A DNA stretch of 64,000 bases, from positions 1 to 64,000 of the forward strand of contig JAOZHR010000004.1 of the NCBI GenBank assembly GCA_026014805.1, in the 5' to 3' direction. Made by a program: the position numbers and the translations under genes. This DNA comes from Candidatus Bathyarchaeota archaeon. GTDB taxonomy: Archaea; Thermoproteota; Bathyarchaeia; Bathyarchaeales; SOJC01. Of this stretch, positions 1 to 64,000 are shown piece after piece (position 1 is the stretch's first letter; each line of letters starts with the position of its first letter). The notes under the pieces were generated by a model. It was not told the origin of the DNA, made no database searches, and saw only the letters and a program-made list of their open reading frames with translations.

Positions 1-1
1 C

Positions 2-85
2 ATCAAAGAACAGGATCTAAACAAAATTAGGAAAATTCTAGAGCGCGCGCAAACACGCAATATTTATGTAGTGGCTGTCTACTGA
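2..85 (+). CDS. C-terminal end of a truncated upstream gene
   Basis: The window opens inside an open frame that reads 27 residues and stops at TGA (83-85). The visible peptide, starting IKEQDLNKIRKILERAQ and ending YVVAVY, is a charged helix followed by a hydrophobic strand, which looks like a genuine protein C-terminus. Too little is visible to assign a family. The next gene starts 30 bases later on the same strand. The frame could be chance, as it is short. Confidence 0.45.
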   Translation: MKEQDLNKIRKILERAQTRNIYVVAVY

Positions 86-114
86 ACAATTGGCAAATAA
101 AAAATTGACAAAAC

Positions 115-1050
115 ATGGTGAACGTATTGGGAGAAGATGAAAGAACCCAAACAGGTGTCTCTCTTAAGGTAATAGCGTTGATTTCAGTGCTAGCATTCTT
201 TTTCATATTCATGATAGGCTTCGGATTGGTTATGGTAGTTCAAGTTGGCGTGGGACATGCTGTAATACTTGTAGACCCTATTGCAAGATCAACTAGTGAT
301 CCAATACTAGGTCCAACGTACACAATTAAAGCGCCTTGGGTTACTGCTGTTGACATTTACTATGCTACAGACACATTTGAAGACACAATTCCTAGTTTCT
401 CTTCGGATCAACTTGAGATGGAAATTGAAGTTCTAGTGAGATGGTCACTTGACCCTGAGAAAATTAGGGATCTCTACAACAATTATCCAAATCTGAACTA
501 CAAAGAAAAGGCCATCGAGTCAATCATGGAAGAAACCATACGGCTAATAACCAAAAACTACACTGCTTTGGAAACTATAGAGTTCAGAGATGTTGTAAGA
601 GATCAAGTGGAAGCAACTGTTATTCAAGAGTTGAACACAGAACCATCACTAGCAGGTGCCTTGATGCGTTTTGAACTAGACCTGAAGAACATTGGCTATC
701 CGGAAAAATACACTTCGGCCATAGAAGATAAACTCGTGGCACAACAGCAGAAGATTCAGGCAGAATTTGAGAGAGAAAAAATATTAATACTGGCTAACGC
801 AACAGCTCAAGAAATCATCATCACGGCAACAGGTGAAGCTGAAGCCAAAGTCATAGAAGCTAACGCAACAAAAGTAGCCATTGAACTGGTTTTGGCGTCG
901 GTTGGTCAAAGTGGAAATCAGACAAGAATTGCAGAGCTCTATCTCTGGGTCCAAGCTTTACAGAGAATTGCACCAGACGTGGAAATACTAATAGTAGGTG
1001 CAGATGGAATACCCGTGTTGATTCCAACGAATTCGACAACAACACCCTAA
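115..1050 (+). CDS. SPFH/prohibitin-like membrane protein
   Basis: A 311-residue protein with one N-terminal membrane segment (about residues 19-42), then a band-7/SPFH-type domain (about 43-190) and a long charged coiled region (about 205-260) containing the GEAEAKVIEANAT segment typical of stomatin/prohibitin helices. SPFH proteins form oligomeric scaffolds on membranes and often associate with proteases. No NfeD or FtsH partner gene lies next to it. A T-rich run after the stop (about 1067-1080) is a plausible archaeal terminator. Family assignment is from the overall domain pattern; the exact substrate or partner is unknown. Confidence 0.8.
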   Translation: MVNVLGEDERTQTGVSLKVIALISVLAFFFIFMIGFGLVMVVQVGVGHAVILVDPIARSTSDPILGPTYTIKAPWVTAVDIYYATDTFEDTIPSFSSDQLEMEIEVLVRWSLDPEKIRDLYNNYPNLNYKEKAIESIMEETIRLITKNYTALETIEFRDVVRDQVEATVIQELNTEPSLAGALMRFELDLKNIGYPEKYTSAIEDKLVAQQQKIQAEFEREKILILANATAQEIIITATGEAEAKVIEANATKVAIELVLASVGQSGNQTRIAELYLWVQALQRIAPDVEILIVGADGIPVLIPTNSTTTP

Positions 1051-1066
1051 AACTCAGACACATTAC

Positions 1067-1080
1067 TCCCCTTTTTTATT
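1067..1080 (+). terminator. Poly-T terminator after SPFH gene
   Basis: A CCCC followed by TTTTTTATTTT lies 17 bases after the SPFH stop codon. Archaeal RNA polymerase terminates on such T-runs without needing a hairpin. Confidence 0.45.
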
Positions 1081-1208
1081 TTGTATTGCACATACTCTTG
1101 AAAGCTTCTCAGATTAAGTGCATGCATGCTTTAGAAATAATCAGAAAGGCGTATGAAGAAACCTTGTAAATCTGTTTATTTCAAAAAAACAGTGCATAAA
1201 AAGATATG

Positions 1209-1280
1209 TTCAAACCATCACCATAAAGAGACTAGAGAGAACTGAGAGGCTGAGGAGAGGCACAGAGGAGACAGAAGGAA
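1209..1280 (+). repeat. Purine-rich intergenic repeat, copy 1
   Basis: This block is repeated at 5854-5924. The last 39 bases, running from GAACTGAGAGGCTGAGGAGA to GACAGAAG, are identical, and the flank beginning GTTCAA is similar too. A diverged inverted relative is at about 8022-8070 and a weak direct one at about 3664-3692. It does not encode an obvious protein. It lies about 60 bases upstream of a G-rich element. Confidence 0.75.
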
Positions 1281-1339
1281 GACTTTATTGTTGTCTTTTT
1301 CAGCTGCCTCCAACTGTTTATGCATGTAATTCAATCTCA

Positions 1340-1366
1340 GGGGGTGGTGGGGGAGGGCGGGGTGGG
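1340..1366 (+). repeat. G-rich element 1 (G-quadruplex motif)
   Basis: Five runs of three or more G occur within 27 bases in an otherwise AT-rich intergenic region, which fits the canonical four-tract G-quadruplex pattern. Related elements lie at 3787-3808 and 8125-8152. Copies 1 and 3 share the preceding TTCAATCT and a TGCATG just upstream, so they are related by descent and not chance G-richness. On the minus strand it is the C-rich tail following the small-gene operon. Confidence 0.7.
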
Positions 1367-1421
1367 ATTTGAACCCCCAAACCCAAATGCGGGCACAGAC
1401 GACAGCGGAATTCGAATTTCA

Positions 1422-1550
1422 TCACTGGATATACAGAGTCTTCCGCTTTTTGTCGAGTTTGAGAGCTTCTTCATAGAGAAGCAATTCGTAGGATTCCAGT
1501 TTCTCTTCCGCATTCCGCGTTTGCCTCGGTTTCTGTTTTCGAGTGGTCAT
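1422..1550 (-). CDS. Small basic helical protein, 42 aa (last of overlapping operon)
   Basis: Starts at ATG 1550, overlapping the stop of the preceding gene as ATGA, with GGGGG 4-5 bases upstream. The protein begins MTTRKQKPRQTRNAEE and continues as a charged helix to a TGA at 1422-1424. No family is recognised. The stop-start overlap with its neighbour and the ribosome-binding site are the evidence that it is real. It could be a DNA-binding or structural mini-protein of a mobile element; that is inference. Confidence 0.45.
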   Translation of the reverse strand: MTTRKQKPRQTRNAEEKLESYELLLYEEALKLDKKRKTLYIQ

Positions 1551-1765
1551 TTGAACCCCCAAAACCTGCGAATCTTTACTTTCTTCTTTTTTGCGCATTC
1601 ACGTGTTTTTGTTGGAACCTTTGTATATCGGCGTCCTGGAATGATGATTTCATAGCTGTTTGGGTAGAAGGGGTAGCAATATTTGCTCACAGTCTCCTTG
1701 ATGTGCCTAGTAGTCAAGACCTTGACGCATTTTGTCTCTCTTACAACTCTACATTTTCTGGTCAT
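1547..1765 (-). CDS. Small basic protein, 72 aa
   Basis: ATG at 1765 overlaps the stop of the upstream gene (TAATG) and is preceded by GAAGGTGG at good spacing, so this start is preferred over an in-frame ATG further upstream (1843). The protein is Lys/Arg-rich with four cysteines (residues about 5, 13, 30, 57) and ends KKKKVKIRRFWGFK. It is the third gene of a four-gene overlapping unit. No family recognised; the cysteines could bind a metal. Confidence 0.5.
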   Translation of the reverse strand: MTRKCRVVRETKCVKVLTTRHIKETVSKYCYPFYPNSYEIIIPGRRYTKVPTKTRECAKKKKVKIRRFWGFK

Positions 1766-1923
1766 TATTCCACCTTCTTTGTACAAATACAGTAATTGTC
1801 TACTACGTACCCTGTAGTTGTTGAACGTTTTTGAGGAATGCATCGCTCGTTAGGATGTAGTATTTTCAATCTCTTCTCGACGTATTCTTCGAATCTTTTC
1901 CATTTTGGTTTCCTTCGAGTCAA
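1765..1923 (-). CDS. Small basic protein, 52 aa, TTG start
   Basis: The TTG at 1923 overlaps the TGA of the upstream 126-residue gene and has GGAGGT seven bases before it. The frame reads LTRRKPKWKRFEEYVEKRLK, then a Cys-containing tail ending CICTKKVE, and its TAA shares a base with the next ATG. This double overlap and the strong ribosome site make it credible despite its size. Function unknown. Confidence 0.5.
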   Translation of the reverse strand: MTRRKPKWKRFEEYVEKRLKILHPNERCIPQKRSTTTGYVVDNYCICTKKVE

Positions 1924-2300
1924 TATTGAAACCTCCAAAGCTCAGTTAGACCATGTTCAAGCTTTCCAAAGTCTTCATTCATAACCAGAGCCTCTGCGCT
2001 ATGTTCACCAAGATACCACGCTATTGTGTTTCCAGTAGTCTGGGTTAATCGAAAGAGACCACATTTCTCGCAAGGTCCCCCAAGCCAAGCTTTAGGCTCA
2101 GGCAGCCAACGTTGGATTCCCCATCTGTGTCCTTTTCCATCAACGCAACAGAGATGATATCTAAACCACTCATCCAATACATCTTTTCGTTGCTGCATAG
2201 AAAGCCCCACAACAACGATCCTCAGCATTCCGTGTTCAGCTAATCGAATTTTTCGGTTAAGTTCCAGTAGTTTTCTAGTATGTTCCTGCTCTGTCAGCAC
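1920..2300 (-). CDS. Uncharacterised 126-aa protein with CxxC
   Basis: GTG start at 2300 with GGAGG eight bases upstream. The N-terminal third is a charged helix; the middle has tryptophan/histidine-rich segments and a GPCEKCG motif (about residue 76), with CC further upstream that could complete a zinc site. It heads a unit of four overlapping genes that all end near the G-rich repeat at 1340. A TATA-like element at about 2522-2532 fits as the promoter. No family recognised; the compact, overlapping layout is like that of archaeal plasmids or viruses, which is inference only. Confidence 0.6.
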   Translation of the reverse strand: MLTEQEHTRKLLELNRKIRLAEHGMLRIVVVGLSMQQRKDVLDEWFRYHLCCVDGKGHRWGIQRWLPEPKAWLGGPCEKCGLFRLTQTTGNTIAWYLGEHSAEALVMNEDFGKLEHGLTELWRFQY

Positions 2301-2518
2301 CTAGCAACCCTCCTCTTTTTGCCTCCTTTACTCTTGATTTTTCTTCTTTACTTCTCTCTGGAAGGACGAAAACTCCTCCCGGATACTCACGTTCTCTTCT
2401 ATGGGCCACACATACCACCTCCGAGAGTTTGTCCGCCCCCAGTAGGCCCGAACACACCGAAAGCGGCAAAAAAGAGAAAGGGAAAGTCTCTAATATTTCC
2501 GTGTACAGTTGTCCTCCG

Positions 2519-2537
2519 GAGTATAAATTTATCCCGA
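2519..2537 (-). promoter_or_regulatory. Probable promoter of small-gene operon
   Basis: Read on the minus strand the sequence ATAAATTTATACTCC is a good archaeal TATA box in a 310-base gap without a convincing gene. It would start transcription near 2500, about 200 bases before the GTG of the 126-residue gene, so either a long leader exists or a further small gene precedes it. Confidence 0.4.
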
Positions 2538-2611
2538 ACAATGTCCTCTTAGGGATAAGCATCGGCAATGGTTATATGTAGTTACCAAGAATAATCAAGG
2601 GGGTAATTCAT

Positions 2612-3634
2612 TTGGTTAAAACGAAGGCTGTTCATAAGGGAATAGATGATCAGATTAAGGACTATATAAAGGAACAACCTCAAGTGAAATGCACTTTGAC
2701 CCAGATGGCAAAAGAGGGAGGCCTAAGGAAGGGGGGTGTTTCCAGAGCCTGGCTAAAGAAGCATCTCAAATCTTTGGAAGAAAGAGGGATAATATACTCA
2801 AATATTGTAAGAGATCCAATTAGAAATGTTCAATACAAATACTACACCTTGAAAGCCACTTGTCCTCCAGGAGATGTTGGACTACCTGAATTCATATCTA
2901 AAAGCACCTGTTTATATAAGCAGTTGGCAGTTGAATTCTACTCGATATTTGAACCGGTCTATATACCCGTAGCTAGGAAATATTGTGATTTGTGTGAAGC
3001 CTTTTGTAAGGCTACAGTCAAGAACCTTGAGGGTGGGGATTTTGGCTGCTACGATTTCTTGATGCTATATTGCGGCTGGGTAACCAATAAGCCTGTTATA
3101 GACACGTCGGAGAAGGAAATGAAGATTTTCAAGAGAAAGGCCGATGCATGGAAACAAAAGCAAATTCTCAATACGCCTCTTTTGCTAGAAGATCTAACAA
3201 TTACCTTGGTTGACTGGACTTTTTCTAATGGACCAGTAGATTCTGAAGAAGGTATAGTGATGTGTGGCGATTGTAAAGGAAAGACGACCTGTATGAAAGA
3301 TGGCTTGCAGTGGCTTTCTGACCTGATTGGTGACTATGTGGAAAAGATGCCACAAAGTGACCTTAGACGATTCTGGGAATGCATGTTACAGGGAATTCCA
3401 GAAATAAAGACTAACCTACTTCGAAGCTATTTCAAGTCTAGATTCAACTTGAAAGAACACAACCCATTCACCATGTTGGCTATATACGAATCTGGTGCTA
3501 TGCCATTTTTATATTCTAAGGTATTGCCACGCTCCTTTGCCTTTTTGGTGGAAAGAATTATACAACCCCGAATTAAAGAGATTACAAACATCAAGAGCAC
3601 ATATGCCAAAAAGCTCAGGTCGCTGTCTACTTAG
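2612..3634 (+). CDS. Winged-helix protein, 340 aa, function unknown
   Basis: TTG start at 2612 with GGGGG eight bases upstream. Residues about 10-85 look like a winged helix-turn-helix (KGGVSRAWLKKHLKSLEERG, then a wing with YKYYTL). The remainder is a Cys-rich alpha-helical region with CDLCEAFC (about 126-133) and CGDCKGKTTC (about 214-223), possible metal sites. The last 100 residues are helical. A sensor-type transcription regulator is a reasonable guess; no family is recognised. It sits between two copies of the G-rich repeat. Confidence 0.7.
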   Translation: MVKTKAVHKGIDDQIKDYIKEQPQVKCTLTQMAKEGGLRKGGVSRAWLKKHLKSLEERGIIYSNIVRDPIRNVQYKYYTLKATCPPGDVGLPEFISKSTCLYKQLAVEFYSIFEPVYIPVARKYCDLCEAFCKATVKNLEGGDFGCYDFLMLYCGWVTNKPVIDTSEKEMKIFKRKADAWKQKQILNTPLLLEDLTITLVDWTFSNGPVDSEEGIVMCGDCKGKTTCMKDGLQWLSDLIGDYVEKMPQSDLRRFWECMLQGIPEIKTNLLRSYFKSRFNLKEHNPFTMLAIYESGAMPFLYSKVLPRSFAFLVERIIQPRIKEITNIKSTYAKKLRSLST

Positions 3635-3786
3635 CATCACCAAATATTATTCGAATGAGCCGCGTAGAGCTGAAGCTTGAGAGAGAGAATTACACACACG
3701 CGCGCCAAGCAGTCTCAGTTTGCGAGTTTTGTGGCCGAGTTAAAGGAAAAAGGAATTACAGGCAGTGAATAAAGACGAAAGATAAT

Positions 3787-3808
3787 GGTGGGGGCGGGGT
3801 GGGCGGGG
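3787..3808 (+). repeat. G-rich element 2 (G-quadruplex motif)
   Basis: Four G-runs (5, 4, 3, 4) separated by single bases, GGTGGGGGCGGGGTGGGCGG and on. Related to the elements at 1340 and 8125. It lies 29 bases beyond the stop codon of the peptidase gene, between convergent genes. A purine-rich stretch resembling the other repeat family precedes it at about 3664-3692. Confidence 0.7.
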
Positions 3809-3836
3809 ATTTGTACACTGAATGTCCTTTATCAAA

Positions 3837-5678
3837 TTAATTGCGATAATCTTTTTTTCTTCTGTGTTTACTATAGATTATTGCTGTCAGTAGTGTTATG
3901 GTCATGAATAGTGGCAGGACGATTAGTGATGGAAACTCTGGAATAACTATAGTCTCATTTAGTACGTCTGTAGAAGGATCAGCGAAGATGTATCCATTGC
4001 CCATACCGACATAAATCGAGTTGTTAAAAGTAACCATGGAGATAGCGTAGAATGCATCCTCAGTAGCGTTGAAAGAAATTTCCCAGTCTGTGCCATCAAA
4101 AATGTAGATTTTATTAGCAGTTCCAACATATAGCTTATTGTCATAGGTTTCTAGCGAGTAAATCCAATAGTCATGATCAAACACAGTGGTCCAATTATTT
4201 CCATCAAACTCAATTGCTCTTCCACTGAAGCCTGAGTATCCTTGATAGATCGGTTTCCTCCAGCCTTGATCTCTCGTAGCCAAGTAAAGCCTGTTGTTGT
4301 AAACCTCCATATCAAGAAAAGCGTTGACATCATCGAATGTCTTTGCAATGGTCCAATCAGCTCCATCGTAAGAATACACGGTGTCTCCAGAGGCTACATA
4401 CAGGTTATCATTGTACGCTGCGAAAGAGTCAATACTGCCGAAAGGACCAGGGAAATTCAGAATAGTTGCATAATCTGTGTCTACGTGCCAGTTAGCAGGA
4501 TTCACAACTGAACCATTGCAATAGTACAAAGTTGGAGATTTATCCAACACTGTTCCCGCATACAAGGTATTATTGTAAACTCCTAACGGTTTGATATAAT
4601 TGGAAACTGTGAAAACCAACGTGAAGTTTGCGCCGTCGTAATAGTATAATCCGCCTTTTCCTCCGATAACGAGTTTATCTTGGTAAGGTTCCAGTGAAAG
4701 GATATAGGTCGGTGCATCAATCATGTTCCAACTGCCACCGTCATACATGTACAGCTTATTGTCAGAAGTTACATACAAGGTTTCGTTGTATACAGTGAAA
4801 TCCACAACTGGATATCCACCTGATTCTATGAAGCTTGTTGTCCAGTGTGGGCGCAAGTCCAAGTTGAGTTGTTCAGGATATTGGTCATCCATTACAGGAT
4901 GAGGATAAGCGTCATAGTTTTCTGGGTAAATGCCAATGTCATGGAACATCTCCAAGAACTCTGGTACTGCAAAAACGGTTTCATTCATGTATCGTTGTTG
5001 TAATGGTGTTGAAAAGTTGAAGGCTTCCTCAATTGAGACGTATCCATCATCATTTAAATTTGCAGATGAATTCAACAATGCATTACAGAAATAGTAGTTC
5101 CAAACACTTCCTATTATTGGAAGCCCTTCTTCTTCAACACCAGCCCAACCAACCTCATGTGCAGAACAATGGGCTAAGGAGATGTGGGGGGATGAATCAT
5201 TTCTAATGGGCTCAATAAATGCTTCTGCTGTACAAGTATCAACCATAAGAACCTTTTTTGACGTATTCAGTTTTTCCCATTCAACAGGAAACCAATCATT
5301 CCACAGAAGAACGTTACGCATCCACGTTCCATGTGTAAATATGTATAACAAAGCGATTTCACCATAGCCTGTGTTATTAACTAACCATCCAACTGCTTCC
5401 TGTACAACCGAGATGGTAAGATTATCGTGTATAACATGCACATGATCACTTTGCCAGCCTAAGCTGAACAAAGCCGTTTGCATTCTTTCAGAATTGATAA
5501 AGCCAACCGGCATGTCGGTATAGCCTTCAGGAAACTCGTTCATCTCCAACAGGACAGCCCAGCCATCAATAGTCCAAGCTCTAGACTTCGATTTAACTGG
5601 TTGAATGTTAAATGCCGACGTTAACACACCTATCAACAGGAACGTCAACACAATTCCAGAAACAGCTTTTTTGTCCAT
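3837..5678 (-). CDS. Secreted clan-CD-like (C13/legumain-type) peptidase with propeller and PEF sorting tail
   Basis: Start chosen at ATG 5678, preceded by GGGGGA, which puts a signal peptide at residues 5-25. Residues 36-200 resemble the caspase-haemoglobinase fold: THG with His116 after a hydrophobic strand and VDTCTAEAF with Cys149, the expected His/Cys dyad. An EF-hand-like loop (NDDGYVSIEEA) follows. Residues about 270-580 are repeated YxxxLYVGT/YDGxxW strands typical of a beta-propeller. The end is IPEFPS, a membrane helix and a basic RRKK tail, as in archaeosortase-type (PEF-CTERM) substrates. Predicted to be a surface protease; substrate unknown. The dyad is read by motif, not by alignment. 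Confidence 0.7.
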   Translation of the reverse strand: MDKKAVSGIVLTFLLIGVLTSAFNIQPVKSKSRAWTIDGWAVLLEMNEFPEGYTDMPVGFINSERMQTALFSLGWQSDHVHVIHDNLTISVVQEAVGWLVNNTGYGEIALLYIFTHGTWMRNVLLWNDWFPVEWEKLNTSKKVLMVDTCTAEAFIEPIRNDSSPHISLAHCSAHEVGWAGVEEEGLPIIGSVWNYYFCNALLNSSANLNDDGYVSIEEAFNFSTPLQQRYMNETVFAVPEFLEMFHDIGIYPENYDAYPHPVMDDQYPEQLNLDLRPHWTTSFIESGGYPVVDFTVYNETLYVTSDNKLYMYDGGSWNMIDAPTYILSLEPYQDKLVIGGKGGLYYYDGANFTLVFTVSNYIKPLGVYNNTLYAGTVLDKSPTLYYCNGSVVNPANWHVDTDYATILNFPGPFGSIDSFAAYNDNLYVASGDTVYSYDGADWTIAKTFDDVNAFLDMEVYNNRLYLATRDQGWRKPIYQGYSGFSGRAIEFDGNNWTTVFDHDYWIYSLETYDNKLYVGTANKIYIFDGTDWEISFNATEDAFYAISMVTFNNSIYVGMGNGYIFADPSTDVLNETIVIPEFPSLIVLPLFMTITLLTAIIYSKHRRKKDYRN

Positions 5679-5853
5679 TTCCCCCATTCCCATACCCACG
5701 TAAGACCCTGATGAACTAGCAGAATAATTGCAGTTTCTCACTTTTAGTCCTTATGGAAAAAACTTCTAACATCATTTCAATTGGTTAACGCGCGCACTAT
5801 TTTTCAAAAATAACATTTGTGGATAAAGGTTCCATCATACAGCATTCAGGTGT

Positions 5854-5924
5854 GTTCAACCAATCACTATAGAAAGACTAGAGGGAACTGAGAGGCTGAG
5901 GAGAGGCACAGAGGAGACAGAAGA
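5854..5924 (+). repeat. Purine-rich intergenic repeat, copy 2
   Basis: Near-identical to 1209-1280; the 39-base core ending GACAGAAG is exact. This copy lies between the peptidase promoter and the 3' end of the broken glycosylase gene, with no G-rich element beside it. Confidence 0.75.
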
Positions 5925-5927
5925 GAT

Positions 5928-6533
5928 TCATCGAATTTTCATGAAAGCGCTATCTATCTCATTGGTCCACTTTCTGGTTAGTCCTCCAGGAAAGGGACAT
6001 ACTATTACACGATAGCCTGATAAGCTTGTGTCATAGTTTTGTGTTATTCTGTGTTGGACCAATTCTTCGAAATCAGCAGTTTGCTCAAGCGCATATTTGG
6101 CTGTATTTCCAAGTATGAAAACAGTGTTAGGTTTCAGCTGCTTGATTTCTTTCAACAAGAATCTTTTTGAACAGGTTTTGGCAATCCTATACAGTACCTT
6201 CTTTTTTATTGATTTATTTAACCTACATTTGATTGTGTCAATAAGAAAATAGCCTCTCTAGTTGAAGACCTCCAGCTTGTTCAAGTTCAGCCTTGACAGA
6301 ACTTCTGTTCTTAGATTAATCCGCTTCTCAGCAACTGGAGTATAGAAATAGCGTTGTTTGCCATTCCATGGCGGAGATTCAGCGACGAAGAGAACATCCA
6401 CTTTTCCAGGTTTCCAACTTCTCTCCACATCAAATTGAACGTAGGGCTTCTGATCAGCATTGAGTTTATCATAACTAACTAATTTCAGATCTATGCATCT
6501 AGTACATTTCCGAATTTCATCAGACATAGTCAT
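5928..6533 (-). pseudogene. Uracil-DNA glycosylase-like gene with one in-frame TAG
   Basis: Two halves of one protein lie in the same frame, separated only by a TAG at 6258-6260. The first has CTRC near the N-terminus and VLFVAESPPWNG, the glycosylase superfamily active-site strand. After the stop the frame continues RGYFLIDTIKC, then AKTC and VFILGNTAKYALEQ, the expected later motifs; four cysteines are placed as in iron-sulfur family-4/5 enzymes. No frameshift is needed. The codon is probably a nonsense change of a Lys or Glu codon. TAG ends many healthy genes nearby, so genome-wide recoding is unlikely; readthrough or sequencing error remain possible. Confidence 0.75.
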
Positions 6534-6670
6534 AATAAGATTCTCACTCTTTTCTACTTTCTAGCCTAGTCTAGGAAATATAAGATTCTAAGATTTTTCC
6601 TTAGTTAGAAATTATAAATTAGAAAATTATGTAGAACACATTCCTTTTCACATTTCCTTGCACCGGCAAA

Positions 6671-7186
6671 TTATTCCAGTATCAAGCCCAAGTGGATCAT
6701 GTCATGGTATTTTCTGTCGTGACCTAAGAACGAGTCTTCACTTATTCCTTCAGTTTTGAAATCAAATTTTTCGTAGAGATGTATTGCAATCTTGTTATCT
6801 GCTACCGCTTGTAGTTCTATTTTATGCATTTTCTCTCTTTTTGCAAGCTGAAGGAGTTTTTTGGTCATAGCTGTTCCCAATCCAACATTCTGGAAATCTT
6901 GATGCAAATAAATTGCTAAGTCGCCAACTCCTTTCCTCCTCGGATGTGGAAACTTGTAGATGGATGCATAGCCAACAATTTTGTTTTTGTATTCAGCTAC
7001 AAGAGGGATCAGATTTTGTATGTTGTTAATCCATCTTTGAATACATTCGATTGTGTAAGGAGCCATACTCCACTCAAGAGCCTCATCAGACATAGAAGAG
7101 AACAAATGGTAGAGTCCATTCTTATCATCTACCTTAAGGAATCTGAGGGTTACTTCCCTCTTGTCTTTCAATTCCATTTCCCACAT
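6671..7186 (-). CDS. GNAT-family N-acetyltransferase
   Basis: A 171-residue protein with the GNAT fold pattern: motif A QNVGLGTAMTKKL (acetyl-CoA pyrophosphate loop, about residues 97-109) and motif B with LQAVADNKIAIHLYEKFDF, the classic Asn and Tyr positions. Substrate unknown; small GNATs of this type act on protein N-termini, amines or small metabolites. It starts 12 bases after the LUD-domain gene with AAGGTTGA as ribosome site, so the two are probably cotranscribed. Confidence 0.85.
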   Translation of the reverse strand: MWEMELKDKREVTLRFLKVDDKNGLYHLFSSMSDEALEWSMAPYTIECIQRWINNIQNLIPLVAEYKNKIVGYASIYKFPHPRRKGVGDLAIYLHQDFQNVGLGTAMTKKLLQLAKREKMHKIELQAVADNKIAIHLYEKFDFKTEGISEDSFLGHDRKYHDMIHLGLILE

Positions 7187-7197
7187 TTAATCAACCT

Positions 7198-7926
7198 TTA
7201 ATCAGGTGTCTGCGAACTGGCAAAAATCCATGTGGCCTTTTCATAGTTTGATTTTATCTGGCTGATGCGTTCAGCGGCCCATTTTTCATCCCAACTCAAT
7301 CCTAAATCTTTGTCAATAAGCATAATTGTTATGTCAGTTCGCCAAGGTTTTTTCTCGATAACAGTAGTAACATTGCAGATTCTATGATTTGAACTGCAAT
7401 CGCTACACTTCCCAGTCTGAACACAAGGTGTTGCGAAATCTTTGGCTTTTGCATGATAGGGTGCTATAACATTCTTTATACGGTGAAGAGCTTCCTTAAC
7501 ATCCTTTACTATTTTGTTTCTACCTACAACGATAATAACTTTCTTTGGCCCAAAAATCATTGCAGCAACACGATTTCCAACAGCGTCTATGTTGACAAGT
7601 TTCCCATCTGCAGTAATGGCATTAGTTCCAGTAATAAGTACGTCGCATCTGAAAATTCTTTTTGACATTTCATGACGCACTTCACGTTTGCTTGGGTCAG
7701 TTGTCAACTTCCTAGAGAAAGGGTTCAGAATCCTTGTTCCTCTCTTTTCTAACTCTTTGAAGATTCCAATCTGCCGAACGGTTGCAGAATCTCCAACACC
7801 AACTACAGCATCCTTTGAAATCATGCCAAGAATCGTTTCCTTTGCAACTCCGCTGCTCTTTACAAAATGCGCATCGAAATTGTTTGCTCGAAGATTTCTT
7901 AATGCCTCTTCTGTTTGCATCCCCAT
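7198..7926 (-). CDS. LUD-domain protein (LutC/YkgG-like)
   Basis: A 242-residue LUD (DUF162) protein: VVGVGDSATVRQIGI near residues 40-55, the central GTNAITADGKLVNIDAVGNR, and a C-terminal TGKCSDC plus SNHRIC cysteine cluster. LUD proteins are linked to lactate or sugar-acid oxidation and iron-sulfur electron transfer, but archaeal stand-alone members are uncharacterised. Two ATGs, 7926 and 7920, compete as start; no strong ribosome site separates them. It is the first gene of a pair with the acetyltransferase. Confidence 0.85.
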   Translation of the reverse strand: MGMQTEEALRNLRANNFDAHFVKSSGVAKETILGMISKDAVVGVGDSATVRQIGIFKELEKRGTRILNPFSRKLTTDPSKREVRHEMSKRIFRCDVLITGTNAITADGKLVNIDAVGNRVAAMIFGPKKVIIVVGRNKIVKDVKEALHRIKNVIAPYHAKAKDFATPCVQTGKCSDCSSNHRICNVTTVIEKKPWRTDITIMLIDKDLGLSWDEKWAAERISQIKSNYEKATWIFASSQTPD

Positions 7927-8021
7927 TCAACACCGCATTGAATACTTCATCATGTGCACAAATGCACGCATGTAAGTTTCTCGGTTTCTACTTTAAATAT
8001 TAATGCGAGCGCTTCGCGCTC

Positions 8022-8070
8022 TAGTCTACCTCTCTCAAGCCTCTTAGTTCTCTTCAGCCTCCCTACTTTA
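8022..8070 (-). repeat. Purine-rich repeat, diverged inverted copy
   Basis: On the minus strand this reads AGAGAACTAAGAGGCTTGAG, close to the AGAGAACTGAGAGGCTGAGG of the copies at 1209 and 5854. It is 55 bases from G-rich element 3, echoing the spacing seen at copy 1. Confidence 0.4.
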
Positions 8071-8124
8071 TGCAGGTTGACTTCTCAACTGCTATCACTA
8101 TTCATGCATGCATATTCAATCTTA

Positions 8125-8152
8125 GGTGGTGGTGGGGGTGGGGTGGGCGGGG
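8125..8152 (+). repeat. G-rich element 3 (G-quadruplex motif)
   Basis: GGTGGTGGTGGGGGTGGGGT followed by GGGCGGGG, bracketed on both sides by ATGCATG palindromes and preceded by TTCAATCT, as in element 1 at 1340. Four G-runs of at least three. Confidence 0.7.
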
Positions 8153-8206
8153 TACATGCATGTATGTTGTTACGTGTTTGCAGGTGTTTTCTTAGGTAAC
8201 GTTTCT

Positions 8207-8310
8207 GAGTTTTTCTAATTTCTAAATTCTAACTCGTATATTATTTAGAATTTCTAATTATTTTATTCATTTAGAAAATAGAAATTAGAAAATCAAAATT
8301 TGTAAATATG
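8207..8310. repeat. AT-rich TTAGAAATT repeat cluster
   Basis: At least six copies of TTAGAAATT, AATTTCTAA or one-base variants in both orientations. The same motif clusters occur in intergenic DNA at 6600-6632, 10150-10228 and, weaker, 20183-20230. The words ATTAGAAA and TAGAAAATTAT recur between clusters. No coding potential. Confidence 0.55.
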
Positions 8311-8435
8311 CGTTTTGAACAGTCTTGGAGGTTATGTACAACGAGGTAAAGAAGAAACATAAGCGAAGAATGGGAACACGACAAACTGATTTTAAAACGA
8401 GCAACACTTATTCTACAATAGTGGAATAATGTAAA

Positions 8436-8933
8436 ATGATGTTCTTCAAAAAGAAATATGCATTAGGCTTGTTAATGTTTGCTGGATCAACTATCTTTGT
8501 TTCTGGGGTTTATCTTACCTTCTTTTGGATGAAAGGAGGAATAGGTGATTATAATATTGCAGGAGGAGCTACGCTTGAACTCTCATGGTATCTTGAAACG
8601 AATGATAGAACTGAAGGAAGGATCACAGTCGGCGGTGGAAACGAAGAGATAAAATTCTACGTCAAAGATCCTTATGGAGTAGTAATATACGATGCTGGGG
8701 TTGTGAAAACACGGGTTGATACTGGTTTTACAGCAGCAAATTCGGGGATATACAGGTTCTATTTTGAGAATCAAGAAAACTCTAGTGAAAAGATTGTTAA
8801 AGTAAGATTTCGTTCACCATATGAACCTAGACTTACAATTTTTGACATTATAGGCTTATCAATAATGTTTGTAGGTTTTGCTATTTCGACTTATGGTGTG
8901 AGAGGGTTATGGATTATAACGCACACGCATTAG
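8436..8933 (+). CDS. Two-TM protein with extracytoplasmic beta domain
   Basis: A 165-residue protein with membrane helices at about 8-30 and 133-157 and, between them, a beta-strand domain of about 95 residues (IKFYVKDPYGVVIYDAG, then an Asn-rich loop FENQENSSEKIVKV). The layout resembles GOLD-type or emp24-like beta domains held by helices. Function unknown. Its stop codon overlaps that of a convergent small gene. Confidence 0.65.
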   Translation: MMFFKKKYALGLLMFAGSTIFVSGVYLTFFWMKGGIGDYNIAGGATLELSWYLETNDRTEGRITVGGGNEEIKFYVKDPYGVVIYDAGVVKTRVDTGFTAANSGIYRFYFENQENSSEKIVKVRFRSPYEPRLTIFDIIGLSIMFVGFAISTYGVRGLWIITHTH

Positions 8934-9070
8934 TTCTCCTTAAGCAATTTTTCTGCATATTCTCTCCATTGAGTCTTAACATAAGGCCCTAAACTCTCAA
9001 TATCCGAGACTCCCACAAAATCTCTCAAAGCAAAAAGTGTGTTGAAAACATATTTGCTTTTATGCGCCAT
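8930..9070 (-). CDS. Small protein or gene remnant, 46 aa
   Basis: Frame MAHKSKYVFNTLFALRDFVG to EYAEKLLKEN with a natural protein composition. It starts 25 bases after the 52-residue gene upstream and no strong ribosome site is visible. It may be the surviving C-terminal part of a longer gene. No family recognised. Confidence 0.35.
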   Translation of the reverse strand: MAHKSKYVFNTLFALRDFVGVSDIESLGPYVKTQWREYAEKLLKEN

Positions 9071-9095
9071 TCCAGAAAGCAACCGTAGAGACTGA

Positions 9096-9254
9096 TTAAA
9101 TTCTCTTTATCACCCAAATTTCGTTTTCAACTTCCACAAAATCAGCACACTCCTCAAACTTCCCAATATCCTCACAATTCAAGAACTTCTCACAATTTAG
9201 ACAAACTTCAACTCTTTCTCTCTTCAACTTTCTTTCTAAATCTTCTTTTTTCAT
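9096..9254 (-). CDS. Small Cys-rich protein, 52 aa
   Basis: Reads MKKEDLERKLKRERVEVCLN, then CEKFLNCEDIGKFEEC, giving four cysteines (18, 21, 27, 36) in a CxxC-x5-C-x8-C spacing that suggests a metal-binding knuckle after a basic helix. An alternative in-frame ATG is at 9260. No ribosome site is evident, so leaderless translation is likely if it is expressed. Function unknown. Confidence 0.5.
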   Translation of the reverse strand: MKKEDLERKLKRERVEVCLNCEKFLNCEDIGKFEECADFVEVENEIWVIKRI

Positions 9255-9385
9255 ATTCATCAATCAAATATGTGAAAGGACTAAGCTGAACCACACTAAA
9301 ATCCTAAAAGACTCTTCCATTGAAACATTAGATTACAGCGAGTTTCTGGAAGCCGCAAGTTTTCAAAACCAATGGACATTAGGTA

Positions 9386-10108
9386 TCATGCTATTCTTGT
9401 CCCAAAGCCTTGTGGCATAGGACTGTTGTTATACACCTCTTGCACATTGAAGAGATAGACAGGTCTATCTAATCGACGTTTCTCAAGTGGAATATAATGG
9501 AAAGAATCATGAACAGCGTTTACAAACTCGTAGTATAAGCCTTCTTGGTGAATGTCCAGCCATCCATGAAGCTCGAAGCTTAAATTTGATGGTCTATAGA
9601 AGAGCAGACAAGCAGTCTTATTTTGCTGAACTATCTTCCACGTATGTTTAGACGAATGTGGCTTGCTTTTTGCTAGTTCAATGGTGGACATTTTGGTGAA
9701 ATCAACCTTGCGCTTAGCCTTTTGAGGTTCAAAATAGAGATACTCCAGAAGCAACCTCATTCCATCTCTTTGATAGTCTTCCATTATCTTGGCTTTTTCT
9801 TCGCTGGCTTGAGCTCTCTCAAACTTCCTATCAGCAGATACTGCGTGTCGATTAAACGCATTTGTCGCTTCAGAAAAGAACTCTTCTTTTAGTACATATC
9901 CCATGCCAACTATCTTTGCATTTAGGTGGATTTTTCCACTTGGTTCAGCAAATGCTGTACATAAAGCTGGATTGTGTCTTGTGCTTTCAAGGAAGAAAAG
10001 GTTCATGTCTCTCTCGTGTTTGCCTTCTAGAAAAGCCTTGATTGAGTCACGTCTCGAGAAAAAATTCCATTTCAAAAACTTTGACGGCAGTTCTACAACC
10101 ATATTCAC
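9386..10108 (-). CDS. Uncharacterised 240-aa protein
   Basis: Starts at GTG 10108 or ATG 10102. The protein has an alpha/beta N-terminal region (about 1-80), a charged helical middle (about 85-160) and a C-terminal region rich in aromatic residues (LHGWLDIHQEGLYYEFVNAV). No signal peptide or membrane helix. I do not recognise the family. It is followed by AT-rich TTAGAAATT repeats upstream of its start (10150-10228). Confidence 0.6.
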   Translation of the reverse strand: MNMVVELPSKFLKWNFFSRRDSIKAFLEGKHERDMNLFFLESTRHNPALCTAFAEPSGKIHLNAKIVGMGYVLKEEFFSEATNAFNRHAVSADRKFERAQASEEKAKIMEDYQRDGMRLLLEYLYFEPQKAKRKVDFTKMSTIELAKSKPHSSKHTWKIVQQNKTACLLFYRPSNLSFELHGWLDIHQEGLYYEFVNAVHDSFHYIPLEKRRLDRPVYLFNVQEVYNNSPMPQGFGTRIA

Positions 10109-10149
10109 AACCTCAGATTGTCAAGCTATACTAAGTCAAAGGAGTTTTA

Positions 10150-10228
10150 CAAATTTATAATTTCTAATCCAGTTTAATTTTTTAGAAATTCTGGTTTTCT
10201 TGATGATTAGAAATTTAGAAAATTATAA
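10150..10228. repeat. AT-rich TTAGAAATT repeat cluster
   Basis: TTTATAATTTCTAATCC, TTTTTTAGAAATTCT and GATTAGAAATTTAGAAAATT lie within 80 bases between two minus-strand genes. Same family as the cluster at 8207-8310. Confidence 0.5.
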
Positions 10229-10303
10229 AACTGCGAGTCTTGAGGCATCTCCATCTGGTCTCTCTGTTAGCTTCTGTGGATTGACTCTTGGCGCGCACAT
10301 GAA

Positions 10304-10852
10304 TTAGTTTAGGAATTCAGTGACTTCATCGACCGATTTTCTGGGTCTTGGCTTTGGGTTTTCCGAAGGCCATCCAAGTGCGACAGCAGCCATTAACTTC
10401 CAAGGCTTTCCAAGATATTTCTTCAAAGCTTCTAGTGTGCAGAAAATGTCGCCAATCCATAAAGTTCCAAGTCCTAAAGAATAAGCTTTGAGAAGCATGT
10501 TTTGAATTGCAGCTGCCACACTATGATTTTCAGTCTCCCAACCTCTTTCAGCCGTATTCCAAACCATAATTACAACTGGAGCTTCTTCCATAATGGAACA
10601 AGATGAAAAGGAAGAACCCATTTTCCTTTCGCCGATTCTCTTAGATTCCATTTCCAGCTCATGTTTAAACAAGTCAGTTAACTCCTTCTTTACCTGACCA
10701 GTAAGCACAGTGAAGCGCCATTGTTGACCATTCTTTGCTGAAGGAGCAAAGGTTGCAGCTTTGACGATTTGTCTTATCAGTTCTCCTGGCACACCCTTGC
10801 TAAGGTAACTTCGAATACTTCTTCTACCCTCTAAAGCTTGATCCAAATCCAT
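10304..10852 (-). CDS. Nitroreductase-family flavoprotein
   Basis: A 182-residue FMN-dependent nitroreductase-like protein. RRSIRSYLSKGVP at the N-terminus is the phosphate-binding segment, APSAKNGQQW the flavin-contact motif, and GLGTLWIGDI / ALGWPSE the C-terminal motifs. Enzymes of this family reduce nitro compounds, quinones or flavins with NAD(P)H. ATG 10852 is chosen over 10858 because GAGGT lies eight bases before it. No redox partner gene is adjacent. Confidence 0.88.
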   Translation of the reverse strand: MDLDQALEGRRSIRSYLSKGVPGELIRQIVKAATFAPSAKNGQQWRFTVLTGQVKKELTDLFKHELEMESKRIGERKMGSSFSSCSIMEEAPVVIMVWNTAERGWETENHSVAAAIQNMLLKAYSLGLGTLWIGDIFCTLEALKKYLGKPWKLMAAVALGWPSENPKPRPRKSVDEVTEFLN

Positions 10853-11130
10853 TTGCATTTACCTCGGCTCTCTACCAATAACAAACATGTTAATTAGATT
10901 TTATGTACATGTCTCTCCTTCAGTTTCGTGGATTACTTTCAACTACTAGCAAGTTCGAGTTCGCTACAAACATTCTAAGGAGTTCATGGATAGATTTCGA
11001 TTTTGTTCGATTCTCAGACAAGATTGAAATGTTGCTGTTGTGCAATTTCTATTTTGGGTGATAGTAACGTCTGAAGAAGAGGATGAACGGTTTTTCTGGT
11101 TTGATGAGGAACTAGACAGGGAAGATGAAG

Positions 11131-11319
11131 ATGAAGAAGACGGTCGAGACCGATTTTGCCATTGACGATTTGAAAGCCATCAAGATTGCTGGCAAGTTGC
11201 TTGACCTTTACCAGTACAATGCTTTGCAAGGACATTCCTTGGAGCTCTTCCTTAAGATATCTACAGATGCGTACGCATATGACGTAGCGTCGAGTAGGAG
11301 ATTCTTTCAAAAACGATAA
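11131..11319 (+). CDS. Possible small protein, 62 aa
   Basis: Frame MKKTVETDFAIDDLKAIKIA to ASSRRFFQKR with GGGA eight bases before the chosen ATG. It looks like a small helical protein, but it ends exactly where the shared promoter of the next gene begins and no family is recognised. The opposite strand has a competing frame of equal length, so this is tentative. Confidence 0.35.
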   Translation: MKKTVETDFAIDDLKAIKIAGKLLDLYQYNALQGHSLELFLKISTDAYAYDVASSRRFFQKR

Positions 11320-11354
11320 ATAGTCTCCGAGACATGTTGTATTTGGGAGATAGT
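11312..11354 (+). promoter_or_regulatory. Shared promoter/leader of dockerin-type secreted genes, copy 1
   Basis: TCAAAAACGATAAATAGTCT, then CCGAGACATGTTGTATTTGG and GAGA before the ATG. It matches the regions at 15045-15092 and 36350-36394 almost base for base: a TATA-like GATAATAG, a TTCCAAGGTATATT spacer and the TTGGGGG ribosome site. Conservation beyond TATA and ribosome site suggests an operator or a leader function. Confidence 0.6.
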
Positions 11355-13616
11355 ATGAAAAGTGTAGTTCTGCCAACACTGAGCTTACTTCTAATTAGTA
11401 TGTTTCCATTTGGAAGCGGAGAGATACCAAGTCTGTCGTTCTCTTTAACCCCTTATGTAATGTTTGCGAACTCAGCTACCGAAACAATAAGATTTGAAAC
11501 CAATGTGAACGCAAACTTCACCATAGACTATGGCACAACCGCATCATATGGACACATTGTAAGCAGAGGCACTCTAGATATCATGCATGAAATAAACATA
11601 ACTGGGTTGTTGCCAAACACTTTGTATTATTATAATGTAACTATCAAGAGTCCAGATGGTCAAACCAGCAGTTATGATTCAACTTTCACAACAGCTGTCG
11701 ATGGTGGAACTTCTGCGTCAAATTTCGTATTTGCTGTTCTAGGAGATTCGAGAGCAGATTCTGGTGATGGTGTGGACACTAACGAGTTTCCAACTCTGAT
11801 AAATCACGCTGTCAACAATTACAATCCAAGATTCATAATTATGACAGGCGATGTAGTTACAACTAGTGGTAACGATTACAACACGATAAAGCAAGCCTGG
11901 AAAACATATACAGACCAAGTAGTAAGCATTTCCGACCACATACCAATCTTCAATGCACTGGGAAATCATGAACATGTAACTGCATCAACACCTAATGCTT
12001 TATTAAGATATCAAGAAATCTGGATGCACCCACATAATGGTGACGGAGAAAGCGGATATTATGATGAAGTCACATTCTGGCAAGAGTTTGGGAATTCTTT
12101 GTTCATTTTCACCAGTACAGAAGAGCCATCCTTTTCACCAAGGATACAATCAAATCAGTTGACTTGGTTAAACAACACTCTGCGAAAAAGAGGATATACA
12201 CATAAGTTTGTCTTCTTCCATAGACCAATATGTGGCACGACTAGGTCGGGAACTGTATCTGGTAGTTATCCTGCAGACTCAGCAATGTTAGACCAAATGT
12301 TCAGCGACAACAATGTAACAATCGCTTTTGCTGGACACAACCACTATTATTGCTATAACACTACTGCATCGGGAATGACATATGTGATTACAGGTGGGGC
12401 AGGAGCACCTTTATATCCGACAACAAATGGTTTGGGAACAGTGAAATATAGTGAATACCATTATGTGGTTGTAAATGTCACAGACGTAACAGTAAATGCC
12501 ACTATGGTAAACATGACTGGTTCTGTAAGACACAGTTTTCAGGAGTATGGCGTCACGCAAAAACAAACAATTACTGTTCCAGATGACTATCCAACAATTC
12601 AAGAAGCTATTAACAATGCAAATGAAGGGGATACCATCTTTGTCAAGGCTGGAACTTACTATGAAAGACCACTGGTAAACAAGACTGTGTCACTTGTTGG
12701 AGAGGACAAACAAAACACAATAATTGACGGAAACTACAGTGGAAGCGTTGTGAAGATAACAAAAACTAACGATGTCAGTTTGACTGGATTTACCATACGA
12801 AATGCTGGATATCATTGGTACCCCTCTGCCGTGTTCGTGCAAAATTCAACAGGCACTACTTTGAGCCATAACATTATTGATAATAGCTCATATGGAATTA
12901 GGGTCTACTACTCCAATAATAGCACTTTAACCGACAACATCGTAATCGGGCACAATTGGGCTGACCTTGGAATTTACATTCATTGGTCAAACAGCTGCAT
13001 CATCTCTGGCAACGATGTTTCAGGCGGCTGGGCAATCACCATAAAAGGCTCTTATAACAGCAAGATCATGGATAACATGATCTTCGCTAAGGGCAAATAC
13101 GGAATCAGGCTTGGTTGGTCGCATGGCAACCTTATCGCCTACAATACCATTCTCAACGCAACTGCAGGTCCACCGCATGCTCCAAGCTATGGACTCTGGT
13201 CGAGCTATTATAGCACCGATAACATAATTCACCACAACAACTTCCTCAACAACAGCAATCAAGCTCATAGTCACAACTTGACGAACATTTGGGACAACGG
13301 CTGTGAAGGCAACTACTGGAGCGACTACAACGGAACTGACTTGGACGGTGACGGGATAGGAGACACACCATATGTTATTGATGTGAACAACACAGACAAC
13401 TATCCCTTGATGAAACCTTACTGGGATCTAGCAGATATAGATCACGATTTGGATGTTGACATCTTTGACATTGTAATAGCTGCTGGTGCTTATGGTTCTA
13501 CACCTTCAGACCCACACTGGAACCCACACTGTGACATAGCTGAACCATATGGCATCATAGACATTTACGACATAGTGATGATCTGCACGAGCTATGGAGA
13601 AGAATACAACCTTTAA
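11355..13616 (+). CDS. Secreted metallophosphoesterase with beta-helix and dockerin-like tail
   Basis: A 753-residue protein, start at ATG 11355 after GGGAGA. Order: signal peptide (1-25); Fn3-like domain as in purple acid phosphatases (about 30-115); calcineurin-like phosphoesterase (about 120-400) with GDSRAD, TGDVV, GNHEH and AGHNHYY metal ligands; NosD-type right-handed beta-helix (about 410-680) opening DDYPTIQEAINNANEGDTIF; and a C-terminal pair of dockerin-like repeats (DIFDIVIAAGAYG and DIYDIVMICTSYGEEY) with Asp-rich calcium loops. Predicted extracellular phosphatase; its partner for the dockerin is not in the window. The tail is nearly identical to that of the rhodanese protein at 15093. 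Confidence 0.88.
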   Translation: MKSVVLPTLSLLLISMFPFGSGEIPSLSFSLTPYVMFANSATETIRFETNVNANFTIDYGTTASYGHIVSRGTLDIMHEINITGLLPNTLYYYNVTIKSPDGQTSSYDSTFTTAVDGGTSASNFVFAVLGDSRADSGDGVDTNEFPTLINHAVNNYNPRFIIMTGDVVTTSGNDYNTIKQAWKTYTDQVVSISDHIPIFNALGNHEHVTASTPNALLRYQEIWMHPHNGDGESGYYDEVTFWQEFGNSLFIFTSTEEPSFSPRIQSNQLTWLNNTLRKRGYTHKFVFFHRPICGTTRSGTVSGSYPADSAMLDQMFSDNNVTIAFAGHNHYYCYNTTASGMTYVITGGAGAPLYPTTNGLGTVKYSEYHYVVVNVTDVTVNATMVNMTGSVRHSFQEYGVTQKQTITVPDDYPTIQEAINNANEGDTIFVKAGTYYERPLVNKTVSLVGEDKQNTIIDGNYSGSVVKITKTNDVSLTGFTIRNAGYHWYPSAVFVQNSTGTTLSHNIIDNSSYGIRVYYSNNSTLTDNIVIGHNWADLGIYIHWSNSCIISGNDVSGGWAITIKGSYNSKIMDNMIFAKGKYGIRLGWSHGNLIAYNTILNATAGPPHAPSYGLWSSYYSTDNIIHHNNFLNNSNQAHSHNLTNIWDNGCEGNYWSDYNGTDLDGDGIGDTPYVIDVNNTDNYPLMKPYWDLADIDHDLDVDIFDIVIAAGAYGSTPSDPHWNPHCDIAEPYGIIDIYDIVMICTSYGEEYNL

Positions 13617-13720
13617 CTAGCCTTTCTAATTCCAATAAACTCTTTTGTGAACTTCCTAGAAAGATATTAATTCTTAGTTTTCCTTTTGCTGATTCTACCT
13701 TTGGTAAGAGTCCACTGCTA

Positions 13721-14236
13721 TTACCAAAGGCTTTGTGTCACTCCGTATGATAATAGAAACATCATCATTGAAGCCACGAAAGAGTAAATTGAGACTTTGT
13801 AGACAACTTCCTTGTTCCCATACCCCGATGCAAACAGTGTAGAAGAAGTAATCGTAACCATTAGAGCCACAATCGTGAGAGCACGTAGAATTCTCTTGAA
13901 CTCATCCTCTTGATAATAATAATAGGGAAAAAGTAGAAAACTTGAGTAAAACATAAACAACGAAATTACGATAACCCATCTAAGATTTCTCCCTTTTTCT
14001 ATCACCCCTTTATCCTCTTCATCCTTTCGTTCAACTCCAAGCAAGAAAAAACCTATGCTTAGGGGAAGAAGCGGATAAACATGAAAGTTTTGTCTTAGAA
14101 AGGCAAACACATTAATTATGCTCTTACTAGTCCAGGGGTGGATAAAGAAAGCTATCGCACTTGTTGCCAGAATTACCAAGAACGAAACGAAAAACACTAA
14201 TGATATAAAGAAACAATCTCTAGATTGGAAGTTCAA
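13721..14236 (-). CDS. Four-helix membrane protein, 171 aa
   Basis: Hydrophobic segments at about residues 9-33, 52-67, 86-105 and 115-165 with short charged loops (ERKDEEDKGVIEKGRNLRW). No recognised family or active residues. It is convergent with the phosphoesterase gene. Probably a lineage-specific integral membrane protein. Confidence 0.6.
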   Translation of the reverse strand: MNFQSRDCFFISLVFFVSFLVILATSAIAFFIHPWTSKSIINVFAFLRQNFHVYPLLPLSIGFFLLGVERKDEEDKGVIEKGRNLRWVIVISLFMFYSSFLLFPYYYYQEDEFKRILRALTIVALMVTITSSTLFASGYGNKEVVYKVSIYSFVASMMMFLLSYGVTQSLW

Positions 14237-14334
14237 GGCATCTCTGCTTCCTATATCATACGGTCCATTTTTAAGATTTTAGGAACACGTATCATGAAGT
14301 AATTTGATTCGAACTGGTCAACTCTTCATTGCCT

Positions 14335-14484
14335 TCAAACTTTGCTCTTTCTTCTGGATACTATGACTGCTAGTAGTGTTGCAATCATGAATAGTGCCAG
14401 AATGATTAGGGATGGAAACTCTGGAACAACCGAGAAAAGTTCGGGAAAACCAAGCCTTGAAATTTTAATCAGCTGATTAAACCG
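14335..14484 (-). pseudogene. Orphan PEF-CTERM sorting-tail remnant
   Basis: A 49-codon open frame on the minus strand encodes VVPEFPSLIILALFMIATLL followed by AVIVSRRKSKV and TGA: a complete PEFPS, membrane helix and basic end of the type that terminates the peptidase at 3837. There is a TAG just upstream and no start codon or ectodomain, so the rest of a surface-protein gene has been lost. Position is in the 340-base gap between the membrane-protein gene and the His-rich gene. Confidence 0.65.
14465..14480. promoter_or_regulatory. Perfect 16-bp palindrome
   Basis: TTAATCAGCTGATTAA is a perfect inverted repeat 97 bases upstream of the His-rich gene's translation start. GGTTTAGTTGACT at 14518-14530 and its near reverse complement at 14916-14928 bracket that gene. 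Candidate regulator site; no consensus is recognised. Confidence 0.4.
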
Positions 14485-14576
14485 CTAGAAGGATACGATA
14501 AGGCTTAAATCTTGGCTGGTTTAGTTGACTTGGCGAGGAATTAGATTGAGTTCAAGAAATGGAGGTGAAGAAGAAA

Positions 14577-14768
14577 ATGTGTAGAGAATGTTGTTGTGGT
14601 CCACCTTATCGTGAGTGGAAGCAAGGGCATGGACATGGATATGGACATGGGCATCGTAGACGATTCTTTACCAAGGCGGAAAAGGCTGAGAAGTTGAAGA
14701 GCTACGCAGAAGAGCTAAGGAAGGAACTCACCGCAGTCGAGGAGCACATCAAGGGGTTGCAAAGTTAA
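14577..14768 (+). CDS. Small Cys/His-rich protein with coiled coil (DUF5320-like)
   Basis: A 63-residue protein. ATG 14577 is chosen because GGAGGTGA lies nine bases before it; an upstream ATG at 14559 overlaps that site. It begins MCRECCCGPP, then a HGHGYGHGHRRR histidine tract, then a charged coiled coil ending AVEEHIKGLQS. The architecture matches small DUF5320-type proteins found beside iron-molybdenum-cofactor-like genes. Metal binding by the Cys/His segment is a reasonable inference. It stands alone between two inverted motif pairs. Confidence 0.6.
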   Translation: MCRECCCGPPYREWKQGHGHGYGHGHRRRFFTKAEKAEKLKSYAEELRKELTAVEEHIKGLQS

Positions 14769-15092
14769 GGGCATCCCATGATGAGAATGCTCCCTCTTCT
14801 TTCCATCACATCGATTACGCAGCGAAGAGCTCTAGTCTATCTAGTAAACTAATCCTAGAATGGGGAAGAGCATATGAAAATCTTGGCTTCCAAAATTTAA
14901 ACAATTGATTAACTGAGTCAACTTAACCATAACATAAATTCGACAAAGGCATGACTTCCTAGAACCCAAACTACATATGGCGAAATTTTTTTGAGAATTG
15001 AAATGCGCGCGCGCATTCAGCTTTGAATGTTAATAGAAGGGTCCTTCAAAAACGATAATAGTTTCCAAGGTATATTGTATTTGGGGAAAGAA
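14769..15092 (+). other. Interval before rhodanese gene
   Basis: About 320 bases without a gene. Contains CAATTGATTAACTGAGTCAA at 14902, the near reverse complement of motifs left of the His-rich gene, a GCGCGCGCGC run at 15005 and, from 15045, the shared promoter/leader. Confidence 0.5.
15045..15092 (+). promoter_or_regulatory. Shared promoter/leader of dockerin-type secreted genes, copy 2
   Basis: TTCAAAAACGATAATAGTTT, CCAAGGTATATTGTATTTGG and GGAAAGAA lead to the ATG. Nearly identical to copy 1 at 11312 and clearly related to copy 3 at 36350. Confidence 0.6.
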
Positions 15093-17273
15093 ATGAGAAG
15101 AGTAGCTCTAATTGCGATTCTGATTTTGTTCTTATCTTTGCCTGTTGCGGTGTCGATTACTGGTTACTCTAATGTTACAGTTTCAGCAGCAAAAAACATG
15201 ATTGACTCCAATCCTTCTTTAGTGGTGTTAGATGTTAGAACTCAGAGTGAGTACGATTCTGGACACATCAGAAATGCAAAGCATATCCCAGTTGGAGAAT
15301 TAGAAGGGAGATTAGACGAGTTAGAGACTGCTGATGAAATTTTGGTTTACTGTAGGTCTGGAGGAAGAAGTGCCACTGCAAGTCAGATTCTTGCGGAAAA
15401 TGGCTTCTCTCAGGTCTTCAACATGCTAGGAGGAATAACAGCATGGATAGATGCGGGATACCCAATATACGTCAAATACTCTTCCATCCAAGAAGCTATA
15501 AACAGTGCAGATGGAGGAGACACAATTTATGTTTCTTCAGGAACATACTACGAAAATGTGGTGGTGAACAAGAGCGTTTCATTGATTGGGGAAGACAAAA
15601 ACACCACAATAATTGATGGTGACCAAACTGGGACCGTTGTTAGAGTAACAGAGGATAATGTGACTATCAAAGGATTTACAATCCAGAGCGGAGAAGTTGG
15701 TTTGGACCTGAACAGCAATAATAACACAGTAGCCTCCAATAAGTTTAGGTCTCATGGTCTACAAGAAACAGACATAATAACTGATTTGGAGATTCATCAA
15801 GATGCACCAGCATCTCCTGTTTGGAGGTTCTTGTACGACCTAATTAACGGGAGTTACACTGAGTTCATAGAATTGACAACTGAGACTCCTATCATCGGTG
15901 TGAAAGCCTCTGGCCATTCTGACGTAGTGGAGCTTTTACTTGGACTCTTCCACGATGAGAACGAAGACGGTGTCCCACAGCTCCATGAATTTACTGGATT
16001 TGCAAGTCGAGGTCATGAAGCCTGGGCCTATCTTTTTGATCCTCCAAAAGGTCGGTACATTATCAAAGTTCGAGGAAATAATGTGACAGGAGATCCTGGG
16101 CACTTTGACAGGGAGATAATAAAGTTTAAAGGCTATGGAATAGGGGTTCACAATTCTTCCAATAATGTTTTCTCAGAGAACCTGATTACAGAAAACTATG
16201 CAGGGTTGTATATCCAATCTTGTTCGAGCGTGATGATACGTATGAACGATGTGACTCGAAATGTAGGAGGCATCATTGGTGGGAATTTGACGGATAGCAT
16301 CTTTTATACTAATAAAATTCACCACAACAATTCTAGCGATGATTTTAGCATTGGAATTTTACTTAGAGCTTCCAAAAACATTGATCTGACTAACAACCAA
16401 CTGTCCTTCAATATGTTTGGGATAAGCCTATGGAATTCATCCTACATTGACATTATTGAAAACGATTTCTATTCACACGTTGGCTCAAGTATTGGACTTC
16501 ACTCTTCGTCTGACAATAACATAGTAAATAACAATATATCGAAAGTGAGCGTACTTGATGGCATTAGGTTAATGTTTTCTTCAAGGAACAACCTAGAGGG
16601 AAATGGCATATCCGAAAGCGAACACTCTGGGATACTACTGTGGTATGACTGCATCAACAACACCGTCATAGACAATAACATACGACTAAGCGGAATTCAA
16701 GGCGTCAGCCATGGACATGGTATTGAAGTTCTTTTGTCATCCAACAATGTTTTTGCAGACAATGTAATTTCACATTCACGTGTACAAGGTATTATTATGA
16801 TCGAGGCATCTAACAACAACTTCACAGGAAACCTCATTTCTTCAAACTGGGATGGAATTATATTATGGTCATGCAATGAAAATTGGATTTACCACAATAA
16901 TATTATTGACAATTTGGGTCAACAAGGTTACGATGACACAGGCGACAATCATTGGGATAACGGATATGAAGGCAACTACTGGAGCAACTATAGCGGCACT
17001 GACTTAGACGGAGATGGGATAGGTGACACGTATCTTCCTTGGGAAGAAGTAGACAATTATCCTTTGATGAACCTTTACTGGAATCCAGCAGATATCAACC
17101 ATGACTTGAAAGTAGATATTTATGATGTTGTTTTGGCTTGTAGTGCCTATGCTTCTACTCCTTCAGACCCACACTGGAACCCACACTGTGACATTGCAGA
17201 ACCTTATGAAATCATAGACATTTACGATATTGTTATGATAGCTGGAAGTTATGGAGAAGAATACAATCCTTAA
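15093..17273 (+). CDS. Secreted rhodanese with beta-helix and dockerin-like tail
   Basis: A 726-residue protein, start at ATG 15093 after GGGGA. Order: signal peptide (1-22); rhodanese domain (about 28-125) with LDVRTQSEYDSGHI and the active-site loop YCRSGGRSA, Cys87; beta-helix (about 128-650) opening with SIQEAINSADGGDTIYVSSG and carrying many NNT/NNN turns; an inserted segment of about 90 residues (about 225-335) that breaks the helix repeat; and a dockerin-like pair (DIYDVVLACSAYA, DIYDIVMIAGSYGEEY). Extracytoplasmic sulfurtransferase joined to a beta-helix is uncommon. Shares promoter and tail with the phosphoesterase gene. Confidence 0.86.
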   Translation: MRRVALIAILILFLSLPVAVSITGYSNVTVSAAKNMIDSNPSLVVLDVRTQSEYDSGHIRNAKHIPVGELEGRLDELETADEILVYCRSGGRSATASQILAENGFSQVFNMLGGITAWIDAGYPIYVKYSSIQEAINSADGGDTIYVSSGTYYENVVVNKSVSLIGEDKNTTIIDGDQTGTVVRVTEDNVTIKGFTIQSGEVGLDLNSNNNTVASNKFRSHGLQETDIITDLEIHQDAPASPVWRFLYDLINGSYTEFIELTTETPIIGVKASGHSDVVELLLGLFHDENEDGVPQLHEFTGFASRGHEAWAYLFDPPKGRYIIKVRGNNVTGDPGHFDREIIKFKGYGIGVHNSSNNVFSENLITENYAGLYIQSCSSVMIRMNDVTRNVGGIIGGNLTDSIFYTNKIHHNNSSDDFSIGILLRASKNIDLTNNQLSFNMFGISLWNSSYIDIIENDFYSHVGSSIGLHSSSDNNIVNNNISKVSVLDGIRLMFSSRNNLEGNGISESEHSGILLWYDCINNTVIDNNIRLSGIQGVSHGHGIEVLLSSNNVFADNVISHSRVQGIIMIEASNNNFTGNLISSNWDGIILWSCNENWIYHNNIIDNLGQQGYDDTGDNHWDNGYEGNYWSNYSGTDLDGDGIGDTYLPWEEVDNYPLMNLYWNPADINHDLKVDIYDVVLACSAYASTPSDPHWNPHCDIAEPYEIIDIYDIVMIAGSYGEEYNP

Positions 17274-17479
17274 GACATCAAATGCCTCTTAACTCAGAAC
17301 TTTCAAGCCGACTATATCATATATCCTCTTTAGTCTCTCAAGACCCTTTCCTGTATAATGCTTAGCCAACACGTTCTTTGATGCTCTTCCTTGAAAGACA
17401 TCAACAAATGCGTACAAATGCAAGTTATATATAGCCCAATGAGAAAGTAAAGCCAAAACGAACAAAAGAGGTGAAATAC

Positions 17480-17680
17480 GTGACAGAGGGTACAGTGGTG
17501 AGATGGCTCGACGGGAGAGGCTACGGGTTCATTAAATGCGAAGATGGCAAAGAAATCTTTGTTCATAACTCGGATATCCAGGGCAAAAGCAGCCTCAGAG
17601 AAGGAGAAAAAGTAGAGTTCGAAGTGACAGACACAGGTAGAGGACCGAGAGCCGTCAAAGTTAAACCGATTTCTGAATAA
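17480..17680 (+). CDS. Cold-shock domain protein
   Basis: A 66-residue single cold-shock domain. The RNP1-like GRGYGFIKC and RNP2-like EIFVHNSDI nucleic-acid-binding motifs are intact, followed by EGEKVEFEV. GTG 17480 is chosen because GAGGTGA precedes it; the earlier in-frame GTG is part of that ribosome site. Probably an RNA chaperone. Such proteins are common in bacteria and present only in some archaea, so past transfer is possible. TATATATAG lies about 50 bases upstream. Confidence 0.88.
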   Translation: MTEGTVVRWLDGRGYGFIKCEDGKEIFVHNSDIQGKSSLREGEKVEFEVTDTGRGPRAVKVKPISE

Positions 17681-17809
17681 ATCGAGAACATTTGTCGAAG
17701 ATTCAAAAATCGGCTTAAATTATCGGGGTTTAAGTTTTTCTTCTGATTTGTAGACTGGTTCTACCTTTCCCTAAAGCGCGCACTGAAAACCTTTCAACAA
17801 TCCGTCTTG

Positions 17810-18364
17810 TTATCTCGAGGTTTCCTTTTGAAACCTCTTTTTGAATGCTTTTTCTCGCCACTTTTCTTCCCAACTCTTCCATCCCGTCTTTACCAGCTTT
17901 TCTCTGATTTTGGGTTTTTCCGCAACCCATTCTAGAAGCGTCCAGAAACGTCTCTTGTCTCCCAGTCTTTCTGTTGACACTCCCACTTCTTTGCACCATT
18001 CTACGTAGCTTCTCTCAACCAACTCTTGGAGGTCGCCAGCGATTTGTACTTCTTCCACGTTGAATCCCCGGTCTCGCAGGTGTCTACGTATGCCGGAGAG
18101 AACATATCCTGAGCAGACCTTGAAACGGGTTTCCCTGTCAGGCTGCATCACCTCAACGATCTCCTCGGCAATCTTCACGGCGTCATCCAAGTACTGTTTA
18201 TTTTCGAAGTTGGGCGGCTGGAAGCAGGAGACCGAGATTCTGCGTTCCATGTACCTGCGTTCTGGAAGTTTGAGGGCGCCGATTACCACGCCTAAAATAA
18301 GGTCTCCCCATCCAGCATCATCTATCAAAATCTCCTTTCTAGACAGAAACCGATCCAACTCCAT
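17810..18364 (-). CDS. Conserved-looking archaeal protein, 184 aa
   Basis: An alpha/beta N-terminal half begins with the acidic strand ILIDDAGWGDLILGVVIGA and includes Cys-containing YVLSGIRRHLRDRGFNVEEV; the C-terminal half is strongly basic and helical (KWREKAFKKRFQKETSR). The DDAGxGxxxxG start recalls RNase-H-like nucleases, but I cannot place it in a family. No membrane segment. It is transcribed away from the TBP gene. Confidence 0.6.
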   Translation of the reverse strand: MELDRFLSRKEILIDDAGWGDLILGVVIGALKLPERRYMERRISVSCFQPPNFENKQYLDDAVKIAEEIVEVMQPDRETRFKVCSGYVLSGIRRHLRDRGFNVEEVQIAGDLQELVERSYVEWCKEVGVSTERLGDKRRFWTLLEWVAEKPKIREKLVKTGWKSWEEKWREKAFKKRFQKETSR

Positions 18365-18597
18365 AACCTACGTCACCAAGATCTTCAACAAATTGACTCT
18401 TTTCAAGCCGTTTATGTTTATCTGCCGACCATATATGCGGCCTCTCCATCAAACAGTAAGGAATGAATGTGTAAAAACCTTCTAAGTGTTTCTTTTATAT
18501 CGCCGGGGATGTCTTCGACATTCGCGTGCGCTTAATTTTGAGAACATGTGTGGAACATATTTAAAACACGATGACTTTAGTTTGCTAGAGTTTTTTT

Positions 18598-18942
18598 ATG
18601 CCGCTGGTTAAGCCTGTTGTTAAGATCGAGAACGTCGTTGCCTGCGCCGCCCTGAAGCATGGGATCGACTTAAGTGCGGTGGTGAAGGCTTTTCCAGTGG
18701 TTAATTATCAGCCAAAACGATTTCCCGGGCTGGTCTTTAAGCTGAAGAGGCCGAGAACAACTACCCTGATTTTCAGCACTGGCAAGATGGTTTGCACAGG
18801 AGCCCGATCCGGGAGGGATGCAGTGAGAGCTCTGAAGAAGGTTGTTAAAACCTTGAATAAGGGCGGAATAATAATCAATGGCAAACTTGAAATAGGAATA
18901 AAGAACATCGTTGCCACCGCAAGCCTCGATGCATGCATGTAA
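18598..18942 (+). CDS. TATA-binding protein homologue, half length
   Basis: Residues 6-88 match the first saddle repeat of archaeal TBP: VKIENVVACA, FPGLVFKLKRPRTTTLIFST and GKMVCTGARSGRDAVRALKK, including the DNA-intercalating Phe positions. The second repeat starts (IKNIVATASLD) and stops after 114 residues at TAA, where full TBPs reach about 180. The break falls in GATGCATGCATG. No remnant of the missing half was seen downstream. It could be a true single-repeat TBP or a recently truncated paralogue; a full TBP must then exist elsewhere. A TATA-like ATATTTAAAA at about 18557 gives a short or absent leader. Confidence 0.8.
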   Translation: MPLVKPVVKIENVVACAALKHGIDLSAVVKAFPVVNYQPKRFPGLVFKLKRPRTTTLIFSTGKMVCTGARSGRDAVRALKKVVKTLNKGGIIINGKLEIGIKNIVATASLDACM

Positions 18943-18996
18943 AATATATGTGTGAATGGGATAAGCAAATCAGACTCCTTCCCTATAATAATTAGT

Positions 18997-19602
18997 ATGC
19001 TTGAGGAGTATTTAGTTTTCACTGGAAGACCTAATGCAGGTAAGAGCAGCATCATCAGAGAAATTGTAGGCTTAGATGTAGTAACCGGAAAGCGTCCGGG
19101 AACAACACGAAAAATATCGAAGCACCCTTTAAACAGTGGCCTAGTTCTTGTGGACATGCCTGGTTTTGGCAGGATCATGGGTGTCTCTAAGCGCTTAGAG
19201 AATATGAGGAAGAATCGGATCATCGATTTCTTAGAGTCTAACGCTCAAAACATAGCCTTAGCTATCCACGTTCTCGACATATCCACGTTCCTAGAAATAT
19301 CATGGCGTTTGGAAAAGAAGGGGATAATCTCGATAGATGTTGAGATGATCCAGTTTCTAGCTAAGACGTTACGTGAGTTTCCCTTGGTGGCGGCTAACAA
19401 AATAGATAAGACCGATAAGAAGGAAATAGATGCTAACCTAAAAGAGTTCATGCACAGGATCAGCAACGGACATATCTCAGCTGTTGCGGATAAAGTGTTC
19501 CCAGTGAGTGCAAAGACTGGAGAAGGATTAAGCGCCTTAAAGAGCGCGATTCACGAGAAGTTGGTAGCAAAGGGGTATAGAACGCCGTTTAAAGTGCGAT
19601 GA
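18997..19602 (+). CDS. engB: EngB-type GTP-binding protein
   Basis: A 201-residue TRAFAC GTPase with G1 GRPNAGKSS, switch II DMPGFG, G4 NKID and G5 SAK motifs in EngB/YihA order. Bacterial EngB acts in large-subunit ribosome assembly; archaeal members are presumed similar. ATG 18997 places G1 ten residues in, as usual for the family; an upstream in-frame GTG at 18952 would add 15 residues and lies only ten bases after the half TBP stop. Confidence 0.85.
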   Translation: MLEEYLVFTGRPNAGKSSIIREIVGLDVVTGKRPGTTRKISKHPLNSGLVLVDMPGFGRIMGVSKRLENMRKNRIIDFLESNAQNIALAIHVLDISTFLEISWRLEKKGIISIDVEMIQFLAKTLREFPLVAANKIDKTDKKEIDANLKEFMHRISNGHISAVADKVFPVSAKTGEGLSALKSAIHEKLVAKGYRTPFKVR

Positions 19603-19722
19603 ATTCGAGCTTTAGTAATATCGTAGAATCTTGGAGTATACTCTGCGGTTATCTTGTAAATACCAATAATTTGCGCGCGCAATTTCAAACCTTATAAAGG
19701 TGATGGTTCCAGACCCAAAAGA

Positions 19723-19799
19723 TGGTGGGCCGGGCCGGACTTGAACCGGCGACCTTCTGCGTGTCAGGCAGATGTCCTACCATGCTAGACGACCGGCCC
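19723..19799 (-). tRNA. tRNA-Val (GAC)
   Basis: Cloverleaf on the minus strand: acceptor GGGCCGG/CCGGCCC, D-arm GTCT...GGAC, anticodon stem TCTGC/GCAGA with loop CTGACAC (anticodon GAC) and T-arm GCCGGTTCAAGTCCGGC. Discriminator A, and CCA is encoded in the DNA (19723-19725). No intron. Confidence 0.95.
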
Positions 19800-20268
19800 T
19801 TGTGTTCTTCTTAGGACTAAAACCTAAATATGTTTTATTTATACCTAGATCTTTATACCCATTTATACTCAGGACTACCGATTAGAGAATTATCAATTTT
19901 ATGGTGCTTATACACCGTCTACCGTTCTCAAATGCAACATGCGCTCACGCAGCGATACCAGACGAGTTGAAGAGAATAAAGCCTATAATGATCTGCAAGA
20001 GTATTAGGGCAGACCAAGAAACTCACCATATGTTTTCTCTCCGTTTCCATTCTTTTTCTCTGAACTTCTTATGATTCATGTTCAACTCACCTTCCAATTT
20101 GATAATCACTAACGGAACGCCACTCAACTATTCTGTTTAGAAAGCAAACTGATGGATTTAATAACTGCAGGATTTCAAACTTTCTAATTTATGACAAAAT
20201 TGAAACTCACAAACTTCTGAATTTTTAGATTTGCTGCGCGCATAAGTACTGGTGTTCCAAGTCTATGT
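19800..20268. other. Gene-free interval after tRNA-Val
   Basis: About 470 bases, AT-rich. The only frame of note is a 57-codon plus-strand frame from 19901 with no ribosome site and no family resemblance. A weak TTTCTAATTTA motif at about 20183 belongs to the AT-rich repeat family. Nothing else supported. Confidence 0.5.
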
Positions 20269-20697
20269 TTACTGTTCTTTATCGTAAACAGTACTTTCGT
20301 GTGTTTGCATTCCAACTGGGCATTCTCTTATTTGTTCTGTTGTCAATGAATTCAAATCAGTTGCTTCCTGATGTACTGACTGAGCTGTTGTTCCAGTTTG
20401 TGATCGTCCAGCCGGTTTCAAAGACGTTGCAGGCTTGACTCGTGGTGCAGGAGTTTTCTCGCGAATGCTTGGTCGTACTGATAAACCGCCCTGTAAGTAA
20501 GCTTCGCGGCAACTACCACCGGCAAACAAAAGCGCCCCAAACGAAATGAGACCAACATATATGTTTGAGCTTCTTGTGGGCAGTGCGATTACAGAAACGA
20601 GTCCCCACATAATCATAATCAAACCTAAACCACTCATAAAGCCATAGACAAATGCGCCTAATCTATGATTTCTTATTTCTGTGTACAAGTGAATCAC
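20269..20697 (-). CDS. Two-TM protein with long hydrophilic tail, 142 aa
   Basis: Two hydrophobic helices at about residues 14-40 and 47-65 are followed by a roughly 75-residue Pro/Ser/Thr/Gln-rich tail (PSIREKTPAPRVKPATS and on) of low complexity. No known domain. Probably a membrane-anchored protein with a disordered cytoplasmic or external tail. Confidence 0.6.
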   Translation of the reverse strand: MIHLYTEIRNHRLGAFVYGFMSGLGLIMIMWGLVSVIALPTRSSNIYVGLISFGALLFAGGSCREAYLQGGLSVRPSIREKTPAPRVKPATSLKPAGRSQTGTTAQSVHQEATDLNSLTTEQIRECPVGMQTHESTVYDKEQ

Positions 20698-20997
20698 AGT
20701 TTTGAAAAGGTTTTCTTACGTTATAATCGTTATGAAATTGTAATAACTATACTGAATCCGAACTTACATGCACCATAGTGCTATATCAACTAGAGTTTTT
20801 GCTTTGATTGACATTAAAAATTTGATACAAAGGCTGCCCGAAACGTACAGATCTCTCATGGTATCGAATCGTCTCTGATTCAACATCTTCGTCTCGCAAA
20901 AGTGGGAACAATCGCGATTTTTGGCTTACGATATCTCCGATACTGCATCTAGTGTGCACATCAAATCTTCGGCTGTTTCCCAGTTCAATTCTTATGG
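20698..20997. other. Interval between membrane protein and nrdD
   Basis: 300 bases with no supported gene. A minus-strand frame continues from inside nrdD in another frame to 20786, but it has no start signal of its own and was not called. Confidence 0.4.
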
Positions 20998-23076
20998 CTA
21001 TACTACGTATCTGTGTCTGTCTTTGAACTCTTGCACCTTGCCCGCATTCCAACCCCGCAGCTGCTGATAATACCCTGTAATCCTGGACCAATGCTCCAAA
21101 TCATTACCCTCTGCCCCGCAACGCTTGCATCTAACCTGCAAATTAGCCTCCACATTATTGCACTTCCGGCAAATCGTCATATCTCGGGTGAAGGCAAAAT
21201 AAGCTGCCAACGACTCTGTTGCAATCCGCCTAATCAAGCTCCAAACCGCCTTGGGCGATGGGTTGCTCTCCCCGAGAAAAACATGCAAGATCGCGCCGCC
21301 TTTAGTCAATGGATGAAAACTCGACTCAACCCTAATCCGCTCCAATAGTGGAATCCTAGCTGACGGTCGAATATGAGAACTATTGGTATAGTAAATGCCC
21401 CCATTGCCAACATCGCCCTGCACAACTGCCTTTTCTCCAAACAGCCTACGATCAACCAAAGCTAACCTGTGCGCACAACTTTCTGCGGGGGTTTGAATAC
21501 ATCCAAACCGATAACCTGTCTCTTCCGCATAGTCGTTCACCCGCTCAGCCATGTGCCTAATTACTCGCAATCCAAAACGCCACGCGTTAGGGTCTTCATG
21601 CATCTCCGCACCCAAATGTGCCTTTAACAGCTCATTCAAACCTACAAAGCCCACGTTCAACACTTGTTTGTCCACGTTTAGATAGGGCTCGCCAAAGCAG
21701 TCCATGGCACAAAACGGCAGCGTACCTCCCTCCAGTCTATCTTTAACAACGTCCCGCTTAATGAAAAGTACATCCTTAGCCATGTCCATACGTTCATCTA
21801 AAAGCTCAAACAACCGATCATCATTTCCCCCAGCCTCATAAGCCAACCTCGGCAAATTAACAGTCACAACCTGCAAGCTCCCCATCCGCATAGCGCCCTT
21901 ATGAAAGTCTTTCAACTCGTCACTGTCAGGCGTAAAGATCAACCTGCAACATTGACTATTCACAATGTCAGGCATATAGTCAGGGCAAAGGTTGAGGAAG
22001 TACGGGGTTCCAAACTTGGACGCCAATGCAGCCACTTTAATATATTCATCTTCAAACTTATCCAAATATTCTCGTCGCAACTTCACTTCACACTTGGGGA
22101 AGTTGAACGGTTTCCCCAAATAGTCTCCGCCCATGTAAACGTCGAGGATAGCATTAAAGAAGGCATTAGCCTCGTCATAATAGTCAAGGTAGGTCTCCGA
22201 TCCACTGACTTTTCCACCGGGCAAAAGCACAGGCACATCCCAAATAATCTTGGGCACTGCACACTCTAAAGCAATGGAAGAAAAAACCGTCTGGCCACCC
22301 CGTGCGACGTACATCTGTGACATCTCGTAGATGTACATCTGCGCTAGCTGCTTCATACGATCATATGACAAACCTCTCACGAATGGTGCAAGCCATACGT
22401 TGAAAAAGTCATAGCCTTGTCCGCCCGCCCAATTCGTTTGTGCCGCCGCTAAAGCCTTGGCTGCGTGCAAAATTGCCACCTCCGCATGCTTCGCAGGACC
22501 AGCCACAGCCGTATGCACGCCTTCACCGTCGACAATCAAACCTTTTCTAAGAAAGAAGCGTAGGTCATGCTCTTGGCAGAAGGGCCTAGTTGCGAAGTAC
22601 TCAAGATCATGGATGTGAATGGCGCCGGCAATGTGAGCGTCTGCCAAATGCGGTGGCAAACAGTTTAACAACGCGTATTGGTCAAAAATGGCGTCGGCGG
22701 CAAGCTTGTGAATTGTTTCCGGATTGTGTTGGAGATTAGCATTCTCTTTGTCACCAGCGCGGATGAGTTTTTCGACATCAAACAGTGGAATACCGAGTCT
22801 GGTGTATCTAGCTCTGGGTCGTTCAAAATTGTTCTCTAATAATGCTACGCAGACAAACTCTCGAATTAGCGGACCAGACAAAAACTCTAGATCTAAGGTG
22901 TTTATCCGATCTGCAATGTCTAGGGCTATTTTATCTGCAACTTCGTCTGAAAGCCCTGTTTCTTTCATTAGAGAATCTCTTATTCTCTGTGGATTAAAGT
23001 CCTCGAACATTATTTTGGATGTTCTAACTCGTGGGAAATATTTGAGCGAATCTACAGTATATTCTTGTTGGCTCGT
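20998..23076 (-). CDS. nrdD: Anaerobic (class III) ribonucleoside-triphosphate reductase
   Basis: About 692 residues. N-terminal ATP-cone (FEDFNPQRIRDSL to NNFERPRARYTRLG), then the glycyl-radical barrel with SQCCRLIF (probable thiyl cysteine) and VNLPRLAYEAGGND, a zinc ribbon CRKC...CKRC, and the radical loop SRITGYYQ. It reduces NTPs to dNTPs without oxygen and needs the NrdG activase, absent here. The strong GGAGG at 23084-23088 is seven bases before an in-frame ACG (23074-23076); no ATG/GTG/TTG is correctly placed, the next ATG (23010) would cut into the ATP-cone, and the frame start at 23100 lies upstream of the ribosome site. ACG initiation is therefore proposed. An 8-bp palindrome CAGTACTG is at 23099-23106. 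Confidence 0.9.
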   Translation of the reverse strand, partial: TSQQEYTVDSLKYFPRVRTSKIMFEDFNPQRIRDSLMKETGLSDEVADKIALDIADRINTLDLEFLSGPLIREFVCVALLENNFERPRARYTRLGIPLFDVEKLIRAGDKENANLQHNPETIHKLAADAIFDQYALLNCLPPHLADAHIAGAIHIHDLEYFATRPFCQEHDLRFFLRKGLIVDGEGVHTAVAGPAKHAEVAILHAAKALAAAQTNWAGGQGYDFFNVWLAPFVRGLSYDRMKQLAQMYIYEMSQMYVARGGQTVFSSIALECAVPKIIWDVPVLLPGGKVSGSETYLDYYDEANAFFNAILDVYMGGDYLGKPFNFPKCEVKLRREYLDKFEDEYIKVAALASKFGTPYFLNLCPDYMPDIVNSQCCRLIFTPDSDELKDFHKGAMRMGSLQVVTVNLPRLAYEAGGNDDRLFELLDERMDMAKDVLFIKRDVVKDRLEGGTLPFCAMDCFGEPYLNVDKQVLNVGFVGLNELLKAHLGAEMHEDPNAWRFGLRVIRHMAERVNDYAEETGYRFGCIQTPAESCAHRLALVDRRLFGEKAVVQGDVGNGGIYYTNSSHIRPSARIPLLERIRVESSFHPLTKGGAILHVFLGESNPSPKAVWSLIRRIATESLAAYFAFTRDMTICRKCNNVEANLQVRCKRCGAEGNDLEHWSRITGYYQQLRGWNAGKVQEFKDRHRYVV

Positions 23077-23333
23077 GGAAAAACCTCCGCAGCGAAACAC
23101 AGTACTGCTTTCAGACTCTTAGAATTTTCAATATACATTTCAGCTAAAAAACAGACGGTGTGGATTGCATAGGCCATGGTCTCTATATACATAAAGATAT
23201 AAATTTTTCACACTTCGCAGATTACTTAAGATTTTTAGATAAGGCTGTATAAAATGCTGTAGTTTCATCCTTCAAAATTGACATGCTCGGTGTTTGACAT
23301 AAAGACATAAAAACCGCTGATTTAATGGTTTCG

Positions 23334-25442
23334 CTAGTAATGTGTTAAAGTGATGATGCTTGTTGAGCTACAGTTTGGGCATTTTAGATGGGTTCCGTGT
23401 GATGTAGTTTTGCAGTGGTGACAATGTGTGAGAGAGAGGTGATAGGCGAAGAAACCTATGTCCTTTGTAACGAGTTGCTTTGTTTTAATCAGAAGCTCCT
23501 CTGCATAGAGTTGCTCATCTTCAGTTTCTATAAGGGCCAAGTGACCGCCGGGGGTTAGTTGATGTATTCGTTCTTCTAGGCTGAGTTGTTCTTCTTCGAT
23601 GAGGAAAAGCGTGTTTGTGTCTGAGTAGTAAGGTTGTTCCTTAGTGCCTAGGGTTTTGACAACCCCCCACCCATATTCCTCTACGTCTAGTCTCGCAAGC
23701 CTCTTTGCCGCCTTTCTGTTGGGGATAATGGCTGTCGTCAATCGAGTTTTTGGTTTTTTAGCATGTTTCTTCGTGTAGGAGTTGATGTGCTTCAAAATTC
23801 TTTCCGTCACTACAAAAGCTTTCCCGTAATCTTCAGCCAATTCTTTGCCAATTAATGTTCGAACTGCTTCGTTTAGCCCTATCAATACTATTGTTCGTGT
23901 TGTATTTTCCAGTCTGAAGTATTGGTCACCATTTGTTTTCTGCATCAGATAAGGCAGGAGATTTTGCTCGGTCCGCTTCTTAACCGTTTGATATTTGATT
24001 TCTAAGGCTTGGCTAACCAAGTCAAGTTGCTCGTTCAGGAGTTCAAGGAATTTGTCTTCATCTCCTCTGGCGTCATAGGAAACTCTAGGTAGATTAATGC
24101 TAACGAGATCTAGATTTCCTGCTCGTTGAGTGTCGAGTTCCCAGTCTTGGAGCCATTCATCTGCCAGTCTCAAACCAGAAGCCGTGTACGTAGCGTTTTT
24201 TTGGTTGTCGGGGCACAGGTTGGCAAAGTATATGAGAACGCTTGTTGCGGCGAGCTTGTGTGCTCCATGAAGCAAACTCTCTGCTTCGGCGTTTTTGAGG
24301 GTTTCTTGTCGTGTTTTTATAATTATTTTCGGGTTCTGCAAAGGATACGTCTTGTTTTCTTCAGCTAATGTTTCTAGCAATAAGAGGGCGAGTTGTTGAG
24401 TTTCGTTGGCGTACAGAGTGCTCTTTTCTGCCGAAAGCTCTAGGCATATTGTTGTAGGTGTTGGAGTTGTTTGGTTTAGGTTCTTGATGAAGAGACGTAG
24501 AAGTTCTTTGATTTTATTAGAGGCTACATCCTTTGTGTAAGGGGCTAAGTAGATGTTGAAATCGTCTAAGCTCTGTAGCCCTGTTATTTCTGTCGCACTG
24601 TTTTGGATGATGTTTGTTGTGACGTTGAGGGCTGCTTCAAGGGTTTTTGGCTTGAAGGCGTGAAAGAAGTATGGAAGGCTGTGAGTGATTTCGTTTGGTT
24701 TTAGTATCCATGTTCCGAGGTTGTAGAGGTGTAGTTTGCCGCTTAGATGAGCGTCCGAGATGTTGCGAGGTAGGATGTTTAGAAGCGTATATTCTTCTAT
24801 AACTGCGTTGCCTGCCGCTTTGTGAACTGCTTCTACGTTTGGTCGTGGCGCATCGATTAGCCGAGTAACTTCGTGCACGGGTAGGCCTAGGCGTGTGAGT
24901 TTGTGGCGGTAGTCTTCGTGGTGTTTTTCTAGGAGAATTGTGTTGACGATTTCACGGATGAGGGGCGCTGTCAAGTATTTGGTCTTGAATTGTTGGAGGC
25001 GTTTTTCTGTTTCTCGGGCGATTTTTTGGGCGATATCTGTTGGAACATTAGCCTCCTTGATTAGGGATTTGGTGATTTTGTTTCTGTCGAATTCTTCTAT
25101 GGAAAGGCGGGATGTGCGGATGAGCATTTTTCTGCGTTTGTATGTTTTATCTTCTATTTCGTCGGTGATTTCGATGATGCGTCTGCCAAGGTCTGTCAGG
25201 CGGTAGTTTTTGGTTTCCACGTCGGGTTCAATTAGGTCGGCTTTTAAGAGGGATTTGAGGTGGTAGGCGAAGCGTCCAGCGTCGCGGGTGGCATCAAGTT
25301 TTAGGTAATTCATGATCTCTGTGTAGGATAAGGGACCATGTTCCAAGAGTAAGTTTAAGATTTGTATACGTATTTGTGCTGATATTGCTTTAAGTACTTG
25401 GATGCCGGCCTTGTGGATGCTGCGAAGTTTTGGGTTAGGCAT
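23334..25442 (-). CDS. Winged-helix / ATP-cone / NrdD-like fusion lacking the glycyl radical site
   Basis: A 702-residue protein. Residues about 5-80 are an ArsR-like winged helix (LKAISAQIRIQILNLLLEHG, SYTEIMNYL). Residues about 95-195 are an ATP-cone and the rest aligns with the neighbouring nrdD product (VSINLPRVSYDARGDED versus VTVNLPRLAYEAGGND). The nrdD cysteine pair SQCCRL is replaced by TASGLRL, and the chain ends 12 residues after the zinc ribbon CHHC...CPNC with no SRITGYY loop. It should be unable to reduce nucleotides; binding dNTP/ATP to control transcription, like bacterial NrdR, is the inference. ATG 25442 fits the HTH start. A GTAC-N4-GTAC inverted repeat (25507-25518) lies upstream of a TATA-like TTTAAACTATAC. 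Confidence 0.82.
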   Translation of the reverse strand: MPNPKLRSIHKAGIQVLKAISAQIRIQILNLLLEHGPLSYTEIMNYLKLDATRDAGRFAYHLKSLLKADLIEPDVETKNYRLTDLGRRIIEITDEIEDKTYKRRKMLIRTSRLSIEEFDRNKITKSLIKEANVPTDIAQKIARETEKRLQQFKTKYLTAPLIREIVNTILLEKHHEDYRHKLTRLGLPVHEVTRLIDAPRPNVEAVHKAAGNAVIEEYTLLNILPRNISDAHLSGKLHLYNLGTWILKPNEITHSLPYFFHAFKPKTLEAALNVTTNIIQNSATEITGLQSLDDFNIYLAPYTKDVASNKIKELLRLFIKNLNQTTPTPTTICLELSAEKSTLYANETQQLALLLLETLAEENKTYPLQNPKIIIKTRQETLKNAEAESLLHGAHKLAATSVLIYFANLCPDNQKNATYTASGLRLADEWLQDWELDTQRAGNLDLVSINLPRVSYDARGDEDKFLELLNEQLDLVSQALEIKYQTVKKRTEQNLLPYLMQKTNGDQYFRLENTTRTIVLIGLNEAVRTLIGKELAEDYGKAFVVTERILKHINSYTKKHAKKPKTRLTTAIIPNRKAAKRLARLDVEEYGWGVVKTLGTKEQPYYSDTNTLFLIEEEQLSLEERIHQLTPGGHLALIETEDEQLYAEELLIKTKQLVTKDIGFFAYHLSLTHCHHCKTTSHGTHLKCPNCSSTSIITLTHY

Positions 25443-25506
25443 GGTGATGCGCCTTTTGCGGGATATTTCCTTAGAGTTTGTATAGTTTAAAGGTTGGGGA
25501 GAGATT

Positions 25507-25518
25507 GTACGTGTGTAC
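25507..25518. promoter_or_regulatory. GTAC-N4-GTAC inverted repeat
   Basis: GTACGTGTGTAC lies about 20 bases upstream of the TATA-like element of the NrdD-like fusion gene. The nrdD leader holds CAGTACTG, which shares the GTAC core. A candidate operator for autoregulation; weak evidence. Confidence 0.3.
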
Positions 25519-25609
25519 TCAATGCTTAGATTCGACTGATCTATTAAGCGGCAAACATATTTGGGAACGCTTAAATTATTAGTGTGCATTCTTTTTTTGA
25601 GGTTGTAGG

Positions 25610-25712
25610 GCGGCGGTAGCCAAGCCAGGTCAAAAAACTGTTGGCCATAGGCGAAGGACTCAAGATCCTTTCCCGTAGGGGTTCGCCGGTTCGAATCCGG
25701 CCCGCCGCACCA
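25610..25712 (+). tRNA. tRNA-Leu (CAA) with enlarged D-loop, possibly intron-bearing
   Basis: Acceptor GCGGCGG/CCGCCGC, anticodon stem AAGGA/TCCTT with loop CTCAAGA (anticodon CAA), a CCCGTAGGG variable arm, T-arm GCCGGTTCGAATCCGGC, discriminator A and encoded CCA (25710-25712). The D-loop between GCC and GGC is about 28 bases, against about 13 in ordinary tRNA-Leu; the excess AAACTGTTGGCCATA follows GGTCAAA. Either a very short non-canonical intron or an unusual D-loop. Confidence 0.9.
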
Positions 25713-25820
25713 AGTTCATGTTTCTCTCACAGCTGGTTCTACTGGTAATCCAACCTTGCAAAATCGTGCTTTTTGTTATGGCTTATTAGTTTAGACGCTA
25801 ATTAGAGCCGAGGGTTGTTT

Positions 25821-26609
25821 ATGCAAGCTTTTTCCCTCGAAACATCGCTCATCAAACCAAAGGATAACATAGTCAGTATGCTTATCCAAGCAGTAAAGAG
25901 GCGAAACTTGAAACTGGAAGATAAAGATGTCATAGCAATATCATCAAAAGCCGTAGCGATGGCACAAGGACGAATAGTTGAACTACACCAAGTTACACCT
26001 TCCAAGGAGGCAAGAGCCTTAGCCGAAAAACATTCTTTGCAACCACAATTCGCCGAACTAATAATACAAGAAGCTGAACAAATCTACGGGGGAGTTGAAA
26101 AAGCGGTTCTTACACTGAAAAATGGAATACTAACTGTAAATGCAGGCATCGACCGTAAAAATGCGCCCTCAGGCCATGTTGTGCTATGGCCGCTAGATCC
26201 TCAACAACACGTCGAAAATATTCGAAACGAAATAAGACAAAAAGCTGGAAAAAGGGTGGGGGTTTTAGTGGTAGACAGTGATGTGGCGCCTTTGAGAATG
26301 GGTACCAGAGGTTTAGCTGTAGCGGTAACGGGCTTCGAACCAGTAAAAGATTGTCGAGACGAAAAAGATCTCTTCCAAAAACCTTTGTTAATCACTCGAC
26401 ACGCAATAGCAGATGATCTCGCATCCTTAGCTCATTTGCTAATGGGCGAAACAAGCGAGAAAACGCCTTTTGTCCTCATCAGAGATGCACCTGTCACATT
26501 TACAGATGAAAAAGTTTCTCCGGAAGAAACGGAGATTTCATCCGATAAATGCGTTTATGCATCTGCCTTTAAGATTTCAGCCGCCAACCTTGAAACCGTA
26601 AATCCTTAA
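25821..26609 (+). CDS. cofE: Coenzyme F420-0:L-glutamate ligase
   Basis: A 262-residue CofE. It adds glutamates to F420-0 with GTP to make coenzyme F420. Diagnostic segments are AISSKAVAMAQGRI, VNAGIDRKNAP, VVDSDVAPLRMGTRGLAVAVTG and the C-terminal RDAPVTF. ATG 25821 follows GAGGG at workable spacing; an upstream TTG at 25815 is closer to that site. It is alone here: no other cof gene is adjacent. Its 3' end overlaps the convergent membrane-protein gene by 33 bases. Confidence 0.92.
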   Translation: MQAFSLETSLIKPKDNIVSMLIQAVKRRNLKLEDKDVIAISSKAVAMAQGRIVELHQVTPSKEARALAEKHSLQPQFAELIIQEAEQIYGGVEKAVLTLKNGILTVNAGIDRKNAPSGHVVLWPLDPQQHVENIRNEIRQKAGKRVGVLVVDSDVAPLRMGTRGLAVAVTGFEPVKDCRDEKDLFQKPLLITRHAIADDLASLAHLLMGETSEKTPFVLIRDAPVTFTDEKVSPEETEISSDKCVYASAFKISAANLETVNP

Positions 26610-27314
26610 AGCTTTCACCAACCCAGTTCCAATCAACGTCGCAGCTATGGCTATGAACAGCCGTTCTATAGGATACAGCCACGTAAGAAGTTGCCAGTCA
26701 GCTTTCCAAACACCAACCTCGGAAATGAAACTAGGCCAGTAAATAGCTTCAAACATCAAACTGCCTACAACATGGCCAAAAAGAGTTGCTAAAAACAACG
26801 TTACCCCAACTCCAAAAGCAAGCTTAAACGCGTCCCTATCCTCACGCAGAAACTCACCAATCTTTGGCTGCAATGGAGAAAACAAGAAAGCTAAGCCAGC
26901 AACATGCAACCACAAAAGGGGAGGCCACAACCAAGCAGGCCCCACAACTGGGTAGAAAGCGAAAATAAGCAGCAAAAGAAGATACGTAACACCGCAAAAC
27001 CATCTTTTATTGTTGTAAAGTAATCCTGCAAACAACGCCGCAGCAACGTGAGGCAAAAAGCTAAGTGGTCCAAAAGGGCCAACTTGCCAAATAAAGGTCC
27101 CAATAACTCCACCAATCGTTACTGCAAAAACTCCGAGCCAAGGACCAAGTATAATTCCAATTACTAAAGCCATTACAACTCCTGCTTTAATGAAGTTGCC
27201 TTGCCCACCAATCAACGGAAATAGATTCCAAGAAGAAAAAACTGTGTAAAACGACGCAAAAACAATTGCCAGAGTCATACTCTTTGTTGACAATGCTAAT
27301 GTATTTGTTTTCAT
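26577..27314 (-). CDS. Integral membrane protein, ECF S-component-like
   Basis: A 245-residue protein with about six or seven hydrophobic helices. The N-terminal SMTLAIVFASFYTVFSSWNL, then GIILGPWLGVFAVTIGGVIGTF is the pattern seen in substrate-binding S components of energy-coupling-factor transporters. No EcfA/EcfT genes are nearby. Nearness to cofE does not establish a substrate. Assignment is by hydrophobic pattern only. Confidence 0.6.
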   Translation of the reverse strand: MKTNTLALSTKSMTLAIVFASFYTVFSSWNLFPLIGGQGNFIKAGVVMALVIGIILGPWLGVFAVTIGGVIGTFIWQVGPFGPLSFLPHVAAALFAGLLYNNKRWFCGVTYLLLLLIFAFYPVVGPAWLWPPLLWLHVAGLAFLFSPLQPKIGEFLREDRDAFKLAFGVGVTLFLATLFGHVVGSLMFEAIYWPSFISEVGVWKADWQLLTWLYPIERLFIAIAATLIGTGLVKALRIYGFKVGG

Positions 27315-27401
27315 TTCTGCCCTTTAAGCATTAACACTTTTCCCATTATTAAAAAGCACATGACCTGAAGATTCCAGCTATCGAAAAGCTTCGCAAAATG
27401 A

Positions 27402-28028
27402 TTAAGATTGGAACTTCATCGACTCTTCGATAATCCCTTCTTTTGTGAAAATCAAAAAGTCAATCCCGTTTCCACTCATGGAATCCCGACTAATCGCCGA
27501 CTTCATAGCACGAAGCGCCATCTCCTTAACCTCTTCCAAGCCCATGTCTTCTCTGTAATTTTCCTCGAGAACGCCAACCGCTATCTCCGCGCCAGTACCC
27601 ACCGCAGCGTACTTGTCTGGGATCACAGATCCTAAAACGTCCAAAACATAAATCGAAGCACCATCATCATCCACGCCACCAATAATAGTCTGCGTGATTA
27701 ACGGAAACAACCGCCTACCAAAAAGAAGGTTAGACATGACTTTAGCTGCCGACCTCACGGATATCCTTCTGCCACTGTCCAATTTGAAAAGGTTCGCATG
27801 AGCTTCAGCCTCCCTTACAAGAACTTGCATGTCAGAAACCAGTCCCGCACACGCTGCACCTATGTGGTCTGTTATCTTGAAAACTTTCTTTCCAGCTTTG
27901 CTCATGACGAAATAGCCATAGGTCACCCGTTTTTCAGAGGCAAGTAAAACACCTTCAGAAAACACTATGCCTAATGTTGTGGCGCCCGGCATCAAAAAGT
28001 AAGGATGTTGCTGATTTTGCTCAACCAA
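27402..28028 (-). CDS. psmB: Proteasome beta subunit
   Basis: A 208-residue 20S beta subunit. A 16-residue propeptide ends at GA before Thr17 (TTLGI), the N-terminal nucleophile. SEKRV and SKAGKKVFKI supply the conserved acidic/basic and Lys33-type residues, and AACAGLVSDMQVLVREA is the expected helix. TTG 28028 is used, eight bases after GGGGG. It forms the proteolytic chamber with alpha subunits; the only alpha-like gene in the window is the unusual fusion at 37508. Confidence 0.93.
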   Translation of the reverse strand: MVEQNQQHPYFLMPGATTLGIVFSEGVLLASEKRVTYGYFVMSKAGKKVFKITDHIGAACAGLVSDMQVLVREAEAHANLFKLDSGRRISVRSAAKVMSNLLFGRRLFPLITQTIIGGVDDDGASIYVLDVLGSVIPDKYAAVGTGAEIAVGVLEENYREDMGLEEVKEMALRAMKSAISRDSMSGNGIDFLIFTKEGIIEESMKFQS

Positions 28029-28209
28029 AGTATTGTCCCCCTAAATGTCTGTTGACTATAGACGACCCCCAAATTTAAACTTAATCATAAAAATCTTTAA
28101 TGCTCGCAGAGAGTTGAGATAATGGAATAATTAAACGATCTCACGAGGAAATCGGCGACAAAGCAAAACATTATTCTGTAACCCGCTGGTTTTGGATGGA
28201 TGAATACTA

Positions 28210-28791
28210 ATGATCAACCTTTACATTCAAGAAATCGACGAGTTATGGTGCGGTGTTGCTCTTGAAGACGACAAAATCTTTGCAACATCATTTGCCTTAA
28301 GTGAGAGAGACGCTTTTAGATGCCTACTGAGAGAATTGCCTTATAACACAATTTTTCAAGTTGCCCTAAAATTGAACGCGCTTGCTGAGGTAGCTTTAGG
28401 GGCGATAAAAGCCACTTTTTACGGCGAAGATGTTTCTTTCAGTTTCCAATTCGCCTTGACTCGCTTAACCGATTATGGTCAGAGAGTGTTGAGGTTAACT
28501 TCACTTATTCCCACGGGCTACGTGACGACTTATGGCGCTCTAGCAAAGGCTGCTGGTGGGAGCCCTAGATCTGTTGGGCGGGTGATGGCGACTAACCCTT
28601 TCGCGCCTTTAATTCCCTGTCACAGAGTTGTAGCTGCAGATATGACCTTAGGCGGCTACGGCGATGGCTTAAAGACAAAGTGGGATATTTTACAGAGAGA
28701 AAACCGAAAATATGGAAAGGTAATTGAGGCTAAAATCAACGGCAAAGCATTACGATTATTTCCAGTTGGCATGCTTAAACCTAGCAAATAA
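28210..28791 (+). CDS. ogt: Methylated-DNA--protein-cysteine methyltransferase
   Basis: A 193-residue O6-alkylguanine repair protein. The C-terminal domain carries RVLRLTSLIPTGYVTTYGALA, a helix-turn-helix SPRSVGRVMATNPFAPLI, the acceptor PCHRVV and GGYGDGLKTK. The enzyme transfers the alkyl group to its own Cys and is consumed. GGATGGATGA upstream of ATG 28210 is the ribosome site. Divergent from psmB. Confidence 0.94.
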   Translation: MINLYIQEIDELWCGVALEDDKIFATSFALSERDAFRCLLRELPYNTIFQVALKLNALAEVALGAIKATFYGEDVSFSFQFALTRLTDYGQRVLRLTSLIPTGYVTTYGALAKAAGGSPRSVGRVMATNPFAPLIPCHRVVAADMTLGGYGDGLKTKWDILQRENRKYGKVIEAKINGKALRLFPVGMLKPSK

Positions 28792-29002
28792 CAATATGAA
28801 AATTGGAAGTTCCTACTTGATTTGAGACTTCTGAGCTCTATATTCTGCACTTAAATTATGAACAAACTAACAAACAATCACGTGGTAATTACTCTAGAAA
28901 TCGTTAGAGTTCACATCCAAAGTGGAAATGCACACACATTATAGTTAAGTTTAACAAATATTAAGTTCATGCACATACTATGCCGTTAGAGAGGACTTTC
29001 AT

Positions 29003-29530
29003 ATGCCACGAGGACTTTACATCGGTCGGTTTCAACCCTTCCATTTAGGGCATCTTCACGCAATAAAAACTGTTTTATCTGAAGTCGATGAGGTGGTGAT
29101 AGTGATTGGCAGCGCCCAATACAGCCACCGATTGGATAATCCCTTCACAGCAGGCGAACGAGTCACTATGATCCGTAAAGCTTTAGACGAAGCCAAAATA
29201 TCACCCTCAAAATATTGGATTATACCCATTCGTGACATGCACGTTCACATGATGTGGGTTGCAGAAGTCAAAGGCTACACGCCCAAGTTTGAACACGTCT
29301 ATTCAAATGAACCCCTTACACGACGACTGTTTCTGGAAGCCGGGTTCCCCGTTAAACCGATACCCTTCAACAAACGTCATCTCTACCTAGCTACAGGAAT
29401 AAGGAAGAAAATGTTGGAAAACAAAAACTGGACAACACTCGTGCCCAACAGCGTTACCGAATATATTAGAAAGATTGACGGCGTAGAAAGACTACAAGAC
29501 CTAGCTAAAACCGACAAAGTTCAACAATAG
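29003..29530 (+). CDS. nadM: Nicotinamide-nucleotide adenylyltransferase
   Basis: A 175-residue archaeal NadM: GRFQPFHLGHLHAI is the nucleotidyltransferase HxGH-type motif, followed by IGSAQYSHRLDNPFTAGER and ATGIRKKMLENKNW (family SxxxIR region). Makes NAD from nicotinamide mononucleotide and ATP. It complements the nicotinate phosphoribosyltransferase at 48916. SD is GAGAGGA, 7-8 bases before ATG. Convergent with, and overlapping by 10 bases, the broken gene at 29521. Confidence 0.94.
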   Translation: MPRGLYIGRFQPFHLGHLHAIKTVLSEVDEVVIVIGSAQYSHRLDNPFTAGERVTMIRKALDEAKISPSKYWIIPIRDMHVHMMWVAEVKGYTPKFEHVYSNEPLTRRLFLEAGFPVKPIPFNKRHLYLATGIRKKMLENKNWTTLVPNSVTEYIRKIDGVERLQDLAKTDKVQQ

Positions 29531-30331
29531 CCCTGCCGCCGAACACGGATAGAATCACCACTTTTTACCTTAAGTCGTTTCGTGGCACTGCCTTGATTTA
29601 CTGAAACCTCTAGGAAATCATGACCACCAACTATTGCAAGAGCGCTACTCAAGGAAACGTCGCCATAAGCAGAACACAGCTTCAAAGCGGCAGCCTTTCC
29701 ACCCATTTCAATCTTGACGAATTCGTTTTCGCGAGTAGCTAGTTTTTTTATGATTTCCGACGAAATGTTTGTAATGACGTTGCCAAAATCGTCAACGTGC
29801 AATACCTCGCCAAACACAACATTCTCCTTCAAACGTGGTTTCGCAAAATCCGGCACAACGTAGTCTTTAATTTTTTTGTCCAAACTCAGACACCTTGACC
29901 CCCCTCGCTAGATAGGCGGCAACAATCGCAAAAATGTCTCGGCCGTGAAAGGTTCTCGAAACTTTCGAAAGCATGTATTTCCGATTTTCAACAGTATAGA
30001 TGTGCCGCAGGCTTTCTTTTAAAGCGGCCAACATAAGCAGTCCATTATCTGGTCCGACAAAATGGCTATGTTTGGTTCCTACGATTATTGGGCGACGTTT
30101 AGTTCCAACGCCGGGGTCTACAACGGCTACGTGCACTGTTCCTTTTGGAAATTATGGTGTTGCAGATGTGAGTATGAAAGCACCCATGCGTATGTTGAAT
30201 TTGTCAATCTCGTGGCTGACGTCAACAATTTTTGCTTCGGGACATTTACTTAATATAACGGCTTTCATTTCTGCAACATAAGGGTCTTTCAACCCGAAAT
30301 CTGAAAGAAGCGTTACTATTGCTTGCTGCAT
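29521..30331 (-). pseudogene. SAM hydroxide adenosyltransferase (DUF62), doubly broken
   Basis: Three open pieces make one protein of about 270 residues. Piece 1 starts at ATG 30331 after GGGAGA and has TLLSDFGLKDPYVAEMKAVI. An in-frame TAA at 30152-30154 interrupts SATP-x-FPKGTVHVAVVDPGVG, where the family usually has Tyr. Piece 2 has VGPDNGLL and HGRDIFAIVAAYLA. A +1 shift in a run of seven A (about 29872-29878) separates it from piece 3 (DDFGNVITNI). With six A the frame would be whole. The family hydrolyses SAM to adenosine and methionine. Two lesions favour real decay, though assembly error at the homopolymer is possible. Confidence 0.82.
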
Positions 30332-30444
30332 GACTTTCTCCCTGTAGAACACTTGAGCAGGGTATATTTTAACTTCGCAATGACCTAGGCTTCTCTAGTC
30401 AGCACTTATATATTGCTCTATGGATTTTCATCTAGAAGAAGCTG

Positions 30445-30702
30445 GTGGTCAAACTCTTGTTGGAAATAACAGACTACCTGAAAAAAAAGATTGCTGAGGT
30501 CCGCCTTGCCAGACTTGTCGGGGAAATCGTCTGGGCATTAGGTTCATCCATTTCTATCGCTGGGCTATTTTTGAACATTCTTCTACTTACAATTGTAGGT
30601 TTTTCGTTGCTGTTTGCGGGACTATTTCTAAGCGTCCACTATGAATTTCAAAGATTAGACTACATGCATGCGCTTGAAAGAATTGCACATCAAGAGAAAT
30701 AG
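30445..30702 (+). CDS. Small membrane protein, 85 aa
   Basis: GTG start at 30445. A charged N-terminal helix (about 1-25) is followed by two membrane helices (about 27-62) and a hydrophilic end LERIAHQEK. No family recognised. Followed 63 bases later by another small membrane protein on the same strand. Confidence 0.55.
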   Translation: MVKLLLEITDYLKKKIAEVRLARLVGEIVWALGSSISIAGLFLNILLLTIVGFSLLFAGLFLSVHYEFQRLDYMHALERIAHQEK

Positions 30703-30765
30703 AACCAAAATGTTCGATGAAAAGATTTTGATGTACATAGATATTTTACCAAAGATGGAGAAGCA

Positions 30766-30987
30766 ATGTTTCCAGATCTACTCCTCAGTCTAGGCCCGTT
30801 TGGTTGGCTTGTGCTATTAGCCCTTTTAGTAATAGGCTTAATAATAATCATCGTCATTGTGAAAATTATCTTGTTCATTTTGCCTGCAGCTATCATAGCT
30901 TTGGTGGTTTGGTTGATTACTCAAAGTGAGGTGTATGCAGGTATCGCTTTTATCGCCATCGCTGTTCTCTCGATTTTGAAACGTTAA
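30766..30987 (+). CDS. Small membrane protein, 73 aa
   Basis: Almost wholly hydrophobic: helices at about residues 10-35, 36-55 and 57-70. ATG 30766 follows GGAGAAGCA. Resembles many short archaeal membrane proteins of unknown role; no specific family. Confidence 0.6.
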   Translation: MFPDLLLSLGPFGWLVLLALLVIGLIIIIVIVKIILFILPAAIIALVVWLITQSEVYAGIAFIAIAVLSILKR

Positions 30988-31020
30988 TAGCATTAGGACA
31001 ACGAGAAGCGCCGCAAGCCG

Positions 31021-31311
31021 TTAAACAATGTTATCCTTTCTCACAGATTCTAGGATTTTAGAAACATCTTCTTCAGCTATTTTCCTTATCAAAATTTTTT
31101 TAACCTTCGAACGAAGACCTGAAACGATTTCGACTTTTCTTCCAAAAATTTTTGAAAGTTCCTTTATTAACTCCCTATTGACTTTTCCTTTAACCGGCTG
31201 TTGCCTGCAAAATATTACAAGCTCGTCGTTAACTCGTATTCTAAAGTTTTTTGATTTGGGTTTCACCTGAATTTCAAGTATCACTCCGTCTTTAGTCTTC
31301 AATAGCTTCAT
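31021..31311 (-). CDS. YggU/DUF167 family protein
   Basis: A 96-residue protein with EIQVKPKSKNFRI, GKVNRELIKELSKIFG and VEIVSGLRSKVKKILI, the conserved order of the DUF167/YggU family. Function unproven; members occur in archaea, bacteria and eukaryotes. Stand-alone gene. Confidence 0.85.
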   Translation of the reverse strand: MKLLKTKDGVILEIQVKPKSKNFRIRVNDELVIFCRQQPVKGKVNRELIKELSKIFGRKVEIVSGLRSKVKKILIRKIAEEDVSKILESVRKDNIV

Positions 31312-31472
31312 TAGTTCACCGACTTAGTGCCCTCAAACCCTTGTGGTGAAAATATCAACTTCCCACTTGTTGATTAGAGTCTTTATGACTAAAAAGTTTG
31401 TAAGATAAAATACACACACTTCCTTATTACAAACCGTTTTTCAACATGTATAAGAGATAGGTGACACGCTAA

Positions 31473-31865
31473 ATGGCGATAGCCAGTGAAAGAGTAGCTC
31501 CAGCAGTGCCTCAAAGAGTCGCTCCAGAGGCCAAACCCCTCAACGCTCAGCAAGTCACCTCGATTGCCATGGCCTTCCTGAAGTCACTTGGACATAAAAG
31601 AGGAATCAAGCCAAAACATGTTTTCATAGAAAACCAGCGCTACGTTGTCGAGGCGGAGATCGGGAAAAAAATACTTGCTAAGGTACAAATAGACATGGTT
31701 ACTAGTGAAATAAAAGAATATGCCATTGAAAAAAAGACCGAAGAAGCGCCGATTAGTCTACCCGTGGAACCAAGAGCGATGCTTATCATGTTTGGAGTGG
31801 CAGCTGCAGTTTCTCTTATCTTCGTTATACTTGACCTCCAAACAATCCTAAGCAGTCTATTCTAG
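31473..31865 (+). CDS. C-terminally membrane-anchored protein, 130 aa
   Basis: AGGTGA lies eight bases before ATG 31473. An Ala/Pro-rich N-terminus (about 1-25) precedes a small alpha/beta domain (about 25-85; VFIENQRYVVEAEIGKKILA) that resembles a PepSY-like fold, then one membrane helix at about 103-127. The soluble domain would face the cytoplasm. Exact function unknown. Confidence 0.6.
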   Translation: MAIASERVAPAVPQRVAPEAKPLNAQQVTSIAMAFLKSLGHKRGIKPKHVFIENQRYVVEAEIGKKILAKVQIDMVTSEIKEYAIEKKTEEAPISLPVEPRAMLIMFGVAAAVSLIFVILDLQTILSSLF

Positions 31866-31927
31866 TGATGTTTTCTAAACTATCCTTCTGCATATTGCAT
31901 TTTTCTTAAGTTCTATTCTGTCCCATC

Positions 31928-32443
31928 TTAGGGGCTTGAGGCTTCTAATAGCTCCATAAGAGACATGGGGATCGTGGCTAGCTGAGCTATTTGAACGTAT
32001 TTGTTCTCAGCCAGCTCGCCAATTGTGTCAATGCCGAAGGCTTTCTTGAGCAGCGCAGCATCGCCCTCAGATACTCCTGAGATAGCAAAGACTGGTTTCT
32101 CTCTGAGCTTCTCGAACTCAGTTGACTCAAACTCCTTGTCAAGCACCTTCGCAGAATATCTTGAAAAAGCATTTATCGCCTGGGCAAGCAAGACGTTTTT
32201 GTTCGTAGCCAAATCCCCAACGGTTTTTATTCCAAACGCATTCTTCAAGTCGGCTGCATCAGCCTCGCTGACTCCACTTATAGCAGAAACAGGAACCCCA
32301 CGCAACTCTCTCAAAGAAAGATGCTCGTAGGCTTTATCAAAATATTTAACAACAAACTCTCTAAGGCTCAATCGTTTCATCTCCGCGTCAAAGTTGTCTG
32401 GAAAGCTATTTAAATTTTCAAGAAGATGCATGTGCGCTGGCAA
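31928..32443 (-). CDS. Tandem helix-hairpin-helix-like protein, 171 aa
   Basis: Two copies of a roughly 50-residue unit: AISGVSEADAADLKNAFGIK and AISGVSEGDAALLKKAFGID, each followed by a helix. The GVSEADAxxLKxAFGI core resembles DUF4332/HhH modules that contact nucleic acids or proteins. The start is TTG 32443 or a nearby ATG at 32431. Function unknown. Confidence 0.65.
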   Translation of the reverse strand: MPAHMHLLENLNSFPDNFDAEMKRLSLREFVVKYFDKAYEHLSLRELRGVPVSAISGVSEADAADLKNAFGIKTVGDLATNKNVLLAQAINAFSRYSAKVLDKEFESTEFEKLREKPVFAISGVSEGDAALLKKAFGIDTIGELAENKYVQIAQLATIPMSLMELLEASSP

Positions 32444-32580
32444 ATTGAGTTTTCTCTCTGTTTTCCCTAGCTTTTGATCTTTGCGGCTTTTTATCCTGCA
32501 CGTCTAGACGGTACCTAGCAAGAAAATGTTAAATAGCAAGACTCAGTCCTCAACAGGAAAACCCTTAGAGACGAACAAAG

Positions 32581-33252
32581 ATGAAAATAAAGGCAGTTCT
32601 CTTTGACTTAGGAGGAACACTAGTAAAAACTTCATCCATCCCCGAAGTCATGAAAAAGATACTGGAAACTTACGACATTGAACGTTCAACAGAAGAAATT
32701 GAGCAAGCAAGAAAAATCGCTGAGGAGCATACAAATACCGAGGAGCTACCTGTTTTGGGAGACGAGTTCTGGGTAAGATGGAACGCGGAAATTTTAGAAC
32801 ATGTAGGAATCCGGAAAAATGTGCCATTCCTAGCAGAGAAGATAACGAAGTTATGGTGGCACCATGCAAATGTTGAGCTTTACCCAGACGCAGAAAAAAC
32901 GTTGAAGTTACTCAAGCAAAGCGGATTGAAAGTCGGTCTCATAACAAATGGTTTAGAAAGTGATGTTAGAGAAATATTGCCAAAAGTTGGGTTGACAGAA
33001 TTCTTTGATGTAGAAGTTGCTTCGAACACTGTTGGAAAAATGAAACCAAATAGAGAAATGTTTTTGCACGCTTTGAAGAAATTGGAGGTTCTACCTCAAG
33101 AAGCCCTTTTTATTGGCGACATGCTAGAACAAGACTACAAAGGAGCCAAGAAGAGCGGCTTAAAGGCTCTGCTAATTGACCGCAGGGGCAATATTAAAGA
33201 TGAAGATATCGAGAAAATTGAAAGCTTGACGAACCTTCTAAAGTATATTTAA
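32581..33252 (+). CDS. HAD-superfamily hydrolase
   Basis: A 223-residue HAD-IA type protein: LFDLGGTLV carries the nucleophile Asp, LITNGLESD motif II, KMKPNREMFLHALKKL motif III Lys and FIGDMLEQDYKGAKKSG motif IV. The usual DxDGT is DLGGT, so the second (acid/base) Asp is Gly, a variant that usually favours dehalogenase- or phosphonatase-like or unusual phosphatase chemistry. Substrate unknown. Confidence 0.88.
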   Translation: MKIKAVLFDLGGTLVKTSSIPEVMKKILETYDIERSTEEIEQARKIAEEHTNTEELPVLGDEFWVRWNAEILEHVGIRKNVPFLAEKITKLWWHHANVELYPDAEKTLKLLKQSGLKVGLITNGLESDVREILPKVGLTEFFDVEVASNTVGKMKPNREMFLHALKKLEVLPQEALFIGDMLEQDYKGAKKSGLKALLIDRRGNIKDEDIEKIESLTNLLKYI

Positions 33253-33304
33253 GACATTTTCTGCTCTGCAGTTTTCATATTCCTAAACGAAAAACCTATT
33301 TTCA

Positions 33305-33769
33305 ATGCTGAACTTCAATCGACAGCATGTTTTTCAATGCGAATGCACCTTATGCGGCAGAGTGTTATCTCTTTATTCCTTAAGGAGCTGCCCAAGATGT
33401 AAGAAGCTTTACTGCCGAAGCTGTATGACTACGGATTTGTGGAGCGAACAACGAGACTTCATATACCTGAATTGTGCGAGGAGAATAATTGCCCCTCGGC
33501 GCAGCGGTTCAAAATACAGTTCTCTGAGAGAGTATTTGTGGAGACGAGGGAAATTCACAAGCTTGGCCACGTTGACCTTCTCTAGAATCGAAGGAATAAT
33601 AAAAAACGACTTGCCTTTCGGTGCTTTGAGAAGCGAAGACTGGTGGAATAACGACGACACAACCAGTCAAGGCTACGCATGGACGAATTCAGGCTGGAAA
33701 GTTCAAAGCGTAGACTTGAAAGAACGAACCGTGACCTTCAAAAAAATGGTAAAAGAAGGAATAGCGTAG
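33305..33769 (+). CDS. Zinc-finger plus DUF7662-like protein
   Basis: A 154-residue protein. Residues 12-40 hold CECTLC, CPRCKKLYCRSC, a double zinc site; residues about 70-150 match the DUF7662 pattern (YSSLREYLWRRG, ALRSEDWWNN, AWTNSGWKVQSVDL, VTF). DUF7662 is found near restriction-type or nucleic-acid-related genes, but its role is unproven. The gene ends at TAG 33767-33769, after which the same frame stays open for 78 codons (see next entry). Confidence 0.7.
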   Translation: MLNFNRQHVFQCECTLCGRVLSLYSLRSCPRCKKLYCRSCMTTDLWSEQRDFIYLNCARRIIAPRRSGSKYSSLREYLWRRGKFTSLATLTFSRIEGIIKNDLPFGALRSEDWWNNDDTTSQGYAWTNSGWKVQSVDLKERTVTFKKMVKEGIA

Positions 33770-34006
33770 ATACCTAGAAGAAAACGTAGAAAAGGAAAAA
33801 CAGCAAAGAAACCTTTCACACCAGTTCCTATTAGACATCGGAGAATTCGAAAGCCCTCGAAGACGCGAATCGCGAAAGTCTTGGCAAGAGCTAAAAACGT
33901 GGAGCGAAGAAAAATGGCGCCACAATACAGAATTAAGCTCAAGCCAAAATCCGCTTATGAAAAGAGACTATATAAGCAAGAAGCCAAACCAACTCCTTAC
34001 GACTGA
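33770..34006 (+). other. Open Lys/Arg-rich frame in phase with preceding gene after TAG
   Basis: Directly after the TAG of the zinc-finger/DUF7662 gene the same frame reads 78 residues, from IPRRKRRKGKTAKK through IRHRRIRKPSKTRIAK to KQEAKPTPYD and TGA. No ATG/GTG/TTG with a ribosome site precedes it. It may be a readthrough extension giving a basic nucleic-acid-binding tail, a separate gene with an odd start, or chance in an A-rich strand. Confidence 0.35.
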
Positions 34007-34090
34007 GCTCAACAAAACAACGACTTTACTTAATAAGGAGAAGCAAAAGTTAAAAAGCTAGACACGAGAACTATATCGAGTCGTCATAAT

Positions 34091-34387
34091 ATGTTAAGAA
34101 GGCTTGTCCTAGACGTTTTGAAGCCACATAAGCCAACCGTTGTTGAACTTTCTCTAGCACTAAGTAGCATAGAAGGCATAGAAGGCGTAAACGTAATTAC
34201 TTACGAGATAGACCAGGAAGTGGAAAACGTAAAGATTATAGTTGCGGGAAAAAGCATAAACTTCGAAAGCATCAAGGGAAAACTAGAGGAATTGGGTGCT
34301 ACCATTCATTCTGTTGATGAAGTTGCGGCTGGAAAAAGGATTGTTGAGGAAGTGAGGACCCCTCAGGATAGATATGCCCGAATTTAA
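34091..34387 (+). CDS. DUF211 family protein
   Basis: A 98-residue archaeal DUF211 protein: LRRLVLDVLKPHKPTVVELS, IEGVNVITYEIDQEVENVK and GATIHSVDEVAAGKR. Members are ferredoxin-like alpha/beta folds that form higher oligomers and may bind metal; function unproven. Single-gene unit. Confidence 0.9.
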   Translation: MLRRLVLDVLKPHKPTVVELSLALSSIEGIEGVNVITYEIDQEVENVKIIVAGKSINFESIKGKLEELGATIHSVDEVAAGKRIVEEVRTPQDRYARI

Positions 34388-34482
34388 GATGGGTTAGAAC
34401 CATTGCTTACGACCTCTTTTCAATGTTTAAAACGTTAAAATATCTAAGGAGCAATAAGCACTGATAAAAGCGGGAATAACTC

Positions 34483-35925
34483 ATGCCAACTGGAAAACGT
34501 GAAAAACGAAACAAACAATTCGGCGAATGGTTCCGCCAAGTACTGATAAATGCAGAAATACTTGATTACCGCTATCCAATCAAAGGTTGCGGCGTCTGGC
34601 TCCCATACGGATACAAAATACGCAGATTAGTCACTCAATTGCTGCGGGATTTGCACGACGCCACTGGACACGAGGAAGTTCAATTCCCAATCATGGTCAC
34701 CGAGACCGATCTCCGCAAAGAAGCCGCCCATATCAAAGACTTTGAAAACGAGGTGTTCTGGATAACCCACGGCGGTCTAAAACCCCTAGAGATCAAATAT
34801 GCACTAAGGCCAACCAGCGAAACAGCAATCTACCCCATGCTCAAACTCTGGATACGAAGCCACGCCGACCTGCCAAAAAGGCTATACCAAATCGGCAGTG
34901 TGTTCCGCTACGAAACAAAAACTACAAGACCCATCATCAGAGTCCGTGAACTCTCTACATTCAAGGAAGCTCATACAAGCCACGCCACCCTCGAAGATGC
35001 AGAAATCCAAATTAAGGAAGCCATTCAAATCTACAAAAACTTCTTCGATGCCTGCGGTGTCCCTTATGTAATCAGTCGCCGCCCAGACTGGGATAAATTC
35101 CCTGGTGCTCTCTATTCAATCTCTTTCGACGTCATTATGCCTGATGGACGCACCTTACAATCAGGTACGGTTCACAATCTAGGCCAAAACTTCTCCAAGA
35201 CATTTGATATCCAATACGAAACCATAGACGGCGAACACCAATACATTTGGCAAACTTGCTATGGCATAAGTGAACGAGGAATCGGTGCGCTAATCAGCGT
35301 ACACGGCGACGACAATGGCATCGGATTAATACCCTGCCTCGCTCCTATCCAAGTCATAATCATCCCGATACCGCATAAAGAAAACCCACAATCAATTGCA
35401 GAAGTATGTAAGAAAGTTGCAGAAAAACTGGAAAACATGGGCTTTAGAACTGAAATTGACCAGAGAGAAGACCTAACTCCAGGCGCCAAATTCTTCTACT
35501 GGGAACTCCGCGGCGTCCCAATTCGTATAGAGATCGGTCCAAAAGACGTTAAGAAGGAACAAGTTGTTTTCGTACGTCGCGACACCTTCAAGAAAGAAGC
35601 TTGCAGGATCAGCGACTTATCATCCCGATTACGTCAGCTAATGGATCAGATGTCAATCGAAATGCGGGAGAGGGCTTGGGAATGGATGAGAAAGCGAATA
35701 TACAGAGTCGACAGTCTAGAAAAGGCAGACGAACTGTTAAAGAAAAGGGCTGGAATCTTAGAACTCCTGTGGTGTGGGGATGCGGGGTGTGGTCATGAAA
35801 TTGAAGAACTTGTGAGCGCCAAGCTATTAGGAACGCCAGTTGACTTTGAAGAAAAAATTGAAGGCAAATGTGTTGTTTGCGGCAAAAAAGCGTCAAGCTT
35901 CGTGAGGGCAGCAATCGCCTACTAG
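34483..35925 (+). CDS. proS: Prolyl-tRNA synthetase (archaeal/eukaryotic type)
   Basis: A 480-residue class II synthetase. Motif 2 region FRYETKTTRPIIRVRELSTFKEAHT, motif 3 GISERGIGALISVHGDDNG, anticodon-binding domain (about 285-390) and the archaeal-type C-terminal zinc domain (CGDAGCGHEIE...CVVCGKKA). It lacks the bacterial editing insertion. Charges tRNA-Pro. Ends seven bases from a convergent DUF1805 gene. Confidence 0.96.
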   Translation: MPTGKREKRNKQFGEWFRQVLINAEILDYRYPIKGCGVWLPYGYKIRRLVTQLLRDLHDATGHEEVQFPIMVTETDLRKEAAHIKDFENEVFWITHGGLKPLEIKYALRPTSETAIYPMLKLWIRSHADLPKRLYQIGSVFRYETKTTRPIIRVRELSTFKEAHTSHATLEDAEIQIKEAIQIYKNFFDACGVPYVISRRPDWDKFPGALYSISFDVIMPDGRTLQSGTVHNLGQNFSKTFDIQYETIDGEHQYIWQTCYGISERGIGALISVHGDDNGIGLIPCLAPIQVIIIPIPHKENPQSIAEVCKKVAEKLENMGFRTEIDQREDLTPGAKFFYWELRGVPIRIEIGPKDVKKEQVVFVRRDTFKKEACRISDLSSRLRQLMDQMSIEMRERAWEWMRKRIYRVDSLEKADELLKKRAGILELLWCGDAGCGHEIEELVSAKLLGTPVDFEEKIEGKCVVCGKKASSFVRAAIAY

Positions 35926-35932
35926 AATCAAA

Positions 35933-36226
35933 CTAGAACAACAGTTTTACAGCCTCGCGCCCTTTCATTCCTTGCCTTATCCCCCTCATTTCAGCTTCAG
36001 AGGTAACCGCTCTAATTTCGGCATCAAGCATGTCATCAAATGTTTTAACACCGCTAACCATCGCCGCTGTCACACCAAGTCTTTCAGCCACATCCACATT
36101 CAAGAATCCACACATAACAAACCCTTTTTCCCCAATAACTGCAACAAGAGGAGGAGAATCCGGCAAATCCACTTTCAAACCCAACGCAGTTTTCCCGTCA
36201 ACTTTCAACTGACCAACTCTAATCAT
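35933..36226 (-). CDS. DUF1805 family protein
   Basis: A 97-residue protein with LGLKVDLPDSPPLVAVIGEKGFVMCG, NVDVAERLG and MVSGVKTFDDMLDA, the DUF1805 signature. Start ATG 36226 follows AGGTG. Function unknown; small alpha/beta protein in archaea and some bacteria. Confidence 0.88.
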   Translation of the reverse strand: MIRVGQLKVDGKTALGLKVDLPDSPPLVAVIGEKGFVMCGFLNVDVAERLGVTAAMVSGVKTFDDMLDAEIRAVTSEAEMRGIRQGMKGREAVKLLF

Positions 36227-36280
36227 ATAAGAGCACCTTGTTCCTTATTTTTGGGAACCACTTTTTAAATAAAGATTGCT

Positions 36281-36317
36281 GCAGTGGAGATGTCTCCCGC
36301 AACTTCCCATTTTTTCT
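36281..36317 (+). repeat. Direct repeat (hairpin plus T-run), left copy
   Basis: GCAGTGGAGATGTCTCCCGC followed by AACTTCCCATTTTTTCT. GGAGA-TG-TCTCC can form a hairpin and the T-run could terminate transcription. The same unit recurs at 37111-37149; together they bracket the dockerin-tail gene and its promoter. Confidence 0.8.
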
Positions 36318-36349
36318 GTTTTGCATTCATCGAAATAGAACTTTCTTTC

Positions 36350-36394
36350 AGAAATTATAATAGCTTCCAAGATATATTATTCTTGGGGGCAAAA
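36350..36394 (+). promoter_or_regulatory. Shared promoter/leader of dockerin-type secreted genes, copy 3
   Basis: AAATTATAATAGCTTCCAAG, ATATATTATTCTTGGGGGCA and AAA lead into the GTG start. Same TATA-spacer-ribosome-site layout as the copies at 11312 and 15045. Confidence 0.6.
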
Positions 36395-37084
36395 GTGAAG
36401 AGATTAGCTTCTTCTTCAATTATTTTAATCTTGCTAGTAAGCATGTTTGGTTTAACGTTTAACATTCAACCATCTAAAGCAGAAGACAATCTTTTGCTAG
36501 AAATGGAAGTCAGTAAGACACTCATAACCATTGGAGAAGAGATTGACATCACGCTTACAGTGACAAATGTTGGAAATACAACCGTCACGAAAACTCTTCC
36601 CCAACCACCAGTATTTAACGTATGTTACTTCACATCTGAAGGTTTTTTCTCTTGGACAGATGGTAAAGTTTTTCCTCAAGTGATAGTTGAAATCACTTTG
36701 GAGCCAGGGGAGAGCTATACTGAAACACTGCATTGGGATCTCTATCAGTTTCATTATGCAGATGGAAAATTCTATCCGCCAAGACCTGGAACTTATGATT
36801 TAGCTGGTTATTGTTGTTTAATGGATGTAGATATCTGGGATTTGTTAGAACCAGAAGTTTATGTTGAAGTTACAATTGTTGGTGATTGGTGGAATCTTGC
36901 AGATGTTAACTTTGACTTTATAGTTGACATCTACGATGTGGTACTGGCTGCTGGAGCTTATGGATCTGCACCTTTAGATCCTAATTGGAACCCACACTTT
37001 GACATAGCTGAACCTTATGGAGTCATAGACATCTACGACATAGTAATGATCTGTTCAAGCTACGGAGAAGAATACTTACCATAA
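36395..37084 (+). CDS. Secreted beta-sandwich protein with dockerin-like tail
   Basis: A 229-residue protein, GTG start at 36395 right after GGGGG. Signal peptide (1-25), then a beta-sandwich domain (about 30-165; LEMEVSKTLITIGEEIDITL, VTNVGN) like the CARDB/intracellular-proteinase-inhibitor fold that binds partners or carries surface domains, then the dockerin-like pair DIYDVVLAAGAYG and DIYDIVMICSSYGEEY. The tail is about the same as those of the two large secreted proteins upstream. The gene and its promoter lie between 37-39-base direct repeats, suggesting cassette-like acquisition. Confidence 0.8.
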   Translation: MKRLASSSIILILLVSMFGLTFNIQPSKAEDNLLLEMEVSKTLITIGEEIDITLTVTNVGNTTVTKTLPQPPVFNVCYFTSEGFFSWTDGKVFPQVIVEITLEPGESYTETLHWDLYQFHYADGKFYPPRPGTYDLAGYCCLMDVDIWDLLEPEVYVEVTIVGDWWNLADVNFDFIVDIYDVVLAAGAYGSAPLDPNWNPHFDIAEPYGVIDIYDIVMICSSYGEEYLP

Positions 37085-37110
37085 TTCAGCAGATTGGGAT
37101 TCTTCCATAA

Positions 37111-37149
37111 GCAGTGGAGATGTCTCCCGCAAAACTCCCATTTTTTTCT
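37111..37149 (+). repeat. Direct repeat (hairpin plus T-run), right copy
   Basis: GCAGTGGAGATGTCTCCCGC, then AAAACTCCCATTTTTTTCT. The first 20 bases are identical to the left copy at 36281. It lies 26 bases after the dockerin-tail gene and could act as its terminator. Confidence 0.8.
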
Positions 37150-37216
37150 TTGCCACGTATATGGGTGTTATTCGGAAATAACACTCTGTTGTATCTAATC
37201 AACCCCTTAGAGCATT

Positions 37217-37453
37217 TCAAGGAGTCCAATCAAAAATGAATCTATTCATATTAACCGCCTTTAACGTAAGGACAATGATGCAATCATTCTGGATTTTCAA
37301 GTAAATTTTATCTCCTGTTTTAATTGAGAGTTTCTCTCTTGCTCCTTTGGGTAGGTAGATTCTTCCTCTGCTGTCAACTTTGCTTTTAAAGAAAGATTCC
37401 AACATCTCAAGAGCTTTCAAATCTTTTCCCACTCGACGTGTGAGTTCCCACAA
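37217..37453 (-). CDS. AbrB/SpoVT-type DNA-binding protein
   Basis: A 78-residue protein with the swapped-hairpin signature SKVDSRGRIYLPKGAREKLS, IKTGDKIYLKI. Such proteins are transition-state regulators or antitoxins. It is divergent from the RHH-proteasome alpha fusion, separated by about 55 bases that must hold both promoters, so it may control that gene. No toxin gene is evident. Confidence 0.82.
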   Translation of the reverse strand: MWELTRRVGKDLKALEMLESFFKSKVDSRGRIYLPKGAREKLSIKTGDKIYLKIQNDCIIVLTLKAVNMNRFIFDWTP

Positions 37454-37507
37454 AGATTTATCTTATGGTAAGAAATAAATGTATCCGTATAAATGGAGGT
37501 TTGATGT

Positions 37508-38332
37508 ATACCTGAAGTAAGAATAGTGGTTCCAAGCGAGCTCGACAGAGCCTTAGATGGACTAGTCAAAGCAGGATTTGCTGGCAACAAAGCGGAGCTA
37601 GCAAGAATAGCACTCATTCACCTCATGTCGACCTTACCTAGGCAAATGTCTCATGGCTATGATTTAGAAACTGCCTTTTCTCCAGATGGGCGTCTATTTC
37701 AGCTAGAATATGCTACTGAATGTACACATAGAGGCGGCACAATCGCTGGAGTTTGCTGTTCCGAAGGAGTAGTATTAGCAAAGAAGTTGATTATGACCCC
37801 ATTGATGGTAACTCCAAATCCATTCCTGAAAGTCTTCAAGATAAACAACACCATAGGCATGGTCTTCTGCGGTTTGCTCCCAGATGGATATCTCATTGTA
37901 GACGAAGCTTTAAGACAAATGAGAGTCATGAACGGCTTAGACATTGAAGGACTGGCTGGAAAACTCTTTCTCTTCACACACCCCTTCACGCAGAGAAAAG
38001 ACGTTAGACCGCTAGGAACATCCTTTATCCTCGGAGGTTTAGACGCTGAAGGAAAGCCAAGATTGTTTCTGCTGACAAGCTACGGATATGCTGTGGAATA
38101 TAGAGCGTGTGCTGATGGTATGGGCAGAGAAGCTTCAAAAAGCATTTTGGAAGAAGAATACAGAGCTGATCTCAATTTAGAAGAAGCTAGAGCATTGGCA
38201 GTTAAAGCAGTCTTAAGGAAGAAGGCAAGAGCTGAAAATGTATTGGTGACCTCAATTGATGCAAAAACCAAGAACTTCACAGATGCAACAGTAGATGAAA
38301 GGAAGAGACTGCTGGGCAGAATATTCCCGTGA
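37508..38332 (+). CDS. Ribbon-helix-helix / proteasome alpha-subunit fusion
   Basis: About 274 residues. Residues 1-47 match a ribbon-helix-helix DNA-binding domain (PEVRIVVPSELDRALDGLVK, NKAELARIALIHLM). From residue 54 a 20S alpha subunit follows: GYDLETAFSPDGRLFQLEYA, GMVFCGLLPDGYLIVDEALR, GRPLGTSFILGG-type core and REASKSILEEEYR. Gate motif YDR is YDL. The RHH strand begins before the first GTG (37526); the perfectly placed GGAGG (37495-37499) is eight bases from ATA 37508, so ATA initiation is proposed. An internal ATG at 37646 could give a separate normal-length alpha subunit. Whether it assembles with PsmB is unknown. Confidence 0.8.
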   Translation: MPEVRIVVPSELDRALDGLVKAGFAGNKAELARIALIHLMSTLPRQMSHGYDLETAFSPDGRLFQLEYATECTHRGGTIAGVCCSEGVVLAKKLIMTPLMVTPNPFLKVFKINNTIGMVFCGLLPDGYLIVDEALRQMRVMNGLDIEGLAGKLFLFTHPFTQRKDVRPLGTSFILGGLDAEGKPRLFLLTSYGYAVEYRACADGMGREASKSILEEEYRADLNLEEARALAVKAVLRKKARAENVLVTSIDAKTKNFTDATVDERKRLLGRIFP

Positions 38333-38385
38333 TCAACCTGTCTATAAATAAAGATTGCTACCATAAACACTCTTCGTGAAGCAAA

Positions 38386-38988
38386 ATGCTAACGCGCTTA
38401 AAGAAACGAGTTCAATCCCTGCTCGCAACAACGGCAAAACTACTACATAATCTAGGTGTGACGCCGAACCAAATCAGTGCAATGGGAATTTTGTTGGCTT
38501 TTCTATCCGGTTGTTCTTACTGGGCGTGGCAGCATAATCGTCTTCTCCTCATAGTTGCACCAATTCTTTTACTACTATCTGGACTCTGCGACGCTCTGGA
38601 CGGAGTTGTCGCAAGACTTCACGGTGAAACCACGGCTTTCGGCGGCTTTTTAGATTCTTTGCTCGACCGCTACGCCGATTCATTTATTCTCGTCGCAATG
38701 ATAATCAGCGGTCTATGTGAAGTTTCTTGGGGTTCCATTGCGCTTGTCGGCTCTTTACTGGTAAGCTATGTTCGCGCAAGGGCAGAGGCTGCTGGAGTCA
38801 AAATGGAGACCGTTGGTTTAACGGAGCGCGCTGAACGAATACTTGTATTGACACTGGCTAGTTTCGCTGCTTTCTTCTGGCTGGGCGCACTTTATTGGAG
38901 CGTAGGAGTCCTTGCGGTGTTAACAAATCTTACCGTGCTTCAACGCACAATCTACTTTTACAATAAATCCAAGCAAAAAGAAAGTTAG
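38386..38988 (+). CDS. CDP-alcohol phosphatidyltransferase (archaeal lipid synthase)
   Basis: A 200-residue membrane enzyme with about six helices. The catalytic CDP-alcohol motif reads DALDGVVARLHGETTAFGGFLDSLLDRYAD (split: DALDGVVAR then GGFLDSLLDRYAD), carrying the D-x2-DG-x2-AR-x8-G-x3-D-x3-D pattern. Likely makes archaetidylinositol phosphate or a related polar lipid. TATAAATA at 38341-38348 is its promoter. The stop overlaps the convergent rps26e gene by four bases. Confidence 0.88.
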   Translation: MLTRLKKRVQSLLATTAKLLHNLGVTPNQISAMGILLAFLSGCSYWAWQHNRLLLIVAPILLLLSGLCDALDGVVARLHGETTAFGGFLDSLLDRYADSFILVAMIISGLCEVSWGSIALVGSLLVSYVRARAEAAGVKMETVGLTERAERILVLTLASFAAFFWLGALYWSVGVLAVLTNLTVLQRTIYFYNKSKQKES

Positions 38989-39305
38989 TATCTCTTCCGG
39001 CGGCGTTGTCTTCGCTCGTTTTTCGAACGCACTTTCACCACGCCGTGATGCACAGCACATGAGACACAGTAATACTTCGTCTCCACAGGCGCAGCGATGT
39101 AGGTGCCTTTTTGCCGTAATTCCTTAGCTAAAGCGTAATCCACTACTGAAACTCTTCGCGAAACACGCTTAGCCTTGTCACGGGGCACAAGCTCACCGCA
39201 GCTACTGCACTGCACTAACGAGCTTTTTCCTTTACTGCCTTTTGACCTTCCACGGCTTTTCCGCTTAACTGGCAAACGTTCCACGTCCTTTTTGCGGGTA
39301 GTCAA
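38985..39305 (-). CDS. rps26e: Ribosomal protein S26e
   Basis: A 106-residue basic protein with KSRGRSKGSKGKSSLVQCSS, CGELVPRDKAKR and KYYCVSCAVHHGVVKVRS: the S26e zinc ribbon (CSSC...CVSC) and core. S26e is known from TACK/Asgard archaea and eukaryotes and absent from most euryarchaea, which supports the placement of this genome. TTG start at 39305. Confidence 0.92.
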   Translation of the reverse strand: MTTRKKDVERLPVKRKSRGRSKGSKGKSSLVQCSSCGELVPRDKAKRVSRRVSVVDYALAKELRQKGTYIAAPVETKYYCVSCAVHHGVVKVRSKNERRQRRRKRY

Positions 39306-39422
39306 TTGTAGAGGAGACTTATATACTATGCTTGATGCCTTAGCGGGTACAGAAGCCCTTTCAAATAATTAGTATCCTGTTAAGATCTGCAAATATTAAG
39401 TTTGATATACTGAGGGCAGTAT

Positions 39423-40349
39423 GTGTTTGACCTAGTTACAATCGGCCACTTCGTCATGGACCTAATAATCTCGCCAAAAATATCTCATCCAAGGGTAACT
39501 CTAGGCGGTGCAGCTACTTTTGTTTCTCTAGCAGCAAACAAACTGGATGCAAAGGTAGGCGTAGTATCTAAGGTAGGAAAAGACTTTCAAAAACAGCTTT
39601 TATGGCTTCGTAAAGCTAACGTAGATTTGTCAATGGTGCAAATTGCAGAAGACGCTTCTACAACCCGTTTCATGCTCACCTACTACGATGGAAAGCGGAA
39701 ACTTCAACTAGGAAATAAGGCGCCCCAAATAGTTCCAAAAGATATACCAGTTTCTTTGCGTGCCAAAGCAATTCATGTCGCGCCAGTGGCAAACGAACTC
39801 TCACTGGAAGCAATTCGAAAGCTTAGAAACAGGACATCCTTGTTATCCATCGACCCTCAAGGATTCCTACGTGAATTCGACGAGGCAGGTTACATGAAAC
39901 TCAAGGGATTGAGTGATGTAAGCTTCCTCCAACACTGTGACGTCTTCAAATCGTCACTTAAAGAAATTAAGATAGTAACTGAATGTGCTAAACTTGGAAC
40001 TGCAATGAAAAAGGTTCGTAAATGTGGTGTGAAAACTGTCTTAGTTACTATGGGCAGGAAAGGAATATTGGCGTATCTTGATGATAAATTCTATCATATT
40101 CCCGCCTGCAAACCTAAAATCCTTCAAGATCCAACTGGCGCTGGCGACGTTTTCATCGGCGCCTTTTTAGCGGAGCGTATTCAAGGCAGAGAGCCTCGGT
40201 GGTGTTGCTGTGTCGGTTCAGCCGCTGCATCCTTTGTTATAGAAGACGTTGGCTCTCAGCGTTTCGGTGAAAAGAAAGAGGTTTACGAGAGGGCAACTAA
40301 AATATATGAGAAGGGAATTAAGCCATTGCCACAGGACTCTATTGTTTAG
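39423..40349 (+). CDS. PfkB-family sugar/nucleoside kinase
   Basis: A 308-residue ribokinase-fold enzyme: GGAATFVSLAANKL near the N-terminus, the ATP/anion-hole motif DPTGAGDVFIGAFLAE with the catalytic Asp, and LVTMGRKGILAY. Phosphorylates a sugar or nucleoside; substrate cannot be read from sequence. GTG 39423 follows GAGGG. Ends eleven bases before the small zinc protein gene, so they are probably cotranscribed. Confidence 0.88.
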   Translation: MFDLVTIGHFVMDLIISPKISHPRVTLGGAATFVSLAANKLDAKVGVVSKVGKDFQKQLLWLRKANVDLSMVQIAEDASTTRFMLTYYDGKRKLQLGNKAPQIVPKDIPVSLRAKAIHVAPVANELSLEAIRKLRNRTSLLSIDPQGFLREFDEAGYMKLKGLSDVSFLQHCDVFKSSLKEIKIVTECAKLGTAMKKVRKCGVKTVLVTMGRKGILAYLDDKFYHIPACKPKILQDPTGAGDVFIGAFLAERIQGREPRWCCCVGSAAASFVIEDVGSQRFGEKKEVYERATKIYEKGIKPLPQDSIV

Positions 40350-40359
40350 AAGGTGCTTG

Positions 40360-40575
40360 TTGTTGGGAAGAATAGACAAAGGCGTAAAATGCAGTGTTTC
40401 AGGCTGTGTCAAAGACGCGATTCGTTCTATTGCTGCAGGCAAAGTCACCGCTGCCAGGTTAAAAATCCACACTGAAAGAAGAGCGTATCTCTGCAAGGAA
40501 CACTACAAAGAGTTCAAGAAAGCCACAAAGAAAGACCGAACGCTGGAGAAATGGAGGCATCAAGGCTCGCGTTAG
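40360..40575 (+). CDS. Small zinc-binding archaeal protein, about 71 aa
   Basis: TTG start at 40357-40363 after AAGGTG. Reads GRIDKGVKCSVSGCVKDAIR, then LKIHTERRAYLCKEHYKEFKKA. The Cys-x4-Cys...Cys-x2-His set forms a probable zinc site. Seems a conserved small archaeal protein, possibly RNA- or ribosome-related, but function is unproven. Longer in-frame versions starting inside the kinase gene are not favoured. Confidence 0.65.
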   Translation: MLGRIDKGVKCSVSGCVKDAIRSIAAGKVTAARLKIHTERRAYLCKEHYKEFKKATKKDRTLEKWRHQGSR

Positions 40576-40683
40576 TGGGCCGATCTGTTCCGAAGTCGGG
40601 AAGCAACGGTCATTTTTCCACAAGCATTTTTAGAAAGGCTGATCTAATTCTAAGATTAAGTCAATTAAAGCGGGTTGATCAGT

Positions 40684-42549
40684 TTGCGTATACTTCAACT
40701 GCATTCAAATTACATCAAATACAAACCCATACAAAAGGAAATTGACTTAGCTGAAGAAGTGAAAGGGGAAGAGGAAAGACAGATAGAGGAGGTTGTTGTC
40801 CTTTTTACCGCTATTGAAGAGGGCGACAACGAAACCACGGCAAAACAAGCAATCAGGGAAGTACGAGATTTCCTAGGGAAACTCAAAGTCAATAAGATTC
40901 TAATCTACCCTTACGCACACCTAAGTAGCAACTTAGCAAAACCTGCATCGGCGCTCAAAGTCGTTAAAGCAATGGAAAAGTATGCAAAAGAAAATAGCAT
41001 AGAAACCTTTCGCGCGCCTTTTGGCTGGAACAAACAATTCACCATCTCAGTAAAAGGACACCCTTTAGCAGAACAATCAAGAGTAGTTCTACCAGGCGAA
41101 GTAAGGAAGGACGAGAAAGTTTCCGAGGCTCTGAAAGCCGAAGAAAAAATGAAGTCTTCTTGGTATATTCTGCAACCAGAGGGAAACATGGTACCTGTTG
41201 AAAAATTCGATTTTACAGGACATGAAAACCTTGAAAAGTTTGCTAAATACGAAATCTCAAAGATGAGAGCAAGTCAACAAATGCCGCCACACGTCAAACT
41301 GATGAGAAGGCTTGAACTTGTCGACTATGAGCCTGGTAGCGACCCTGGAAACTTGAGATGGTATCCTAAGGGGCGACTAGTCAAATCTTTGATTGAGCGG
41401 TTCGTCACTAGCACCATCTTGAAGTACGGTGCCATGGAAGTTGAAACCCCAATTATGTACGACTTTAATCATCCCAGCCTAAGCGACTATCTAGACCGAT
41501 TCCCAGCAAGACAGTACATCATCAAGTCGGAAGACAAAGACCTATTCCTCAGATTCGCCGCATGCTTCGGCCAGTTTCTCATGCTTCATGACGCTCAGTT
41601 TTCTTACCGCCAACTTCCATTACGAATCTACGAACTGACGAGATACAGTTTTAGGCGAGAGAAAAGTGGTGAAATAGCAGGACTACGACGACAACGCGCC
41701 TTCACGATGCCTGATTGCCACGCCCTCTGCTCCGACTTGGAGCAAGCGAAAAAGGAATATGTCATCCGCTTCGAGTTGTGCATGAAAGTCTTAGAGGGTC
41801 TTGGATTTGGAAGAGAAGATTATGAATTGGGGATAAGGTTTACAAAGCATTTCCACGAAAAAAACTGGGATTTCATAGTTTCCTTGGCAAGACTATTTGC
41901 GAAACCAGTTTTGATTGAGATGTTGGAGAAAAAAGCATTATATTGGGTTCTAAAATGGGAATTTAACTTCGTTGACAACCAAGACAAAGCCTCCGCATTA
42001 TCAACAGATCAACTTGATGTGGAAAACGCCTGCAGATACGATATCACCTACATTGATGAAAAAGGTGAAAGGCAGCATCCGCTGATTCTACATTGTTCAC
42101 CAAGTGGTGGAATTGAAAGATGTGTCTATGCGATGTTGGAAAAAGCGTATCGAGAACAGCAAAAAGGGGGAATCCCAATTTTTCCACTTTGGCTTTCGCC
42201 CACACAGGTCAGAATAGTACCCGTCTCAGACAAATTCACCAAAGATGCTGAAAAAATTGCTGAAGAAATTGGTAAATATGAAATAAGAGTAGATTTTGAC
42301 GATCGTCCTTTGACCATGCAAAGGAAAATCAGAGAAGCAGAAACTGAATGGGTAAACTACATAGTAGTTATTGGTCAAAGAGAAATCGACTCAGGAATTC
42401 TGCCGGTTCGGGATAGACTTGTTGGAAAAATCGTGAAAATGAGACTTCAAGAGCTGGTTGACAGTATTTTGAAAGACACAAAAGGTAAACCGTTCAAGCC
42501 AATACCCTTACCTAAAAAGCTGTCCCTGCGCCCACAATTCTACGGCTAA
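40684..42549 (+). CDS. thrS: Threonyl-tRNA synthetase (archaeal type)
   Basis: A 621-residue class II synthetase. The N-terminal 140 residues are the archaeal D-Tyr-deacylase-like editing domain (MRILQLHSNYIKY, then AFGWNKQF-type centre), followed by the catalytic core (motif 2 YRQLPLRIYELTRYSFRREKSG; HALCSDLEQA) and the C-terminal anticodon domain (LSPTQVRIVPVSDKF). TTG 40684 matches the family start; TTG 40675 is an alternative. Charges tRNA-Thr and edits Ser-tRNA-Thr. Confidence 0.95.
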   Translation: MRILQLHSNYIKYKPIQKEIDLAEEVKGEEERQIEEVVVLFTAIEEGDNETTAKQAIREVRDFLGKLKVNKILIYPYAHLSSNLAKPASALKVVKAMEKYAKENSIETFRAPFGWNKQFTISVKGHPLAEQSRVVLPGEVRKDEKVSEALKAEEKMKSSWYILQPEGNMVPVEKFDFTGHENLEKFAKYEISKMRASQQMPPHVKLMRRLELVDYEPGSDPGNLRWYPKGRLVKSLIERFVTSTILKYGAMEVETPIMYDFNHPSLSDYLDRFPARQYIIKSEDKDLFLRFAACFGQFLMLHDAQFSYRQLPLRIYELTRYSFRREKSGEIAGLRRQRAFTMPDCHALCSDLEQAKKEYVIRFELCMKVLEGLGFGREDYELGIRFTKHFHEKNWDFIVSLARLFAKPVLIEMLEKKALYWVLKWEFNFVDNQDKASALSTDQLDVENACRYDITYIDEKGERQHPLILHCSPSGGIERCVYAMLEKAYREQQKGGIPIFPLWLSPTQVRIVPVSDKFTKDAEKIAEEIGKYEIRVDFDDRPLTMQRKIREAETEWVNYIVVIGQREIDSGILPVRDRLVGKIVKMRLQELVDSILKDTKGKPFKPIPLPKKLSLRPQFYG

Positions 42550-42617
42550 AATCGTCCTACAAAAAGTATATCAAGCAATCACAATACTGTAGAGATTCTA
42601 AAAGGAGAATGTTAGAA

Positions 42618-43508
42618 ATGGAGCAGAAAGAGCTTCTTATTTACATAGATGGAAAGCACTGTCCGAAGTCAGAAGCGAAAATCTCAGTGTACGACCATGG
42701 CTTCCTTTATGGAGACGGTGTGTTTGAAGGAATACGCGCTTACAACGGCAGCGTATTCAAACTGAAAGAACACATTGACAGACTATATTCATCCGCACAC
42801 GCTATCATGTTAGAAATTTCCGTGACAAAAGAAGAAATGATCAACGCCGTGATAGAAACGCTGAAAAGAAACAAACTTACCGATGCATACATTCGTCTGG
42901 TTGTCTCCAGAGGCGTAGGCGACTTAGGACTTGACCCCAGAAAATGCTCCAAACCAACAATAATAATCATCACCGACCGAATAAAACTTCACGGAGGAGA
43001 AGCTAAAGAAAAAGGCTTGACAGCCATAATTTCATGGGTCAAACGGGATCCTGTAGATGCAACAACGCATGAGATAAAATCTCTAAACTATCTAAACAGT
43101 ATACTTGCCAAAATTGAAGCTAACAACGCAAACGTTGATGAAGCAATATATCTAAATAAAGAAGGTTTTGTATGCGAAGGTGTTGCAGAAAACATATTTA
43201 CCGTATCCAATGATGTAATTATAACTCCGCCGACATCTACAGGTGCTCTGCGGGGAATAACGAGGAATGTTGTCATTGAGATTGGCCGAAAGCTTGGATA
43301 CACCGTCCTTAAGAAAGAAATTACACCTACAGACCTGTTCCTCGCAGATGAAGTGTTCTTTACAGGAACCGCGGTAGAAGTGGTTCCAGTAAAAGAGATA
43401 AACGGACGACAAATCGGGAGCGGGAAACCTGGTCCAGTCACTCGAAGGTTGATGGCAGAATATCATAAGCTAGTAAGAGACCCTGAAGAAGGCGTGCTAA
43501 TTCGCTGA
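42618..43508 (+). CDS. ilvE: Branched-chain amino acid aminotransferase
   Basis: A 296-residue fold-IV PLP aminotransferase: DHGFLYGDGVFEGIRAYNG at the N-terminus, the PLP lysine in HEIKSLNYLNSILA, CEGVAENIFTVSND and TGTAVEVVPV. Converts Leu/Ile/Val and 2-oxo acids. ATG 42618 is nine bases after GGAGA, better than ATG 42609. Convergent with the class I aminotransferase downstream. Confidence 0.93.
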   Translation: MEQKELLIYIDGKHCPKSEAKISVYDHGFLYGDGVFEGIRAYNGSVFKLKEHIDRLYSSAHAIMLEISVTKEEMINAVIETLKRNKLTDAYIRLVVSRGVGDLGLDPRKCSKPTIIIITDRIKLHGGEAKEKGLTAIISWVKRDPVDATTHEIKSLNYLNSILAKIEANNANVDEAIYLNKEGFVCEGVAENIFTVSNDVIITPPTSTGALRGITRNVVIEIGRKLGYTVLKKEITPTDLFLADEVFFTGTAVEVVPVKEINGRQIGSGKPGPVTRRLMAEYHKLVRDPEEGVLIR

Positions 43509-43529
43509 AAAACAGCAACTTAACCTTAG

Positions 43530-44744
43530 CTAACTACGACTCATAAATTTCTCTAGCATGTTGAATGCATTTTCCAAGATTTCAATAGGCGGCAAAAACA
43601 CGCCCCTCACGTGCCCTACACCATATGTGTCACAAAAGCCCGAACCGTGTACAAAAAGAACACCTGTTTTTTCCAAAACGTCCAAAACAAATTCTAAATC
43701 AGTCTTCCAACGTTGCCCAATCCCATGTATTCTTGGAAAGACGTAAAAAGCCCCTTTAGGCTTTGTGCAACTGATTCCTTCAATTTCATTTAAGCGCTTC
43801 CAAGCGTAGTCTCTTCTTTTCCGCAATTTCTCAACCATCTCAGTGATATGCTCTTGCGGTCCATTCAAAGCCGCCACACCTGCCTTTTGAATAGGAGTAT
43901 TGGTGCACAACCTAATCCGAGATTCTTTTTTGGCGCTTTCCTCCAGGGCCTCTAACTTTCTTTCAGGGTCGTGGAAATAGAAGTATCCTAGCCTCCACCC
44001 AGTGGCCAAATAAGCTTTAGAAAAACCGTTGAGCCCAACGACTGGAAAATCCTTCGCAATACAGGCTGTGCTTACAAACCGGTCTTCATACACTATTCTA
44101 TCATAGATTTCGTCAGACAAAACCAACAAGTCATTTTCGGCTGCTAAATCCACAATTCTTTTCACCGTGTTCTCATCATAAACAGCGCCGCATGGATTGT
44201 TAGGATTTATTATCACAACACCTCTAGTCTTCCTAGAAATTTTTGATCGCATATCTTCAACGTCAGGTTTCCACCCTTTTTCTTCCACAGTCTTGTACGA
44301 TATAGGCTTTCCCTCAAAAAACTTGGCATACGCTGCATACGGTGGGTAAGTTGGACCAGGCACTAGAATTTCGTCGCCTCTGTCTATTATCGCTGCCATA
44401 ATCATGAATATGCCTTCGGAAACCCCTGTGGTGACTATGACGTTTTCAGGCGAAATGTCTATGTTGTTAACACGTTTTTCTTTTTTACAAATTGCCTCTC
44501 TTAACTCTAAGAGCCCCTCTGATGGACCATACCAGTTTGCCCCAGCTTTCACTGCCTCAAACAAAGCCAGTTTAATGTGTCTGGGTGTGTCAAAGTCGAA
44601 CTTTACGGGGTCGCCTATATTGAGGTAGGTTATTTTTTTTCCTGTTTTTTCAATTTTTTTGGCGAACTCTGTGACGTCTCTGATCGCATATTTGATTGTG
44701 CTTACTCTTTCCGTGACTTTAAATGGTATTGTCAAGTTGCTCAC
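43530..44744 (-). CDS. Class I/II aminotransferase
   Basis: A 404-residue fold-I PLP enzyme with NPNNPCGAVYDE (substrate/PLP Asn), LSDEIYDRIVYED (Asp/Tyr), the Schiff-base Lys in LNGFSKAYLATGWRLGY and the C-terminal Arg region. Likely alanine- or aspartate-type; specificity is not evident. It abuts the upstream FAD oxidoreductase gene with no gap, so the two form an operon and probably act in the same amino-acid pathway. Confidence 0.92.
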   Translation of the reverse strand: MSNLTIPFKVTERVSTIKYAIRDVTEFAKKIEKTGKKITYLNIGDPVKFDFDTPRHIKLALFEAVKAGANWYGPSEGLLELREAICKKEKRVNNIDISPENVIVTTGVSEGIFMIMAAIIDRGDEILVPGPTYPPYAAYAKFFEGKPISYKTVEEKGWKPDVEDMRSKISRKTRGVVIINPNNPCGAVYDENTVKRIVDLAAENDLLVLSDEIYDRIVYEDRFVSTACIAKDFPVVGLNGFSKAYLATGWRLGYFYFHDPERKLEALEESAKKESRIRLCTNTPIQKAGVAALNGPQEHITEMVEKLRKRRDYAWKRLNEIEGISCTKPKGAFYVFPRIHGIGQRWKTDLEFVLDVLEKTGVLFVHGSGFCDTYGVGHVRGVFLPPIEILENAFNMLEKFMSRS

Positions 44745-46031
44745 CTAGATAATGAGTTTTTCCGGTTCTACATTACGTTTTGCAATGCCAAGGTCATCTA
44801 CTTTGAATTCCTTGTTTCCAAAAAGGTTTGCGTGTTCTTCACCCATGTACAAAGCTGCAGCGATTCTGCCTAGAGCGTCACCTTTCATGTTTCCACTTCC
44901 GCTACAACTCCCGACCACCAACAAATCGTTTTCTTCGAAAATAACAGGTTGTCCATCAATGGTGTTAAGCGCATATTGACCTGCCCAAGAGCCATAAGGT
45001 TGAGCTCCCAAAAACTGAGGGAAATATTTTGTGACTACCTGATATATTCCATAGCGGTAGAAGTTTTCTTCAGGTTGCGGGTCATCTTCTAATTTGAAAG
45101 CCCGTGGAAAGTGGTCGCCATAGCTTAGCCAGAAAGCGTTTTCCTCTAAAGCTGGTTTTATGTAGACTGCAGGTTCTGGCAAGATTGTGAAAGGCATACA
45201 GTTTTCTGCATTGAAGCCTTCTACATTTAATAGTTGTCTTAATTCTGTTGTTGATGCTTGTACAGAAAAAAGTTGGCGCTTTATAGGTTCCATCGGCGCG
45301 TAAACTCCAATTTGATGAAGCAGTGTGTTCGCCCATACGCCGGCAGCAATAATTGTTTTCTTAGCTTTTATTGTGCCTTTGTTGGTGTTGACTCCAGCGG
45401 CTCTTGATTTTTGCCAGAAAAAGGGTTCGTCCGGCATGCCTAACGGCTCTTCCGGGTCTACTAGTATCTTCTCTGCTATTGTGTTGTATTGAATTTCTCC
45501 GCCGAGTTTTTTGAACTCTGCTTCGTAGAACTGAACTAGCAAGTCTATGTCGATCGACCCTGCTTTGGGAACAAACACTCCTTTTTCCACATCTGCCAAT
45601 CTCATCATTTGTGCTTCCTCATCCTTTGCTACTTCTGTTCTGAGATTAAGCCGTTTCGTCAAGTCTTCTTTTTCATACACTTCATATTCAAGACCGCTTT
45701 CCGCCATCGATTTGAGAAGAGGCTCTATTATTCTGTAATGCTCTTTTGAGAACAGCCACAAATAGCCAGCCCATCTCAACCTCAAATCTACCCCTAGTTG
45801 GGTTTGAACATGCTTAAAGAATTCAACTGTGGTGTCCACCAGAGTGAGGTTTGTGCGAGAATAGAAGAAACATCTAAACATGGCAGCACTCTTGGCCGTA
45901 TTTCCTTGGCCAGCTGTGCTCATCTTATCTATGACTAGAATTCTGTCGTTGGGTCGTTGTTTTTTCACGTGATAAGCGGTTGCCAGTCCGATTATGCCTG
46001 CGCCTACAATAACAGCGTCATATTCTGTCAT
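44745..46031 (-). CDS. FAD-dependent DAO-family oxidoreductase
   Basis: A 428-residue protein with the N-terminal dinucleotide motif DAVIVGAGIIGLATAYHV, the following IDKMSTAGQGNTAKSAA, AAGVWANTLL and the C-terminal LVVGSCSGSGNMKG. The D-amino-acid/sarcosine/glycerol-3-phosphate dehydrogenase superfamily is clear; substrate is not. First gene of a unit with the class I aminotransferase. Confidence 0.88.
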   Translation of the reverse strand: MTEYDAVIVGAGIIGLATAYHVKKQRPNDRILVIDKMSTAGQGNTAKSAAMFRCFFYSRTNLTLVDTTVEFFKHVQTQLGVDLRLRWAGYLWLFSKEHYRIIEPLLKSMAESGLEYEVYEKEDLTKRLNLRTEVAKDEEAQMMRLADVEKGVFVPKAGSIDIDLLVQFYEAEFKKLGGEIQYNTIAEKILVDPEEPLGMPDEPFFWQKSRAAGVNTNKGTIKAKKTIIAAGVWANTLLHQIGVYAPMEPIKRQLFSVQASTTELRQLLNVEGFNAENCMPFTILPEPAVYIKPALEENAFWLSYGDHFPRAFKLEDDPQPEENFYRYGIYQVVTKYFPQFLGAQPYGSWAGQYALNTIDGQPVIFEENDLLVVGSCSGSGNMKGDALGRIAAALYMGEEHANLFGNKEFKVDDLGIAKRNVEPEKLII

Positions 46032-46115
46032 TTTGCTTCATCTCGCTTTCCAGTTTTTGTTTGGAAGCTATCAGTAGATAAGAGGTTAAAGATTAACGCT
46101 TCGCTAGGCTCACGT

Positions 46116-48131
46116 TTAGGATTGGAAGAAGTTGAATTTACGGTTTTTTTTCATCTGGAAACGTTTAGGATCGTAGCTGTTGTTAGCGTTGAACTCAACA
46201 GCTTTCCAGGCATAGACGATTTCAGCGGATTCCGTGAACAAAGCGACAAGGGGCGGACTTGGAAGAACAGTCTTAGTGGCGTTGATTGAGGCGGTTGCGC
46301 CATCGTCGTCGGTGACAGTCAAAGTTACAGTGTAGTTTCCGTTGTCAATATAAGTATGTTCTACAATAGCCCCTGACGCATTGGTTCCGTCACTAAAGTC
46401 CCAGAAGTAGCTAACAATGGTGCCGTCGGGATCGTAGCTTCCGGAAGCGTTGAACGTGATGACCTCACTCGTATAGACGGTTTCCGCGGATTCCGTGAAA
46501 ATCGATACCGGAGGCCTGTTCAGAACGGTCTTCGTGGCGGTTGTTGACGCAGTGTCGCCATCATCATCAGTTGCTGTAAGAGTTACTGTGTAATTTCCAT
46601 CGTCTGAGTACGCGTGTTCCACGGTCAAGCCTGTAGTGTTTGTCCCGTCACCAAAATCCCAGAAATAGCCAACAATCGACCCATCGGGATCATAGCTTTC
46701 AGTAGCGTTGAAGTAAATATTTTCGTCCGTAAGTACAGACGTCGCTGACTCGGTGAATGACACTATGGGCAGCTTGTTGAGCACCTTGATGTCGGCGGAG
46801 GTTTTGTCGGTTAGTCCATTGTTGTCGGTCACGATAAGTGTAACTGTGTAGTTTCCGTTGTTAGCGTAGGTGTGGGTTGTAACCTCGCCAGTTTCATTCG
46901 TCCCGTCACCAAAATCCCAGAGGTATCTGACTATTGTGCCGTTGGGGTCATAACTTTCAGATGCATCAAAGGTTACAGTTTCGCCTGTGTCAGGAGCCGT
47001 GGGGAGGTAGGTGAAAGAAGCAACAGGTAGTTCGATGCGGGTATATTCCTGTGTGAAGAAGCCTTGCGCCGTATAAACTGTTACTTTTATTTCTTGACCT
47101 TTGAACTCTGTCCAATTCCACAAGCATTGAAGGGTAAGGTTATCGCCGGGCATGAGCCTCTGTGTTATGTCACCTATTGTTGTTATGTTCTCGAAAATTT
47201 GAGTCCCATTTGTGATTGCTACTCTGTTGATGTTGACAAAATGTGGCGATGACGGTAGATTCGAGACTGTTACATTAAATCCACTGGTGTCAGGTAGTGC
47301 AGTGAAAGTTAAATCTGTTATATTAAGCGATACGGAGGGAGGCAAGGAAGCTGTTTTGGATACTGCTGAATAACCTTGTGAAGTTTTGGCAGTAATATTA
47401 TGAGAAGAACCAAGAGAACCCTTTTCCCATAGGTTCCAGTAACATGTGAAGGTCTTGTTTTGGCCTGGTTGAAGTTGCTGTGGAAGTGTGGCGTTTTCAT
47501 CGTGGATTGTCATGTTTTGAGGTGGAATGCTGGTAGAATCAAATAGTATTTCTGTTACATTTAATGGTATGAGCGATTCTGCTGAATTTCTGATAGTCAC
47601 ATTAAAACGCTCGACAGTTACTGTGGTGTCAAATTCTGCTTTGACAATTTCTAACTTCACTTTACCTGCTTTAAAGGGAAATGTTGCGCCCGAGTCATCT
47701 TGCAGGAATACAACAACACGGATGGTTTGACCCGCGAATTCTCCCCAGCTGCTGTTGCACCTAAAAGTTATGGCTTCGCTTTTTCTAAGAGGATATGGGA
47801 TTGATGGTCCTATGGATTCCGCCGGGATGCTATAAATCGTTTCCACATCATCTATGATAGTAACTATGGTAATACTAATTATGTTTGCATCAGCTTTCGA
47901 ATAGGATGGATTTAGAACAGTCACTTTAAAATAGGTGCTGTCTTCGATGGGAAATGTAACATTCGTGATTGTTATCGTGGTGACACCTTCGGGAACCTTA
48001 AATCCTATTTCCACATAATAGCCCACAGTCCACAAGTATGACAACACAGCGCCTACTATCGCCGATGCTAAAAGCAAAATTAACAAAGAAAGTGTTGAAA
48101 TCCCCTTTGTACTTCTTAACATAGTGTGCAT
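46116..48131 (-). CDS. Surface protein with PKD repeats, C-terminally truncated
   Basis: A 671-residue protein. ATG 48131, after GAGG, gives a short basic start, KGIS and a hydrophobic helix (about 14-36), like archaeal type III (pilin-like) signal sequences. Residues about 40-370 are beta-rich repeats (conserved CxWNW segments). Then come three complete PKD domains (each with FDPNG/YDPDG...FWDFGDGT...GNYTVTLT). A fourth PKD begins (FNANNSYDP) and runs into KRFQMKKNRKFNFFQS and a stop, where more PKD residues would be expected. An 11-base direct repeat brackets the break. Confidence 0.8.
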   Translation of the reverse strand: MHTMLRSTKGISTLSLLILLLASAIVGAVLSYLWTVGYYVEIGFKVPEGVTTITITNVTFPIEDSTYFKVTVLNPSYSKADANIISITIVTIIDDVETIYSIPAESIGPSIPYPLRKSEAITFRCNSSWGEFAGQTIRVVVFLQDDSGATFPFKAGKVKLEIVKAEFDTTVTVERFNVTIRNSAESLIPLNVTEILFDSTSIPPQNMTIHDENATLPQQLQPGQNKTFTCYWNLWEKGSLGSSHNITAKTSQGYSAVSKTASLPPSVSLNITDLTFTALPDTSGFNVTVSNLPSSPHFVNINRVAITNGTQIFENITTIGDITQRLMPGDNLTLQCLWNWTEFKGQEIKVTVYTAQGFFTQEYTRIELPVASFTYLPTAPDTGETVTFDASESYDPNGTIVRYLWDFGDGTNETGEVTTHTYANNGNYTVTLIVTDNNGLTDKTSADIKVLNKLPIVSFTESATSVLTDENIYFNATESYDPDGSIVGYFWDFGDGTNTTGLTVEHAYSDDGNYTVTLTATDDDGDTASTTATKTVLNRPPVSIFTESAETVYTSEVITFNASGSYDPDGTIVSYFWDFSDGTNASGAIVEHTYIDNGNYTVTLTVTDDDGATASINATKTVLPSPPLVALFTESAEIVYAWKAVEFNANNSYDPKRFQMKKNRKFNFFQS

Positions 48132-48249
48132 GCTTCGTTCCTCGTTTTTAGCGTGATGGTTATTCTGATTTGTGAAGGGAGTAAATAAGTATTCGGTTGT
48201 GGAATGAAGCATTTTTCAAGCCGTATTCGTGTTTCTTTGTGCCTCTGAA

Positions 48250-48777
48250 TTATCTCACTATTAGTACGGGGCATGGTGCGTATGTTACTACTCCGTTGGC
48301 TACGCTTCCTAGAAGGAATTTTTTGATTCCGGTTCTGCCTTTAGTTCCCATAACAATAAGGTCGCAGCCTTCTTTGTTGGCGATCTCTGTTATTGCGTGA
48401 ACAATTGACATGTGATTTTCGATGACTTTTGTCTCAACTGTGACTCCTACTTTCTTTGCCATTTTCTCTACTTTTTTTAGATATTCTTCTACCATCTTTC
48501 TTTTTTCTCTGGAGATTGTTATCGGAATAGGAGTTACTGTGGAGGCTGGCGCAACTTCTATAGGGGTAGGCGCAAAAGCATAAGCGGGTAAGTGCATCAC
48601 ATGAACAGCGATAAGCTCAGCTTTTTCTTCCTTTTCATGTTTTTCGTGTTTCTCATGTTTCTCGTGCTTTTCGTAAGTCTCTCTGGGAGCTGCTTCAGCC
48701 TTAAGTGAAGCTCCACATTTTGGGCAATACTTCATTTCTTCGGAAACTTCATTTCCACATTTTGGACAGTATGGCAA
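48250..48777 (-). CDS. Zinc-ribbon / His-repeat / universal stress protein fusion
   Basis: A 175-residue protein. Residues 4-25 are a double-CxxC zinc ribbon (CPKCGNEVS...CPKCGAS). Residues about 35-52 are a KHE repeat encoded by 9-base tandem units. Residues 55-175 match the USP domain from its second strand on (ELIAVHVMHLP, then GCDLIVMGTKGRTGIKKFLL and GSVANGVV, the G-x2-G-x9-G ATP loop). The usual first strand and Asp (VDGS) of USP is missing, apparently replaced by the ribbon. TTG start. Likely nucleotide-linked stress or metal sensing; inference. Confidence 0.78.
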   Translation of the reverse strand: MPYCPKCGNEVSEEMKYCPKCGASLKAEAAPRETYEKHEKHEKHEKHEKEEKAELIAVHVMHLPAYAFAPTPIEVAPASTVTPIPITISREKRKMVEEYLKKVEKMAKKVGVTVETKVIENHMSIVHAITEIANKEGCDLIVMGTKGRTGIKKFLLGSVANGVVTYAPCPVLIVR

Positions 48778-48915
48778 ACTGTTTCACCATATTTCAACTA
48801 TTCTGCTAGGTTGACATTTAATATAAGCGTTAAAGCTCCGATCTGTTAGTAGAAAGCTGATAGACATTTATTTTGTTTCCTCTCGAAAAACTACGGTTGC
48901 CCGTGCTTAGCGACT

Positions 48916-50106
48916 TTATTCAAGAGAAAGTTTTTCCAACTGCTCTAATACATATTCACGAATTTCTTTTGGCTTAGGCAACTTTGCCACCACATTCCCG
49001 TTTTTTACAAGTGGTTTCAACATTCGATCTGTTTTGCCTCGGCATTTTAGGCATGTTGGTTGAGGTTCATTATAGGACAAAACTACGTCGACTAGGCATT
49101 TTGGGCATCGCCACACCTCCTTTTTCCCCCCAAGCTTACCTCGCTTTGCACATAGCTTTCCGTCTATCTCAACTATATCCATGGCGAAGTTTATAGTAGG
49201 CGAGTTACTCACATGTGTGCCTACACCAAACGCGTCTGCACCAGCTTCACTTAGTTGTCTGACTGATTCTTCGTTCAAACCTCCAGAAACGAAGATTTGG
49301 ACATGTTTGCAGCCGCGAATGTTCAGTTCCCATCGTACCTCTCGCACAATTTCTGCGAAATTACCTTTACGAGATGATGGTGTGTCAAGTCGTACTGCCT
49401 TTAATTTTTTCAAAGCCTTTACAGCCATAATTGCTTCCATCTTTTCATCCGAGTATGTATCTACTAAGGCAACGCGAGGCACATCTTCTTCAACTATGCT
49501 GTCAAAAGCTTTCCATGCTTTAACCTGGTCGCCCATAACTATTATGAGGGCGTGGGGCATAGTTCCCACGGGCTCGGTCTCTACTGCCTTGGCGCCCGTC
49601 AGACAGCTAACTGCGTCAAACCCACCAATGAACGCCGCACGGTCTATCATTGGTGAAAGAGACGGGTGCATGCGACGGATACCAAAAGAAATAAGGCGTT
49701 TGTTTTTGGCAACTTTTCTTATTCTCGCTGCTCGAGTGGCTATTCCAGAGGCTTGACAAATAAGACCTAGAAGAGGAGTTTCATAGAGACAAAAGTCTCC
49801 ATAAGAACCTTCAATCCGTACAACAGGCTCACGGAAACCTTGGTGATCACCAGCATAGAAAACGGTTCCTTCAGACATCGAATAGACATCAACGGGAATA
49901 CCTTTGAACAAATGGGCTAATTCTTCAATGCCGCACAGAATGCCCCAGGGCCGATTTTCTGGAAGGCTACCAGAAGTAACTTCCGCTATCACACGGGTTT
50001 TTTCCCTACCTTTAGCTTCTAAAATCTGTTTTGTGCGGACAAAGTAAATATCCGTGGTTTCTGCTCGTTTAATCTCTTCGTCGGAAGCAACATGAAAAAG
50101 ACGCAT
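48916..50106 (-). CDS. pncB: Nicotinate phosphoribosyltransferase
   Basis: A 396-residue enzyme with TDIYFVRT, ICQASGIATRAARIR, FGIRRMHPSLSP, VPVGTMPHA-type (EPVGTMPHALI) and FVSGGLNEESVRQLSEAGADAFGVGT. A C-terminal zinc ribbon CPKC...CLKC is present, as in some archaeal members. Makes nicotinate mononucleotide; with NadM (29003) it supports NAD salvage. Stand-alone gene. Confidence 0.93.
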   Translation of the reverse strand: MRLFHVASDEEIKRAETTDIYFVRTKQILEAKGREKTRVIAEVTSGSLPENRPWGILCGIEELAHLFKGIPVDVYSMSEGTVFYAGDHQGFREPVVRIEGSYGDFCLYETPLLGLICQASGIATRAARIRKVAKNKRLISFGIRRMHPSLSPMIDRAAFIGGFDAVSCLTGAKAVETEPVGTMPHALIIVMGDQVKAWKAFDSIVEEDVPRVALVDTYSDEKMEAIMAVKALKKLKAVRLDTPSSRKGNFAEIVREVRWELNIRGCKHVQIFVSGGLNEESVRQLSEAGADAFGVGTHVSNSPTINFAMDIVEIDGKLCAKRGKLGGKKEVWRCPKCLVDVVLSYNEPQPTCLKCRGKTDRMLKPLVKNGNVVAKLPKPKEIREYVLEQLEKLSLE

Positions 50107-50163
50107 CTAAATTCTCTCCACAGCTCTTGCTTCAATGAAGTATAGCGATATTTATTTAAAGGT

Positions 50164-50715
50164 TCAAGCATTGCTTACGAATAGAAGTAGCTGAATGAAT
50201 CCAACCTCAATTACTGCAGCTATAAAAAATAATAAATAAATTATTACAAGAGCTCTTATGGTCATGCTTCTGCTTAATGTTTTCCGTATTGTTAAATAAA
50301 TTCCATACCCTTCAATTATGCCATTGGGCAGACTCAGCAGAACAAACATAGCTAAGTTACCCAGAGCTACGGTGCCAAAAACAATCATGCTAGCTCTAAA
50401 AATGCTCAAAAGAATAATCATGAGAGTGAACATTAAAGCAAAAGGGCGGGGGTGTTGAAGCACAACATAGTCATACTTTTTCGGCTTGAAAAAAGAAAGA
50501 ACTAGTTCGACGTAGAAAGTCATAGCAAGCAGAATAAGAGAGACCACCAAGACATTGTGGACAAAGACCACTAACACAGCAATTGGAGGATTAGCGAACA
50601 AGTTTCCAGAATATTCAAAGAAAGCCCTATTTTCAACATATGCCAACGCTAAGAAAATCAGCAAAGTGACGCCAAGTAACAACGTTCTCTTCTTCGAAGC
50701 CATTGTAAGAACCAC
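50164..50715 (-). CDS. SpoIIM-like integral membrane protein
   Basis: A 183-residue protein with five hydrophobic helices. FANPPIAVLVVFVHNVLVVS and LPNGIIEGYGIYLTIRKTLS match the SpoIIM pattern (helix pair, then L-P-x-G-I-x-E). In bacteria SpoIIM acts with cell-wall hydrolases; in archaea function is unknown. Start ATG 50703 or upstream GTG 50715. Confidence 0.68.
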   Translation of the reverse strand: MVLTMASKKRTLLLGVTLLIFLALAYVENRAFFEYSGNLFANPPIAVLVVFVHNVLVVSLILLAMTFYVELVLSFFKPKKYDYVVLQHPRPFALMFTLMIILLSIFRASMIVFGTVALGNLAMFVLLSLPNGIIEGYGIYLTIRKTLSRSMTIRALVIIYLLFFIAAVIEVGFIQLLLFVSNA

Positions 50716-50808
50716 AGGTCCTATGTGTTCGCGAGTAAGTGAATAAAAACATTGCCTGACTTTTCAATTCGCGCCTAATTTTAAAAACTGCTGTTCAACC
50801 AGAAGTGT

Positions 50809-51141
50809 GTGGAGAACCTAGATCGAGACGTTGAATATAACCCACATTCTCTTCGTCATACATCAAATTTAATTCTTTGGAGCTCATTCCTCTATTCAAT
50901 GCAACAAACATGGATAGCATTGAACCCAACGCGTGAATACATAAAGCATCTATCTCGTCCAAGATACTTATGGTTCATTGGAGGCTATTTTGTCCTTGAC
51001 TATGAATACGCAACATTTTCCACGAATTTCCTTGACTTGACAAAAAGGATCTTTCAACCTGTTTCGCAGATGCCTTATCACCTTGTCGTATCTAAACTTA
51101 ACTACTTAAGGCAGATTCTGCGTAAGATAGAAAACACTTAA
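50809..51141 (+). CDS. Possible small protein, 110 aa
   Basis: GTG start with TTTTAAAAAC at 50779-50788, which is right for a leaderless archaeal transcript. The sequence has a natural composition with several aromatic residues (YLWFIGGYFVLDYEYATF) but no known motif. It ends 17 bases before the promoter of the mevalonate-entry operon. Real but unidentified, or chance. Confidence 0.42.
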   Translation: MENLDRDVEYNPHSLRHTSNLILWSSFLYSMQQTWIALNPTREYIKHLSRPRYLWFIGGYFVLDYEYATFSTNFLDLTKRIFQPVSQMPYHLVVSKLNYLRQILRKIENT

Positions 51142-51148
51142 AAAAGAC

Positions 51149-51158
51149 CTTTATATAA
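51149..51158 (+). promoter_or_regulatory. TATA box of mevalonate-entry operon
   Basis: TTTATATAAG lies 40 bases upstream of the chosen ATG 51198. It overlaps the alternative upstream start at 51159, which is therefore unlikely to be translated. Confidence 0.6.
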
Positions 51159-51197
51159 GTGGATAAAGCTCTGCAGAGAGAGGAGTTAATATTTGTC

Positions 51198-52397
51198 ATG
51201 AAAACGAAATGCCCGGCTATAATCAGCGTGGGCAGGACCGAGTTTGGAGAGCATTATGAAAGAGAGCCTAACAATTTGGTTGAGGAGGCTGGACTGACAG
51301 CTTTAGACTCTGCAAAAATTGAGCGTGGAGACGTTGACGCGTGTCACTTTGCAGACTATTTTCTTCCTATAACCAACAAATTGGGACTTGAAGAAGGCTT
51401 TCTATCTGAACTCTTAGAGTTAAACGTCCCCATGGAAATCACGCGGTCCTTCAGCTCCGCCCTCGCAAATGCCTGCAACGCCGTTCTGGCAGGAAAGTAT
51501 GAACTCATGCTTGTGGGTGGAATGGAAAAAATGACGGACCGGTGGGACAAGATTAGAGATGACCTCATGCTTCTAGAGGACCCATGGAGCTATTATGCTG
51601 GATGTACTCCAGAGGCGAACCATGAGCTTATGCTTAGAGCATACATTAAAAAATTCGGGATTGCCGGTGAACAACTTGACATTTTAGAAAAAGCGTTAGC
51701 TGGCTTCTCAGTGAGAAATCACCACATGGCCATGAAAAACAAGTACGCTCAGTTTCATAAAGAAATCTCCGTTGACACAGTTATGAAGGCAAGAGCCAAG
51801 GCAAGAAGACCTTTAGGCTTGTTCGATTTTGCACCAATATCTGACGGCGCCTCTGCTCTAATACTAACAAATTCAGAACTTGCTGAATCTTATACTAGCA
51901 AACCAGTTTACATTCTAGGCTACTCTCTAGCCACAGATTATATTACCTTCCCTTCGCGGAACAACCTGACTGGTTTTTTGTCCACTAGACTTGCAATGAA
52001 GGATATCCTTAAGACAGCGGATATCGAATTGGACGACATTTCGATTTTGGAGCTTTACGATCAATCTACGATGATGGGGATGGTGTCTTTAGAGGATTTA
52101 GGGTTCTGCGAGAGGGGTAAGGCGTGGATAGACATTTACAGAAGTTGTCAAGAGAATGAAGACTATTACGAGCTTAATGGTAAGAGGCTATTCGTGAACG
52201 TGAATGGTGGACTTAAGGCCGATGGAAATCCTTTGGGCGCCACAGGTGGTGCAGAGATTTTCGAGGTATTTCAACAGTTAAGACATGAGGCTGGTGAAAG
52301 GCAGGTAAAGGCAGATGGTGAACTCAGATGCGGTTGTGTTCACGAGTTGGAAGGTTTTGGAACCAAAGCATATATCTACATTCTAGGAAGGAACTGA
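51198..52397 (+). CDS. Thiolase-like protein with altered active site
   Basis: A 399-residue thiolase-fold protein next to HMG-CoA synthase, as in archaea where thiolase, HMG-CoA synthase and DUF35 form a complex. GKYELMLVGGMEKMTDRWDK and NGGLKADGNPLGATGGAEIF are family segments. However the usual ACASG loop is RSFSSALANACNA with no Cys in the expected place, and the GHPxGATG His is Asn. The C-terminal Cys region reads RCGCVHELEGFG. Catalysis by the standard Cys/His mechanism looks doubtful; a structural or substrate-handling role, or use of another Cys, is possible. Confidence 0.8.
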   Translation: MKTKCPAIISVGRTEFGEHYEREPNNLVEEAGLTALDSAKIERGDVDACHFADYFLPITNKLGLEEGFLSELLELNVPMEITRSFSSALANACNAVLAGKYELMLVGGMEKMTDRWDKIRDDLMLLEDPWSYYAGCTPEANHELMLRAYIKKFGIAGEQLDILEKALAGFSVRNHHMAMKNKYAQFHKEISVDTVMKARAKARRPLGLFDFAPISDGASALILTNSELAESYTSKPVYILGYSLATDYITFPSRNNLTGFLSTRLAMKDILKTADIELDDISILELYDQSTMMGMVSLEDLGFCERGKAWIDIYRSCQENEDYYELNGKRLFVNVNGGLKADGNPLGATGGAEIFEVFQQLRHEAGERQVKADGELRCGCVHELEGFGTKAYIYILGRN

Positions 52398-52398
52398 C

Positions 52399-53922
52399 AT
52401 GAGCAGCGAGCCAATTGAGAGACGGGTGGCCTATATAGGCGATAGGCTACGCGGTAGTCGTTGCAGCATATGCGGAAAAGAATATTTCAAACTCAAAGAT
52501 TACTGCGGCGCTTGCGGAAGGGAAAGCTTTGGCAAAATGGAGCGTATTGACTTCTTTTACGAAGAAGGAACGCTGGAAATTTGCACCCTTGTAAATAAAC
52601 CTACAAACAAGTTCACAAAATTAGGGCCATACCTCTATGGAATATTTTCGTTCCACAATGGCAAAGTACGTTTTCCAGGTAGATTAACTGATCGTATTAT
52701 CAGAGATGAGGAGGAACTAAGGCTCGATGATTTGGAAGGAAGAAGGGTTGTCCCGCGCTTTAGGAGAAGACACGCTGTAGACGCCAGTGGAATAATCCCA
52801 ACAATATCTCTGACTTTTTCCTTTACTGATGAATACTACCCTTACCAAGAGTATAAAATAGTTAAGCCTTCGAAGGAATACGAGAAGCCAGGAATAGTGG
52901 GTTATGGTGTCTATTCTTCTAAGTTCAGAATTAGAGAAGGTAGAATAGAGCGCGCTGTCCCCTTTCTAGATGAAGACGCTATAACAGCAGCCGTTGAAGC
53001 TGGAAAAATTGCACTTATTCATTCAGGTGTCGATCATAGGTTGATTGGTAAGGTGTACGTAGGATCAGAGTCTAATCCTTACGCTGTCAAGCCGATCGCT
53101 TCTAAAGTAGCTCAGGTTCTGAAGCTTGGCGAAGAGTACCGAGCAGAAGGTATCCAATGTGTAGACGCCATAGACACGGAGTTTGCATGTAAAGCAGCAA
53201 CTAGCATGTTTAAGGACGCTGCTTCTCTAGTATATTACCCCGATTCAGAAGAATCTTATGCCATGGTAATCGGAGCAGACAATTCTCAATCTGCCCCAAG
53301 AGACGAGCCAGGAGGTGAACTAGACTTGTTTGTAGGCTATGGAGGCGCCGCTTTCATTTTTGGTATGCATGATGTAATAGCTCAGTTTGAAGGCTGGGTT
53401 TCAACTACGTCAGACACGCCAGATTTTTGGAGAAGGGACACACAACCTTACCCAAGTCACGGTGGTAGATTTACGGGTAAACCAGCTTACTTCAAACACG
53501 TAACAAAAACCGTCAAAAAGCTTATGGAACGATTGAAGCTTGAACCCCGTGACATAAACTATTTTGTGGCCCATCAGCCTAACGCTGCTTTTCCGACACG
53601 TGTTGCGAAAAGTTTGGGTTTTAAAGAAGAACAATTTCTACCCGGGCTTCAGGTTGCGAAATTCGGAAATACGTACTCTGGATGCTCGCCCATCGGTTTA
53701 GCCGCTGTCCTTGACATAGCAAAACCGAACGATAGAATATTAGTAGCGGGTTATGGTTCTGGGGCAGGGAGCGATGCTTACTCTTTTGTTACCACAAACC
53801 AGTTAATGGATAAGAGACCTAGACAGAAATTCACTGTAAGATATCAGGCTGAAAATAAATTCATAGATTATGTAGATTACGCCACTTACAGAAGAATTAA
53901 GCAAGGAATGCACGCAACTTGA
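52399..53922 (+). CDS. DUF35 / HMG-CoA synthase fusion
   Basis: A 507-residue two-domain protein. Residues 20-150 are a DUF35 rubredoxin-like zinc ribbon (Cys22, 25, 36, 39) plus OB fold; residues 163-490 are archaeal HMG-CoA synthase with Cys264 in DTEFACKAATS and His392 in VAHQPNAAFP, plus RVAKSLGFKEEQ and GNTYSGCSPIGLAAVLD. Makes HMG-CoA for the mevalonate pathway to archaeal lipids. DUF35 is normally a separate subunit bridging thiolase and synthase, so the fusion fixes that link. Starts one base after the thiolase stop: cotranscribed. Confidence 0.92.
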   Translation: MSSEPIERRVAYIGDRLRGSRCSICGKEYFKLKDYCGACGRESFGKMERIDFFYEEGTLEICTLVNKPTNKFTKLGPYLYGIFSFHNGKVRFPGRLTDRIIRDEEELRLDDLEGRRVVPRFRRRHAVDASGIIPTISLTFSFTDEYYPYQEYKIVKPSKEYEKPGIVGYGVYSSKFRIREGRIERAVPFLDEDAITAAVEAGKIALIHSGVDHRLIGKVYVGSESNPYAVKPIASKVAQVLKLGEEYRAEGIQCVDAIDTEFACKAATSMFKDAASLVYYPDSEESYAMVIGADNSQSAPRDEPGGELDLFVGYGGAAFIFGMHDVIAQFEGWVSTTSDTPDFWRRDTQPYPSHGGRFTGKPAYFKHVTKTVKKLMERLKLEPRDINYFVAHQPNAAFPTRVAKSLGFKEEQFLPGLQVAKFGNTYSGCSPIGLAAVLDIAKPNDRILVAGYGSGAGSDAYSFVTTNQLMDKRPRQKFTVRYQAENKFIDYVDYATYRRIKQGMHAT

Positions 53923-55112
53923 CAATCGATGAGCCCCACTCTTTGGAAGAAGAACAAGAAAAAAAGCAACCGTGGCAGTTTGTAAAATGGATATTCAGGG
54001 TGCTATACTCTCCAATGAAGACGTTTGAAGAGATAGTGGAGAAACCGAACATTAAAGGTCCAGTATTAATCCTATTGATAACGTTGCCCTTAATTTTAGG
54101 CGGACAATATGTAAGCGGGACCAAATTTTTCTTAGAGACCCCAACACCTGAAAACGATTTATGGACAGAATCTGTTGGGAACTCAACGTCGTTCTTATGG
54201 AACTCCAACGACAATGTGACTCTTGATAGCCGCGACTTCATTATAGGCAATTATAGTGTTTCTACTTCTTTGACTAATAGTTCACTAATCTGGATACGTT
54301 TAACAAACATAGGAAGTTTCAATTGCTCTAAAGAGGAATATAGCCGCTTATCGTTTAGAACAAAATGGATTAATGAAGCAGATGATGCTCCAACCGCAAT
54401 CTTGCAGTTATTTTCGTTCAACAATGAAAGCAAAAAAATCGAGTTGGATATAGGAGACATCATAGCCAACAACACTAACGTCTGGGCAAATATTACTGTT
54501 AATCTTGCCACCGACAATTGGGTAGGAGCATCAGAGAAATCAGCAAATTGGACAAACATAACTGGGATCAGTTTTCTGTTAACATGGGCTAATACAGCAA
54601 ACCTTGTTCTAAAAATCGATGACTTGTTTTTCGGAAAGTATACTGCCATTTCATCCTCCAACACCTTTGACTTGCAACTTACATATTCGTCTATACGAGG
54701 CGGCATCAATTTTTTGTTGGAATGGCTAATTCTCTCTGGAATAGTTTTGTTAGCTTTAAGGAGCTTCTCAGATTGGAATGGTTTATGGAAAAACTTGTTA
54801 TCCACCTTTGGATATGTGTATTCAGCCTCTATCGTTTATTTGGGAGCTCTTGCGCTGCTATTTATTCTTCTACCGCCTATCTTCCTTCCCTATAACACTA
54901 CCTACTTGGAATATCTTGACATCTACCAAGGCAGTTGGGGCACACCAATTACTTTTCTAAGCTTGTTTGCTTATGGATGGACTACCATTCTTTGTGCTAT
55001 TGCTTTGAAAAAGATACATGAACTCTCTTGGAACAAAGCCTTTTTGATAGGTTTAGGAGCTGTTGTAATGAGCTTATTATTCAGTTCCTTTTTGCTCAAC
55101 GTGTTCCTTTAA
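53919..55112 (+). CDS. Yip1-family membrane protein with large extracytoplasmic insert
   Basis: A 397-residue protein; TTG 53919 overlaps the HMG-CoA synthase stop (TTGA). An N-terminal cytoplasmic segment (QPWQFVKWIFRVLYSPMKTFEEIVEKP) is the Yip1 entry motif, then one helix (about 50-67), a roughly 180-residue beta-sandwich-like insert rich in Asn-x-Ser/Thr sites (about 70-255), and four helices (about 265-395). Yip1 proteins are membrane organisers; the insert looks like a carbohydrate-binding-type module. Its cotranscription with HMG-CoA synthase may be incidental. Confidence 0.78.
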   Translation: MTIDEPHSLEEEQEKKQPWQFVKWIFRVLYSPMKTFEEIVEKPNIKGPVLILLITLPLILGGQYVSGTKFFLETPTPENDLWTESVGNSTSFLWNSNDNVTLDSRDFIIGNYSVSTSLTNSSLIWIRLTNIGSFNCSKEEYSRLSFRTKWINEADDAPTAILQLFSFNNESKKIELDIGDIIANNTNVWANITVNLATDNWVGASEKSANWTNITGISFLLTWANTANLVLKIDDLFFGKYTAISSSNTFDLQLTYSSIRGGINFLLEWLILSGIVLLALRSFSDWNGLWKNLLSTFGYVYSASIVYLGALALLFILLPPIFLPYNTTYLEYLDIYQGSWGTPITFLSLFAYGWTTILCAIALKKIHELSWNKAFLIGLGAVVMSLLFSSFLLNVFL

Positions 55113-55131
55113 GCCAGTTGACGTTGAACAA

Positions 55132-55515
55132 TCACGTGAGGAAAAGGCATACTTTGCATTGTTGTATGTCTAAAGTTGGATCCACGCGTTTGCACAGCTC
55201 GCACATAAGACCCTTTTTTCGTACAAGCTTGCATGTAGTGCAGATTTGTAGTGCAAGCGCTGTTCTGTTCAAGTTGCCGTTAGCTAGTAAGGCAGCAGTT
55301 TTCGTAATTAGTGTTTCAACTTTCTTTTCTTTTTCTATCAACAGAATTCTTCCTCTTACATGGTGAGCATATTTGCTTACAGCTGTTTGGGTTATGCCAA
55401 GTAGGTTGGCTGCTTCTCTTTGTTTCATTCCGTAGGTTTTAATGAGCTCTTTTGCAAGGAGGGCGCGTATTGCGGGGACGACTGATTTTACTGCGACTTC
55501 GCATGGAAGTTTCAT
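55132..55515 (-). CDS. HTH regulator with C-terminal zinc cluster (COG2522-like)
   Basis: A 127-residue protein. MKLPCEVAVKSVVPAIRALL and MKQREAANLLGITQTAVSKY (helix-turn-helix) followed by a Cys-rich end CTTCKLV, CELCKRV and CKVC match the archaeal XRE-type COG2522 regulators. Divergent from the 333-residue regulator; a paired palindromic site lies between them, so it is a candidate for binding there. TATATAAAT (55550-55558 region) is its promoter on the minus strand. Confidence 0.82.
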   Translation of the reverse strand: MKLPCEVAVKSVVPAIRALLAKELIKTYGMKQREAANLLGITQTAVSKYAHHVRGRILLIEKEKKVETLITKTAALLANGNLNRTALALQICTTCKLVRKKGLMCELCKRVDPTLDIQQCKVCLFLT

Positions 55516-55560
55516 TGTTTTGCTCCGTTTATAGTGTTGTGAGGAAAATGTATATAAATA

Positions 55561-55591
55561 TGACGCATGTCATAATATATGACGTGTGTCA
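55561..55591. promoter_or_regulatory. Double TGAC-N4-GTCA operator between divergent regulators
   Basis: TGACGCATGTCA (55561-55572) and TGACGTGTGTCA (55580-55591) are two 12-base inverted repeats with centres 19 bases apart. Between them ATAATATA is the TATA box of the rightward gene; the leftward gene's TATA flanks the first site. Occupancy would affect both promoters, as expected for autoregulation. Confidence 0.7.
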
Positions 55592-55615
55592 TAGAAACAA
55601 TGGAGGAAACTTCTT

Positions 55616-56617
55616 TTGAAAAAAACCTCTTCTCCTTTCTCCCCCCAAAGGAACACTCGTCACAATGACCAAGCTCCTGTGACATACGTCCCCCACAAAG
55701 GGCATATGGAGAGCCGAAAGCTTGTTGGAGATTCGTTATGGCTATCAAGGAAAATGGTTGATGACGGTTGTAGCTTGGAACAGACGTTACAGATGATGGA
55801 GGAACGATGTAAAAGCTGCAGTGTTATTTCACCATTGTCATGTGTAGAACATTGTGAAACTTGGAAAGTGAAGAAAGAGCTTCGGGAAACCAACAAGGTT
55901 CTATCAGAGAACAATCATGAGCTTAAGTTGCTGAATGCCATTAAAAACCAGAGAAGACTCGCAATACTTGGCATTCTTCGTGAACGATCCTTATCGCTTG
56001 ATGATCTACAGAAAAAACTTAGAAACCATGGATTCCATCACAGTCAGAAGACAATTGATGACTATTTAAAACCTTTATTTAAAGCATGCCTAGTGAAAGA
56101 AAGAAACAAACGCCTTGGGCTTACATTGTATGGTGGAAAGATTCACGATGCCATGGTTAGACATTGTTTTTCAGGACAACTGCCAATCCACTCTGGCGGT
56201 TATGAGGAAGAAATACTCAGAAGTCTTATTGATTGCGCGAAGACTCGTGGCGAGTTATTCGATGTTGCTTCTACGAAGAGCTTATCCAGGACTTTGAAGC
56301 GTCTACAGGAGCGTGAGCTGATATTTAATAATTCTCCTTCAGATCGCGTTTTCTACTTCCGTACGAAGAGGGCGTTGTCTTTAGAGCGGCTTTCGTCAAC
56401 GCAGAAGAGAATTTGCGACGCGATTCCGCAAGCCGGCATTTCTGCCCACCACTTATCTAAAGTTGTTTGTATTAATTTACGTAGAACATACAAGTATTTG
56501 CGAAGTTTGAGGGGGAAGAAATTGGTTTTCAGACGGTGTGTGCCGATTAGATATGAGTTAACGATGAAGGGAAGGGCAATAGCCGAGTTTTTGGAAGAAA
56601 TCGCTTTTATCACTTAG
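55616..56617 (+). CDS. Multi-winged-helix transcription regulator, 333 aa
   Basis: TTG start at 55616 about nine bases after GGAGG; an in-frame ATG at 55706 would drop a low-complexity 30-residue start. Residues about 60-85 hold a Cys cluster (CKSCSVISPLSCVEHC). About 105-170 and 185-330 look like winged helices (NQRRLAILGILRERSLSLDD; TRGELFDVASTKSLSRTLKR; HHLSKVVCINLRRTYKYLRS). Probably a metal- or redox-sensing regulator, sharing operators with its divergent neighbour. Family not recognised exactly. Confidence 0.7.
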   Translation: MKKTSSPFSPQRNTRHNDQAPVTYVPHKGHMESRKLVGDSLWLSRKMVDDGCSLEQTLQMMEERCKSCSVISPLSCVEHCETWKVKKELRETNKVLSENNHELKLLNAIKNQRRLAILGILRERSLSLDDLQKKLRNHGFHHSQKTIDDYLKPLFKACLVKERNKRLGLTLYGGKIHDAMVRHCFSGQLPIHSGGYEEEILRSLIDCAKTRGELFDVASTKSLSRTLKRLQERELIFNNSPSDRVFYFRTKRALSLERLSSTQKRICDAIPQAGISAHHLSKVVCINLRRTYKYLRSLRGKKLVFRRCVPIRYELTMKGRAIAEFLEEIAFIT

Positions 56618-56699
56618 ATGTCTTACATGCGTAGATTTTCATCACAAAAGTTCCCTTCTGCCTGATTTAGAGCTTACGTTAAAGAATCTAGATTAAGCG

Positions 56700-57314
56700 T
56701 CAAACGGACTTTTCAAAAGATTCCATTATATCTTCAAGATTTACAGGACCCTTGCGTAAAACCTTTAGTCTTTCACAAGTCAAATCCAAAATAGTTGAAG
56801 AAACTCCGAGTTCAACCATCCCGCCGTCAAGAATCATATCCACCTTCCCATTCAATTGTTCATAAACCTCAGCAGCAGTAGATGGAGGCTGCGCCCCGGT
56901 TTTGTTAGCGCTGGTGCCTATGAGAAGCCCACCTGACAATCTTATAAGCTTGAGTGCAACTTTGTGATTCGGTATCCTAACACCAATGGTCGTTAAACTA
57001 AATGTGACAAGGTTGGAAGGACGTTTTCTGGGTAATATTAGAGTTAAAGGTCCAGGCCAGAATTTTTCACCAATTCTTCTGGCTTTTTCAGAGGGTTCCG
57101 CTACTCTATTAATGTCGTTTAAGCTATATGCAAGAATGGGCAGGGGCTTGTCTCGTGTGCCTTTTACGTGGATAAGCTTCTCAACGGCGCTAACGTTGAA
57201 AGGGTCACAGCCTAGACCGTAAACGGTGTCTGTTGGATAAACAATTAATCCACCTTTCTTGACGATTTTTGCGGCAGCTCTGACATTCTTGAGCGTTGCC
57301 TTTAATATGTGCGT
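56700..57314 (-). CDS. sua5: Threonylcarbamoyl-AMP synthase, apparent ACG start
   Basis: The full 204-residue YrdC/Sua5 domain can be read on the minus strand: VKKGGLIVYPTDTVYGLGCD, HVKGTRDKPLPILA, FWPGPLTLILPRKRPSN, VRIPNHKVALKLI and GTSANKTGAQPPS. It makes threonylcarbamoyl-AMP for tRNA t6A. No ATG/GTG/TTG precedes the conserved ILKAT start; AAGGAGG (57323-57329 region) is eight bases before an in-frame ACG (57312-57314). The first TTG in frame (56946, giving only the C-terminal part) is far inside the domain. ACG initiation is proposed; a mutated start is the alternative. Confidence 0.85.
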   Translation of the reverse strand, partial: THILKATLKNVRAAAKIVKKGGLIVYPTDTVYGLGCDPFNVSAVEKLIHVKGTRDKPLPILAYSLNDINRVAEPSEKARRIGEKFWPGPLTLILPRKRPSNLVTFSLTTIGVRIPNHKVALKLIRLSGGLLIGTSANKTGAQPPSTAAEVYEQLNGKVDMILDGGMVELGVSSTILDLTCERLKVLRKGPVNLEDIMESFEKSV

Positions 57315-57548
57315 TTTTTGAACCTCCTTTCTTATGTCAGCTTTAGTTTCTATAGATACAAATCAAGCAATAATTTAAGGAGGTCAGTAAGCTGGGCGCG
57401 TCACTGCCAAAGAGGCTCCACGCCGTCGCCTCACATCATCCCACAATTAAAAAACATTGCCCAACTATTAGCTGTTTCCATCAACAGAGATTTTAAATCC
57501 TTTAAAAAGCATTGTAGCTAATCTCAAAGCAATAGGGATTATACTGTG

Positions 57549-58520
57549 ATGAATGTGCAGAGGCCGACGATAATAGTTCACGGTGGTGCCGGAGAATGGC
57601 GTCCAAAAAGACGAGAAGCAGGCATCATAGGGGTTAAAGAGGCAGCAAAGTCTGGGTTTGACTTTTTGAAACAAAACGGGAACGCTCTTGATGCCGTGGA
57701 GTCCGCAGTTATGTCAATGGAAGACAATGAAATCTTCAACGCAGGGTTAGGGTCATCGTTAGCCCTCGATAAACGTATCGAAATGGAGGCTTCCATAATG
57801 GATGGCAAAACACTATCGGCAGGAGCGGTAGGACTAGTAAGCGATGTCAAACATCCCGTACATTTAGCTCGTATTGTCATGGAAAACACCGATCACATTT
57901 TCATAGTGGGACAAAGCGCAGAGAAATTGGCTGAAATTTTCAGCTTGGAACGGAGAAACCCAAACACTAACCTTAGGGAAAAGTACTGGCGCGAATTAAA
58001 GAACAAAATGACACAAGACGAGCTTAGCTATTTGCCAAAGCTGTCTGAGTTATTGAAATCGCATCCCAACCTTTTTAACCTTGATACTGTCGGCGCAGTT
58101 GCAGTCGACGAAGAAGGCAACGTGGCAGCGGCAACATCTACAGGTGGGATTTCTCTAAAAGTTCCAGGACGCATAGGAGATTCACCTTTGATAGGCTGCG
58201 GCAACTACGCTGATAACGAAGCAGGCGCATGTTCAGCCACGGGAATAGGAGAAATTGCCATTCGACTCGTTCTGGCGAAAAGCACGTGCGACTTAGTACG
58301 CATAGGACAAACGCCGCAGAAAGCCACCGAAAGCTCAATTCAAGAGGTAAACCGTAGAATGCAGAACGTTTCCAACCAAATGGGTTTGATAGCTGTTGAC
58401 TCTGAAGGCAGAATTGGCGCAGCACACAATTCGCATCACCTGGTTTGGGCTTATATGACGCCTCAAATTCGTAGTCCAAAAGCCTTCTTAAGGGCGGAAA
58501 TTTTGAAGACCCCTGTCTAG
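57549..58520 (+). CDS. Isoaspartyl peptidase/L-asparaginase (Ntn hydrolase)
   Basis: A 323-residue plant-type asparaginase: IIVHGGAGEW at the start, NALDAVESAVMSMEDNEIFN, AGLGSSLALD, and the self-cleaving site LDTVGAVAVDEEGNVAAATSTGG, where Thr in DTVG becomes the N-terminal nucleophile after cleavage of the precursor. Removes isoaspartyl damage or hydrolyses asparagine. GTG 57546 is an alternative start. Confidence 0.92.
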   Translation: MNVQRPTIIVHGGAGEWRPKRREAGIIGVKEAAKSGFDFLKQNGNALDAVESAVMSMEDNEIFNAGLGSSLALDKRIEMEASIMDGKTLSAGAVGLVSDVKHPVHLARIVMENTDHIFIVGQSAEKLAEIFSLERRNPNTNLREKYWRELKNKMTQDELSYLPKLSELLKSHPNLFNLDTVGAVAVDEEGNVAAATSTGGISLKVPGRIGDSPLIGCGNYADNEAGACSATGIGEIAIRLVLAKSTCDLVRIGQTPQKATESSIQEVNRRMQNVSNQMGLIAVDSEGRIGAAHNSHHLVWAYMTPQIRSPKAFLRAEILKTPV

Positions 58521-58822
58521 GATGCTACTCCTTTCGCTCTTTTTTGCCATCTCTCACATAGAAACGCTTGAAAAGCTGATTTTTTGTGTATGAACGTTGA
58601 GGAAGCTGTCAGAAATTTCCAACGGCGAGGTAAAAACGATGGGGGAAGAGGAGGAATAGTAGCTGCTCAGCCTCAACCTGTTCTTTCTATTTTTTTCCCT
58701 GGTCCTTTATAACCATCAATTTGGTGTAATGAGGCTCAACTTTTATGTAGCCACCAGGAAGCGCTTTACTTTTCAAAAGCATTTATTCATCCTCAACAAA
58801 TCTATTCATTAGGTTGACAGTA
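58521..58822. other. Gap before YchF-type GTPase
   Basis: About 300 bases. A 31-codon minus-strand frame (58687-58782, MLLKSKALPGGYIKVEPHYT and on) has a plausible composition and weak GAGGA site; a 40-codon plus-strand frame starts at 58590. Neither is convincing. A T-run follows the peptidase gene. Confidence 0.35.
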
Positions 58823-60064
58823 ATGTCCATAGCGGGCAAAAAAACTCGACCATACTCTATTGGAATTGTCGGTAAACCTAATGTAGGCAAATCAACATTT
58901 TTTTCTGCCGCCACATTGGCACCTGCAGAGATAGCTAATTACCCGTTTACCACCATAAAGCCGAACCTGGGGATTGGATACATTCGCACACCCTGTGTTC
59001 ATGAAGAATTCAACGTAAAAGATAACCCCGTCAATTCGCTATGTTTGGACGGTGTGCGACTCATCCCTGTGGAGTTGATTGACTGCGCTGGATTAGTGCC
59101 CGGAGCATGGCAAGGACGTGGACTAGGAAACCAGTTTTTAGACGAGATTCGAAAGGCTGATGCGCTAATCCACATTGTTGATGCAGCTGGGGCCACAGAC
59201 ATTGAGGGCAAAAGGTGCAAGCCAGGCACACATGACCCCTTAGAGGATGCGCGTTTCCTTGAAGTTGAGATTACAATGTGGATAGCTAATATTTTGAAAC
59301 GTGATTGGGCAAAGATGGCAAGGACCATTGAATCTGGAGGGGCAGGAGTTGATTTGCTTAGTCAGCTTGAAGAGAGATTAAGCGGCTTATCTATTAAGCG
59401 TGGACACATTTTCGAGGCAATTAGGCAAAGTGGGTTAAATGCTGATAAACCAGCTTCGTGGAGTGAAGAAGAACTTCTCAAGTTTATAGATACCTTAAGA
59501 AGAATTGCAAAGCCTATGCTAGTTGCAGCAAATAAAATTGACCTACCCACAGCTGAAGAAAACGTAGAGCGATTGAAACAACAAGATTATTTTGTGATTT
59601 CATGCAGTGCAGAGGCTGAACTGGCATTACGTAGGGCTACAGAAAAGGAGTGGATAGATTACAAGCCGGGCGACTGCAACTATAACATTCTTAAACCAGC
59701 CGTCCTAACCGAAACACAGCAGAAAGCCCTTCAGACAATTAAGGAAAGAATCTTAACCCCATTCGGCACCACGGGAGTACAAGAAGCCATAAACGCAGCA
59801 TACTTCAAACTTCTAAACTGCATAGTTGTCTACCCAGTAGAGGACATAGAGAAACTCAGTAACCATAAAGGAGAGGTTTTGCCTGATGCTTACATTGTTC
59901 CTTACGGAACAACCGCCCGGCAGCTTGCCTACCTTATCCATACGGAACTTGGCGACAATTTCATCTATGCCGTAGAAGTGCGCGAGAAAAAACGCATAGG
60001 TGAAGACCATGTATTGAAAGACAGGGACGTAATCACTATTGTAAGTGCCAAAAAAAGAGCCTAA
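58823..60064 (+). CDS. Obg/YchF-family GTPase with TGS domain
   Basis: A 413-residue P-loop protein: G1 IGIVGKPNVGKSTFFSA, G2 region NYPFTTIKPN, G3 DCAGLVPGA, G4 AANKID and C-terminal TGS domain (YGTTARQLAYLIHTELGDNF, LKDRDVITIV). Archaeal YchF/OLA1-like factors bind ribosomes. ATG 58823 or upstream TTG 58814 may start translation. Stand-alone. Confidence 0.9.
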   Translation: MSIAGKKTRPYSIGIVGKPNVGKSTFFSAATLAPAEIANYPFTTIKPNLGIGYIRTPCVHEEFNVKDNPVNSLCLDGVRLIPVELIDCAGLVPGAWQGRGLGNQFLDEIRKADALIHIVDAAGATDIEGKRCKPGTHDPLEDARFLEVEITMWIANILKRDWAKMARTIESGGAGVDLLSQLEERLSGLSIKRGHIFEAIRQSGLNADKPASWSEEELLKFIDTLRRIAKPMLVAANKIDLPTAEENVERLKQQDYFVISCSAEAELALRRATEKEWIDYKPGDCNYNILKPAVLTETQQKALQTIKERILTPFGTTGVQEAINAAYFKLLNCIVVYPVEDIEKLSNHKGEVLPDAYIVPYGTTARQLAYLIHTELGDNFIYAVEVREKKRIGEDHVLKDRDVITIVSAKKRA

Positions 60065-60143
60065 AATGGTTCGCTTAATTGATGGGAAAGCTTATGTGGC
60101 GGTCTTGAGAGGGCGATAATCTAGTCTGATAGTTATTTGAGCT

Positions 60144-60626
60144 TCAGGATTTAGTCTTGTTCGGCTTTCTTTTTATTTGTAGAAGTTTTTTTACGTCGTT
60201 AGCATCACTTGTTGTTAATATTCTAAGCCATAACCAGCGTCCATCATGCAATTGTTCAGTGTCCTCTAGAAAATTGCGGATTTTAGAACTCAGTTCATCT
60301 CGCATTGAAAGAGCTTTTTCAGATTCTTTCTTGCCAAGAACTACCAGAACTGTGAATCCACCTTTCTCAGGGAAAAGTGAGCATAAAGTTTTGCCGCTTT
60401 TGCGGTAACGGATTGTCCATCCGTACTTTGCTCCATAAAACACCGTTTCAGGTACAAGACCATAATAGTCTTCAATAAACTGTCTTACATCTAACCAAGC
60501 TTTCTTTGCGGGTTCTCCAATGAAACTCATAATTTTTTGTTCGGTAGGATTGTTTGTCTTATCTGTCATCCGATGAAAATCTTGCCCCATATCGGTCAAC
60601 AGTACTCCTCTCTCTCGTTTCAACAT
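60144..60626 (-). CDS. DUF3788 family protein
   Basis: A 160-residue protein with AWLDVRQFIEDYYGLVPETV, YGAKYGWTIRYRKSGKTLCS, FPEKGGFTVLVVLGKKESEK and GRWLWLRI, the DUF3788 order (YdeI/DUF1801-like fold). Function unknown. Start could be ATG 60626 or ATG 60590. Confidence 0.82.
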   Translation of the reverse strand: MLKRERGVLLTDMGQDFHRMTDKTNNPTEQKIMSFIGEPAKKAWLDVRQFIEDYYGLVPETVFYGAKYGWTIRYRKSGKTLCSLFPEKGGFTVLVVLGKKESEKALSMRDELSSKIRNFLEDTEQLHDGRWLWLRILTTSDANDVKKLLQIKRKPNKTKS

Positions 60627-60846
60627 TTTAATGTCCTTTGCCTCAGTATTTATCCTTTATGAAGAATCATTTGATTGAATTTAGAATGATCTATAGCCCT
60701 TAAATGATTTGCAATATGGAGATTTTATGATTCTAATTGGTTCTTTTAGCTCAGCTACAGCTTTTTCAACCTACATGCCAAATAAACCGGGCAAAGGCAA
60801 AACAAGAAAAGTTTTTAGTGCTAGTTATATTAACCAAGTATTCGAT

Positions 60847-62082
60847 TCAGCACATCTCGGCGATTGTTTCTTTGACTATTTTAGCTGGAGCATCTGTCTT
60901 GACGCCGTGGGTTTTAAAGTGTGTAAAGCTCACTTGATACCCTGCCTTTTCCAGCTCTGCAATTACCTTCTTTATTGACGGCACAGGCAAGCCAAGTTTA
61001 TCACAAATCTTGTCCACCATATAATACGTAATAGGAGCATTTGCCTCTTCCTTCGTCAGAATTAAAAGCTTACGAATATTCTTTTTGCGCTTGAAATTCT
61101 TAGTTTTTGCTTCTCTCTCCATAGAAGCAATAAAATCTTCGCTGACGATTTTATCTATCCAAAGAGGCCCAGCAACACTCATCCTGTTGCCGCATTCTGG
61201 GCATGCTTCTTTCTTGCAATGGAACATTCCGGCTGATATTTCTCTGTGAAAGCAAGCAAAGCAATGGTCAACATATCCCATGTTCTTTAGACTGGCATCT
61301 GCCTTTTTAGCTCCATAATCCACCATGGCATAAAGCCTGATGTAATGCTCCGAACTGTGGCTGAACATCACTTTGACACCAACATCATATTTAGCTGCGG
61401 TTCTTGCCAAAGCTCCAGCTAACAAACGCACAGCCAACTCGTGGCAATACTCAGTTCGCAACGGTTTTCCACCGTACTTTCGCACGCATGCTTTAGGATG
61501 TACGCCACACAAAGGAGCCAAATCAGTAGCAGTCAATGCCAACAGCCCACCACTTCGTAGAGCCCTCAAAGCGGAATCTGCATAAGGCATGGGCGACCCA
61601 AAAGGGTCAATGTCAACATAGTCAAACCTTTTTTTAGGGGCTGCGAAACGACTTAGCAAAAAATTTGCGTCTTCGTTCTCCACAGTAAACTTGTCTACCA
61701 ATCCATTCTTTTCTACGTTAAACTTCGTTAAACGATATGCTTCGCTATTAATGTCGTTAACCACCACTTTCCTCACACTTCCAACCTCTCTTGCAAAGCG
61801 TATCCCCCGAATTCCGCAACCAGCCAATGGTTCACAAATCGCTAACTCCCGCCCAACAAGTCGTTGAAAAGCCTGCAATGCCAAAACTGCCAGATCACGA
61901 TTCAACTCCATTACGGGATTGTAGAACACGGGCGCCTTCGACGGCGCGTAATCGGAAGGTTTCTTCACAAAAGCCTTAAGTCTCGGCACAGCAACCTGAA
62001 CCACACCTTCAGTAATAACTTCCATAGGAAAATGAAAGCTCAACCTCTTCACTCGACCGCAAGAAACGTTGGCCTCCAACAC
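60847..62082 (-). CDS. trm1: tRNA (guanine-26-N2)-dimethyltransferase
   Basis: A 411-residue archaeal Trm1: VFYNPVMELNRDLAVLALQA, CEPLAGCGIRGIRFARE (SAM-binding), DIDPFGSPMPYADSALRALR (catalytic region), ATDLAPLCGVHPKACVRKYG and a zinc cluster CFACFH...CKKEACPECG. Dimethylates G26 of tRNAs. GTG 62082 is the longest start; GTG 62049 or ATG 62022 fit too. Divergent from THEP1. Confidence 0.94.
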   Translation of the reverse strand: MLEANVSCGRVKRLSFHFPMEVITEGVVQVAVPRLKAFVKKPSDYAPSKAPVFYNPVMELNRDLAVLALQAFQRLVGRELAICEPLAGCGIRGIRFAREVGSVRKVVVNDINSEAYRLTKFNVEKNGLVDKFTVENEDANFLLSRFAAPKKRFDYVDIDPFGSPMPYADSALRALRSGGLLALTATDLAPLCGVHPKACVRKYGGKPLRTEYCHELAVRLLAGALARTAAKYDVGVKVMFSHSSEHYIRLYAMVDYGAKKADASLKNMGYVDHCFACFHREISAGMFHCKKEACPECGNRMSVAGPLWIDKIVSEDFIASMEREAKTKNFKRKKNIRKLLILTKEEANAPITYYMVDKICDKLGLPVPSIKKVIAELEKAGYQVSFTHFKTHGVKTDAPAKIVKETIAEMC

Positions 62083-62118
62083 TTAAAAACAATTCACGAA
62101 ACACATGATGGTGACAGA

Positions 62119-62676
62119 ATGAAACGCCTAACATTCATAACTGGCTCTCCAAGAACGGGGAAAACAACCGTGTTGCTTAAAGCAGCAGAGCAGCTGAGCG
62201 TAAGAGGCTACAAACTAGGTGGCATGATTAGTGGAGAAATTCGTGAAAAGGGTGTCCGAGTAGGCTTCGAAGTCCGCGACTATGCATCGGATAAGAGAGG
62301 ATGGCTTGCACATGTTAGTCAACCTGTAGGTCCTCGAATAGGCAAATATCGAGTTAACCTTGACGACCTCAACTTAATAGGCGTGACAGCCATTCTGAAC
62401 GCCTTAAATAACGCAGATATAGTGCTGATTGACGAAATCGGTCCCATGGAGTTATTCTCTGAAACCTTTAGAGACGCTGTGCAAAAGGCGGTTAATAGCT
62501 CTAAACCAGTACTTGGCACGATTCACTACCGCGCTCAACACAACCTTATCAAACAGATCAAATCTAGGAAGGATGCAGACGTAATTGAAGTTACTCAAGA
62601 AACTAGAGCTAAACTTCTCATTTCGATTGTAAACAAGATTATTAAGTTTATGCAACAAGGATTGTATGAGGGCTGA
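62119..62676 (+). CDS. THEP1-type nucleoside-triphosphatase
   Basis: A 185-residue P-loop protein, ATG 62119: FITGSPRTGKTTVLLKAAEQ is Walker A, ADIVLIDEIGPMELFSETF Walker B, with GTIHYRAQHNLIKQI and VEVRDYASDKRGWLAHV-type (FEVRDYASDKRGW) family segments. THEP1 hydrolyses NTPs; cellular role uncertain. Only four bases before rnhB, so cotranscribed. Confidence 0.9.
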   Translation: MKRLTFITGSPRTGKTTVLLKAAEQLSVRGYKLGGMISGEIREKGVRVGFEVRDYASDKRGWLAHVSQPVGPRIGKYRVNLDDLNLIGVTAILNALNNADIVLIDEIGPMELFSETFRDAVQKAVNSSKPVLGTIHYRAQHNLIKQIKSRKDADVIEVTQETRAKLLISIVNKIIKFMQQGLYEG

Positions 62677-62680
62677 CTGC

Positions 62681-63361
62681 ATGCGAATATTAGGCGTAGA
62701 TGAGGCGGGCCGCGGCTGTGTTATCGGTTCTTTAGTTATTGCAGGGGTGCTAATAGATGAAACGCGTCAGCTTGAACTTTTTAAACTTGGAGTGAAGGAC
62801 AGCAAACTTCTGTCACGTCGCCGACGAGAACTATTAGCCAAAGAAATTAAACAAATCGCAATCGACACACACATGGTCAAACTCTTCCCTGCGGAAATAG
62901 ACAAGGCAGTCAACAGTCGAAGAAAGCTACATAAGCTTAACCGTTTGGAAGCACGAACTATGGCAGACGTAATCGAAGCACTCAGACCCGACGTTGCAAT
63001 CGTCGATGCTTCTGACGTCTTAGCAAACCGCTTCAAACATCACATTAAGGAATGTCTTTCCTTTCCAGTGCAAGTGATATCAGAACATAAAGCGGACAGA
63101 AACTATCCAGTTGTTTCTGCTGCCTCTATAATTGCTAAAGTTGAAAGAGACTGTGACATAGACAAATTGAAATCTCAACATGGCGACTTTGGAAGCGGCT
63201 ATATGGCGGATTCAAAAACCGCAGTTTTCCTTGAAACCCTCGCAAGAAGAAGCAGTGTGTACCCAGATTTTGTGCGCCGATCTTGGAAACCCGCAAAAGC
63301 AGCTAAGGCAAACGCGAAAATGAAGCAAATCAAGCTATGCGGAGACGTAGCTAAAGCTTAG
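62681..63361 (+). CDS. rnhB: Ribonuclease HII
   Basis: A 226-residue enzyme: GVDEAGRGCVIGSLVIAGV, LGVKDSKLLSRRRRE, VDASDVLANRF and SAASIIAKVERD give the four acidic active-site residues. Cleaves the RNA of RNA-DNA hybrids, including single ribonucleotides. ATG 62681 matches the usual family start; an earlier in-frame ATG at 62666 adds five residues. Overlaps the convergent regulator gene by 11 bases. Confidence 0.95.
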   Translation: MRILGVDEAGRGCVIGSLVIAGVLIDETRQLELFKLGVKDSKLLSRRRRELLAKEIKQIAIDTHMVKLFPAEIDKAVNSRRKLHKLNRLEARTMADVIEALRPDVAIVDASDVLANRFKHHIKECLSFPVQVISEHKADRNYPVVSAASIIAKVERDCDIDKLKSQHGDFGSGYMADSKTAVFLETLARRSSVYPDFVRRSWKPAKAAKANAKMKQIKLCGDVAKA

Positions 63362-64000
63362 CCATCAAGTCTTCAGGAGATGCAATCTTCTCCAAATCTT
63401 CACGATGGATAAGAGGAACATTGTCAATGGAAATATTCTTGCTGTCGGTAACAAATATGGGCTGAGCTCCTACAACCTTGCTAATGCTCACGATCTCCTC
63501 AGTTCTGACTTCGAAATTCTGATCTTCTTCGTATGCAGCAGTTACTAAAAGGTAAATCCTGCTTTTCGGAGGCTTTGCAACAAAATCGAAAGGAGCCCGT
63601 TTTAATTGGAAAACTGAAAAGTTGAACTGAAGCAGTTTCCTAATGACAAATTGGAGAAAGCGGCTTTCACTAATTATGCGTTTTGCGGCGGAAAGAAACC
63701 CCTCAGGGTTTTCTGAATATCGAAAAATGTCGATAGGCTTTATGACAGGCATGCCCAAGACCCACTCAAGCTTGTAAGCCGTTAAAACGGAAGCCTTTGC
63801 CATTCCCAGTTCATAACCATAAAGTGTTCTCCGGGAAACCCCCATGATCTCCGCCATCTTACCTATCGATAGGGCCTTCTTTAATCTCTTCTTTCTAATC
63901 GCTTTTCCATCTAATCTTACGTAATATCCTCCTGGACCCGATTCGATCAGCGGCCCCATTTCTTTGAGAAGGGCATCTTCAAGGGTCTTAAGAGTAACTG
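63351..64000 (-). CDS. HTH transcriptional regulator (COG1395-like), N-terminus outside window
   Basis: At least 216 residues; the frame is open to the window edge (VTLKTLEDALLKEMGPLIES at the cut). The helix-turn-helix GKAIRKKRLKKALSIGKMAE, IMGVSRRTLYGYELG is preceded by ESGPGGYYVRLDG, the archaeal COG1395 arrangement. The C-terminal half is alpha/beta (FDFVAKPPKSRIYLLVTAAY). The internal ATG at 63959 is not the true start. Confidence 0.86.
   Translation of the reverse strand, partial: VTLKTLEDALLKEMGPLIESGPGGYYVRLDGKAIRKKRLKKALSIGKMAEIMGVSRRTLYGYELGMAKASVLTAYKLEWVLGMPVIKPIDIFRYSENPEGFLSAAKRIISESRFLQFVIRKLLQFNFSVFQLKRAPFDFVAKPPKSRIYLLVTAAYEEDQNFEVRTEEIVSISKVVGAQPIFVTDSKNISIDNVPLIHREDLEKIASPEDLMAKL

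Follow-up and report, generated by a model that had tools for sequence, protein, structure and literature searches.

A catalytically dead class III reductase joined to a winged helix as a putative regulator of ribonucleotide reductase genes in Thermoproteota

The closest described working analogue of the protein reported here is NrdR, a regulator of 140-220 aa whose N-terminal zinc ribbon binds DNA (PMC9110341) and whose ATP-cone controls both its assemblies and its DNA binding (PMC9110341, PMC12176259). Archaea are described as seldom carrying this bacterial repressor (PMC9110341), which leaves the control of their ribonucleotide reductase (RNR) genes largely to be explained. An ATP-cone is also found in the class III reductase NrdD, where dATP drives cone pairing and the formation of tetramers (PMC11226230). 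In a stretch of 64,000 nucleotides from a Candidatus Bathyarchaeota archaeon (the window, i.e., the whole stretch of DNA that was analysed), we describe a protein in which, as in NrdR, an ATP-cone is joined to a DNA-binding domain (here predicted), and we compare it with both systems.

The gene (23334..25442, -) encodes a putative RNR regulator of 702 aa made of a winged helix-turn-helix (wHTH), an ATP-cone, a catalytically dead NrdD body and a zinc ribbon. A winged helix, an ATP-cone and a full-length NrdD-like body had been proposed by the first-pass annotation, and all three were borne out by Pfam: the wHTH (residues 16-91; 25170..25397, -) matches DUF7347 (E=4e-10) and the ArsR-like HTH_5 (E=3e-5), the ATP-cone (residues 107-178; 24909..25124, -) reaches 33.9 bits against PF03477 (cut-off 25.8), and the alpha/beta-barrel body (residues 202-695; 23358..24839, -), whose catalytic residues are lost, matches PF13597 with E=5e-68, despite a score below the cut-off of NCBI TIGR02487 (NrdD). 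Both catalytic elements that the same annotation had reported missing are indeed absent: TASGLRL (24165..24185, -) stands in place of the catalytic SQCCRL finger-loop motif, and the chain stops 11 residues past the last cysteine of the zinc ribbon (CxxC...CxxC; C674, C677, C688 and C691; 23370..23423, -), leaving no glycyl loop of the SRITGYY kind. Note that the open frame could start at 25589 (751 aa), while conservation starts at the ATG at 25442. Upstream, at 25610-25709 (+), lies a sequence which by eye resembles a gene for tRNA-Leu(CAA) with additional nucleotides in its D arm (possibly a non-canonical intron); it is reported neither by ARAGORN nor by Rfam at the gathering threshold, and several relatives have a similar sequence ahead of their regulator gene.

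As claimed from the letters, the regulator gene immediately precedes nrdD in the same orientation, with a gap of 233 bp. This nrdD (20998..23100, -; 700 aa), the likely target gene, encodes an intact class III enzyme (TIGR02487 517.6 bits, cut-off 326) with both SQCCRL and SRITGYY; it shares 28% identity with the regulator across 650 residues (E=1e-78). The N-terminal strand of the cone reads VRTS in the two proteins alike, at a place where E. coli NrdA has K-R. The true start codon of the window nrdD is uncertain: around 23050-23100 (-) most close relatives have ACG after a GGAGG-like sequence, L009 and L011 have ATG at that position, and the annotated GTG lies upstream. The same genome also carries a class II nrdJ, away from the regulator (G000:C25:45737-47404; L258).

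When the protein was aligned with its neighbour and with other NrdDs, neither an intact cysteine pair nor a glycyl loop emerged, and a catalytic loop hidden by misalignment was likewise rejected upon realignment, both for the window protein and for its relatives. Indeed, among 154 distinct full-length members, none has the catalytic CC at the finger-loop site and none has the RxxGY glycyl motif. Counting the NrdD-invariant positions in 36 true NrdDs and 49 dead-NrdD regulators, we found that the active-site cysteines are almost gone from the latter (C175 in 0/49, C384 in 1/49 and C385 in 3/49), as are the NxN flap (N120 in 0/49, N122 in 6/49) and the loop-2/s-site residues Q270 and F273 (0/49 each); G676 is aligned as G in 5/49, without the RxxGY motif. 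The names NxN flap and loop 2 were assigned by motif, from PMC11226230 and general knowledge of NrdD, and not by superposition. Structural positions, by comparison, are retained by nearly all 49 regulators (G159 in 48 and, in the barrel, N415 in 49, P417 in 48, R418 in 48, G487 in 49, E490 in 47 and D550 in 49), together with the zinc cysteines (46-48). Judged from these alignments, the losses are specific: catalytic or substrate/effector positions go and structural positions stay. The earlier statement that the protein keeps the nucleotide sites thus holds for the ATP-cone, but not for the NxN flap (N120/N122), C175/C385, the loop-2/s-site (Q270, F273) or the glycyl loop.

An AlphaFold model built with 43 sequences (pLDDT 85, pTM 0.72) is predicted to have the NrdD fold (Foldseek E=1e-24 to 9d3x; target TM 0.74 to 1h78, T4 NrdD), and the next matches after the RNRs are NrdR structures, through the ATP-cone. 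The predicted secondary structure of the wHTH consists of helices at residues 9-19, 23-35, 40-46 and 55-67 and strands at 71-73 and 80-82.

A protein search with the window sequence gave a match in 101/101 related genomes, a figure which by itself does not count the dead-NrdD family, given that the search matches ordinary NrdD too. The search for fusions of this architecture and for their link to nrdD, which the first-pass annotation had put forward, gave HTH/ATP-cone profile matches in 243/398 Thermoproteota genomes (the weaker tail may include NrdD cones) and a recurrent coupling to RNR genes. The best 80 loci of the contig scan are nearly all titled Bathyarchaeota, a few being named Nitrososphaerota, Crenarchaeota or uncultured archaeon only. 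The single relative from a viral contig, a 39% match restricted to the ATP-cone part, was taken as ordinary NrdD. In a quick tree with midpoint root and some long branches, the dead NrdDs form one group apart from the 36 NrdDs (SH-aLRT 100). Those near the window are under purifying selection, with an omega of 0.11 overall against L005 (82% identity), 0.055 in the HTH, 0.049 in the ATP-cone and 0.14 in the body. Mean column identity is 74% for the HTH and ATP-cone and 59% for the whole protein, all four zinc-ribbon cysteines are invariant in 43 Bathyarchaeia members, and the HTH has invariant residues as well. In family f29 the open frame extends over about 540-550 aa only, so the full NrdD body is not strictly needed.

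In the retrieved flanks, every RNR gene follows the regulator in the same orientation, some 75-900 bp downstream. Families f1, f4, f6 and f37 have nrdD as the partner, and f10, f19 and f61 have class II nrdJ; loci retrieved through nrdJ again displayed the order regulator then nrdJ in f48 and f51, two families in which no NrdD was matched at E 1e-20. On the NrdD tree, the partner NrdDs are spread over four clades (L002-type, L081-type, L165 and L073). Families f19, f48 and f51 are ammonia-oxidizing archaea, as archaeal amoA was found in 14/14 genomes tested. Chance would give a same-strand RNR neighbour at a rate of ~6e-4 per genome (rough estimate), which makes repeated coupling to different enzymes by accident very unlikely. 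The role first proposed, a sensor for nrdD, therefore fits the four families with nrdD downstream but is too narrow for those in which nrdJ takes this place.

Two genomes of apparent separation between regulator and nrdD (G004 and G012) were discarded as such, as the breaks fall on 100-N assembly gaps; they neither speak against linkage nor count as independent cases of the promoter element accompanying nrdD, and in G012 a gap-cut nrdD start is located downstream of the regulator too. Such 100-N gaps occur in the Bathyarchaeota chromosome records L179-L182, L006, L014, L078 and L083, in which gene order across gaps is therefore unreliable. In f6 loci such as L071, L077 and L131, a small glutaredoxin/NrdH-like gene separates the regulator from nrdD and probably encodes the electron donor for that NrdD type. 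The f37 NrdD (L165:9889-11928) has the CC motif and its open frame stops before any glycyl loop, possibly through truncation or sequencing error.

With the NrdR profile TIGR00244, no match was obtained for the window protein or in its genome, and within the sampled phylum NrdR exceeded the cut-off in f7 and a single f1 genome and nowhere else. In the Bathyarchaeia family f7 (L183-L186), nrdD is immediately preceded by a co-directional NrdR gene in 4/4 fetched loci, and the dead NrdD of this family sits away from nrdD; in f1 the regulator holds NrdR's place. This exchange of position between NrdR and the dead NrdD is the best functional analogy available, and the bacterial-type NrdR of f7 was probably acquired by transfer. 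The near-absence of NrdR where the dead NrdD is coupled to RNR genes fits the regulatory role originally suggested.

Several candidate DNA elements were found around the two genes, all derived from the same promoters that suggested them and therefore given as leads only. Upstream of nrdD, a TGTCAA direct repeat, TGTCAAACACCGAGCATGTCAA (23278..23299, -), is a candidate operator; TGTCAA repeats are found in most nrdD promoters of f1, the window's own family, and some of f6, and the repeat pattern occurs 3 times in the window's own genome. Between regulator and nrdD, a block with a TATA-like core, ACAGCATTTTATACAGCCTTATCTAAAAA (23232..23260, -), is kept across f1, f4 and f6 in the form TACARAATTTTATACA-N7-TCTAAAAATTTTAAG and has a single match in this genome; it may be mostly core promoter. 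Upstream of the regulator, the conserved CCCCAACCTTTAAA (25486..25499, -), seen in f1 upstream regions, is the probable promoter of its gene. By eye, the nrdD promoter elements are absent upstream of the own-genome nrdJ, and in ammonia oxidizers palindromes of the TGTCAAY-N3-ATTGA kind are located upstream of nrdJ. TGTCAA as a universal operator was rejected: in a 40-genome set whose RNR loci are nearly all unlinked, it was found in ~5/44 RNR upstream regions against ~8 expected by chance (a rough, scaled expectation), and we claim no general operator from a motif that is not enriched at unlinked RNR genes. The GTAC-N4-GTAC repeat which had been pointed out before the regulator does exist (25507-25518), but its conservation is confined to the same genus, and it was dropped.

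Taken together, the domain make-up, the specific catalytic loss, the single clade, the purifying selection and the coupling to RNR genes suggest that the window protein senses nucleotides and controls the transcription of RNR genes, and that it is derived from a class III reductase and arose once, anciently, in Thermoproteota, a reading to which we give a probability of about 0.72. The winged helix would bind the promoter of the downstream RNR gene and the ATP-cone would read dATP versus ATP. The state of the cone would then alter the association of the NrdD-like dimers and shift the affinity for DNA, the barrel serving as a dimerisation and transmission scaffold and no longer as an enzyme. 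Repression of RNR transcription at high dATP would be the likeliest direction. What counts against this reading is that many families (f7, f9, f20, f25 and others) have no RNR gene found near the regulator, flank lengths being variable, and that TGTCAA is not enriched at unlinked RNR genes. The VRTS of the cone in place of K-R and the shortened open frame of f29 weigh on the same side.

The adjacent, co-directional arrangement with RNR genes and the preservation of an NrdD-like dimerising body could also be explained by a non-catalytic partner subunit, in which the dead NrdD would hetero-oligomerise with the active RNR and tune it allosterically, the winged helix being a protein-protein module. 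We consider this unlikely, because genomes in which no NrdD was detected have the protein paired with class II NrdJ, an enzyme to which an NrdD-type dimer interface is not expected to fit, and because the HTH and cone are the most conserved parts, while the body drifts and is shortened in f29. Likewise improbable is that the protein regulates nucleotide metabolism more broadly (pyrimidine synthesis, salvage) and not RNR specifically. In favour of this, the regulator is unlinked to RNR in many genomes and its neighbour in f7, as in G008 of f1, is pyrB (aspartate carbamoyltransferase) on the opposite strand, with pyrI adjoining. However, pyrB is convergent and on the opposite strand in most loci, so no promoter is shared, and RNR genes, from two classes, are the sole partners recognised that recur downstream in the same direction. 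A functionless, decaying paralogue or a pseudogene would agree with the loss of the catalytic residues, but the chances of this are negligible in view of HTH/cone matches through so much of the phylum, open frames throughout, an omega of about 0.1 and invariant zinc cysteines and HTH residues.

Beyond the regulator reading for the window protein itself, we lean towards a phylum-wide form of archaeal RNR control that has the ATP-cone alone in common with NrdR. In this form, the dead reductase would be a dNTP-sensing factor for whichever RNR is used (nrdD or nrdJ), ammonia oxidizers included, and NrdR would have taken the nrdD-side position in one Bathyarchaeia family. The dead-NrdD family thus provides a concrete and widespread candidate RNR regulator in archaea, including culturable ammonia oxidizers, whose cobalamin-dependent reductase is known (Nmar_1627 in Nitrosopumilus maritimus; PMC4303638). 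It also carries an annotation risk, as dead NrdDs may be mistaken for anaerobic reductases, in aerobic organisms too. No earlier description of an HTH-ATP-cone-dead-NrdD protein was found in the open-access literature, Pfam, NCBIfam and PDB being the curated databases covered.

Among the known systems, WhiA, which is related to homing endonucleases (PMC3781837), resembles the window protein as an enzyme fold reused for transcription control. ArsR-type and DUF7347 regulators are matched by its N-terminal domain, but here the winged helix is one module of a large protein. The archaeal RbkR and GfcR are further enzyme folds reused as transcription regulators and, to our knowledge, none among WhiA, RbkR and GfcR is built from a ribonucleotide reductase. 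Common descent with the class III RNR NrdD is clear from the shared ATP-cone, barrel body and C-terminal zinc ribbon; in contrast to NrdD, the dead NrdD is without the cysteine pair, the first active-site cysteine, the NxN flap, loop 2 and the glycyl loop, and it adds an N-terminal winged helix. As with NrdR, the regulator gene often lies directly upstream of RNR genes, and the window protein would be expected to read adenine (deoxy)nucleotides. Apart from the lack of a profile match, it differs from NrdR in DNA-binding domain, size and origin: NrdR binds DNA by its zinc ribbon, whereas the window protein would do so by its winged helix, and it carries, unlike NrdR, a dead NrdD body of ~500 residues with its own C-terminal, NrdD-type zinc ribbon. 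Regulators of RNR that sense dNTPs are thus known as a kind through NrdR, and construction from a dead NrdD appears to be new. If our reading is true, the allosteric machinery of an enzyme has come to switch the gene of that very enzyme, and NrdR and the dead-NrdD family have arrived independently at the same use of the ATP-cone.
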